Assembly (NCBI RefSeq): GCF_030814115.1
Contig: NZ_JAUSUP010000016.1
Location: 1 to 37,738, forward strand
Length of the DNA: 37,738 nucleotides
Direction of reading: 5' to 3'
Origin: Alkalibacillus filiformis
GTDB lineage: Bacteria > Bacillota > Bacilli > Bacillales > Alkalibacillaceae
Made by a program: the position numbers and the translations under genes. Under the pieces are notes generated by a model. It saw only the letters and a program-made list of their open reading frames with translations. It did not search any database and was not told where the DNA came from. Shown here piece by piece: positions 1 to 37,738 of the stretch. How positions within the stretch are numbered: position 1 is the first letter of the stretch; each line of letters starts with the position of its first letter.

Positions 1-100
1 CTTTTTTTCTGGCATAATTACCCCTACCTTTTCTAGACTTAATTTCATGGAAACATTTTGCCTTAGAGTGTGTCCAATTTTGATACTAACCTTATAACAC

Positions 101-205
101 TGCTTTGTCCGACAATTATGCACCCTCGTCCAGCATTAACACTGCTTCGTCCGACATTAACCTCGCTTCGTCCGACAATTATGCACCCTCGTCCGACATT
201 CACTC
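101..205. repeat. Tandem array, five 21-nt units (core CGTCCGACATTA)
   Basis: Five consecutive 21-nt units begin at 101, 122, 143, 164 and 185; the GTCC of each unit falls exactly 21 nt after the last (107, 128, 149, 170, 191). Units 1 and 4, and units 2 and 5, are most alike, so a longer block may have been duplicated. The array begins about 26 nt past the hairpin that follows minJ. Open frames across it are by-products of a 21-nt (7-codon) period. I see nothing else in bases 1-100. Confidence 0.85.
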
Positions 206-231
206 CTAGACAGTTAAAATTAAACACAAAT

Positions 232-256
232 AAACCTCGCATTCAACGCGAGGTTT
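232..256 (-). terminator. Hairpin downstream of minJ
   Basis: A 9-bp perfect inverted repeat (AAACCTCGC / GCGAGGTTT, loop ATTCAAC) lies 12 nt past the minJ stop. On the minus strand it is followed by an interrupted T-rich run, so termination is likely but the U-tract is imperfect. Confidence 0.6.
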
Positions 257-268
257 ATGGTTTTTATA

Positions 269-1483
269 TTAGCTTATTTCGATCGTCTCTGAAGTTTCTA
301 ACGTGAAACGTGGTGTTTCTTTTACGAAGATTAAGCCAAGCTCATGATCTTCATTTTCATAGATCGGTCTTTGGACAAACCTCGTTTCACCACTCAAATC
401 TTGTACGGCTAATTTACAATATGTTCGATGTTCTGTCATGACGTCGAAAAACTCATATTCATTTTGGACTGGCTCATCGTGTACACGGACAATTTTTTCC
501 CCGACCATTAAGCCCATATCGTCTGCTGGCGAACCTGGTACAACACCAACGATTGTAATTCCATCAGATTCTGGTCTAAAAATTGGACGTCTTTCAACAT
601 CGAATTGACGAACAATAATCGATGTTAATGGCCTCATTAATAAAGCTATTCCTACGACAATCATACCAAGGTAAAGCGTGTTATATGCCCCAACTGCTGC
701 TCCTAGCAATAATAGAGTTATCGGAAATAACGTAATCGCAATACGTTTAGCTCCCTGCTCACTAAATAGACCGATAAACCTTTGTGAGAATCCTATTATA
801 TAAGGAAAGATTATAAAACTCATTCCAGCTCCATCTAAACCAAACACAGGCCACCAAGTAAGCTGCTCACTTAACGTTAGTGAGCCAATTGGCAAAGGAA
901 TCAATAGTGGAACGAACATAAGTCGTGTCACTTGATGGGCACCAACGTCTTTACCACGATCACCTTTTTGCAGTCGAGGGAATGATCTGTTACGATGCGT
1001 TGTTGCAATAAGTATGACCTCGGCAATGAGGAGAACTAACATTAAGTAAATCATGGCCATTAAGTCGACTTGTAATAAACCAGTTGTAAAAGCCTCATTG
1101 ATCACTTGTATTTCAAATAGCCCAACAGACCATACAGCCAAAATAGATAACCCTAATGTGTAAACAGGGGAAAGTAATGCAACTTGTCCAGTTAACATTA
1201 GTAAAATGATGACGGCGGACCAGACGATTAACCATTCCCAAGTCATAAACAATCCAGTTAAGACAATACTTGCTGAAACAATGATGCCAATAAGAAACCC
1301 TAACAGCCATGTCCCTTTCCATTCTGCGTGGAATGGAAACACTCGGTGACCGAATTGCTTACGGTCTTTTTTAATTCTTCTATTTCCAATTAAAAATGAT
1401 AATATGATCGCTACATATAGTACTGGTTGTGCGAATAACCACAGTAGAGCATAGCCTATTTCAATCAACCATTCAATCCACAT
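269..1483 (-). CDS. minJ: MinJ-like polytopic membrane protein with C-terminal PDZ domain
   Basis: This 404-residue protein has about eight hydrophobic membrane segments, followed by a C-terminal PDZ domain (roughly residues 300-380, with GVVPGSPADDMGL and the carboxylate-loop region). In Bacillus, MinJ (YvjD, about 400 residues, same arrangement) is the membrane bridge between DivIVA and MinD at division sites and poles. Position supports the call: B. subtilis minJ is near ctpB and ftsEX. An upstream in-frame GTG at 1504 exists, but the ATG at 1483 sits 6 nt after a GGGGGGA ribosome binding site that would lie inside the longer reading, so I chose the ATG. swrA, which lies between minJ and ctpB in B. 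subtilis, is absent. Family assignment rests on architecture plus synteny. Confidence 0.85.
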   Translation of the reverse strand: MWIEWLIEIGYALLWLFAQPVLYVAIILSFLIGNRRIKKDRKQFGHRVFPFHAEWKGTWLLGFLIGIIVSASIVLTGLFMTWEWLIVWSAVIILLMLTGQVALLSPVYTLGLSILAVWSVGLFEIQVINEAFTTGLLQVDLMAMIYLMLVLLIAEVILIATTHRNRSFPRLQKGDRGKDVGAHQVTRLMFVPLLIPLPIGSLTLSEQLTWWPVFGLDGAGMSFIIFPYIIGFSQRFIGLFSEQGAKRIAITLFPITLLLLGAAVGAYNTLYLGMIVVGIALLMRPLTSIIVRQFDVERRPIFRPESDGITIVGVVPGSPADDMGLMVGEKIVRVHDEPVQNEYEFFDVMTEHRTYCKLAVQDLSGETRFVQRPIYENEDHELGLIFVKETPRFTLETSETIEIS

Positions 1484-1570
1484 ACATAATCCCCCCAATC
1501 GCACTGGTGCACTGTATTAAACAATTCTCTATATTCAAGCCAAAATCCTGCATATGTTTTGAGTAAAAAT

Positions 1571-1595
1571 AGATGACTCAACAGATGAGTCATCT
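1571..1595 (-). terminator. Rho-independent terminator after ctpB
   Basis: Perfect 10-bp stem AGATGACTCA / TGAGTCATCT with a 5-nt loop, followed on the minus strand by ATTTTTAC. It lies 14 nt past the ctpB stop. Confidence 0.85.
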
Positions 1596-1608
1596 ATTTA
1601 AACCAAGC

Positions 1609-2996
1609 TTATTCAAACAATACTTCAATGGCACGCTGTAATTGTAGATCATTTTCTGGTTCCATTACCGCGTCTAAAATCAACTCTTCAATTCGTTCTT
1701 CAGTTGTTTCATCAACGACTCCTGTCACATCTAAACCTTCATCAGACTGGAACTGTTCAACTACTTCAACAGTGTTTTCATCAAAGTAACCATCCGTACG
1801 GTCAATATCATAGCCTAGGCCTTCAAGCATAAGTTGCAGCTTTCTTACTTCGGAATTGTTCATGTCATACTCTAATGGTTCTTCAGATTGAATTAGCGTT
1901 GAATAGAAGTATTCTGGTTGTCTTTGTTCAACGGTTGGGTCAACACCTTCACCTTCAATTCGATTTCCATCTGGTGTTAACCAATCAAACACCGTCATTT
2001 TCAACATGCCGCCATCTAAAGGCATCGTCTGTTGTACTGTTCCTTTACCGAACGTCGTTTCACCAACGACTTCATAACCGTTAACTTCATTAAGGGCGGC
2101 AGCTAAAATCTCTGATGCACTAGCACTACCTTCGTTAATTAAGACTGAGATTGGGTAATCCTTCACACCTTGCCCATCTAGTGTAGATGGTTCTGGTTCC
2201 ATATCATGACGGTCTGTGTAAACATACGTTTCCTCGCCGTCCATGAAGTGAGTTAATACGTTTTCAACCGCGTCAAATAACCCACCAGGATTTCCTCTTA
2301 CGTCTAAGACTAATCCATCAATTCCAACTTCGTCTTCGAGGTAAGCTAGCTCTTCAGCGAACTCTTCAGCTGTTCCTTCACCGAAAGATCTAATTTCTAA
2401 CACACCAACTGTTTGACCATTCACCTCTTCTACATGTGGTCGAACAGTAACTAATGGAATTGTGTCTCTTGTGATCGATATATCAAATGATTCATCTTCA
2501 CCAGGACGATCAATCGTTAATACAACGTCTGTTCCCTTCTCACCACGAATGAGTTGAACAGCCTCATTAACCGTATGATCCTCAACAGATTCGCCATCAA
2601 CAGCTAATATACGATCATTAGGGCGAACCCCTGATTCCTCAGCTGGTGAATCTGCTCTGTCATTTCAGCATCCATATACTCACTGAATGGGTCATCTAAC
2701 GAGCTAACAACGCCTTCAATTGCACCTTCATATAAAGAATCAACATCAACTTCTCGTATATAATACTCATCTAACATCGAAATCACTTGCTCAATTTTAG
2801 TGAACTCTTCACTTATTTCTTCTTGCACATCACTATGAATTTCATCATCAGGCACTTCTACTTCTTCTTGCTCTTCTTCCTTTACTTGTGGTTCACCTTC
2901 ATCAGCAAGAAAACTCATTGCAGTCGCTGAGATCGCTCCCCCTACTAAAAAGGCTACCAAAACTAATAAAAGAACAAATTTCCTACTCATATTCAA
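1609..2996 (-). pseudogene. ctpB: ctpB-like S41 carboxy-terminal processing protease, broken by internal deletion/frameshift
   Basis: Two reading frames together cover one CtpB-type protease. The first (from a TTG at 2996, 7 nt after GAGGTGA) gives a signal anchor, an acidic linker and the conserved N-terminal region up to ...YMDAEMTEQ, then leaves frame near 2652 and stops at 2604. From 2652 the other frame resumes with DSPAEESGVRPNDRILAVDG (PDZ domain), the S41 catalytic core (Ser in GSASASE, Lys in TFGKGTVQ) and a C-terminal peptidoglycan-binding-like repeat, ending at 1609. From my memory of family members, about 28-30 residues carrying the SSFEGIGA-type segment should lie between these parts and are missing. 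So this is not a simple one-base slip. CtpB cleaves SpoIVFA in the sigma-K checkpoint of B. subtilis. A short product restarting inside the second frame would lack the membrane anchor and most of the PDZ domain. Sequencing or assembly error is possible. Confidence 0.85.
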
Positions 2997-3120
2997 AATT
3001 AATCACCTCAGCAAACGCTTACAGATTTAGTATAAAAAATACTATAATTAAGTATATTGATGTGAATTTCTACTATACTCAAAATTACACCTAAACAAAA
3101 ATAGCTAAATAAATAGCATA

Positions 3121-3151
3121 AAAGCATCACACGAACATTGTGCGATGCTTT
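3121..3151 (-). terminator. Hairpin terminator after the M23 peptidase gene
   Basis: Stem AAAGCATC/GATGCTTT, extended by CAC/GTG after one mismatch, then a T-rich run on the minus strand. It lies between the M23 gene and ctpB, which therefore probably has its own promoter. Confidence 0.65.
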
Positions 3152-3190
3152 TATACTACTATAATTTCCTCTTTTAGTAAAAGGTAAGAT

Positions 3191-4624
3191 TTATTGAGAA
3201 TTAAATTGACCGCGTGATTGAACATTGATGTAATTTAGTGGGTCTACTGCATTTGACTTAGCATTATTCCAAGATCCACGGTGAATTTCAAAATGTAAGT
3301 GTGGGCCACCAGAGCTACCAGTGTTACCCATATTACCAATTTGATCACCTTGTTGGACAGTTTGACCTACACTAACATTAGCAGATGATAAGTGAGCATA
3401 TACCGTATCATAAGCTTGACCATCAATATAATGCGTCATGTATACAACATTTCCGTATCCGCCACCACAGCTTCGGTCACCGACAACACATCCAGAAACA
3501 ACTCGATAAACTTCACCTGTTGCTGCTGCATAAACTGGTGTTGTTGGGTTATTAATGTTACCCATATCAACACCAAAGTGGCTTCTTCCCCAACGTGGGC
3601 CAAAGTTAGACGTTAAATAACCACTCATTGGCGTAATAAACTTTCCACTACCACCAGCTTGAGTATTGGCTGGGTTTGATTGAGCGTCTTGCTTTTGGTT
3701 TTCTAAAGAACGTTCACGAGCCGCTAAAATATCTTGCTCCTCAGAAAGTGAAACTTGATACTCTTCTAACTCTTCCTGCTCCTCTTGTAAGTTAGAAAGA
3801 ACTACTTGCTGTTCTTGTTTTCTCTCATCAAGGCCAGCAATTAGTTGATCAAGCTCCCCTTTTTGAGCGACTAACGTCTGCCTTTTATCTTCTAAATTAG
3901 CTTTATTCGCTTCAACTGTTTCTTTATTACCTTCAACTGTTTCTTTCGATTCTTCAACTTGCTCTTTATTTTCTTCAACTTGTACTTTTGCTTGTTCTAA
4001 AAATTGCTTGTCATCAAAGTGTTGGTTAATAATACTTTGGTCTTGATCCATCACTTTACTTACAGCTGCAGTACGACTTACGAAATCACCAAAATCACTA
4101 GAACCTAGAATGACTTCCATATAACTTACAGAACCACCATTACGTTGTAGTGTTCTCAGTCGATCGACAAGAACCGCTTCACGTTGTTCTATTCTAAGTT
4201 CAGTTTCAGTAATTTCTTCTTCTAAATCAGAGATTTCTTCTTCTAGTTCTTCGATCTCTGCTTCAAGTTCTTGAATCTCGTTTTCTAGTTCTTGAATTTC
4301 AGCTTCTAATAGATAGATTTCTGTTTCAGTCTCTTCAATATCAAGCTCTTTTTGACGGACTTCTAACTCAGCTTGTTCAATTTCATTTTCAATACGATCT
4401 AACTCGTCTTCTGTTTCATCTTGTTGATTTTCAAGTTCACGGATCTGTTGCTGTAAACTATCAATCTCATTAGAAACATTCTCTCGTTCTTGCTGCACTT
4501 CATCTAATTCTTTCTCAATATCTTCTACTGACTGATTAGCTTCGACCGAACTGGAATCTGAAAACATTAGCGCTCCGACAATTACTAGAATCAAAGTTAA
4601 AAACGGTATAACTTTCTTCGTCAA
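3191..4624 (-). CDS. Secreted coiled-coil M23 (LytM/EnvC-type) murein hydrolase or activator
   Basis: The 477-residue product has an N-terminal signal peptide (about residues 1-29, cleavage near VEAN). A very long coiled coil follows (about 30-310, rich in E, Q and L), then a C-terminal M23 LytM domain. The zinc ligands are visible: H and D in HFGVD and the HLH of PHLHFEIH. Two cysteines in the domain (CVVGDRSC) could form a disulfide outside the cell. This layout is that of EnvC/PcsB-like proteins, which are opened by FtsEX at the membrane. The gene lies directly downstream of ftsX with only 40 nt between, which supports FtsEX control. Here all M23 zinc ligands are present, so it may itself cut peptidoglycan. 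The start is TTG, 8 nt after AGGGGAG. B. subtilis uses CwlO (NlpC/P60 fold) in this role; this is a different catalytic fold. Confidence 0.9.
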   Translation of the reverse strand: MTKKVIPFLTLILVIVGALMFSDSSSVEANQSVEDIEKELDEVQQERENVSNEIDSLQQQIRELENQQDETEDELDRIENEIEQAELEVRQKELDIEETETEIYLLEAEIQELENEIQELEAEIEELEEEISDLEEEITETELRIEQREAVLVDRLRTLQRNGGSVSYMEVILGSSDFGDFVSRTAAVSKVMDQDQSIINQHFDDKQFLEQAKVQVEENKEQVEESKETVEGNKETVEANKANLEDKRQTLVAQKGELDQLIAGLDERKQEQQVVLSNLQEEQEELEEYQVSLSEEQDILAARERSLENQKQDAQSNPANTQAGGSGKFITPMSGYLTSNFGPRWGRSHFGVDMGNINNPTTPVYAAATGEVYRVVSGCVVGDRSCGGGYGNVVYMTHYIDGQAYDTVYAHLSSANVSVGQTVQQGDQIGNMGNTGSSGGPHLHFEIHRGSWNNAKSNAVDPLNYINVQSRGQFNSQ

Positions 4625-4664
4625 CTTGGTTTCTCCCCTTTTGTATTTGTTGTGATTTTTTTAG

Positions 4665-5558
4665 TTAAACTTTTAAGAACTTACGAACACTCATCACGCT
4701 TCCCCAAATACCGATAAAGGCACCGATTGCTAATAGCATGAGTGAAAGTTGCCATGCAAATGGGTTCCACGGTAATAACTCAACGAACTGAAAATTCAAT
4801 CGATCGTTTAAGTTTATATACAAGAAGTGATAACCACCAAGTACAAGCGCGATCGGGATCACTGCACCAATAACACCTGTTAGCATTCCTTCAACAAAGA
4901 ATGGCCAACGAATAAAGCTATTCTTCGCACCGACTAATCGCATAATGCCAATCTCGTCTCTTCTTGCTGTAATTGTCATCTTAATTGTGTTAGATATTAG
5001 GAAAATAGCCGTCAATAATAACGCTGCAATAAATGTAATTCCTATATATCTAGCATATTGGTTAAATTGTAAGAGTCGGTCTACTGTCTCACTTCCATAA
5101 TCAACGTCATCAACGTTTGAAAAGCCTTCTATTGTTGAAGCGACTCCTGCTAGGTCTTCTGCTTCGTACGTCTCGACAACGTAAACATCATTCAGCGGGT
5201 TGTCTTGTTCGAAAAGTTCCCAAGCTTCCCCATCTTCACCTAAGTCTTCAATTAAAGATTCAAGCTCATCGTCTTTTGAAGAAAAATAAAACTCCTCAAC
5301 TCTATTAAGATCACCGATATTTTGACCTAACTCGTCAATATCGTCTTCCTCAGCACTTAAATCTATAAACACACGAATATCTGCATCTGATTCAATGTTG
5401 TCTGCAATTTGATTTAGATTTAGCATTAGCATTAAAAATGCTGCTACTAATACTAATGTCGTTGTCACAGCACCAACTGCTGCTACTGTCATCCAGCTAT
5501 TTCTAATTAAGTTTTTTGCGCCTTCTTTAAAATGTCTCTTTAATGTACTAATCTTCAT
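4665..5558 (-). CDS. ftsX: Cell division protein FtsX (ABC transporter-like permease)
   Basis: The 297-residue product has the FtsX layout: a cytoplasmic N-terminus, TM1 at about 20-46, a large acidic extracellular domain (about 47-165), then three more membrane helices (about 172-190, 220-245, 268-288). With FtsE it forms a mechanotransmission complex that activates a peptidoglycan hydrolase outside the cell during growth or division. The start codon overlaps the end of ftsE by 11 nt, and its ribosome binding site (GAGGGGAA) lies inside ftsE, so the two are translationally coupled. The extracellular loop is unusually rich in Asp and Glu, as expected for a protein facing a salty or alkaline medium. 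Confidence 0.95.
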   Translation of the reverse strand: MKISTLKRHFKEGAKNLIRNSWMTVAAVGAVTTTLVLVAAFLMLMLNLNQIADNIESDADIRVFIDLSAEEDDIDELGQNIGDLNRVEEFYFSSKDDELESLIEDLGEDGEAWELFEQDNPLNDVYVVETYEAEDLAGVASTIEGFSNVDDVDYGSETVDRLLQFNQYARYIGITFIAALLLTAIFLISNTIKMTITARRDEIGIMRLVGAKNSFIRWPFFVEGMLTGVIGAVIPIALVLGGYHFLYINLNDRLNFQFVELLPWNPFAWQLSLMLLAIGAFIGIWGSVMSVRKFLKV

Positions 5559-6234
5559 ATCCGTATTCCCCTCGATGCTCGTCTCTTACGATTTGACCAT
5601 TTTCCATAGCAATAACACGTCTACGAATCTTGTTAACGATCTCTTTACTGTGTGTTGCCATAATCACTGTCGTACCACTCGCATTGACTTCTTCAAAGAT
5701 TCTCATAATCTCCCACGACGTATCTGGGTCTAAGTTACCTGTCGGCTCATCGGCAATAACAATTTTAGGGTTATTAACTATTGCTCTAGCAATAGCAACA
5801 CGTTGTTGTTCACCACCTGATAGCTGAGCCGGGATAAACCTCGCTTTGTGCTTTAAGCCAACCTTGTCTAAAACATCCATGACACGACGTCTAATTTTTC
5901 TCGGGTTTTCTTCTATCACTTCTAACGCAAAGGCTACATTTTCATAGATTGTTAGTTTCGGCAACAATTTAAAATCTTGGAAAATAACGCCGATTGAACG
6001 TCGTAAGTAAGGGACTTGCTTATCTTTCATGTCACCGATATCTACATGGTTGATTTTTACTTGACCTTTACTTGGCGTTTCTTCACGATACATCAATTTA
6101 ATGAAAGATGATTTACCAGCACCACTTTGACCAACGACATAAACAAACTCACCATTATCGATGGTTGTTGATATACCATTTAAAGCTGTAACTCCATTTT
6201 CATAAACTTTATAAACATTGTTCATCTCGATCAT
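5548..6234 (-). CDS. ftsE: Cell division ATP-binding protein FtsE
   Basis: This is a 228-residue ABC ATPase with Walker A GQSGAGKSS, Q-loop, signature LSGGEQQRVAIARA, Walker B IVIADEP and the switch histidine in MATHS. It drives FtsX and, through it, extracellular peptidoglycan hydrolysis. An upstream extension to 6318 is open, but the ATG at 6234 follows AAGGTGG by 6 nt and begins with the canonical MIEMNNVYKVY, so I used it. The gene is the first of ftsE-ftsX-M23 peptidase and is separated from cccB by a terminator and about 360 AT-rich bases. Confidence 0.96.
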   Translation of the reverse strand: MIEMNNVYKVYENGVTALNGISTTIDNGEFVYVVGQSGAGKSSFIKLMYREETPSKGQVKINHVDIGDMKDKQVPYLRRSIGVIFQDFKLLPKLTIYENVAFALEVIEENPRKIRRRVMDVLDKVGLKHKARFIPAQLSGGEQQRVAIARAIVNNPKIVIADEPTGNLDPDTSWEIMRIFEEVNASGTTVIMATHSKEIVNKIRRRVIAMENGQIVRDEHRGEYGYED

Positions 6235-6592
6235 AGTAATCCACCTTGGTCCTCCTGCTGCATTGCAACATTTTGTATTCACTTTATAGCTTGTCCATTC
6301 CAAATCGAGACATCGCAAATCTACGATGTCTCAATTAAAGTAAATTGTCGAAATATTTGATTTTTTATTATATTATTTTATCATATCTCATGCTATTATG
6401 TCTTTTTTTAATAGAATTTCTTAATCTAGTATTTGTATTATAACATTATTCGCCAAAATATACTGCCCAATTTATATTACATTTTCTTTTCATTTAGTTA
6501 ATAGATGAAGGGGGTGATTGTAAAAGAAAAGGGTTTTATAGGTAAGCTTACCAATGATGAATTAAAGAGGTAAAAATTGTGGAATAAAAAAA
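6235..6592. other. AT-rich intergenic region upstream of ftsE
   Basis: About 360 bases without a convincing gene. It is strongly AT-rich between 6350 and 6480, with several TATAAT-like hexamers on the minus strand that could serve the ftsE operon, but I cannot single out a -35/-10 pair. A 22-codon plus-strand frame at 6505-6573 is not well placed relative to its GGGGG motif (see rejected items). Confidence 0.4.
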
Positions 6593-6620
6593 CAATGAGA
6601 AGGAAAAATCCTTCTCATTG
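6593..6620 (-). terminator. Rho-independent terminator after cccB
   Basis: Perfect 12-bp stem CAATGAGAAGGA / TCCTTCTCATTG with an AAAA loop (plus-strand view), followed on the minus strand by seven T residues. It begins 5 nt past the cccB stop. Confidence 0.92.
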
Positions 6621-6624
6621 CCCC

Positions 6625-6960
6625 TTACTGTTCTAATACATAATCAGCAATATCTTCTGCTTCGGCTTCACTTACACCTGCTACAGCAGCCATGCTACCG
6701 TATCCTTCCAAAATAATTGATACGATATCATCTTGGTCGTACTGGTCACTAGCATCAACTAGTCCAGGTCCAGCACCACCACCTAAGTCACCACCGTGAC
6801 AACTTGCACAGTTTTGCTGATAAAGCTCTTCACCTGCTGCTGTTTCATTTGCAGTTGTGTCGTCGCCGCCATTTCCATTAGCACCGTCGTCGCCACCGCC
6901 GCCACAAGCAGCTACTACCATCATTAAGCCAAATAGGCCGACAAATAATTTCTTTTTCAT
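6625..6960 (-). CDS. cccB: Lipoprotein cytochrome c (c551-type)
   Basis: This small membrane-tethered cytochrome c has a lipobox ending VVAAC near residue 19, so it is expected to be a diacylated lipoprotein on the outer face of the membrane. A Gly/Asp/Asn-rich linker follows, then a heme c attachment motif CASCH and a single class I cytochrome fold with a likely methionine ligand in GSMAAV. It carries electrons to a terminal oxidase in the family. B. subtilis cccB lies in the same place between prfB and ftsE. Two starts are possible: ATG 6969 is only 2 nt from AGGAGG and ATG 6960 is 11 nt away. I prefer 6960 because it gives a typical short lipoprotein signal (MKKKLFVGLFG). Confidence 0.92.
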   Translation of the reverse strand: MKKKLFVGLFGLMMVVAACGGGGDDGANGNGGDDTTANETAAGEELYQQNCASCHGGDLGGGAGPGLVDASDQYDQDDIVSIILEGYGSMAAVAGVSEAEAEDIADYVLEQ

Positions 6961-7015
6961 TTGTTTCATGACCTCCTGTTAGTGTTACTTTTATGTTTTC
7001 CTAAACGTTCAGAAG

Positions 7016-8120
7016 TTATCCATCTACTTTTGAACGTAAATAGGCATCAATAAATGGATCCAATTCACCGTCCATAACCGCTTGCGTATTCCCATTTTCA
7101 ACGTTAGTACGGTGATCTTTTACCATGTTATACGGATGGAAAACGTAAGATCTTATTTGACTTCCCCATCCGATTTCTTTCTGTTCACCGCGAATTTCAT
7201 CCAATTGTTGTTGTTGTTTTTCAATTTCTTGCTGATAAAGTTTAGACTTCAACATTTTCATTGCTTTTTCCCGGTTTTTAATTTGCGAACGCTCTGATTG
7301 GCACGTCACGATTGTGTTCGTTGGCACGTGTGTTATTCGCACGGCTGAGTCAGTCGTATTAACGTGCTGACCACCTGCACCACTAGCACGATACGTATCA
7401 ACCTTTAGATCTTCATTTCGAACGTCAATTTCAACATCATCATTAAATTCTGGCATGACATCTAAAGATGCGAATGAGGTATGACGACGTCCTGATGAAT
7501 CAAAAGGAGAAATTCTAACTAAACGGTGGACACCTTTTTCAACTTTTAAATAACCATAAGCATTATGACCTTGAATTAAAAGGGTTACACTTTTGACTCC
7601 TGCTTCATCACCTGGTAAATAATCAAGCGTTTCCAGTTTAAAACCTTTACGCTCTGCATAACGTTTGTACATTCTTAAAAGCATCTCTGCCCAATCTTGA
7701 CTTTCTGTACCGCCTGCACCTGGGTGAATTTCAATAATCGCATTGTTTTGGTCATACGGTTCACTTAGTAATATGTTCAATTCAAACTGATTTAAATCAG
7801 CTGAAACTGATTTTAATTGTTCTTTTAAGTCTTCAAAAAGTTCTTCATCATTCTCTTCTTTCACTAATTCAAAAGATACTTCTAAACTTTCAATTGCTTC
7901 TTCATTTTGATCGAAGTTTTGGACGAGCTCTTTTAAACTATTCGATTCACTAATCACTTTTTGGGCATTCTGTTGATCATCCCAAAAATTCGGCTCTGTC
8001 ATCATTTGTTCAAGCTCAGCTAAACGATTACGATAACCCTCTAAGTCAAAGAGACCCCCTGAAGTTGTCTAATCGCTTTTGCAGTTGATTAAGTTCACTA
8101 CGAATATCTGCTAGTTCCAT
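7016..8120 (-). CDS. prfB: Peptide chain release factor 2 (programmed +1 frameshift)
   Basis: RF2 releases nascent chains at UGA and UAA codons. The gene starts at ATG 8120, 6 nt after AGGTGGA. It reads 24 codons ([20 protein letters not shown]...) to an in-frame TGA at 8048-8046, and continues in the +1 frame from 8047 to 7016, giving about 367 residues, the usual RF2 length. The anticodon-like SPF motif (about 204-206) and the catalytic GGQ (about 249-251, in [12 protein letters not shown]) are intact, and the spacing matches E. coli RF2. The next gene upstream is secA, as in B. subtilis. An annotation that starts at 8005 or later loses the N-terminal domain. The break is regulatory, not a mutation. 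Confidence 0.97.
8045..8060 (-). promoter_or_regulatory. RF2 autoregulatory frameshift site
   Basis: The minus strand reads AGG GGG TCT CTT TGA C: a Shine-Dalgarno-like AGGGGG three bases before the slippery CTT followed by TGA C. This is the canonical bacterial prfB arrangement. Low RF2 favours the shift from CTT to TTT, so RF2 tunes its own synthesis. Confidence 0.97.
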
Positions 8121-8229
8121 AAAACATCCACCTCTACTCTATATTCTACCCGTATTATACCATTTATAAATCGACTAAAAACGAACATTTAGTTACAAAT
8201 TGGAAAATTCAACCGTCACATAATGTAAT

Positions 8230-8265
8230 AAAACCTTATCCACTCATGAGAATGGATAAGGTTTT
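8230..8265 (-). terminator. Terminator after secA
   Basis: 13-bp inverted repeat AAAACCTTATCCA / TGGATAAGGTTTT with a 10-nt loop, placed 6 nt past the secA stop. The A/T ends give a T-run on either strand. Confidence 0.85.
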
Positions 8266-8270
8266 GAATT

Positions 8271-10781
8271 TTAAGCACCGTGACATTGCTTATATTTCTT
8301 ACCACTACCACACGGGCATGGCTCATTTCGCCCGACTTCTTTCTTCCTTACGATTGGCTGACGTTTCTTTTCTTCTTTTGGTCGTCCACCAGCAACGGCT
8401 TGAGTACCTGTTGCAACTTGAACACGTTGTAAGTTTTCACGAATCTGTGCTTTCATCGCATATTTCGCAACTTCTTGTTCGATTGAAGCGATCATTTCCT
8501 CGAACATAGAGAAGCCTTCCATTTGGTACTCTTGTAACGGATTCGTCTGACCATAAGCGCGTAAGTGAATACCTTGTCTTAGTTGGTCCATTTGGTCAAT
8601 GTGATCCATCCACTTCGAGTCAACCGTTCGAAGTAAAATAACTTTTTCAAACTCACGGATTTGTTCTTCTGTTAGCTCTTGTTCACGCTGGTCATACTTT
8701 TTCTTTACAATCTCCATGATTTGTTCAACCATTTCATCTGGCTCTTTACCTTTGAAGTCCTCACCGGAAATTTCATCTTGCTCTAGTACGTTTGCGTGCA
8801 AGAATTGAGCAAGGTTATCAAGCTCCCAATTTTCTTCTTCTTCATCTTGCGTATACAGTTCTACGTTACGTTTAACTGTTGACTCGATCATGCCCATGAT
8901 AATATCACGTAAATTGTCCGATTCGATTACTTCATTACGTTGTTCATAAATGATGTCACGCTGTTCACGTAATACATCGTCGTAAGAAAGGATTTGTTTA
9001 CGTGCATCGAAGTTGTTACCTTCAACACGTTTTTGTGCTGATTCTACAGCTCGAGATACCATTTTACTTTCAATTGGCTGGTCATCTTCTAAGCCGAAAC
9101 GTTCCATCATCGAGTGCATACGTTCCGAACCGAACCGGCGCATTAACTCATCTTCCATTGAAAGATAGAACTGTGACACACCTGGGTCACCTTGACGTCC
9201 TGCACGACCACGTAACTGGTTATCAATACGACGTGATTCGTGACGCTCAGTACCAACAACAGCAAGACCACCAAGATCTTTCACGCCGTCACCAAGTTTA
9301 ATGTCCGTACCACGACCTGCCATGTTTGTAGCGATCGTTACAGTCCCTTTTTTACCTGCTTCCTGGATAATCTCTGCTTCTGAAAAGTGGTTTTTCGCAT
9401 TTAAGACGTTGTGTTTAACGCCAGCTTTTTTAAGCATTTTTGCAATTAACTCTGACGTTTCAACAGCAACTGTACCAACTAGAACCGGTTGCCCTTTTTC
9501 GTAACGTGCTTTAATATCTTCAACCATTGCTTTATATTTACCATCTACTGATTTGTAAATTAAATCTGGACGGTCATCACGGACAATTGGTTCATTCGTT
9601 GGGATCGCCACAACGTTCATATTGTAAATATTACGGAACTCTTCTTCCTCAGTTTTAGCTGTACCTGTCATACCAGCTAACTTATTATACATACGGAAGA
9701 AGTTCTGGAACGTAATCGTCGCTAAAGTCATGCTTTCCTTTTGAATTTGTAAGCCTTCTTTAGCTTCAATCGCTTGGTGTAAACCATCACTGTAACGACG
9801 ACCTTTCATGAGACGTCCTGTAAATTGGTCCACAATGACAACTTCGCCTTCATCTACGACATAATCCGTATCTTTCTGCATAACGACTCGCGCTTTTAAT
9901 GCTTGGTTAATATGGTGCGTTAAAGAGACGTGATCTAAGTCATATAGGTTCTCGATGTTAAAGAACTTCTCAGCCTTCGTAATACCATTTTCGGTTAACT
10001 GAACGTTACGTGACTTTTCATCGAAAGTATAATCTTCTTCATTTTTTAGTGTTTCAACAAACGAATCCGCTTGTAAATAATTGGTTTGAGATTTTTTCTG
10101 TGAACCTGAAATAATAAGTGGCGTACGTGCTTCGTCAATTAAGATCGAGTCAACCTCATCGACGATCGCGAAGTTCAGTTCACGTTGTACACGTTTTTCT
10201 TTATAAAGCACCATGTTATCACGCAAGTAGTCGAAACCAAACTCATTGTTAGTACCATACGTAATATCGCAACTATAAGCTTCACGCTTCTCATCTTTAT
10301 CAAGGTCATTTGTGTTAAGACCTACAGTTAGACCTAACCAATCGTATAACTCACCCATTTCAGTAGAGTCACGGTGTGCTAAGTAATCGTTTACGGTAAT
10401 AATATGAACACCTTTACCTGAAATAGCATTTAAGTAAGCAGGCATTGTAGAGGCAAGTGTTTTACCTTCACCTGTTTTCATTTCAGCAATATCGCCATTA
10501 TGAATAGCAATCGCACCGATCAGCTGTACATAGTATGGACGCATTCCTAAAACACGCTTTGCTGACTCACGGACAACCGCGAACGCTTCAACCATTAAAT
10601 CATCTAATGTTTCACCAGACTGATAACGTTCTTTAAACTCTGCTGTTTTCGCTTGCAGTCCTGAATCAGATAACTTTTGAATATCAATTTCTAAAGCTTC
10701 AATTTGATCTGCTTTTTTACGAAGTTTCTTTAATTGTTTCTCGTTTAAATCCCCAAAAACTTTAGTTAACATTTGCTTCAT
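8271..10781 (-). CDS. secA: Preprotein translocase ATPase SecA
   Basis: This 836-residue motor drives secretory proteins through SecYEG. Visible parts are Walker [12 protein letters not shown] (about 101-111), the DEVD of NBD1 ([20 protein letters not shown]), the [11 protein letters not shown] and [10 protein letters not shown] motifs of NBD2, and a C-terminal zinc-binding tail [16 protein letters not shown] that binds SecB-like partners or lipid in other species. The start chosen is ATG 10781 ([11 protein letters not shown]), 7 nt after GAGGTG. A longer frame to 10820 has no such site and would add a Cys-rich stretch foreign to SecA. It lies upstream of prfB as in Bacillus. In B. subtilis secA is essential and the adjacent upstream gene is hpf; here one small gene intervenes. 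Confidence 0.98.
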
Positions 10782-10899
10782 GAATTTGCACCTCGTATCC
10801 TCTTGTTTACAACAATCCAACTATAATGATAACACTATCAAAACAGTCATGACAACTAACAGAATATGAAGAACTACGAGGAAATATGTCAAAAAATGT

Positions 10900-10946
10900 T
10901 TCAGGCTGACTTAGTGTAGGCGGTGGTTAAATTAAATCAGCCTGAA
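10900..10946 (-). terminator. Inverted repeat after the small gene upstream of secA
   Basis: 10-bp arms TTCAGGCTGA / TCAGCCTGAA enclose 27 nt, and on the minus strand ACATTTTTTG follows. It probably ends the transcript of the small gene at 10974. The long loop lowers certainty. Confidence 0.5.
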
Positions 10947-10973
10947 TCAAATAACCAAGACCATAAAGGCGGA

Positions 10974-11180
10974 TTATTGATTTATTCGACATGAGGGTTT
11001 ATTGGGATAGGAATAATTTGCATTGGGTTCGGAGGTTACATTTGATATGTCATGTTCCAACATCGTTACTTTTTTATTAGTAGCTGCAACGATTCGCATT
11101 AACTGAGAAATCAAATCACTCTGGCGTTCTACTTGATTTCGTAAGTTAACACAGGTGAGGCAATTTTGTTGTTTTTCCAT
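10974..11180 (-). CDS. Small conserved-looking hypothetical protein (68 aa) with N-terminal CxxC
   Basis: I do not recognise this gene. It has a good ribosome binding site (AAGGGGG, 8 nt before ATG) and is followed by an inverted repeat, which argues for a real gene. The product begins MEKQQNCLTC, so one CxxC pair is present. A predicted helix/coiled-coil segment follows (about 12-45, LRNQVERQSDLISQLMRIVA), then an Asn/Pro/Ser-rich tail. A single CxxC could bind metal as a dimer or act in redox; neither can be decided. It sits alone between hpf and secA, a spot that is empty in B. subtilis. Confidence 0.6.
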   Translation of the reverse strand: MEKQQNCLTCVNLRNQVERQSDLISQLMRIVAATNKKVTMLEHDISNVTSEPNANYSYPNKPSCRINQ

Positions 11181-11407
11181 CTCGTATTCCCCCTTTATGA
11201 TCTTGTCAATTATATTTATATCATAGGGATTTGAGGGGTGGTAGCCCCCTTCAAATTGGAGAGTTTTTTGGAAAATGAGTTTTCTGAGGGATTTTTGTTT
11301 AGTTGGACTGATTTAGCTTAAGAAATTGAAGTTATAGCGCGGAAAATTTTTTGAAAAAATTTGGATTTATCGTAGGTTGTATCGAAACTAAAGGTGTAGA
11401 ACATTTG

Positions 11408-11512
11408 ATTTGAGGATCTTGAGTTGAATTTTGAGCATCTGGAACTTAGTTTTGAGTATCTGGCCCTTGTTTTTGAGCATCTCGAACTTAGTTTTGAGCA
11501 CCTAGCCATAAA
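11408..11512. repeat. Tandem array, five 21-nt units (core TTTTGAGCATCT-GAACTTAG)
   Basis: Copies of TTTTGAG(C/T)A(T/C)CT begin at 11429, 11450, 11471 and 11492, exactly 21 nt apart, with a degenerate first copy at 11408. The array lies 12 nt beyond the hpf terminator. A 77-codon minus frame rich in Cys-Ser-Lys and a 101-codon plus frame both run through it and are repeat artefacts. The remaining 11181-11407 part of this gap is low-complexity and shows no gene to me. Confidence 0.85.
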
Positions 11513-11523
11513 AGTCATAAAAA

Positions 11524-11548
11524 AAGAGACCCGAAATTCGGGCCTCTT
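11524..11548 (-). terminator. Rho-independent terminator after hpf
   Basis: 12-bp arms AAGAGACCCGAA / TTCGGGCCTCTT with one A-C mismatch, then TTTTTTATGACTTTT on the minus strand. It starts 12 nt past the hpf stop. Confidence 0.88.
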
Positions 11549-11559
11549 CAATTATATGT

Positions 11560-12117
11560 TTACGCGTTCGGTTCGATTAAACCATATTTACCATCTTTAC
11601 GTTTATAGACGACGTTTGTATCACCTGTTTCGGAGTTTTCAAAGACGTAGAAAGCATGGCCTAACATATCCATCTGTAGAACTGCTTCCTCTTCGTCCAT
11701 CGGCTTTAAGTCAAACTGTTTCTTTTTGACGATATCAATTGAATCGTCTTCCACTTCTAATCTACCATTTAAAGCCTCTTGCTCCATTTCAGCAAATACA
11801 TATTTCGGAGCTCCTTGGTTACGGAACTTACGATTGACTTTTGTTTTATATTTTCTAATCTGTCTTTCCAGCTTATCGACGACTAAGTCTGTAGCTGCAT
11901 ACAAATCGGTGTGAATCTCCTCTGCTCTTAATAATAAGTTTGGCATTGGGATTGTCACCTCAATCTTCTGCTCCATGTTATGAACACTTAAGTTCACATG
12001 GACATCTGAAGCAGGCGGCGTCTCAAAATAACGCTCCAACTTGCCAATTTTCTTTTCTACATACTCTCGGATCGCATCTGTAACTTCGATGTTTTCCCCT
12101 CTCACGTTGTAAATCAT
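11560..12117 (-). CDS. hpf: Ribosome hibernation promoting factor, long form
   Basis: The 185-residue product has the two-domain long-HPF layout. The N-terminal ribosome-binding domain (about 1-95, begins MIYNVRGENIEVTDAIREYV) sits in the mRNA/tRNA channel. The C-terminal domain (about 125-185, MDEEEAVLQMDMLGHAFYVF) dimerises and joins two 70S ribosomes into inactive 100S particles. B. subtilis Hpf (YvyD) has the same start sequence and the same place between the flagellar genes and secA. The ATG at 12117 is 8 nt after AGGAGG; the in-frame TTG at 12123 is too close to it. A sigma-H promoter is readable upstream, consistent with stationary-phase expression. Confidence 0.97.
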   Translation of the reverse strand: MIYNVRGENIEVTDAIREYVEKKIGKLERYFETPPASDVHVNLSVHNMEQKIEVTIPMPNLLLRAEEIHTDLYAATDLVVDKLERQIRKYKTKVNRKFRNQGAPKYVFAEMEQEALNGRLEVEDDSIDIVKKKQFDLKPMDEEEAVLQMDMLGHAFYVFENSETGDTNVVYKRKDGKYGLIEPNA

Positions 12118-12149
12118 ATGCAAGTCCTCCTTTCGTCTATGTAGGTTAT

Positions 12150-12177
12150 ATTCAACGTTACCCTTAATTATTCCTTC
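12150..12177 (-). promoter_or_regulatory. Sigma-H promoter for hpf
   Basis: On the minus strand GAAGGAATA (fits RNAGGAWWW) is followed after 12 nt by GTTGAAT (fits RNNGAAT). The start codon is about 33 nt further on. The B. subtilis orthologue yvyD is known to be transcribed by sigma-H as well as sigma-B; I do not see a clear sigma-B site here. Confidence 0.8.
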
Positions 12178-12245
12178 TCAAACACATAAAAAATTTAGAA
12201 TTTTTTGTCGAAGTCGAAATGCGTCGAATTTCACCTACATAGAAA

Positions 12246-12743
12246 TCATTTTGCATCATATTTTTCACGATAATTTCGATACTTAGACCTTCCTAAATTG
12301 TATTCGACGATCTCCTTTAAGAAATGCATCACTTTCAACAACTTCAGCATCTTAAAGACACGTAACATCCTGAGGATGAACGAATCTAGTTGATAAAAGT
12401 AGAACGGAATAATCGCCAGCAAGTCAATGACCATATAAAGTGAAAACATATATTTAATGCGGCCTTTAACAGGATGCTCATAGCCCGCTTTATAGACAGC
12501 AGTCCAAATACGTAAAATATACTCTAACGTAAAGAAAACTAGTGAAAACTGCTTTAAAACAAAAATAGAATCTTCCCAAGCAGCGTACATCTCAGGCATC
12601 AAGTAACGCTGAACAGTCGTAACAATATTTGCAGTGATTAACAAGATTAAAAAGACGTCAAAAAACTTTCCGACTGTAGGTTTCGGTGGGTTCAGTTTAA
12701 TAATATTGAAAGTTTGCCATTTTAACGACTCAATGTGAATCAT
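12246..12743 (-). CDS. Voltage-sensor-domain-only membrane protein (ion-channel S1-S4 without a pore)
   Basis: The 165-residue product has four membrane helices in the order of a voltage sensor. S1 is about 27-45. S2 is about 58-80, with E74 and R78 in FFTLEYILRIW. S3 is about 98-115, with D107 in YMVIDLLAIIPF. S4 is about 122-141, with positive residues every third position (R125, R128, K131, K134, K137 in LRMLRVFKMLKLLKV). In the ion_trans family S4 is normally followed by an S5-P-S6 pore with a selectivity filter. Here the protein ends after a short charged tail, and only about 128 bases separate it from hpf, too few for a pore. It could be a proton-channel-like or regulatory sensor, a partner of a separate subunit, or a truncated channel. 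The ATG 12743 lies 5 nt after AGGTGG. B. subtilis has no gene here. Confidence 0.75.
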   Translation of the reverse strand: MIHIESLKWQTFNIIKLNPPKPTVGKFFDVFLILLITANIVTTVQRYLMPEMYAAWEDSIFVLKQFSLVFFTLEYILRIWTAVYKAGYEHPVKGRIKYMFSLYMVIDLLAIIPFYFYQLDSFILRMLRVFKMLKLLKVMHFLKEIVEYNLGRSKYRNYREKYDAK

Positions 12744-12808
12744 CGTAACCACCTAAAAATAAGACTTATAGATTTTAAATACCCCTAATCTAAAGGTGGT
12801 TAAACAAA

Positions 12809-12839
12809 AAAGAGCATTCCAATAATAGGAAAGCTCTTT
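12809..12839 (-). terminator. Terminator at the end of the flaG-fliD-fliS-fliT operon
   Basis: AAAGAGC / GCTCTTT stem extended inward by TTCC/GGAA around a loop, then TTTTGTTT on the minus strand. It abuts the fliT stop at 12840. Confidence 0.85.
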
Positions 12840-13190
12840 CTAATTCCGCTTATCAATAAAACTACCATCATTGCCCTGGAGGTTTTGATAAGGATTAATA
12901 TATTTTTTGTTCGTTACTTGCTTTTTCTTAAAGCTAGCAAAGTCTTTTTGGAAGTTTTTCATATACTGATCGGCAAGTTGTTGCAACTCACGATCAATCT
13001 TTAACGTCTCTTCACCAATTCGCTTTTCTTCTTCAGTATATTCACCACTTAACTGTTCAATCACTTGACCGCGTTTCTGAACGAACTCATCAAACTCATT
13101 AATGAGCTGTTCACGCTCGACCTGTTCAGCTTGCTTAAAACGATCAAGCATTTGCTTCGTTAAAGTATATAATGCTTTAACCTGTGACAT
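12840..13190 (-). CDS. fliT: Flagellar chaperone FliT
   Basis: This 116-residue, mostly helical, Lys/Glu/Gln-rich protein is of FliT type and lies immediately after fliS. FliT is the export chaperone for the filament cap FliD. The C-terminal signature NPY...GSFIDKRN resembles the tail of Bacillus FliT proteins, which end in a similar YDKR-type motif. Its ATG overlaps the fliS stop as TAATG, so it is translationally coupled. FliT sequences diverge greatly; the call rests on place, size and this tail. Confidence 0.85.
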   Translation of the reverse strand: MSQVKALYTLTKQMLDRFKQAEQVEREQLINEFDEFVQKRGQVIEQLSGEYTEEEKRIGEETLKIDRELQQLADQYMKNFQKDFASFKKKQVTNKKYINPYQNLQGNDGSFIDKRN

Positions 13191-13591
13191 TATGCTTTAG
13201 CCTTAGTTCCATATTTGTTTTGACGATCAAGCTTAATCGCTTCCTTCCATGTGTCACGAAGTTGCTCAACCATCTTTTGCGCTTCGTCTAACTTGGCTAC
13301 ATCGTTTTGAATATTCGCTTCACGAAGACAGTAGTTAATGTAGTCGTAAAGTGGCAAGAGTTGATTTGTAATTTCATAGTCAGGGTTCAACGTGACCATA
13401 AGTTCTGCGATAATTTTTTGTGCTTTTTGCAATTGTTCGTTTTTACTTTGAATATCTTCTTTTTCAATAGCCGTTTTCGCTAGCTTAATAAACTTAATAC
13501 AACCATTATAAAGCTGTAACGTTAATTCACCAGGTGAAGCTGTTGAAACTGAGTTTTGTTGATAAGCTTGATAGGCTTGTCCATAAGCCAT
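13190..13591 (-). CDS. fliS: Flagellin export chaperone FliS
   Basis: FliS binds the C-terminus of flagellin in the cytosol and keeps it unfolded for export; in Bacillus it also lies in the FliW-CsrA-Hag balance. The 133-residue four-helix protein begins MAYGQAYQAYQQNSVSTASP and contains the conserved ELTLQLYNGCIKFI motif. I chose ATG 13591, which follows AAGGAGTGA by 6 nt; the upstream GTG overlaps the ribosome binding site. It lies between fliD and fliT as in Bacillus. Confidence 0.97.
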   Translation of the reverse strand: MAYGQAYQAYQQNSVSTASPGELTLQLYNGCIKFIKLAKTAIEKEDIQSKNEQLQKAQKIIAELMVTLNPDYEITNQLLPLYDYINYCLREANIQNDVAKLDEAQKMVEQLRDTWKEAIKLDRQNKYGTKAKA

Positions 13592-13608
13592 TAATATCAC
13601 TCCTTAAA

Positions 13609-15102
13609 TTACATCATACCGCCCATGCCGCCCATAGCTGATTGCATCTGGGCATATTGATTGTTCGCCTCTTGCATCGCACGTTCCATCCGATTGAATT
13701 GATCCCAATAACGTTCTTCAACTTGTTGCATACGACGTTCGAAGTTAGCCATGCGGTCAGTCATGTTCATTAACTCACGGCCCATAGTATATTGGTGATC
13801 TGTTTGAGTTGCTCGGCCAGCACGATCGGTAATACGGTCCATCGAGTTATCAAGTGAATCCTTAACACGACTTAACACACCACGTGACTCATCGTCTGCT
13901 CGGCTTGATAACATACGATAAACGCCTTCAGAGTCTTCCTCTAGTGCTCTGCGTAGCTCTTGTTCATCTATTTCTAATTTACCTTGGTCGTTTTGAGGTG
14001 TATTAACAGCACTAATTGTCGTAATACCAATTTCATATATTGAGCTAAATTCACTATCCTCATTATCTACTGACTCATACCACGCAGAACGCATTCCAGA
14101 AATGGCACCACGCAGAATTCCATCCCCCCTTAACTCACCACTTTGAGACTGCTCTTCCCACAGTTCAATCTCGCTTTCAGACATTGCTCTTCGCTGCTCG
14201 TCTGTTAACGGTGGATAATCACGGTTACGCGGTTCGTTAGTTTTTTCATTCATATATTCAATTAACTCATTGTACTTATCCACAAAGTTTGTGATCTCTT
14301 CAACCGCACCGTCAATATCTTGTTCAATGGAAATGGTAGCTGCTTGATCAGTTGTTTGATGGAATTGTAGTGTAGCACCGTTCAACTCATAAGTATTATC
14401 TCTTGATGTTAACTCCGCTCCGTTATAAGTAAATTCAGCATTTTGACCACCTTGTTCGTTGGCTTCGTCTAAATTGAACATATCAGTAAAGATGGTGTTA
14501 TCGTCAAATCCAATCTCAGCACCATCCTCGTTAAACTCACCTGTTTCCGTACGTTCTACAAACACTTGATTTGATGATTCATTATAAAATGCTCTAACTG
14601 CACCGTCGGATGCTTCATTAATTTTACTTAGCGCGTCTTCGATTGTATCATCAGCCTCTAAAGTTAAAGTATGAGGGAGCTCTTCACCATTTTCGTCGTA
14701 GGTATAAAACGTGTGATCACCAGCATAATCTTCTCCAACTTCTGATTCTAAATCTAAATCAGCACCACCAATATTAACAGCAGCTGTTGCTAATTGGTTT
14801 ACATCGACCTGGTAATTTGCCTCATCTGCATCACTTCTAGCCGATACAGAAATAGCATCAGATGAAGACGTCGCCTTTGTTGAGTTGTAAGTTGACGACA
14901 TACGCATATTTAAAAACATTGATTCAAACTCAGACATTTTCGCATTAGCTTCACGATAAGCATCACGCTGCTGTGTTAGCCATAACTGGTCCTGCTTCAT
15001 TTTTTGTAAAGGTTGACGTTCAGCCTCCATTAGATCATTAACCATTTGACCAATGTCCATCCCTGAAGCGAATCCTGTCATTCTCATATTATTTGAAATC
15101 AT
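13609..15102 (-). CDS. fliD: Flagellar hook-associated protein 2 (filament cap)
   Basis: FliD forms the cap at the filament tip under which flagellin subunits fold. The 497-residue protein has the typical N-terminus MRMTGFASGMDIGQMVNDLM with D0/D1 helices, a FliD_N domain (about 15-105), a flagellin_IN-like region (about 110-190), the FliD_C domain (about 215-475), and an odd Gly/Met-rich end (QSAMGGMGGMM). The middle is strongly acidic. The ribosome binding site GGTGGTGAG precedes ATG 15102. It is second in the flaG-fliD-fliS-fliT unit. Confidence 0.96.
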   Translation of the reverse strand: MISNNMRMTGFASGMDIGQMVNDLMEAERQPLQKMKQDQLWLTQQRDAYREANAKMSEFESMFLNMRMSSTYNSTKATSSSDAISVSARSDADEANYQVDVNQLATAAVNIGGADLDLESEVGEDYAGDHTFYTYDENGEELPHTLTLEADDTIEDALSKINEASDGAVRAFYNESSNQVFVERTETGEFNEDGAEIGFDDNTIFTDMFNLDEANEQGGQNAEFTYNGAELTSRDNTYELNGATLQFHQTTDQAATISIEQDIDGAVEEITNFVDKYNELIEYMNEKTNEPRNRDYPPLTDEQRRAMSESEIELWEEQSQSGELRGDGILRGAISGMRSAWYESVDNEDSEFSSIYEIGITTISAVNTPQNDQGKLEIDEQELRRALEEDSEGVYRMLSSRADDESRGVLSRVKDSLDNSMDRITDRAGRATQTDHQYTMGRELMNMTDRMANFERRMQQVEERYWDQFNRMERAMQEANNQYAQMQSAMGGMGGMM

Positions 15103-15122
15103 GTTAATCTCACCACCTATAT

Positions 15123-15503
15123 TTAAATTCTTTCGTCAACTATGAATCCCATAAATTCAGCCATCGCCGCATATACATCTAACAACTTTTCTGGCGGTAT
15201 TTCTTTTACAACCTCATCAGTTTCTTGATCAACAATAGAAATGTAGTATCGTTCCAATTTGTCATGAACCTCATAACGAATGGATGTATCGGCAGGTTCT
15301 AAAAATTCATTTAAGCCTTCTACCAATTCATTAGCCCGCTCTTTTGTCATTTCTTGTTCTGGGTAATTCCTTCTTCCATTCGCTTCATCATTCATCGCCT
15401 GCAATTTCGGTTTCGCTTTGTGAACCTTCTCAGTTGAATTTACTTCCGTCGCCCCCGACCGCTGCAGGAGTTGAGTATTTGATAATACTTGGTCGATATT
15501 CAT
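15123..15503 (-). CDS. flaG: FlaG family protein
   Basis: The 126-residue FlaG-type protein (YvyC in B. subtilis) has a low-complexity N-terminus, then the conserved FlaG domain (about 60-126) with ANELVEGLNEFLEPADTSIR, RYYISIVDQETDEVVKEIPP and EKLLDVYAAMAEFMGFIVDE. FlaG affects filament length in some bacteria; its mechanism is unclear. I used ATG 15503, 9 nt after AAGGAG; a TTG at 15512 touches the ribosome binding site. It is the first gene after a sigma-D-type promoter. Confidence 0.93.
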   Translation of the reverse strand: MNIDQVLSNTQLLQRSGATEVNSTEKVHKAKPKLQAMNDEANGRRNYPEQEMTKERANELVEGLNEFLEPADTSIRYEVHDKLERYYISIVDQETDEVVKEIPPEKLLDVYAAMAEFMGFIVDERI

Positions 15504-15537
15504 CAATGACAACTCCTTATAATTCTATCTATACTTA

Positions 15538-15564
15538 ATATCGACAAGAAATAAATTAAGTTAA
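15538..15564 (-). promoter_or_regulatory. Sigma-D-type promoter for flaG-fliD-fliS-fliT
   Basis: The minus strand shows TTAA, 15 nt, then GTCGATAT (consensus TAAA-N15-GCCGATAT, one mismatch in each box). The -10 is identical to that of hag in this window. Confidence 0.75.
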
Positions 15565-15696
15565 ATATTAGAACTTAATTTATTATGATAGTTTTTCAGG
15601 AACTTAATCCCTTACAATTAATGACTGACCACAATTAAAATAGATAACTACAGCCTATATAATTAGTTAAACTAAGTATTTTTATTAGATGCATAC

Positions 15697-15723
15697 TTAA
15701 CCTTAACCTGAATTTGACGATAT
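15697..15723 (+). promoter_or_regulatory. Sigma-D-type promoter for the ATP-grasp gene
   Basis: The plus strand shows TTAA, 15 nt, then GACGATAT, one mismatch in each sigma-D box and the same design as the divergent flaG promoter. A TATAAT overlaps the -10 at 15721-15726, with TTAACC 18 nt upstream, so a sigma-A reading is also possible. The TTG start is about 30 nt downstream. Confidence 0.6.
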
Positions 15724-15754
15724 AATACTTAATTAAATTAAGAGGTGATAAGAT

Positions 15755-18232
15755 TTGTTAACTATTAAAGAAAAAGAACAAATAATCAATATATCTTACA
15801 CAATAATTGAAGCATCTGATAATCTTATAAGTTCAATTCAAAAAGAAAAGATTAATCAAGAGTCAATTTATATTTTTAGTACAATAGTTGAAGGCATAAA
15901 CTCTATACAAAAATCATTAGTCAAAGACGAACAATTATATGATGAAATTAAAAAGAATTTTGAGCATGTCATCCAGTCTGCAAATTTAATAACAGAGCTT
16001 TTTGAGCAAAATTATACTAATAAGATTTATGAAATAATTCAATTTAGTTTCAAACCAAAATTCAAAATCATAATTAAACACATCGAATCTACATTACCTG
16101 AAAGGGACAAATCAATTACTATTGGTATATACCACAGCCAAGAAAACCCTGCTAACTTTTACTTAGAAGAGCGCTTAAATGCAATGCTAGATGCAGCAAC
16201 AAAGAAAAACTGCAGAACGATATTTTTTACAGATAGTGACGTTAACCTAAGTGATAAAGTGATTAATGCTAAATATAAAACAGAAACAGAATGGCAGCAA
16301 GTTCAGTGTCAATTTCCTGATGTTATATATAATATCTCTAAAAACCCTATACATAAGCAATCACGGATCGAAAGAAAACTTAGGCGTATGATCCCATTTA
16401 CATCATTTCTTTTTGGAAACAAATTTGACTTACCAAAAAAAATGGTTAAGCAACGGACATATGCGCAATTATTAGCTCCTTTCAAAATCATTACTGACAC
16501 TTCAATCTTTTTTGAATTCTTATCAAAGAATGATAAAGGAGTAATAAAACCAGTTGCAGGTGCACGTGGCGAGAATATTTACTTTATAGAAAAAAAAGAT
16601 AAGAACAAATATAAAATATCTAGAGATGACCAGTCTGAAATTTACAGTGAAAATAAATTAAAGGATTGGCTTTACACGAATATCCTTAAAAATAGTTCTC
16701 AATATATGATCCAAAAATATATAGAGTCTCTAACAAAAGATGGACAACCTTTTGATTTTAGAATTCACATGCAGAAAAATGGCCAAGGTAAATGGTCTTT
16801 AACCAAAATGTACCCTCGAATTGGGAATAAAAATAGTATACAAATACAAATTTATAGAGATGGAGAGAATGTAATTGATACGGATGAATTCCTAAAAGGG
16901 GAGTTTGGCGAAAGGTCTAAACAATTCAAACAAAATTTAATTAATCTATCATACAATTTAGTACAACACATAGATAAATTATATGGTTATGCAATTGAAG
17001 AAACTGGTCTAGATATTACAATTGATAAAAACGAACGCTTTTGGTTACACGAAGCTAATATGGGCCCACAAACAAAAGGCCACGAAGTTGAAAGAGCAAA
17101 TACTCTGATAGATTATTGTTGTTATTTAGCTAAAAATCAAATCTTCTTTACTAATGAATTCAACAATAAAAATACAGATAAAGGTTATTTCGATGCACGC
17201 AAAACAAACACTAACTATTATAAAAATAAGAATGAATTAGTTGGTGTTTTTATAGACAACAGTTCTAATAGCGACAATTTAGTAACTCTCTTCTTACTAG
17301 CAAAACAATATAGAATTGATTTATTTTATTTCTCACCTAAAGATATCGATATGGATGAAAGCCTAATTAGAGGTTATTTCTTTGAAAATAGAGAGTGGAA
17401 AGAATACATCGTCCCTTATCCAAACCTAATTTACGATTTAGTTCTAAACAAAGAATCTAAACACCTAAAAGAATTATATGATGAATTTAGCACTATACCT
17501 ATTATTAATGATAAATTTTACTTTGAAGATATTATTCATTGTCTTGATGATAATAAAAAGAAAAATAAATTTGTGGCACCTAAAAATTTCAAAGACATAA
17601 ATGAATTATTAAATATAAGAAAACAACTATACATACGTTGTACTAGTAAAGATAAACAATTTTTAATTTATATTGAAAAACTAAAAAATTCAGATTATAT
17701 AATTAAAAGCAACAATCTTGATACCATTTTAAACCAATTGTCTACAAAACATTATTTACAGGATTTGATGAAAGATCACCAATTAATCATTTATCCCTTT
17801 GACAATAATATTAATCAATTTTACACCAATTCAATTAATGTTCAAATGTCAAAATATCAACTAAATAATTGGAAGGTAGTAAACCAAAGTGTTATCACTA
17901 ATCCTGATTCTAATATCTTTACAACCATTAGTAACAAACACAACTTCTATAATTCCTTAGATAACTATTATGAGAATTTTCTTGATCATTATAAGTTCAA
18001 ACAGTTGAAACATAAAGTAGAGGAAGTAGCAATTAATTATTGCCACACTATAACAAGCCATACAAATTTGTCTTTAAACAATGTTGAGTTAAGCTTCGCT
18101 TTAGATAAAAACCTTAATATACATTTTATTGATGTTTTCTCTCTTAATCACACAGGGATATTTGATAATTATCAAATATCAAATAATTCAATCAAATTAC
18201 TACTTGACTATTTATACCAAGATATACATTAA
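15755..18232 (+). CDS. Tandem YheC/YheD-type ATP-grasp protein inserted between hag and flaG
   Basis: The 825-residue protein has three parts. Residues 1-115 are helical and unrecognised. Residues about 120-465 are a full YheC/YheD-like ATP-grasp unit: FPDVIYNI at 187-194, GVIKPVAGARGENIYFIE at 262-279, the QKYIESLTKDGQPFDFRIHM stretch at 320-339, and the metal-binding WLHEANMGPQTKG at 430-442. Residues about 494-825 repeat the same plan (YPNLIYDLVLNKE at 555-567, IHFIDVFSLNHTG at 789-801) but lack the Lys/Arg/Gly and Glu-x-Asn residues, so the second copy looks catalytically dead. ATP-grasp enzymes join a carboxylate to an amine or thiol via acyl-phosphate; YheC/YheD proteins are spore-coat-associated in Bacillus. 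The gene is much more AT-rich than its neighbours and runs against the operons on each side, which suggests horizontal gain. A sigma-D-like promoter precedes it. Start TTG, 6 nt after AGAGGTGA. A flagellin- or envelope-tailoring role is inference. Confidence 0.85.
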   Translation: MLTIKEKEQIINISYTIIEASDNLISSIQKEKINQESIYIFSTIVEGINSIQKSLVKDEQLYDEIKKNFEHVIQSANLITELFEQNYTNKIYEIIQFSFKPKFKIIIKHIESTLPERDKSITIGIYHSQENPANFYLEERLNAMLDAATKKNCRTIFFTDSDVNLSDKVINAKYKTETEWQQVQCQFPDVIYNISKNPIHKQSRIERKLRRMIPFTSFLFGNKFDLPKKMVKQRTYAQLLAPFKIITDTSIFFEFLSKNDKGVIKPVAGARGENIYFIEKKDKNKYKISRDDQSEIYSENKLKDWLYTNILKNSSQYMIQKYIESLTKDGQPFDFRIHMQKNGQGKWSLTKMYPRIGNKNSIQIQIYRDGENVIDTDEFLKGEFGERSKQFKQNLINLSYNLVQHIDKLYGYAIEETGLDITIDKNERFWLHEANMGPQTKGHEVERANTLIDYCCYLAKNQIFFTNEFNNKNTDKGYFDARKTNTNYYKNKNELVGVFIDNSSNSDNLVTLFLLAKQYRIDLFYFSPKDIDMDESLIRGYFFENREWKEYIVPYPNLIYDLVLNKESKHLKELYDEFSTIPIINDKFYFEDIIHCLDDNKKKNKFVAPKNFKDINELLNIRKQLYIRCTSKDKQFLIYIEKLKNSDYIIKSNNLDTILNQLSTKHYLQDLMKDHQLIIYPFDNNINQFYTNSINVQMSKYQLNNWKVVNQSVITNPDSNIFTTISNKHNFYNSLDNYYENFLDHYKFKQLKHKVEEVAINYCHTITSHTNLSLNNVELSFALDKNLNIHFIDVFSLNHTGIFDNYQISNNSIKLLLDYLYQDIH

Positions 18233-18265
18233 TTCAAAATACACATTAATTATGGATATAAATAT

Positions 18266-18332
18266 ACACGCAATTTTTACCTTTTGTTTTTGTTTACCTA
18301 AGTAAACTTTAACAAATTAGGAGCATGCGTGT
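18266..18332 (+). terminator. Probable terminator of the ATP-grasp gene
   Basis: Outer arms ACACGCA / TGCGTGT enclose an inner hairpin GTTTAC-CTAA-GTAAAC (18292-18307), and TTATTGTTT follows. The large, AT-rich middle makes this tentative. Confidence 0.4.
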
Positions 18333-18573
18333 TTATTGTTTAAAAGCTTTGATATCCGCGAAAAGTCTGGCGGGTACGCACGGTACGCACATGTTTAAAG
18401 ATTCCATGAAACCCCGTTTTTTTGGGTCGAGGAGGCTCTAGTCGTTTCAGTGAAAGCTTCCACCGAAAGTGATTCACCTGATACCAACGGAACAGCTAAA
18501 AATCATCCACCCTATACGGTAACGTTAAAATTGTACAGATCTTCCGACATATTATTTGGAAACCAAAATAATA
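18333..18573. other. Unassigned intergenic segment, higher GC, with a tandem 9-bp repeat
   Basis: About 240 bases between the ATP-grasp gene and hag hold no open frame with a ribosome binding site. They are less AT-rich than the flanks. They include a perfect tandem GGTACGCAC (18373-18381 and 18382-18390), CCCCG-T7-GGG at about 18414, and GAGGAGGCT at about 18429. The CCGCGAAAAG and GTCGAGGAGGCT pieces recall dispersed noncoding repeats common in Bacillaceae, so this may be a decayed copy of such an element. I cannot assign it to a known RNA. Confidence 0.35.
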
Positions 18574-18607
18574 AAAACCACCTTTCAATTTTATGAAAGG
18601 TGGTTTT
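18574..18607 (-). terminator. Terminator after hag
   Basis: Perfect 14-bp stem AAAACCACCTTTCA / TGAAAGGTGGTTTT with a 6-nt loop and T-rich flank, 9 nt past the hag stop. A strong terminator suits a very highly expressed single gene. Confidence 0.92.
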
Positions 18608-18616
18608 ATTTATAAA

Positions 18617-19429
18617 TTAACCGAGTAATTGTAAGACTGACTGTGGTTGTTGGTTAGCTTGAGCTAACATTGATTGTGAAGCTTGAGATAAAATGTTAGC
18701 ACGAGTCATTTCCATCATCTCAGAAGCCATATCAGTATCACGGATACGAGACTCTGCAGCTGATAGATTTTCAGATGCGTTGTCTAGGTTAGAAATTGTG
18801 TGCTCTAAACGGTTTTGTACAGCACCAAGGCTTGAACGTTGTTCAGAAACAGTTTCAATTGCTTCATTAATAGTTGTAATTGCTGCGTCTGCGGCATCTT
18901 GTGTGGAGATGTCAATTTCCTCTACTCCAACACCTTCTGCACTCATATCTTCAATTGAAAGTTCAATGCTTTGACCTTCATTAGCACCAATGTGAAATAC
19001 AGCTTCATCAAGAGTACCATCTAATAACTCTTGGCTGTTAAACTCAGTGTTTTCAGCAATACGATCAATTTCAGCTTCTAATTCTTCCACTTCAGCTTGT
19101 AGTGCTGCGCGATCTTCTTCTACGTTTGTATCGTTCGCAGATTGTACTGCTAGTTCACGCATACGCTGTAAGATGTTATGTGTTTCATCTAGCGCACCTT
19201 CTGCAGTTTGGATCATTGAAATTCCATCTTGTGCGTTACGGCTTGCTTGCTCTAAACCTTGGATTTGACCACGCATTTTTTCTGAGATTGATAGACCAGC
19301 TGCGTCGTCACCAGCACGTTTAATTCGCATACCTGAAGATAGTTTTTCCATAGCTGACTGTTGTTCGCTTTGGTTGATTCCCATTTGACGATGAGTGTTC
19401 ATCGCCGCAATATTGTTGTTAATAATCAT
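18617..19429 (-). CDS. hag: Flagellin
   Basis: The 270-residue flagellin has the conserved N-terminal D0/D1 helices ([40 protein letters not shown]) and C-terminal D1/D0 helices ([20 protein letters not shown], ending [11 protein letters not shown]). Between them is only a short acidic variable part (about 145-185), so it is a compact flagellin like that of B. subtilis. It forms the filament after FliS-assisted export. The ribosome binding site AAGGAGGA overlaps a CsrA site, and a sigma-D promoter lies about 100 nt upstream. It is a monocistronic unit between csrA and the ATP-grasp gene. Confidence 0.98.
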
Positions 19430-19437
19430 TACAAATT

Positions 19438-19474
19438 CCTCCTTGAATATGTTTGTTTGCCACGTCCTTGTGGC
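19438..19474 (-). promoter_or_regulatory. CsrA-binding leader of hag (hairpin site plus ribosome binding site)
   Basis: In the hag 5' leader a hairpin GCCAC-AAGGAC-GTGGC (19459-19474) presents ACAAGGACGT, close to the CsrA consensus RUACARGGAUGU with GGA in the loop. A second GGA site is the AGGAGG ribosome binding site at about 19438-19444. This two-site layout matches the B. subtilis hag leader, where CsrA blocks translation unless FliW sequesters it. Confidence 0.85.
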
Positions 19475-19530
19475 TTTTAATTAACAGTCATTTAGTCGGC
19501 CGACGTTTGACTGGTATCCTTACATTTATA

Positions 19531-19557
19531 ATATCGACAAGCTTTTAATAAGTTTTA
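19531..19557 (-). promoter_or_regulatory. Sigma-D promoter for hag
   Basis: The minus strand shows TAAA, 15 nt, then GTCGATAT (one mismatch to TAAA-N15-GCCGATAT). The TAAA box includes the TAA stop codon of csrA (19555-19557). Confidence 0.9.
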
Positions 19558-19782
19558 GTCTTTTTTGGGATTTTTTAATAGATTTATTGTATTTTTTGAT
19601 AGTTGACTTGCTTCTTGGTTTTCTTGGGTGATTTGTTGGTAAACTTCTTTCCTATGTATATCAACGTGTTTGGGAGCATCAATGCCAAGTTTTATTTGAT
19701 CTCCATCAATCGATAAAATTTTAATTTCTATATCATCACTTACTTGGATTGATTCGCCTTGTTTCCTAGTCAGAACTAGCAT
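19555..19782 (-). CDS. csrA: Carbon storage regulator / translational repressor CsrA
   Basis: The 75-residue RNA-binding dimer begins [20 protein letters not shown] and carries the conserved [19 protein letters not shown]. In Bacillus it binds GGA sites in the hag leader and represses flagellin synthesis; FliW relieves this. It overlaps the 3' end of fliW by 17 nt, so the repressor and its antagonist are coupled. The C-terminal tail (about 55-75) is Asn/Lys-rich and is the segment FliW contacts in related species. Confidence 0.97.
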
Positions 19783-20215
19783 GTTGATGCTCCCCTCCTT
19801 TAATTGAGTGTTTTGTATGGTAGCTTGGGTGGTTTAGTGAAATTTGTTTTGCTTTTTTACTCTCGTTATTAATAACAACTGGTGCTTGGAGGTTGTGTGT
19901 TGATGTCTCAAACGGTTCTTTCAAAGTAACAATCGACCAAACAGAGATGTCTTCTGGCTTTTTTACATTTAATTGTTCTACTGTTGAATCATCTAGTTTG
20001 AATTCATAATCTGGCTGAATTAAAAATGGATTGGTTACAACAAAAGCAAGTGATTCTGTTTGTGCAGATTGTAATACTTTAAAAGCGGGGTTTCCTTCTA
20101 AATCTAGTAAGGTAAATTGTGTCTCGTTTTGAAAGCCTGGTAGCCCACTTTCAAAATGAATTAAGTCTTCTTTGTTTATTTCTATACTTCCAAAATATAC
20201 TGTTTCAATCTTCAT
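19766..20215 (-). CDS. fliW: Flagellar assembly factor FliW
   Basis: FliW binds either flagellin or CsrA and so links flagellin level to hag translation. The 149-residue beta-barrel-type protein starts [20 protein letters not shown] and shows [20 protein letters not shown] and the [16 protein letters not shown] core. The ATG at 20215 is 12 nt from AGAAGGG; an in-frame TTG at 20227 touches that ribosome binding site. The weak spacing may lower FliW output. It overlaps csrA by 17 nt and follows the yviE-like gene by about 20 nt. Confidence 0.95.
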
Positions 20216-20235
20216 AGGTCTAATCAACCCTTCTG

Positions 20236-20829
20236 TTAAATTTTCATATCAAGCTGTTGCGCTCGGAAAGTTTCCATATCAACTTCGATTTCAAAGTACG
20301 GTTCCTGTGCTAAATAAATATCGAGTTGTCCAGGTGTGTAATCAATGATCGGTTCATTTGCTCGTGCTTCGATTATCGGATCATTTTTTTGAGCATTAAC
20401 TTCAACATTACCTGGATCGTAATCAATATCGACAGCAAAATACGAAGATGGTATAAAACCAATCGTAAAGTCTTGACGCTCATTTGGCATATTTCGTTTA
20501 GCAATTCGCGGAATTGCATCTCCACCATTTTCAATACGTTGCATTTCATTACCTTCTCGTGCCCGTCTAGCCATGCCTTCTATTGCTTTTTGCATACCTT
20601 CATTGGCACTGTTAGAAATTGATTCATCAATACTAATAATACCCATGTCGCGCCAGGCTGCGGTTTGATCAATTGTTAACTTAGATGGTGTGTGAGTAAT
20701 TTGAAGGTCAGCTTCAGGTTGGCTTATTTGCAAGTCCGCTTCACGCTGATCAATTTGCAATTGTCCATCTGTTTGATCAATCGCGATTTGCCCTCTTTGA
20801 ATGTGATATTGAATTGGAGGTAGTTGCAT
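20236..20829 (-). CDS. yviE: YviE-like protein of the flagellar cluster (DUF6470 type)
   Basis: The 197-residue product lies between flgL and fliW exactly where B. subtilis has yviE, whose function is unknown. Near the N-terminus are four imperfect 8-10-residue repeats (QIAIDQTDGQ, LQIDQREAD, LQISQPEAD, LQITHTPSK), alternating hydrophobic and Gln/Asp. These fit a beta-rich or beta-helical surface. A middle helical stretch (about 72-105) and a C-terminal part with further beta-like pieces (IDYTPGQLDIYLAQ, FEIEVDMETF) follow. No signal peptide or membrane helix. Assignment by place and this repeat style; no catalytic motif seen. Confidence 0.85.
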   Translation of the reverse strand: MQLPPIQYHIQRGQIAIDQTDGQLQIDQREADLQISQPEADLQITHTPSKLTIDQTAAWRDMGIISIDESISNSANEGMQKAIEGMARRAREGNEMQRIENGGDAIPRIAKRNMPNERQDFTIGFIPSSYFAVDIDYDPGNVEVNAQKNDPIIEARANEPIIDYTPGQLDIYLAQEPYFEIEVDMETFRAQQLDMKI

Positions 20830-20861
20830 ATATCTTCCCTACTTTCCTAACTATGTAGAAA

Positions 20862-20885
20862 AGCTATCTGCTTTCACAGATAGCT
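20862..20885 (-). terminator. Intercistronic terminator-like hairpin between flgL and yviE
   Basis: Perfect 9-bp stem AGCTATCTG / CAGATAGCT with a 6-nt loop, followed on the minus strand by TTTTC. It begins 3 nt past the flgL stop. The short T-run suggests partial termination or an mRNA end-stabilising hairpin that separates flgM-N-K-L expression from fliW-csrA. Confidence 0.55.
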
Positions 20886-20888
20886 AAA

Positions 20889-21797
20889 TTAGTTTAAGAA
20901 ATCCATTAATGTTGGTTGAAGTACGCGCGCACCTGCTCCAAGTGATGCACGGTGTACGTTTTCTTGCATTTGCAGGTTCATAATCACTTCTGACATATCA
21001 GCATCTTCATTATTAGATTTTAGTTGGTTCGTTGTAACTTTTTGTTGTGATAGACGGTTTTCAATCAAGTCAGCGCGATTCATACGAGCACCTAAGTCCG
21101 CACGCTCGTTCACTAAGTTTTGATTATGGTCATCTAATTCATCTAGAAATTGGCTCACTCTAACTTCAGCGCCATCTTCACCTTCTTCTAAGTCACCGCC
21201 TCTTAGAGCGTCAACAACTTCGTCCAAACTATTAAACATCTCGTCTGAAAATGCATTCTCTGGATTAATATTCGACTGAATATAAACGCCATCAGACACT
21301 TCAATTTCAACTGCATCATCATTAGCATTTTCTGACGTTCTATTACCTTCTTCATCAATGTCGAATCGCGGCTCTAAAGTGTTCGCACCGTTGAAAATGT
21401 ACTTATTATTAACTCTAGAATTCGCTAATTCAGTAAGGTGATTTTTAATTTCTTCTACTTCACTCGCCATATTAGCACGGTCATCACCGTCGTAAGTGTC
21501 GTTACTAGCTTGTACAACGAGTTCACGAATTCGTTGCAGACTCTGCCCCGCTTCATTCATCGCTTCATCAGATGTATCCATCCAACTTCTTACTTCTGAC
21601 ATGTTACGCTCAAACTGTTCAACTTTTGAAAGCTCTGAGCGATAGTCAACACCTTTCATTGCTACAACTGGATCATCTGAAGGGCGGTTAATTTTCTTAC
21701 CAGTTGATAGTTGTTCCATCGAGCGTTGCATTTCAGCACTGTTTTGTCTTAAGTTATTAAGCATATTATTGTTTAACATGTTTTGTGTAACGCGCAT
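20889..21797 (-). CDS. flgL: Flagellar hook-associated protein 3
   Basis: FlgL is the second hook-filament junction protein. The 302-residue product shows the flagellin-like N-terminus MRVTQNMLNNNMLNNLRQNS, the LSTGKKINRPSDDP motif, and a C-terminal D0 helix region (ADMSEVIMNLQMQENVHRAS) ending ARVLQPTLMDFLN. The middle domain is acidic. Its start follows TAGGTGA, and the gap to flgK is 10 nt. Confidence 0.97.
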   Translation of the reverse strand: MRVTQNMLNNNMLNNLRQNSAEMQRSMEQLSTGKKINRPSDDPVVAMKGVDYRSELSKVEQFERNMSEVRSWMDTSDEAMNEAGQSLQRIRELVVQASNDTYDGDDRANMASEVEEIKNHLTELANSRVNNKYIFNGANTLEPRFDIDEEGNRTSENANDDAVEIEVSDGVYIQSNINPENAFSDEMFNSLDEVVDALRGGDLEEGEDGAEVRVSQFLDELDDHNQNLVNERADLGARMNRADLIENRLSQQKVTTNQLKSNNEDADMSEVIMNLQMQENVHRASLGAGARVLQPTLMDFLN

Positions 21798-21807
21798 TAC
21801 GATTCAC

Positions 21808-23370
21808 CTACCTTCCGACAATACCCATTTGGTTAATAACGCGATCTAGTGTTTCATCGACGACTGTCATACTACGTGCTGCAGCGTTGTATGCATGTTG
21901 GAATTTAATCATGTTCGACATTTCTTCATCCAATGATACACCGCTAATTGATTCACGATTATTGTTTACAGACTCACGTAAGTCAGATGTGTTTTGTGCC
22001 ATTCTGTTAGCTTCTTGGGCTTTTACACCTAAGTCACCAATTAATGCTTCATAGTATTTTTGGGTTGATTGTCCACCAAGTTCATCCAAATTTTGGTCTT
22101 TTACATCGGATAGAGCCCTTGCATTAGAGCCATCACCTGGTTGCCCGGTTCCACTAGCTGCGATTAAATTTTCATTATCCAAAATATCTTCGGAAACTGA
22201 AATGGAAGCAGCGGCATTTTCTACATCATTAAGTTCGTTAAAGAAAATACCACCTTCATCACCATTTAAGTCAAACCCTTGTTCATGTTGGGCGTTGAAT
22301 TCATTAACAAATGCATGTGCCATTTGATTTAAGCCATCAAGCATTTCTACATAATCTCCTGCATAGATTGGATTACCTTCATCATCTGTTTCACCAGAGT
22401 CATATCCATTTGCATGAATTAACCCTTGTAATTTACCTGGTGTATTAAAATTGCTTGCTTCGATTGTTTGCTCTACATCAACTTGACCATCATCACCTAT
22501 TGGGCCAATTCCAACACTTGAGACAATCTCATTATTTTCACCAGTAAACTGTACGTCTAACCCGGCCATATTATTTTCAGCGTCAATTAATGTTCCTCCG
22601 TCAACCTCGGCACCATTATGATCTATTAAATTGATAATCGCTTGTCCTTCTGCACTTTCTTTTGAATGGCCACCATTGGATTCATAGGAAACATCAATGT
22701 TGACGAACTGAGATAATTCATCAATTAACACATCTCTACGATCATAAAGGTCATTCGGTAAATCACCATTCGGCTCGACACGACTAATTTGGTCATTAAT
22801 TTGTTGAATTTGATTAACTAGTGTGTTGACTTGACCAGAATTTGTATCCATTTGGTTTTTTAGCTCACCTTGAACGTCTGTCAGTTTCTCGTGTAAGTGG
22901 TGGAACGTTTCTGATACAGCTTGTCCACGTTGTTGCATAACACGGCGAGCACCACCATCTTCAGGATTCGTGGCAACGTCTTGAATCGATTCCCAAAACT
23001 GATCCATCGTGCTTGCAAGACCAGAATCACTTGGTTCATTCATAATATCTTCCATACGTTTTAAGGCTTCTGCTTTACTTTCGTAGTAACCAGCTTGGTT
23101 GTTTTCAGCTCGATATTGGAAGTCTAAAAACTGATCGCGAACACGTTCAATTTGGCCTGCTTCAACACCTGTTCCAAGTTGGCCTGCAAGTTGCGGGGCG
23201 TTTCGTGCTGGCATTGGAAAGGCTTGAGATGCTTCGAAATTGACGCGTTGTCTTGAATAACCTTCTGTATTCGCATTAGAAATGTTATGACTCGTTGTAT
23301 GTAACGCGGATTGTTGTGTAGCGAGTGCTCTTCTTGCTACTTCCAATCCGTGGAATGTTGATGTCGCCAT
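21808..23370 (-). CDS. flgK: Flagellar hook-associated protein 1
   Basis: FlgK is the first hook-filament junction protein, exported by the flagellar type III system. The 520-residue product begins with the rod/hook-family motif HGLEVARRALATQQSALHTT followed by SHNISNANTEGYSRQRV. It ends with a helical D0 region (SLDEEMSNMIKFQHAYNAAA and RSMTVVDETLDRVINQMGIV). Length is normal. It lies between flgN, its chaperone gene, and flgL. Confidence 0.98.
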   Translation of the reverse strand: MATSTFHGLEVARRALATQQSALHTTSHNISNANTEGYSRQRVNFEASQAFPMPARNAPQLAGQLGTGVEAGQIERVRDQFLDFQYRAENNQAGYYESKAEALKRMEDIMNEPSDSGLASTMDQFWESIQDVATNPEDGGARRVMQQRGQAVSETFHHLHEKLTDVQGELKNQMDTNSGQVNTLVNQIQQINDQISRVEPNGDLPNDLYDRRDVLIDELSQFVNIDVSYESNGGHSKESAEGQAIINLIDHNGAEVDGGTLIDAENNMAGLDVQFTGENNEIVSSVGIGPIGDDGQVDVEQTIEASNFNTPGKLQGLIHANGYDSGETDDEGNPIYAGDYVEMLDGLNQMAHAFVNEFNAQHEQGFDLNGDEGGIFFNELNDVENAAASISVSEDILDNENLIAASGTGQPGDGSNARALSDVKDQNLDELGGQSTQKYYEALIGDLGVKAQEANRMAQNTSDLRESVNNNRESISGVSLDEEMSNMIKFQHAYNAAARSMTVVDETLDRVINQMGIVGR

Positions 23371-23391
23371 TGGTTACGCTCCTCTCGTGAA

Positions 23392-23889
23392 CTATGCTTT
23401 TGAATCAAATACTGAACGATCTGTCGTTTGGTTTGTTTGCTGTTGTGGTTTTCGGTAATTTAAGTCTTTTTGATATGTTGGTTTTATTAGGTCTAACGTC
23501 AATTCAAGATACTGTAAAGACTGATGTGTTAAATCACGGTTTAATTGTTCTTGTTGTTTTAAGTTAGCTAATACATAGACTAACTTTTCATACAACGATT
23601 CAAGACGCTCTTTCTGCTCGCCGTCTTGAATGTACTCAATCATATTCGTGATCGTCTGCTCTTCGTCATTTAAATCATTTTGTTGGAACCATGCATCTGT
23701 TTCTTGAACACGTTTTGCTTCAAGCTGGTCGATCGCTTGTGCATGTTTACGCTCTGTTATTAAAAGCTCATTGAATGTCTCAAGATCATTATTTTTTAGG
23801 CGTTCTGTTTTATCTTGAGACAATTGATATAAGCTTTCATTTAGTTGTTGAATCTTTTCTAACTTCTCAATAATGGACTCGATTAACAA
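23392..23889 (-). CDS. flgN: Flagellar export chaperone FlgN
   Basis: FlgN is the cytosolic chaperone for FlgK and FlgL. The 165-residue product (YvyG type) is almost wholly helical, with long Gln/Glu/Lys-rich coiled-coil segments across about 1-140 and a disordered Gln/Thr-rich tail. The start is TTG (MLIESIIEKLEK), 7 nt after AAGGAGG. Sequence conservation in this family is low; place between flgM and flgK, size and helix content carry the call. Confidence 0.88.
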   Translation of the reverse strand: MLIESIIEKLEKIQQLNESLYQLSQDKTERLKNNDLETFNELLITERKHAQAIDQLEAKRVQETDAWFQQNDLNDEEQTITNMIEYIQDGEQKERLESLYEKLVYVLANLKQQEQLNRDLTHQSLQYLELTLDLIKPTYQKDLNYRKPQQQTNQTTDRSVFDSKA

Positions 23890-23901
23890 CGGAAGTCCTC
23901 C

Positions 23902-24159
23902 TTAACCGCGATAAAATTCTAGTAATTTCTCAGCTGTCTTTTTCAAATTAACGTCATATTCTCCATCTTGAACTTGTTGCTTAATCGACTGAACATGATC
24001 TTGACGTGCCTTTTCAATCGAATTACCTTCTTGCATCGCTTTAGCTTTATTCGAGATCTCAACCTTATCTGATTGTTGGTTAGATTGCTTAGCCGGTTGG
24101 TTCTGCATTTGCTTTTGGTATGGGTTTAAATGTGGTTTGTTAGTCGGATTAATTTTCAT
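23902..24159 (-). CDS. flgM: Anti-sigma-D factor FlgM
   Basis: FlgM binds and inhibits sigma-D until the hook-basal body is complete. The 85-residue product has a disordered Asn/Gln/Pro-rich first half and a C-terminal sigma-binding region (about 33-85) with the typical DKVEISNKAKAMQ and YDVNLKKTAEKLLEFYRG. I used ATG 24159, 6 nt after GGGGTG; the upstream GTG overlaps that site. A sigma-D promoter just upstream gives the usual negative feedback. Confidence 0.95.
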   Translation of the reverse strand: MKINPTNKPHLNPYQKQMQNQPAKQSNQQSDKVEISNKAKAMQEGNSIEKARQDHVQSIKQQVQDGEYDVNLKKTAEKLLEFYRG

Positions 24160-24198
24160 CCTTCTCACCCCTTTATTGAACGAACATTTCTCTTTATT

Positions 24199-24225
24199 TT
24201 ATCGGTCTTTTTGCTAGGATGTTTA
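24199..24225 (-). promoter_or_regulatory. Sigma-D promoter for flgM-flgN-flgK-flgL
   Basis: The minus strand shows TAAA, 15 nt, then ACCGATAA (two mismatches to GCCGATAT, perfect TAAA and spacing). The -35 overlaps the 3' end of yvyF. B. subtilis flgM has a sigma-D promoter in the same place. Confidence 0.75.
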
Positions 24226-24648
24226 GTTTCTCCATTTATTTTCTTTGTCAACATTGTAATAAACTTGTTGACGCTTATTTTCGTTTTCTTTTTCAGCGAT
24301 TGTTTTTTCTTCACTTTGTTGTAAGTCAGTCTTTAAATCACCAGCACAATCTAAGCAAAGCTTTCCTTCATAAATCTGTGTATCGCAACGCTCGCATTGA
24401 TAAGTTAAATTTGGGAAAGTGCCAGGCTGAATTCTTCTTTGTCTTAGCCATTTTTGAATTAATGACTTTTCGACTCCTGTTTCTTCAGACACTTTGTTCA
24501 TCGTCGCTGTACGATTTTTCTTTTTTCTGATGAAAACATAAACTGTTTCAAACTTTTCTTCTTCCTCTTGAAAGCATGTCTGACATACTGTTTGTACTCC
24601 TTTGACGAAAAGCTCACCACAATTTGGGCAGTTCGCTAATTCTCCCAT
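24223..24648 (-). CDS. yvyF: YvyF-type flagellar operon protein with zinc-finger-like ends
   Basis: The 141-residue product lies between comFC and flgM, as yvyF does in B. subtilis. It has two Cys clusters: CPNC...CQTC (about 8-29) and CERC...CLDC (about 85-100), each able to hold zinc. Between them is a helix-turn-helix-like segment (SEETGVEKSLIQKWLRQRRI), suggesting nucleic-acid or protein binding. The tail is highly charged. The role is not known to me beyond being carried in flagellar operons. Confidence 0.88.
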   Translation of the reverse strand: MGELANCPNCGELFVKGVQTVCQTCFQEEEEKFETVYVFIRKKKNRTATMNKVSEETGVEKSLIQKWLRQRRIQPGTFPNLTYQCERCDTQIYEGKLCLDCAGDLKTDLQQSEEKTIAEKENENKRQQVYYNVDKENKWRN

Positions 24649-24721
24649 CCTGATTCCTCCTCGATTTTCTTCTATCTATTATATCGGCAACTATTTTTAT
24701 TTACAAAGTGGTTCAGGAAAA

Positions 24722-25393
24722 TTAGCTTCGGATTAAAGTTAAAGATTGGACATGTTCGGCACCCGCCTCTTTTAAAAGTGATGCAGCTTGGCGAATGGTT
24801 GTGCCAGTCGTGTAAATGTCGTCAACTAGAAGGATCGATTCGGGTGGCTGTTCTTTTAGTTGGAAAGGGTTATTGGAGAAAACTCGTTCACGCCTTGATT
24901 TCTTTGATTGTTTTTGGCCATCTTGACGGGTGAGGAGTTGGTGGATTGGTTCATTTAATAGGCTCGCGATTGCTTCGGCTTGGTTGAACTGTCTAATTGT
25001 ATAGCGGTCTTCGCCTAGTGGGATGGGGACTACTAAAAGATCTTGGTTGTTAAATTGTTCGTTAAAAGATGTGCGGACACTCTTTTTCCAAGCGTTAATC
25101 ATTTCATAATCTCCGCGGTATTTAAAGCGTGCAATCAAGTCTTTCATATAATCGTTGTATGTATATATGGAAACATTTCGACCTAGAGGGTCTTCGCCAA
25201 AGTGTTGTTCCCAGCGGAGGCAGTCGCCGCATTTTTCATTATCGGTGGGTTTCATACATTTTTGGCAATGAGGGTGAGTGATTTTATCGAGTTTTTCTTC
25301 ACAGTGGTCACAAATGGTGCGGTATTGTGGATTCAAAAAGTTACTCCACGTTGTGTCTTCTTTAATTGATGTTAAACATAGGTAACAAATCAT
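24722..25393 (-). CDS. comFC: Competence protein ComFC (phosphoribosyltransferase fold)
   Basis: ComFC is needed for DNA uptake during transformation and works with the ComFA helicase. The 223-residue product has an N-terminal Cys-rich zinc region (CYLC, CDHC, CQKC, CGDC within about 3-60) and a C-terminal type I phosphoribosyltransferase fold with the PRPP loop ILLVDDIYTTGTT (about 188-200). Its ATG overlaps the comFA stop as ATGA, so it is translationally coupled. I used ATG 25393, 6 nt after GAGGTG. Confidence 0.95.
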   Translation of the reverse strand: MICYLCLTSIKEDTTWSNFLNPQYRTICDHCEEKLDKITHPHCQKCMKPTDNEKCGDCLRWEQHFGEDPLGRNVSIYTYNDYMKDLIARFKYRGDYEMINAWKKSVRTSFNEQFNNQDLLVVPIPLGEDRYTIRQFNQAEAIASLLNEPIHQLLTRQDGQKQSKKSRRERVFSNNPFQLKEQPPESILLVDDIYTTGTTIRQAASLLKEAGAEHVQSLTLIRS

Positions 25394-26754
25394 ATATTGC
25401 ACCTCTTGGCTTCTTTATTTTTTAAAATGGTATAGTTGCGCGCTTGGATCATCGCATTGGTCTTATATTCGTAGAAAAAGGTAACATCGCCTGTCGGGTC
25501 GCTAGCGCTTCGGCCTGCACGACCAGCAATTTGGATGAGCGCTGCTTCGTCAAACACATGGTGGTCCGCTTGAATGACCGCTACATCAATGGACGGGAAG
25601 GTAACGCCACGCTCTAAAATCGTTGTCGTAATCAGAGATTGGAAGGCACGTGCACGGAACTGTTTTATTAAATACTCGCGATCAGGACTTTCGGCGTGGA
25701 CATAAGGCATGTTTAGCTTTTCTGCTAGTTTTTCAGCGAGTTGAATCGTCGGTGCGAACAGTAAAAAGCGGCGGTTGGTCGTTTGTTTTTCTTTGATCCA
25801 CTGAGTGATTTTAGGTGGCAGTACGCCTTTCTCAAGCTTGTCGTTCAGACGGAGGACTGCTTGGAATGTTGGTGTCGGAATCGGGTGTCCGTGGTAACGG
25901 CTAGGAATTGAGACTGTTGGAATTTGTTTCGTTGCGATTTGAAGTTTGTGAGATCGTCTTGGAGTAGCGGTTAAGTAAATTTGTGTGCTATTAGGTTTGG
26001 ACGCGCGGGTGACTGCTTTCGGTAGTGTTTTGTCACGGTGGTAAGGGAATGCATCGACCTCATCAACGATCATGAGGTCAAAAGAATTCTCATAGCGTAG
26101 CAGTTGATGAGTTGTTGCGATCACTAAATGATTGTTCTGGTCGCGCTCGGTTGAACCACCGTACAATGCAGACGAGTGAATCGTTGGAAAGTCACGACGT
26201 AATCGTGGCGCAAGCTCCCTTACAACATCAGCACGTGGTGTCGCAACGCACACTCTCTTATTTTGCTTGATCGCTTCTTGGATCCCGGCATAAAGCATTT
26301 CTGTTTTACCAGCACCACAAACGGCATAGATTAATAGCTTGGATTGATTGTTGACGGCTTCAACCATTTTTTGTGACGCCTTTTCTTGTAACGGGGTTAG
26401 GATCCCCTTCCATTTAAGAGGGTTCATGACTTTGTGACGCATTGGGTGTGTACCGGTCCACCTATAGAGCGATTCTTTTGTGCTTACTCGCCCCATCTGA
26501 ATACACTTTTTGCAGTAGGTGATCGGGGCGCGGGCGTGTTGTGGAATTTTACCGAATAGGGATTGATTTTTGTTGAAGCAACGGTTGCATTCGTGAAAGT
26601 TGAGGGTTGAGCGGATTCCGTCGACTTCTTGTAGGTAGTTTTGGTCTATTAGGTATTGAAATCGATGCTCTGATAGATTGAGTTCATGTTTGAGTAATAG
26701 TTTAGTAGAAAATTTCCTTGCGAGGTCTTCTATTAATGGGGGAGTTGTTGTCAT
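25390..26754 (-). CDS. comFA: Competence DNA helicase ComFA
   Basis: This is a superfamily 2 helicase that helps pull single-stranded DNA into the cell through ComEC. The 454-residue product has a four-Cys zinc motif (C56, C59, C81, C84), Walker A AVCGAGKTEM (about 144-153), the DEVD box in LMIVDEVDAFP, motif III TATPRR, and motif VI IQIAGRAGRS. The ribosome binding site AAAGGA is 8 nt from ATG. comFB, which lies between comFA and comFC in B. subtilis, is absent. Instead of an obvious promoter, the upstream 220 bases hold a repeat array. No clear ComK box (AAAA-N5-TTTT pair) was found by eye. Confidence 0.96.
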   Translation of the reverse strand: MTTTPPLIEDLARKFSTKLLLKHELNLSEHRFQYLIDQNYLQEVDGIRSTLNFHECNRCFNKNQSLFGKIPQHARAPITYCKKCIQMGRVSTKESLYRWTGTHPMRHKVMNPLKWKGILTPLQEKASQKMVEAVNNQSKLLIYAVCGAGKTEMLYAGIQEAIKQNKRVCVATPRADVVRELAPRLRRDFPTIHSSALYGGSTERDQNNHLVIATTHQLLRYENSFDLMIVDEVDAFPYHRDKTLPKAVTRASKPNSTQIYLTATPRRSHKLQIATKQIPTVSIPSRYHGHPIPTPTFQAVLRLNDKLEKGVLPPKITQWIKEKQTTNRRFLLFAPTIQLAEKLAEKLNMPYVHAESPDREYLIKQFRARAFQSLITTTILERGVTFPSIDVAVIQADHHVFDEAALIQIAGRAGRSASDPTGDVTFFYEYKTNAMIQARNYTILKNKEAKRCNI

Positions 26755-26807
26755 AGGATTGGTCCTTTCTCTGAAGATTTATAGATACAGTGGGCGTGGT
26801 GGTAAGC

Positions 26808-26964
26808 ATTTATCAGCGCTCAGAGTTTTTTATCAGCGCTCGTTGAATATTTATCGGCGTTCGTACATTTTTATCAGCGCTCACGGAATATTCATCGGCG
26901 TTCAAACAAATTTATCGGCGCTCGTAAATATTTATCAGCGCTCACACGAGTTGATCAGCTCTTG
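26808..26964. repeat. Tandem array, eight 20-21-nt units (core TTTATCAGCGCTC)
   Basis: The core ATC(A/G)GCG(C/T)TC starts at 26812, 26832, 26853, 26873, 26894, 26914, 26934 and 26954. Spacing alternates 20 and 21 nt; the 7-10 nt between cores is variable and AT-rich. The array fills most of the space between the NERD gene stop and comFA, and reads GAGCGCTGATAAA along the local direction of transcription. Confidence 0.88.
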
Positions 26965-26973
26965 TCTCATAAG

Positions 26974-27918
26974 CTAGGATAATGTATAAACTCTCGACTT
27001 CCTCTCCCCTACATAAGAGGAGCACGTTTTCTTCAACAATCTTTTGGCTACATCATTTGGTACTTGAAGAAACTCTCTAGCTTGTTTATTTTTAATTTCA
27101 CTCTCGAAGATCAGCTTGTACTCTTCTAAGGCATTTATATGAGCATTAGGATCTTTGTGCTTACAGGATGGGCATCTCCAGTTACGATTTATACGTTTCA
27201 TCATATATTTTTTACAATTAGTACACCAAACGCCATTTCTAATATGTTCCTTCTTAACATTACATTCTTTCATGATGTCGACTTCTTTAGGTTGATGTTT
27301 GGTTTTTAGCATCTTTCCTACATTAAGTAATTCATCATTTGAGAATATAGGCGTGGTATATTTTTGTTCTAACTCGGATACTCTCCATGGAAGGCGTTGG
27401 CTGATAATTAGATCTGGCTGGTGGCCTTCAATTTCTAAAACTGCATCTTGGTGTGAAAAGACGACTAACGTGTGGATCGGAGGAACAGTGAATCCAGATG
27501 GTTCAAGGAGTTTCTTTAGTTTAAAACGCTGAATTCTCGCTTGGATAAACGGATCGCCATAATGTTCATAAGTTCCATCACTTTTAATGCACTTAAGCAC
27601 TCCGGTTTCCGTGTTGTACTTGATGAGGCCAGCATTATTTTTCACTTCGATTATAAGGAAAAAGTTAGGGAATAGTATTAAATGGTCAATTTGGAAAGTG
27701 AATTGCCGTTCTTCGACACGGAGGCCATGTAAATAGATGGCGTTTTGTGGTAAGAAGTTGAAATAATAATTTAGCGATCGCTCTCCATCATAGCCTGACT
27801 TTTCACGGCGATATCGGTCGCGAACATTTTGATAAACTGGGGAATGTTTCATTAGACGAGGGGCGATTACTTCTAGCTGAGCTAGACTCGAGGGTTTTTG
27901 TTGAGGTAATAAAATCAT
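26974..27918 (-). CDS. NERD-domain (nuclease-related) protein with C-terminal zinc ribbon
   Basis: The 314-residue product has a NERD domain at about 40-150: GYDGERSLNYYF, the FQIDHLILFP strand (D78) and FLIIEVKNNAG (E91, K93). These match the D...ExK core of restriction-endonuclease-like folds. A zinc ribbon CTNC...CPSC follows, then a helical basic tail. NERD proteins are widespread and poorly understood; a DNA-related role is predicted. B. subtilis degV runs directly into comFA, so this gene is an insertion at a conserved junction, and it is bracketed by two arrays of the same repeat. I chose ATG 27918; the upstream GTG overlaps the AAAGGAA site, though spacing to 27918 is long (11-12 nt). 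Confidence 0.85.
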   Translation of the reverse strand: MILLPQQKPSSLAQLEVIAPRLMKHSPVYQNVRDRYRREKSGYDGERSLNYYFNFLPQNAIYLHGLRVEERQFTFQIDHLILFPNFFLIIEVKNNAGLIKYNTETGVLKCIKSDGTYEHYGDPFIQARIQRFKLKKLLEPSGFTVPPIHTLVVFSHQDAVLEIEGHQPDLIISQRLPWRVSELEQKYTTPIFSNDELLNVGKMLKTKHQPKEVDIMKECNVKKEHIRNGVWCTNCKKYMMKRINRNWRCPSCKHKDPNAHINALEEYKLIFESEIKNKQAREFLQVPNDVAKRLLKKTCSSYVGERKSRVYTLS

Positions 27919-28012
27919 TTCATAGAACACTTCCTTTCTAAAACAATATTATAGTTAATTTTTTATAAAAAGAGAAGTGTTTTGGATTAATTTTGGGGAT
28001 CGGTTAGGTATT

Positions 28013-28128
28013 TTTATTGGTGTTCAAGATTTTTTATCAGCGTTTGCATATGATTTATCGGCGCTTACGATTTTTTATCAGCGCTCACGTAAATTTATCG
28101 GCGCTTGTGCATATTCTCAGCGCTCACT
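28013..28128. repeat. Tandem array, six 20-21-nt units (core TTTATCAGCGCTC)
   Basis: Same family and orientation as the array at 26808. Unit cores begin at about 28016, 28036, 28057, 28077, 28097 and 28117, with A/G alternation in TC(A/G)GCG. It starts about 17 nt beyond the degV terminator and lies upstream of the NERD gene. Confidence 0.86.
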
Positions 28129-28144
28129 AACTCCAACAAAAAAA

Positions 28145-28171
28145 ACGCAGATGAGCTTGTCTCATCTGCGT
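28145..28171 (-). terminator. Rho-independent terminator after degV
   Basis: Perfect 11-bp stem ACGCAGATGAG / CTCATCTGCGT with a 5-nt loop, followed by TTTTTTTTG on the minus strand. It begins 6 nt past the degV stop. Confidence 0.94.
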
Positions 28172-28176
28172 ACCTT

Positions 28177-29022
28177 TTATTTAACTTTATACCAACCTAA
28201 GCCGATGCCGCCTTCTCCGAGGTGTGTGCCGATTACTGGTCCGAAGTAGCTAATAGTAAATTCTACGTTTGGATATTTTTCGGATAGCTCGTCTTTCCAC
28301 TTCTTCGCGATTTCTTCTCGTTCGGCGTGGATGATAACAGCTTTCATTTCATCAGCTTCATCTGCCGCTTCTTTTAATAAGTTTTCCATACGTTTGTATG
28401 CTTTTTTGCTCGTACGGATCTTTTCGAATGGGACGATTTTTGTATCTTCGAAGTGAAGTAAAGGTTTCACTTGTAACAAGCTACCGACCATTGCTTGTGC
28501 ACCTGTTAAACGACCACCGCGTGCAAGGTGGCTTAAGTCGTCTACCATGAAGTATGCACTCATGTCTTGTTTCATTTCTTTAAGACGATTTAAAATTTCT
28601 TCAGGTGTTGCACCATCTTGGGCCATTTGAGCCGCTTCTAGTACGTAAAAGCCTTGTGCCATACAACTTATTTCAGAATCAAATGGATGAACTTCTAAAC
28701 CTTCAACCATATCACCTGCTGAAACAGCTGCTTGGTATGTTCCACTAATTCCACTTGATAAATGGATTGAAACAACGGCGTCATAGTCGTTGGCGATCTC
28801 TTCAAATTTCGTTGTGAAGTCCCCTACAGACGGCTGGCTTGTTTTCGGTAAATCTTTTTCCGTTCTTACTTTTTCGTAAAACTCTCTAGTTGTAATATCA
28901 ACTAATTCACGATAACTTTCATCACCAAATGTAACACTGAGCGGCACCATATATATATTCCAATGATCTAATTGTTCTTGAGGTATGTATGCCGTGCTAT
29001 CAGTTAAAACAGCTGTTTTCAT
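28177..29022 (-). CDS. degV: DegV family fatty-acid-binding protein
   Basis: The 281-residue product begins MKTAVLTDSTAYIPQEQLDH and has the two-domain DegV fold with the fatty-acid contact motif SSGISGTYQAA (about 90-100) and the conserved HLARGGRLTGAQA (about 160-172). Family members bind a fatty acid; some act as FakB-type carriers that present it to a FakA kinase. It is named after its place next to degU, not because it is part of that two-component system. The ATG 29022 follows GGGAGGT; a longer frame to 29118 crosses the degU terminator and is not used. Confidence 0.95.
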   Translation of the reverse strand: MKTAVLTDSTAYIPQEQLDHWNIYMVPLSVTFGDESYRELVDITTREFYEKVRTEKDLPKTSQPSVGDFTTKFEEIANDYDAVVSIHLSSGISGTYQAAVSAGDMVEGLEVHPFDSEISCMAQGFYVLEAAQMAQDGATPEEILNRLKEMKQDMSAYFMVDDLSHLARGGRLTGAQAMVGSLLQVKPLLHFEDTKIVPFEKIRTSKKAYKRMENLLKEAADEADEMKAVIIHAEREEIAKKWKDELSEKYPNVEFTISYFGPVIGTHLGEGGIGLGWYKVK

Positions 29023-29108
29023 ACCATCGACCTCCCTAATCCATATTTTACAATAACGTGTACTTTTTTGCATCGGTAATTTTAAATATCGTACATAAAA
29101 GAAAAAAT

Positions 29109-29133
29109 CACCACTCACAATTTGTGAGTGGTG
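29109..29133 (-). terminator. Rho-independent terminator after degU
   Basis: 12-bp stem CACCACTCACAA / TTGTGAGTGGTG with a minimal loop, then GATTTTTTC on the minus strand. It begins 6 nt past the degU stop and separates degSU from degV. Confidence 0.92.
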
Positions 29134-29138
29134 TCTTT

Positions 29139-29825
29139 CTACCTTACAAGTACCCAGCCATTTTTAATCGCTGTAACGACAGCTTGCGTTCTGTCATTCA
29201 CATTCATTTTCTGAAGAATGTTAGATACGTGGTTTTTCACCGTTTTTTCACTAATATAAAGGTCTTCTGAAATCCCTCTATTGCTGCGCCCATCTGTCAT
29301 CAATTGTAAAACTTCACATTCACGGCGAGTAAGTAGATGAAGGGGCTTACGATATTCGATATACTCAAATGCTGCGTCTTGGCTTTCGCCACCAACATTT
29401 GAAAGTCGGCGATATTCTCTTATTAACCTGTGCGTCACTTTCGGATGGATATATGATCCACCTTTGCTGACGACTTTAATGGCGTTCACTAGTTCTTCAG
29501 TATCCATTTCTTTCAACATATACCCTAGTGCACCAGATTTAAGAGCGTGTGTAACGTAAGATTCATCATCATGGATTGATAGAATAATGACTTTAAGGTC
29601 ACCGTGCTGATCGATTAATTGTTTAGTAGCCTCTACTCCATTAACATCCGGCATGTTTATATCCATAATAACGACGTCTGGTTGATTTTCCTCGATAACG
29701 GCTAAAGCTTCTGATCCATCGCTAGCTTCAGCAACGACGTTAAAATCTTCCTCAAACTCTAAGATGCGCTTAATTCCTTCTCGGAAAAGTTTATGATCGT
29801 CTATAAGAACGATATTTGTTGACAT
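29139..29825 (-). CDS. degU: Two-component response regulator DegU
   Basis: DegU controls exoenzymes, competence, motility and biofilm genes in Bacillus, with different targets at low and high phosphorylation. The 228-residue product has a receiver domain with the acidic pocket DD (9-10), the phospho-acceptor D55 in [13 protein letters not shown] and K in YMLKEMD, then a NarL/LuxR-type helix-turn-helix (about 165-225, [20 protein letters not shown]). The ribosome binding site AGGAGGAG precedes ATG. It lies 130 nt after degS, and the gap is AT-rich enough to hold a second promoter. Confidence 0.98.
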
Positions 29826-29955
29826 GTTACTCCTCCTTCAATCCTAATCGTTACTCAAGCCGCTCTTTATCCCCCGTAAAATAATAATATAATTATACTA
29901 CAATTAAGGTTATCTAGGTACTATTTCATGCAAATTTATTAAATAACTTGAATTA

Positions 29956-31095
29956 TTAATAAATAATCGGCAATGAAATCGATACTTTAGTCCCTTTACC
30001 CTCTGTAGACTTAATGTCCATTTGACCATTTAACATTTCAACACGCTCACGCATTCCTGTTAAGCCAAAAGAATTTTCTTTTTTCTCATCGACATTAAAC
30101 CCTTTCCCATGATCAACAATATGGATGTTCAACTTATTATAGGCTTGTTCAAATTGCACTTGAATTAAGCTCGTATTAGCATGTTTAATTGCATTTTGAA
30201 CACCTTCTTGCACTAATCGGAAAGCAGCTGCTTCAAATTTTTGTGAGTAACGATCTCCGTCTTTGTTTGGTTTAAATTCAACTTTTAGTTTGTGATATTC
30301 TTCAATTGTAGATAAGTATTTTCTCAATGTCGGAACTAGACCTAAATCATCTAACGCCATTGGTCTTAAGTCATAGATAATTCTTCGCACTTCATACAAA
30401 GCACCACGAACCATTTCCTTAACGTCTTTCATTTCTTTCAAGGCTTCGTCAACGCCACGCTCACGAATTGTTTTCTGTACAATATCTGAGCGAATCATAA
30501 CATTAGCTAACATTTGCGCTGGGCCATCGTGAATCTCTCGAGATAATTTCCTTCGTTCTTCTTCTTGTGCATCGATAATTTGCAATCCAAATTCATACTT
30601 CTCTTTAGCTGAAGTGATTGCTTCATTAACATTCTGAAAATCATTAGTTAAGTAATTCAATACGACGTTAATTTTACCAATAAGGTTTTCTGTTCGCTCA
30701 ATATTTTCATTTAAACCACGAATACGATGCTCTAACTCGTCTCGTCGCTTAATAAGTCCAACTTCTTGTTGACGTTGGACGACGAGCTTTGTTTGTAATT
30801 CATGCGTATCGCTATATGCTTTTTGAACTTGCTCTTCAGAATACTTACTAAAGTTTCGACTAACCTCTGTTAACCTTTGACGAGCTAACTTTAACCTTCG
30901 CTCCAATTGATCATTTTCATCAATCATTTTACTAACATCTTTACGAATTTGCAGAACTTCTTTAGCTAATTCTTGTTGTTCTTTACGCGCATTTTCACCG
31001 AGGTCAAATATTTCTTCTTTACTATTTGAAACGACATTGACCATCTCTTCGATGATTTTATTAAGGGCTTGGTCTTGTTCTAAAACTTTTGACAT
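29956..31095 (-). CDS. degS: Cytosolic sensor histidine kinase DegS
   Basis: DegS phosphorylates DegU. The 379-residue product has no membrane helix. A long coiled-coil sensor region (about 1-170) precedes the HisKA_3 dimerisation domain with phospho-acceptor H189 in SREIHDGPAQML, the same number as in B. subtilis DegS. The HATPase domain follows (about 275-379) with the N-box QEGVQNAIKHANTS and G-box DHGKGFNVDE, SFGLTGMRERV. The ribosome binding site GGAGGAA precedes ATG. It is divergent from yigZ. Confidence 0.98.
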   Translation of the reverse strand: MSKVLEQDQALNKIIEEMVNVVSNSKEEIFDLGENARKEQQELAKEVLQIRKDVSKMIDENDQLERRLKLARQRLTEVSRNFSKYSEEQVQKAYSDTHELQTKLVVQRQQEVGLIKRRDELEHRIRGLNENIERTENLIGKINVVLNYLTNDFQNVNEAITSAKEKYEFGLQIIDAQEEERRKLSREIHDGPAQMLANVMIRSDIVQKTIRERGVDEALKEMKDVKEMVRGALYEVRRIIYDLRPMALDDLGLVPTLRKYLSTIEEYHKLKVEFKPNKDGDRYSQKFEAAAFRLVQEGVQNAIKHANTSLIQVQFEQAYNKLNIHIVDHGKGFNVDEKKENSFGLTGMRERVEMLNGQMDIKSTEGKGTKVSISLPIIY

Positions 31096-31221
31096 AGAGA
31101 TTCCTCCACCATTATGACTATATTGTTCGTTTTTTATGCAAAAACTTTTGGGGGTTTTGATTTATTTTGTATTTTTTTATATTTCCCTGTAACTAAAACG
31201 GTATAAAATACGTCTATATAA

Positions 31222-31250
31222 TTGCCCATCATATTTTGTTTATATATAAT
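31222..31250 (+). promoter_or_regulatory. Possible sigma-A promoter for yigZ
   Basis: TTGCCC (31222) and TATAAT (31245) are 17 nt apart on the plus strand. The predicted start lies almost on the AGGAGG at 31259, so the leader would be very short. A second TATAAT at 31217 has no good -35. Confidence 0.35.
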
Positions 31251-31273
31251 GATAGTTTAGGAGGATTATCATT

Positions 31274-31912
31274 ATGTTAGAATATTACTTAACTGTAAAA
31301 AATGAAGGAAAACATGAAATCAATATACAAAAATCTCATTTTATCGGTCATATCAAACGTACCGAAACTGAAGAAGAAGCGCAAGCATTTATACAAAAAA
31401 TCAAAAAAGAACACGCCAGTGCAACACACAATTGTTCTGCTTACATGATTGGTGAACAAAATTTAATCCAAAAAGCACAAGACGACGGAGAACCGAGTGG
31501 TACAGCTGGTGTGCCAATGCTTGAAGTTTTAAAACAAATGGACTTAAAGGACACAGCAATTGTCGTCACTCGTTATTTCGGTGGGGTTAAACTTGGTGCA
31601 GGTGGTTTAATACGCGCTTATTCCAATTCAACTTCAGAAGCGATCCGTCAGATTGGTGTTGTTAAACGATCTTTAATGCGAGAAGTTATTATTACTGCTG
31701 ACTATGGTATGCTTGGAAAGCTTGAAAATGAACTAAGAAACCATGAGCAGTTAATTGAAAACATCGATTATGCTGAGCAAGTATCTTTCCACGTCTTAGT
31801 TCCAGTATCAGAGGTCGATTCGTTCAAGGGCTGGATTATTGATTTCACGAGTGATCAAGTTGAAATGCGTGATGGTGAGAAAAAATATATTGAGCGTGAT
31901 ATTCAAATATAA
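31274..31912 (+). CDS. yvyE: YigZ/IMPACT family protein
   Basis: The 212-residue product has the N-terminal IMPACT (UPF0029) domain with HNCSAYMIG, DDGEPSGTAG and RYFGGVKLGAGGLIRAY, and a C-terminal ferredoxin-like DUF1949 domain (about 135-205). The family is linked to translation control in eukaryotes; the bacterial role is unsettled. It is divergent from degS, as in B. subtilis where yvyE lies next to degS. The ribosome binding site AGGAGG is 9 nt from ATG. Confidence 0.95.
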   Translation: MLEYYLTVKNEGKHEINIQKSHFIGHIKRTETEEEAQAFIQKIKKEHASATHNCSAYMIGEQNLIQKAQDDGEPSGTAGVPMLEVLKQMDLKDTAIVVTRYFGGVKLGAGGLIRAYSNSTSEAIRQIGVVKRSLMREVIITADYGMLGKLENELRNHEQLIENIDYAEQVSFHVLVPVSEVDSFKGWIIDFTSDQVEMRDGEKKYIERDIQI

Positions 31913-31926
31913 AAGGGGAATCCGGA

Positions 31927-32913
31927 ATGAGTTTTAAGAAAAAATTATTAATCACGACACTAGTTACTTTCCTACTAGCAGCTGGTGGTGTTACCTATTA
32001 CTTTTTCAACCTTTATCAAGAAGCTGAAAAAGCAGTAACAGAATCATATCAAGATCTTGAACGAGGCGAACACTCTGAACAACGTGAAGAAGAAGTTGAC
32101 CCGAGTGAAGACAATATTTCTATTTTGTTCGTCGGTGTCGATGATAGTGATACAAGACAAGGTACGTCAAGCTTAGCAGACGCACTTGTTCTAGCTACAT
32201 TTAACAAGGACGATTTATCAGTTAATATGGTTAGCATCCCACGTGATTCATATGTCGATGTTAGCTATCAGTATTCAAAGGATAAAATCAATCACACACA
32301 TGGTTTTGGTGGGCTTGATGAAACCGTCTCAGTAGTTGAAGATTTATTAGATGTTCCGGTCGATTATTATGTTAGGTTAGATTTTATGGCGTTTGTCGAT
32401 ACCGTTGATGCTTTAAGTGGAATAGAGTTTGACGTGCCATACTATTTAGAAGAATTAGATAGTACTGACGAAGGAACGGTTGTTATTCACCCAGGTGAAC
32501 AAACGTTAAATGGCGAAGAAGCGCTTGCGATGGCAAGGACGAGACAACACGACAATGATCTTGAACGTGGTAACCGCCAAATGGAAATACTTGAATCTAT
32601 TATTGATCAAACTTTATCGTTTTCCTCTATTACCCGTTACAATTCGTTGATTGAATCAATTGGTGACCGAATGACAACGAATATTTCATTTAGTCAACTC
32701 GTTAGTTTACACGAATACGTAACAGGTAACGATGGACTTGAAATTGAACAGCACCAAGTTGATGGTAGTGATTTGTGGGTTAATGACATTTATTATTTTG
32801 ATTTAGATGAACGTAGCATTAGTGATATTAGTCGAGAGTTACGAGCTCATCTACAAATTGATAGCCAATATGTTGAGGCAAAAGAAAATGAAGAAGAAGA
32901 TCAAGGTCTTTAA
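31927..32913 (+). CDS. tagV: LytR-CpsA-Psr (LCP) family cell-wall polymer ligase
   Basis: LCP enzymes transfer wall teichoic acid or other polymers from undecaprenyl-pyrophosphate to peptidoglycan outside the cell. The 328-residue product has one N-terminal membrane anchor (about 6-27), an acidic linker, and the LCP domain with SLADALVLATF, VSIPRDSYVDV, DKINHTHGFGG and the catalytic Arg/Asp region MARTRQHDNDLERGNRQ. It follows yigZ by 14 nt, likely one operon. B. subtilis has yvhJ (tagV), an LCP gene, in this place, which guides the symbol; paralogues TagT and TagU are similar. Confidence 0.9.
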   Translation: MSFKKKLLITTLVTFLLAAGGVTYYFFNLYQEAEKAVTESYQDLERGEHSEQREEEVDPSEDNISILFVGVDDSDTRQGTSSLADALVLATFNKDDLSVNMVSIPRDSYVDVSYQYSKDKINHTHGFGGLDETVSVVEDLLDVPVDYYVRLDFMAFVDTVDALSGIEFDVPYYLEELDSTDEGTVVIHPGEQTLNGEEALAMARTRQHDNDLERGNRQMEILESIIDQTLSFSSITRYNSLIESIGDRMTTNISFSQLVSLHEYVTGNDGLEIEQHQVDGSDLWVNDIYYFDLDERSISDISRELRAHLQIDSQYVEAKENEEEDQGL

Positions 32914-32938
32914 AAGCTAGGGTTAAACTCTAGCTTTT
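32912..32938 (+). terminator. Terminator after the LCP gene
   Basis: 9-bp stem AAAAGCTAG / CTAGCTTTT around a 9-nt loop, followed by TTATT on the plus strand; it starts inside the LCP stop codon. Confidence 0.88.
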
Positions 32939-32973
32939 TTTATTGCACCAAAGCTCTTAAAACAAAAAAAGGA

Positions 32974-32994
32974 CCACCTAAATAAATTAGGTGG
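32974..32994 (-). terminator. Terminator for the convergent APC permease gene
   Basis: 8-bp stem CCACCTAA / TTAGGTGG with a 5-nt loop, then TCCTTTTTTT on the minus strand. It lies about 180 nt past the permease stop. The bases between hold no gene that I can see. Confidence 0.65.
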
Positions 32995-33173
32995 CCAAGA
33001 AAAAAGATAGCGTCTAATCAACCTTTATGATCGAGGTTAATTACATTTTATTATAGTTATATACCTTTTACAATCCTTTTGGCATTGATAAATAAATTCG
33101 AATATTGAAGAACAAATCAGTAAATAACCAAAAGTTTAAACAACTTTTTATAATAATTATAATCTAATAACTA

Positions 33174-34655
33174 TTATTTATCTTGGTCTTTATTTAACTT
33201 GAACTTCTCTTCTCCTAAGATTAAGTAAGCTAACTCTTCTCTCGTGTATTTCATCAGCTCTTTCCGACGCCCAATATAGAAAATGGCACCAATTACAACC
33301 CAAACTAATAACGCAATTAGTGATTCAATCCCTAATGCGGCTGGTGATGCTGGATACAATAACAATATTAAGAATGATAAACTGGCAACCATCCCTAACA
33401 GTGTCACAACTTTTTTACCAGGTGAAACGATGTGTAATTCTGGGTCGTATTTAGGATCTTTGTCATTCCACCTCAATAGTTTATAAGCTGTGTACGTTGT
33501 GTAGAAAAAGGCGATCGATACACCGACTGATGACATATCTACAATCCAACCTAATACTTCACGTCCAAACCACGGTGCAATAATCGCAACAATCGCAGCA
33601 AAAATAATAGCAAAGTAAGGTGTATTATACTTCGAGTGTAAATTTGAGAACGCTTTCGGTAACACTTTACCTCTCGACATAGCGAATAACACACGACTTG
33701 ATGAAATTAAGAAACCATTCAAACCAGTGAAAATCCCCATTGATAATGCCGTTGCTAGCACAATTAATCCACCTGTACCTAATACTTCTTGTACGACGAC
33801 ACCCGTTCCCCAAGCGTGGTTCGCTTCAGAAAGTTGCTGCCACGGCATGGCGACACCCGTTGCAACGATCATTAATGAATAAATGGCTGCAGCAAAGAAA
33901 ATAGCTAATACGATTAGCGTTAGTGCTTTTTTCGAGGAAAATTTAAATTCCTCTGCCGCTTGCGGTACGTTATCAAACCCAACGTAAGCAAACGGTGCGA
34001 TCGCCACAATAGTTAATATGGCAGCAAGCGCGGATATTTCCGGTGTAAACACTGGCGTTAAGTTACTAAATGATGTCTCTCCACTTGATGTCATCCCGAT
34101 TGTAATCGTTAAAACACCTGCGATTAATATAGCAACAAAAATAAATTGCAATCGACCTGAAATCGTCGTCCCTCTTATGTTTAATAATGTAAAAATACCA
34201 ATTAATAAACTTGCTATAATAATTTCGGTTAAATAAACTTCCCAACCTGCAATTTCATAAACTTTAACTTGTTCGATAAAATTCGGAAAAATAAACTTAA
34301 GCATTAATGAGAACGCAGTTGCATTAAGTGCGACTATACATATGTAACCTAGCGTTAAAAACCACCCACTAATATACGCATGTAATCGACTTAAACCTAA
34401 AAAAGCGTAGGCGAACTCCCCGCCTGACACTGGGTAATTACGAATGAGCACGCCATAGCTAATTGCAATAATAATCATCAGCAATGCCCCGATTGTTAAA
34501 CCTAAAATAACACCTAATGGACCGGCTTGACCCATCCAAGTGTCAGGCATAACAAACGATGCCCAACCGATCGACGAACCAAGTGCGATCGCCCATACCC
34601 AATGTGGTTTGAGTGTTTTGTCTAATTTCTTTCTTGTTAAATTCTTACCACTCAC
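33174..34655 (-). CDS. APC family amino acid permease
   Basis: The 493-residue product has about twelve membrane helices in the LeuT-like APC pattern. TM1 carries the unwound substrate motif GSSIGWASF, TM2/3 the PVSGGEFAYAF signature, and TM6 the AYVGFDNVPQAAEE region. Substrate cannot be set from sequence alone; amino acids or amines are likely. The start is GTG (MSGKNLTRKK), 8 nt after AAAGGAG. It stands alone, convergent with the LCP operon, and is not part of the flagellar/competence block. Confidence 0.9.
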   Translation of the reverse strand: MSGKNLTRKKLDKTLKPHWVWAIALGSSIGWASFVMPDTWMGQAGPLGVILGLTIGALLMIIIAISYGVLIRNYPVSGGEFAYAFLGLSRLHAYISGWFLTLGYICIVALNATAFSLMLKFIFPNFIEQVKVYEIAGWEVYLTEIIIASLLIGIFTLLNIRGTTISGRLQFIFVAILIAGVLTITIGMTSSGETSFSNLTPVFTPEISALAAILTIVAIAPFAYVGFDNVPQAAEEFKFSSKKALTLIVLAIFFAAAIYSLMIVATGVAMPWQQLSEANHAWGTGVVVQEVLGTGGLIVLATALSMGIFTGLNGFLISSSRVLFAMSRGKVLPKAFSNLHSKYNTPYFAIIFAAIVAIIAPWFGREVLGWIVDMSSVGVSIAFFYTTYTAYKLLRWNDKDPKYDPELHIVSPGKKVVTLLGMVASLSFLILLLYPASPAALGIESLIALLVWVVIGAIFYIGRRKELMKYTREELAYLILGEEKFKLNKDQDK

Positions 34656-34898
34656 ACAGAAAACTCCTTTATTGAATTTTTTTAAAACTTCGACACTTAT
34701 TATCCCACACTGAAAATAGGTTTGAAAATAGGAACTTCCTTATTATTTGAGAGCATTTATAAGAATCTTCTCCTAACAACGGGCGGGATTTTATAGAAGA
34801 ACAATATATGGTGAAAAATGACTTAAAATGTCTAAATTTGATGGTATAAATTTTAGCTAATTGGGCAACAATGCTTTCAGAAAGGCAGGTCGTCTACG

Positions 34899-35453
34899 AT
34901 GCGCAAAACTTTTTTAATTATGACCTTTATTACCGCTTATGCCGTTTATCACTTCTCATTTCATTACTTGGACTTCTCGGGCTCACCCTATAACCATGAA
35001 GGAAATGAAGATGAAGTAGGTGAACATACATATGCCCAAATTAATGAAGAAGATTACTTGGAAGTTTCCTATTCTAACCAAGTCATTCATATGGAAGAAA
35101 CAGATTTAGTTGCGCAATATGAAGATCAATTTAATGAATTAGAAGAATCAATCTTAAGTGATATTGAGTCATTGAAAGACGATATAATAGATGAAGTTGG
35201 GTCAGGTCAAAGTATTATAACCCAAGGGTTTAACCTATTGAAGTATGAACGCGAAGCAAATGAAATAGAAGAAAAAGCTGACCGACAGTTTGAAACACTT
35301 ATAGCAGAAATGGAATCAGCAGCCAATGATCATTTAATTCCTAAACAAACAATCGATGAATTTAAAGAACAATATGAAACAAGGAAAGATCATATTAAGA
35401 ATTCTATTTTCAAAGAGGTTAATAGTTGGTTAGAAGAAAGTGAAGCTTTTTGA
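34899..35453 (+). CDS. Unknown membrane-anchored acidic coiled-coil protein
   Basis: I do not recognise this 184-residue product. It starts with a hydrophobic segment (about 3-26, MRKTFLIMTFITAYAVYHFS) that is a signal anchor or an uncleaved signal peptide without a lipobox Cys. The rest is acidic and mainly helical, with coiled-coil potential across about 70-180 (QFNELEESILSDIESLKDDI, EANEIEEKADRQFETLIAEM). No catalytic motif is visible. The ribosome binding site is modest (AGGCAGGT). It lies just upstream of the riboswitch-SinI unit but has no shared promoter that I can see. Confidence 0.75.
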   Translation: MRKTFLIMTFITAYAVYHFSFHYLDFSGSPYNHEGNEDEVGEHTYAQINEEDYLEVSYSNQVIHMEETDLVAQYEDQFNELEESILSDIESLKDDIIDEVGSGQSIITQGFNLLKYEREANEIEEKADRQFETLIAEMESAANDHLIPKQTIDEFKEQYETRKDHIKNSIFKEVNSWLEESEAF

Positions 35454-35580
35454 CATTTTAGGTTCTTTTATCCATGAAATTCAAAAACAACCTATTATTT
35501 TGTAGAAATTTTTGGATGAAAAGGGGCTATTAAATCATTGAAAATAACTATAGTATTATAGTTAGAATAATAATTTCGGT

Positions 35581-35659
35581 GTAGAAAAAGGCAAACCTTT
35601 TGAAAAAAGGGGACGCAAAGCTGTTGGTCTAAGGGGAAAACTATGATTGCAAGGCTACC
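35581..35659 (+). ncRNA. Cyclic-di-GMP-I (GEMM-I) riboswitch
   Basis: The aptamer core is readable: GGCAAACC, a P2 hairpin with GAAA-type loop (CCTTTTGAAAAAAGGGG), then ACGCAAAGC, the tetraloop-receptor-like GGTCTAAGG, and the closing AAGGCTACC. GTAG at 35581 can pair with CTAC at 35655 as P1. No intrinsic terminator lies between aptamer and gene. The ribosome binding site GGGGGA begins only 10 nt past the aptamer, so control of translation is likely; ON or OFF cannot be told by eye. Confidence 0.87.
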
Positions 35660-35680
35660 TCATCTGTTGGGGGAATGAGT

Positions 35681-35818
35681 ATGCGTACATTGGCTATGGA
35701 GATTCGTTTACAGAAGGGGCTTGACAACGAATGGGTTCAGCTAATGAAAGAAGCTAGAGAGGCCGGAATTAGTAAAGAAGACGTCAAAGAGTTTTTAGCA
35801 TCAAACAAAGTAACTTAA
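35681..35818 (+). CDS. SinI-like antirepressor (Sin domain), 45 aa
   Basis: This small gene directly after the c-di-GMP riboswitch codes for MRTLAMEIRLQKG followed by LDNEWVQLMKEAREAGISKE and DVKEFLASNKVT. The LDxEWVxLMxEAxxAGIS pattern is that of the Sin dimerisation domain. In B. subtilis SinI uses this helical hook to pull SinR off biofilm-gene operators. Only the Sin domain is present, with no helix-turn-helix, so it is SinI-like and not SinR-like. I chose ATG 35681, 6 nt after GGGGGA; the ATG at 35675 is too close. A strong shared terminator follows. No sinR is in this window. Confidence 0.85.
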   Translation: MRTLAMEIRLQKGLDNEWVQLMKEAREAGISKEDVKEFLASNKVT

Positions 35819-35819
35819 T

Positions 35820-35855
35820 AACTAAACGGGGTGGTGATCGCCACCCCGTTTAGTT
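35820..35855. terminator. Bidirectional terminator between sinI-like and IDEAL genes
   Basis: Perfect 15-bp stem AACTAAACGGGGTGG / CCACCCCGTTTAGTT with a TGATCG loop. T-rich flanks on both strands suit the two convergent genes, whose stops lie within 3 nt of it. Confidence 0.93.
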
Positions 35856-35857
35856 AT

Positions 35858-36301
35858 TTATTCATTTAAATATAAATAACCAGTCAACTCTAAAAACTGA
35901 TCCTTATCTCCTTGCAATAGTGATTGATCAATTAGGCGATATACATTTTGCTCTACCAAATGAGATATGACTAAATCTACTTCTGCTTGTGTCACACGGG
36001 GCTGCTCGTCAAAATACTCGTCTGTAATATTATTTAACTGCTCTTCAAACGATTCAAACCTCATCAGTTTATAGAGTGGCAACTTAATATAGTTAACCCC
36101 TTTTTGAAACACAAATTGATCCTGTTTATTGACAATTTCACGATTGTAACGATCAATGACAATTTCTCTAGCCTCTAACGGAATGAAATGATATAGCTGG
36201 TCATCCATCACAACTGAAAAGTATTGGAAAGCTAATATAATACGGACAAACCGCTCATCTTTCTTAACATAATAAGGTTTTAACATTTTTACCGATTGCA
36301 T
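35858..36301 (-). CDS. IDEAL-domain protein
   Basis: The 147-residue product has an unrecognised N-terminal part (about 1-90, with beta-like stretches such as FVRIILAFQYFSVVM and QLYHFIPLEAREIVIDRYNR). A C-terminal helical IDEAL-type motif follows (YRLIDQSLLQGDKDQFLELT, about 122-141), the short sequence that gives this domain its name in Bacillales proteins. Such proteins are of unknown or varied function. ATG 36301 follows GGGGTGG by 5 nt; the frame is open 54 nt further up without a better site. Convergent with the sinI-like gene. Confidence 0.7.
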   Translation of the reverse strand: MQSVKMLKPYYVKKDERFVRIILAFQYFSVVMDDQLYHFIPLEAREIVIDRYNREIVNKQDQFVFQKGVNYIKLPLYKLMRFESFEEQLNNITDEYFDEQPRVTQAEVDLVISHLVEQNVYRLIDQSLLQGDKDQFLELTGYLYLNE

Positions 36302-36518
36302 GGCCACCACCCCAACATTAAAAGTTTGAATATTCTGTTTATTATAATTATGCACGAAAATCTAAAAAAATTAAAGAAAAACACATTTTAATTTACTCTA
36401 AAACTTATATAAACCGTCAAAATTAGATATAATAATAGATAATAGTTTCACATTTTTTTCCGCTATATTAGAATAGTAACAAATGGAGAGAGAAACCAAA
36501 GAGAGTTGGTGAGATTTA

Positions 36519-37604
36519 ATGCCAGATGGAAAATGGTTTAGAATTGGTTACGGTATTATTTTAGTTTTCTTAATTGTTTTTCTAGCGACACAAGTTAGTT
36601 TTATTTTTCAGCCTATTTTTGTGCTTTTTCAAACCTTATTTATACCTATTATTATCGCTGGAATTTTATACTACTTAACCCGTCCTTTTGTGGACTTTTC
36701 ATCAAAATACATACCAAGGCCGTTATCTGTTTTGTTAGTTTTCGTTGCAGGGCTTGGTATTGTTACAGGTTTAGTGATGGTCATTGCACCAGAGTTGCAA
36801 CGACAATTTAACAATTTAGTTAACACATTACCGGATTTAATTGAAGATGCGAATCAAATGTTGTTAAGCATTCAAGCTAGTGACTGGTTTTCCCGCATAT
36901 CACCAGAGGAGGATGCCATCACCGAGTTTTTTGAAGGGTTACAACAAAACATAGATAACATTCTTTCAACGATTGCATCACAAATTACGCACTATCTCGG
37001 TGTTGTCGCGAACATTTTAATTTCGATTATTGTCGTCCCTTTTATATTGTTTTACTTGTTAAAAGATGGCGAGCGTCTTCCGAAGCGTGTCATTGGCTTT
37101 TTACCGAAACGTTATAAAGTGGATGTTGAAGGTATTTTAGATGAGATGGATGATGCACTTAGCTCATACATTCAAGGTCAAATCATCGTAAGCTGTTTTG
37201 TCGGAGTGCTCGTTTTTATCGGTTACACGATCATTGACCTACGCTTTGCGCTTATTTTAGCGGTTATTGCTTTGTTTACAAACTTCATTCCGTTTATCGG
37301 ACCGTGGATCGGGACAATTCCTGGCGTTATCGTCGGATTGTTAGAATCGCCATTCCAAGCATTACTCGTTATCATTATTGTTGTCATTATCCAGCAATTA
37401 GAAAGTAATTTAATCGCACCACAAGTTATGGGTAAGAAACTACAAATACATCCAATTACGATTATATTCCTGTTGCTATTTGCGGGACGATTCGGTGGAA
37501 TTTTAGCGATGATTATTGCGGTTCCAACTTATGCAGTAGCGAAAGTAATCGTCAGCCACATCTATCGAATTATTAAATTAAGGAATAAAGATGCTTTCGA
37601 GTAA
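36519..37604 (+). CDS. AI-2E/PerM family transporter-like membrane protein
   Basis: The 361-residue product has the UPF0118 (AI-2E transporter/PerM) layout. Paired N-terminal helices are at about 8-52, a helix is at about 65-90, an extracytoplasmic amphipathic helical part covers about 90-150, and further helices continue to about 350. It carries the family motifs FILFYLLKDGERLPKRVIGF, SSYIQGQIIVSCFVGVLVFI and FTNFIPFIGPWIGTIPGVIV. Members are linked to export or Na+/H+ exchange in halophiles and alkaliphiles; AI-2 transport is proven for few. Substrate is not assignable here. The ribosome binding site GGTGAG is 5 nt from ATG. Confidence 0.92.
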   Translation: MPDGKWFRIGYGIILVFLIVFLATQVSFIFQPIFVLFQTLFIPIIIAGILYYLTRPFVDFSSKYIPRPLSVLLVFVAGLGIVTGLVMVIAPELQRQFNNLVNTLPDLIEDANQMLLSIQASDWFSRISPEEDAITEFFEGLQQNIDNILSTIASQITHYLGVVANILISIIVVPFILFYLLKDGERLPKRVIGFLPKRYKVDVEGILDEMDDALSSYIQGQIIVSCFVGVLVFIGYTIIDLRFALILAVIALFTNFIPFIGPWIGTIPGVIVGLLESPFQALLVIIIVVIIQQLESNLIAPQVMGKKLQIHPITIIFLLLFAGRFGGILAMIIAVPTYAVAKVIVSHIYRIIKLRNKDAFE

Positions 37605-37608
37605 ATGA

Positions 37609-37632
37609 AGCGAACGTCGAATGACGTTCGCT
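37609..37632 (+). terminator. Terminator after the AI-2E family gene
   Basis: Perfect 10-bp stem AGCGAACGTC / GACGTTCGCT with a 4-nt loop, followed by TTTTTTTATG. It begins 5 nt past the stop. Confidence 0.95.
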
Positions 37633-37644
37633 TTTTTTATGTTT

Positions 37645-37738
37645 GAGCGCTGATAAATTTTTGTGAGCGCTGATAAATTTTTGTGAGCGCTGATAAATTT
37701 TTGTGAGCGCTGATAAATTTTTGTGAGCGCTGATAAAT
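37645..37738. repeat. Tandem array of exact 20-nt units (GAGCGCTGATAAATTTTTGT), cut by the window end
   Basis: Four full copies and a partial fifth begin at 37645, 37665, 37685, 37705 and 37725, with no mismatch. The core is the reverse complement of TTTATCAGCGCTC in the arrays at 26808 and 28013. Because the neighbouring gene is on the plus strand, the orientation relative to transcription is the same. It starts 12 nt past the terminator stem. Confidence 0.95.

Follow-up and report, generated by a model that had tools for sequence, protein, structure and literature searches.

The leader of a sinI-like gene in the window, the 37,738-nucleotide stretch of Alkalibacillus filiformis DNA analysed here, carries an aptamer of the c-di-GMP class I. 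Our reading, to which we give a probability of roughly 0.74, is that this RNA is a riboswitch by which c-di-GMP turns on the translation of an antirepressor of the SinI type, controlling SinR and the matrix. The decision of Bacillus between swimming and sticking is taught through B. subtilis, in which SinI is induced by Spo0A. Riboswitches of this class and SinI proteins were known before, and at least one published record already joins the two; a recurring ON-type platform looks new, as does the presence of the link in most of the completely sampled SinI-bearing genomes. If the predicted switch works, many genera feed c-di-GMP straight into the matrix antirepressor through one RNA, and this would explain, quite generally, how biofilm formation in these bacteria could be driven by c-di-GMP.

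The features of the locus identified in the window are the following:

35578..35664, plus strand, c-di-GMP-I aptamer including the P1 stem (from the Rfam matches and the P1 pairs given below)
35658..35672, plus strand, predicted alternative hairpin sequestering the Shine-Dalgarno (SD) sequence, CCUCA 35658-35662 with UGGGG 35668-35672 (from folding)
35669..35674, plus strand, SD-like GGGGGA, 6 nt 5' of the ATG (from the sequence)
35681..35818, plus strand, sinI-like gene of 45 codons, ATG at 35681 and stop codon at 35816-35818 (from PF08671)
35817..35858, strong terminator-like stem 3' of sinI, possibly bidirectional (19 pairs on the plus strand, with a minus-strand match too)

The aptamer and the sinI-like gene of the window

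The covariance-model search gave a match to RF01051 (c-di-GMP-I, or GEMM-I) at 35580-35662 on the plus strand, with 73.5 bits for a gathering score of 35, and a match to RF03167, the GGC variant, at 35581-35663 on the same strand, with 63.4 bits for a gathering score of 59. The GEMM-I aptamer of the preliminary description was thus recovered above gathering by both models. The P1 stem of the window is made of 35578-35581 and 35583-35584 paired with 35659-35664, with U35582 bulged. The contact-nucleotide test for RF01051 found GGC, GCAAAG and UACC in the window sequence, the contact nucleotides of c-di-GMP-I RNA being G20, A47 and C92 in the Vc2 numbering. Although the RF03167 score passes, the consensus of that family has GCGAAG where the window has GCAAAG, and the canonical class RF01051 therefore fits better; identity as a GGC variant was rejected. 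In sequence, structure and contact nucleotides the element resembles the known c-di-GMP-I RNAs, from which it differs by its target, a putative SinR antirepressor, and by its predicted platform, an SD-sequestering hairpin built with the 3' strand of P1. The preliminary description had placed the end of the aptamer 10 nt before the ribosome binding site, whereas the distance from the end of the Rfam model to the SD is 5 nt.

The 45-codon gene had been described as a Sin-domain gene and its product indeed matches the SinI family PF08671 with 54.7 bits (cut-off 31.4, 8.2e-15), with no HTH family listed for it in the Pfam profile search. PDB matches include the SinI chains 1b0n_B and 5tmx_A (3.4e-6); for the top-listed match, 8v2d, a repetitive component named O43_129, no stretch passes by itself. 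The NCBIfam SinI equivalog cut-off was missed by the window protein (39.8 for a cut-off of 80), and the product is therefore termed SinI-like and not a strict equivalog. A second in-frame ATG, at 35675, is located 5' of the ATG at 35681 and, being too near the SD, is an unlikely start codon. The 19-pair stem at 35817-35858 corresponds to the strong terminator previously noted after the gene, and an IDEAL-domain gene (35858-36355) is convergent with the sinI-like gene. No plus-strand promoter was listed in the scan of 35440-35900. At 34899-35453 on the plus strand, an ORF of 184 aa has an N-terminal hydrophobic stretch, recognised by eye, and is without a Pfam match above the cut-off.

Recurrence of the riboswitch-sinI pairing

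The preliminary description treated the arrangement as an isolated oddity, but the pairing is common. In the family of the window, the SinI-domain model, which also recognises SinR, matched in 18 of the 22 genomes, with no match in G001, G006, G007 and G009. A c-di-GMP-I element was located 5' of a short SinI gene, on the same strand, in 15 of the 18 SinI-bearing genomes; the 19 pairs found there have 47-64 nt between the riboswitch and the SinI domain, and 13 of the 32 short SinI are without a riboswitch. The other families of the order were sampled with one genome for each of 25 families, taken as the first listed outside the window's family with a SinI match. The pairing was present in 20 of these 25 genomes (24 pairs, 41-74 nt), while 19 of the 43 short SinI matches had no riboswitch. 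Most SinI-bearing genomes sampled completely, 35 of 43 over the family and the other families, thus carry the link, and a SinI-domain frame of at least 100 aa is found in 14 of the 15 pair-bearing genomes of the family and in all 20 of the other families.

Among the named loci, riboswitch-sinI is present at 55 of 71, a proportion biased upwards because the alignment used to find these loci had riboswitch-linked SinI proteins as its seed. The 55 come from 20 named genera and one MAG, and the genera include Metabacillus, Peribacillus, Fictibacillus, Rossellomorea, Thalassobacillus, Salibacterium and Alicyclobacillus. The pairing is missing at the 16 other named loci, among them those of B. atrophaeus (L078) and B. 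tequilensis (L119). Loci L052 and L053 seem to come from the species represented by genomes G003 and G004. Of the 16 aptamers used to build the riboswitch model R1, 11 were linked to sinI, and the model may therefore favour elements of this kind; in an Rfam check of R1 on 20 of the 71 loci, the 10 R1-positive loci all passed and none of the 10 R1-negative loci did.

Two settings were observed. In one, sinI stands alone and distant from sinR, as in the window, Piscibacillus and Aquisalibacillus, and in several relatives this lone sinI adjoins an AI-2E-family transporter gene that is, by eye, apparently the same one. The second setting has the riboswitch followed by sinI near sinR. Of the 24 pairs from the other families, 11 have a SinR-like frame on the same strand at no more than 800 nt, 6 have one on the opposite strand and 7 have none. 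The sin locus of Pseudalkalibacillus caeni (L060) is expanded, with two riboswitch-sinI units, three short SinI and two SinR-like genes in 6 kb.

SinR, the adjoining cluster and the probable target of the SinI-like protein

The genome to which the window belongs (2.7 Mb, 97.89% complete) contains SinI domains above the cut-off at three places: the window gene, a second short one located at C1:69650 and, on C10, a protein of 109 aa. Residues 1-107 of the 109 of this last protein (L015:10664-10993, minus strand) align with B. subtilis SinR (1b0n_A) with 138.9 bits, and the genome search for sinR suggested in the preliminary description thus gave a near full-length homologue. The sinR gene is convergent with genes for a sipW-like signal peptidase, for two proteins with SipW-dependent signal-peptide domains above the cut-off, for an LPXTG protein and for a sortase. 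This cluster resembles a TasA-type matrix cluster; none of its proteins passed the TasA/TapA-type models. The LPXTG protein and the sortase come after the SipW-dependent proteins (L015 7528-10623, plus strand), which suggests wall anchoring of a matrix fibre. Two GTTCTTT boxes, of the consensus type of the SinR operator, are located 5' of sipW (L015 7421 and 7505), but the 20 kb of this locus contain 13 copies of GTTCT[CT]T and the case for a SinR operator is weak. The genome also encodes abundant c-di-GMP enzyme domains, with 7 GGDEF and 6 EAL matches, and has six RF01051 matches above the cut-off.

The aptamer might be real while the SinI-like protein targets a SinI-domain protein other than SinR. 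In line with this, the window sinI does not adjoin sinR, the window protein stays below the equivalog cut-off, and the genome holds another short SinI gene (L003 1444-1605, at C1:69650), for which no riboswitch match was found; the SinI-domain search of the genome found no sinI beside sinR on C10. We regard such a different target as unlikely, because the single SinI-domain frame of at least 100 aa above the cut-off in this genome is SinR-like, and because a SinR-like ORF is present in the same locus at 40 of the 55 riboswitch-sinI named loci.

A predicted translational ON switch in the window

In the mechanism that we propose, in the absence of c-di-GMP the CCUCA strand, which would otherwise close the aptamer, would pair with the UGGGG of the SD and little SinI would be made, so that SinR would stay active and the matrix operon repressed. 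At high c-di-GMP, the aptamer would fold and P1 would reclaim the CCUCA strand; the freed SD would allow SinI to be made, SinI would bind SinR and the matrix genes would be released.

The two helices on which this mechanism depends are mutually exclusive in the window, the 3' strand of P1 being common to both. The anti-SD hairpin has a folding energy of -5.8 kcal/mol, pairs 4 SD bases and stands at 0.043 in the comparison with shuffled sequences. In the fold of 35570-35710, the accessibility of the SD increased from 0.05 without constraint to 0.69 with P1 forced. In the same fold the anti-SD form was favoured over the P1 form by 5.5 kcal/mol, a cost that ligand binding would have to pay. The hairpin had the lowest energy in 3 of the 5 window stretches folded; the 2 others, which end at 35720, instead pair the early coding region with CCUC and some of the SD bases. 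No terminator-like stem was found in the window between the aptamer and the start codon, and a transcription-terminator platform for the window sinI was ruled out on this ground. The architecture of the leader points to translational control, as the preliminary description had predicted.

Conservation of the predicted platform in related leaders

The hairpin test was extended to 61 sinI leaders. When the segment running from the conserved C to the SD was folded to minimum energy, 53 of them had at least 2 SD bases paired with the 3' strand of P1. The leader hairpin falls below 0.05 relative to dinucleotide shuffles in 34 leaders, and not in the 27 others; in this test the pattern removed a few bases of L079 and, in a few leaders (L083, L121), may have selected the wrong SD. 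Eight leaders fall short of the pairing criterion, and in three of these eight, L065, L090 and L099, the hairpin uses the G run beside the picked SD motif. The gain in SD accessibility exceeded 0.3 in 21 of the 39 leaders tested among the 61. In the common form of the sinR-proximal leaders, CCUGAAAUAC...GUAUUUUAGGAGG forms a hairpin of ten pairs in which half of the SD is engaged, and P1 is UCAG/CUGA.

This form was examined in an alignment (A3) of 23 distinct leaders, all selected for an AAUAC-type hairpin and drawn from 24 of the 29 leaders listed, with the near-duplicates L096, L098, L100, L104 and L122 left out. The anti-SD helix was paired in 96.0% of the cells compared to 28-51% when slid, a level reached by 0 of 500 shuffles, and double changes affect 2 of its pairs, a number that 7 of 500 shuffles attain. 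P1, which has four columns in common with the anti-SD helix, was paired in 84.8% of the cells compared to 10-51% when slid, with a thin covariation, since 257 of 500 shuffles reach the same single pair with double changes. For the window-type P1 (10 leaders), 80% of the cells were paired; the two double-change pairs seen are reached by 69 of 500 shuffles, and the slid version has three.

Strand exchange had first been proposed through CTGTTGG, found at 35621 and 35664. Both copies are present, but only 1 of the 61 sinI leaders, the window itself, has the two, so the repeat is not a conserved switch and was rejected as such. The widespread exchange is instead that of P1 with the anti-SD hairpin.

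The same helices bear on the direction of the switch. An OFF switch, in which c-di-GMP would lower SinI, favour SinR and repress the matrix, would accord with the existence of both "on" and "off" c-di-GMP riboswitches, as named in PMC7793685, with the lack of a clear anti-SD hairpin in some leaders and with the variation of the window fold according to the stretch chosen. It is nevertheless improbable, given that a strand common to P1 and the anti-SD helix means that ligand binding exposes the SD. The P1 3' strand is complementary to the SD, and under this model binding of the ligand would turn translation on.

Translation and RNA decay are often coupled, and the control could for this reason act mainly on transcription or RNA decay with an incidental anti-SD helix. 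Such control is hardly expected for a window leader in which no terminator-like stem separates aptamer and start, and with an anti-SD helix as regularly paired as that of A3. Translational control by c-di-GMP remains our preferred reading.

As for the ligand, the GGC/AGC position separates cGAMP binding from c-di-GMP binding. AGC replaces GGC in 2 of the 61 sinI leaders, at 2479-2563 of L083 (Oceanobacillus halophilus) and 2872-2955 of L108 (Bacillus sp. OV166), whereas GGC is present in the window and 58 others (22 read by eye). Some c-di-GMP-I homologues recognise cyclic AMP-GMP (PMC9495176), but with this predominance of GGC and with the abundance of GGDEF and EAL domains in the genome, 3',3'-cGAMP or another dinucleotide is a very improbable ligand.

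Comparison with known systems

In the literature covered, which contained few subscription papers and none of the first GEMM papers, no account of the platform or of the spread of riboswitch-sinI was found. For Bacillus methanolicus MGA3, Table 4 of a 2015 transcriptome lists a putative (c-di-GMP)-sinI, BMMGA3_08510, which is like the window a putative c-di-GMP riboswitch in a sinI leader (PMC4342826). Riboswitch control of sinI is thus not wholly unrecorded, although the sentence and the table row that make up this record state neither direction, platform, conservation nor partner (PMC4342826). In Paenibacillus sp. FSL P4, an element of the same riboswitch class, there beside a SinR homologue, was read as antisense to the SinR-like gene; an action from the opposite strand was proposed, and sinI is unmentioned in the passage on this element (PMC9943018). 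Since a convergent sinR follows riboswitch-sinI in 6 of the 24 pairs above, an unannotated sinI may lie under the Paenibacillus element.

The B. subtilis system is similar in having SinI and SinR homologues and a matrix operon adjoining sinR. It differs in that sinI is induced by phosphorylated Spo0A (PMC8470499), in that its control genome gave no RF01051 match, and in that sinI is beside sinR, unlike in the window's genome. Direct activation of sinI translation by c-di-GMP may be the usual, and probably old, input into SinI-SinR across the order, with the Spo0A wiring of B. subtilis being derived and having hidden it; we hold this to be a real possibility, at slightly less than even odds. 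In B. thuringiensis, sinI is up at high c-di-GMP according to unpublished array data cited in PMC7793685, the same direction as an ON switch, with no sinI riboswitch claimed in that passage. The Bc1 and cbpA riboswitches of B. thuringiensis have the same aptamer class as the window, in Bacillaceae, but regulate a chemotaxis gene and an adhesin, and Bc1 uses terminators (PMC11218506, PMC7423583). In the window's genome, strong terminator-like stems were found downstream of 3 of the 5 other c-di-GMP-I elements (L008, L010 and L012). The element of L008 (1501-1587, minus strand) is the best c-di-GMP-I element of this genome, and the two genes that come after it and its stem look by eye like a HATPase/STAS pair.
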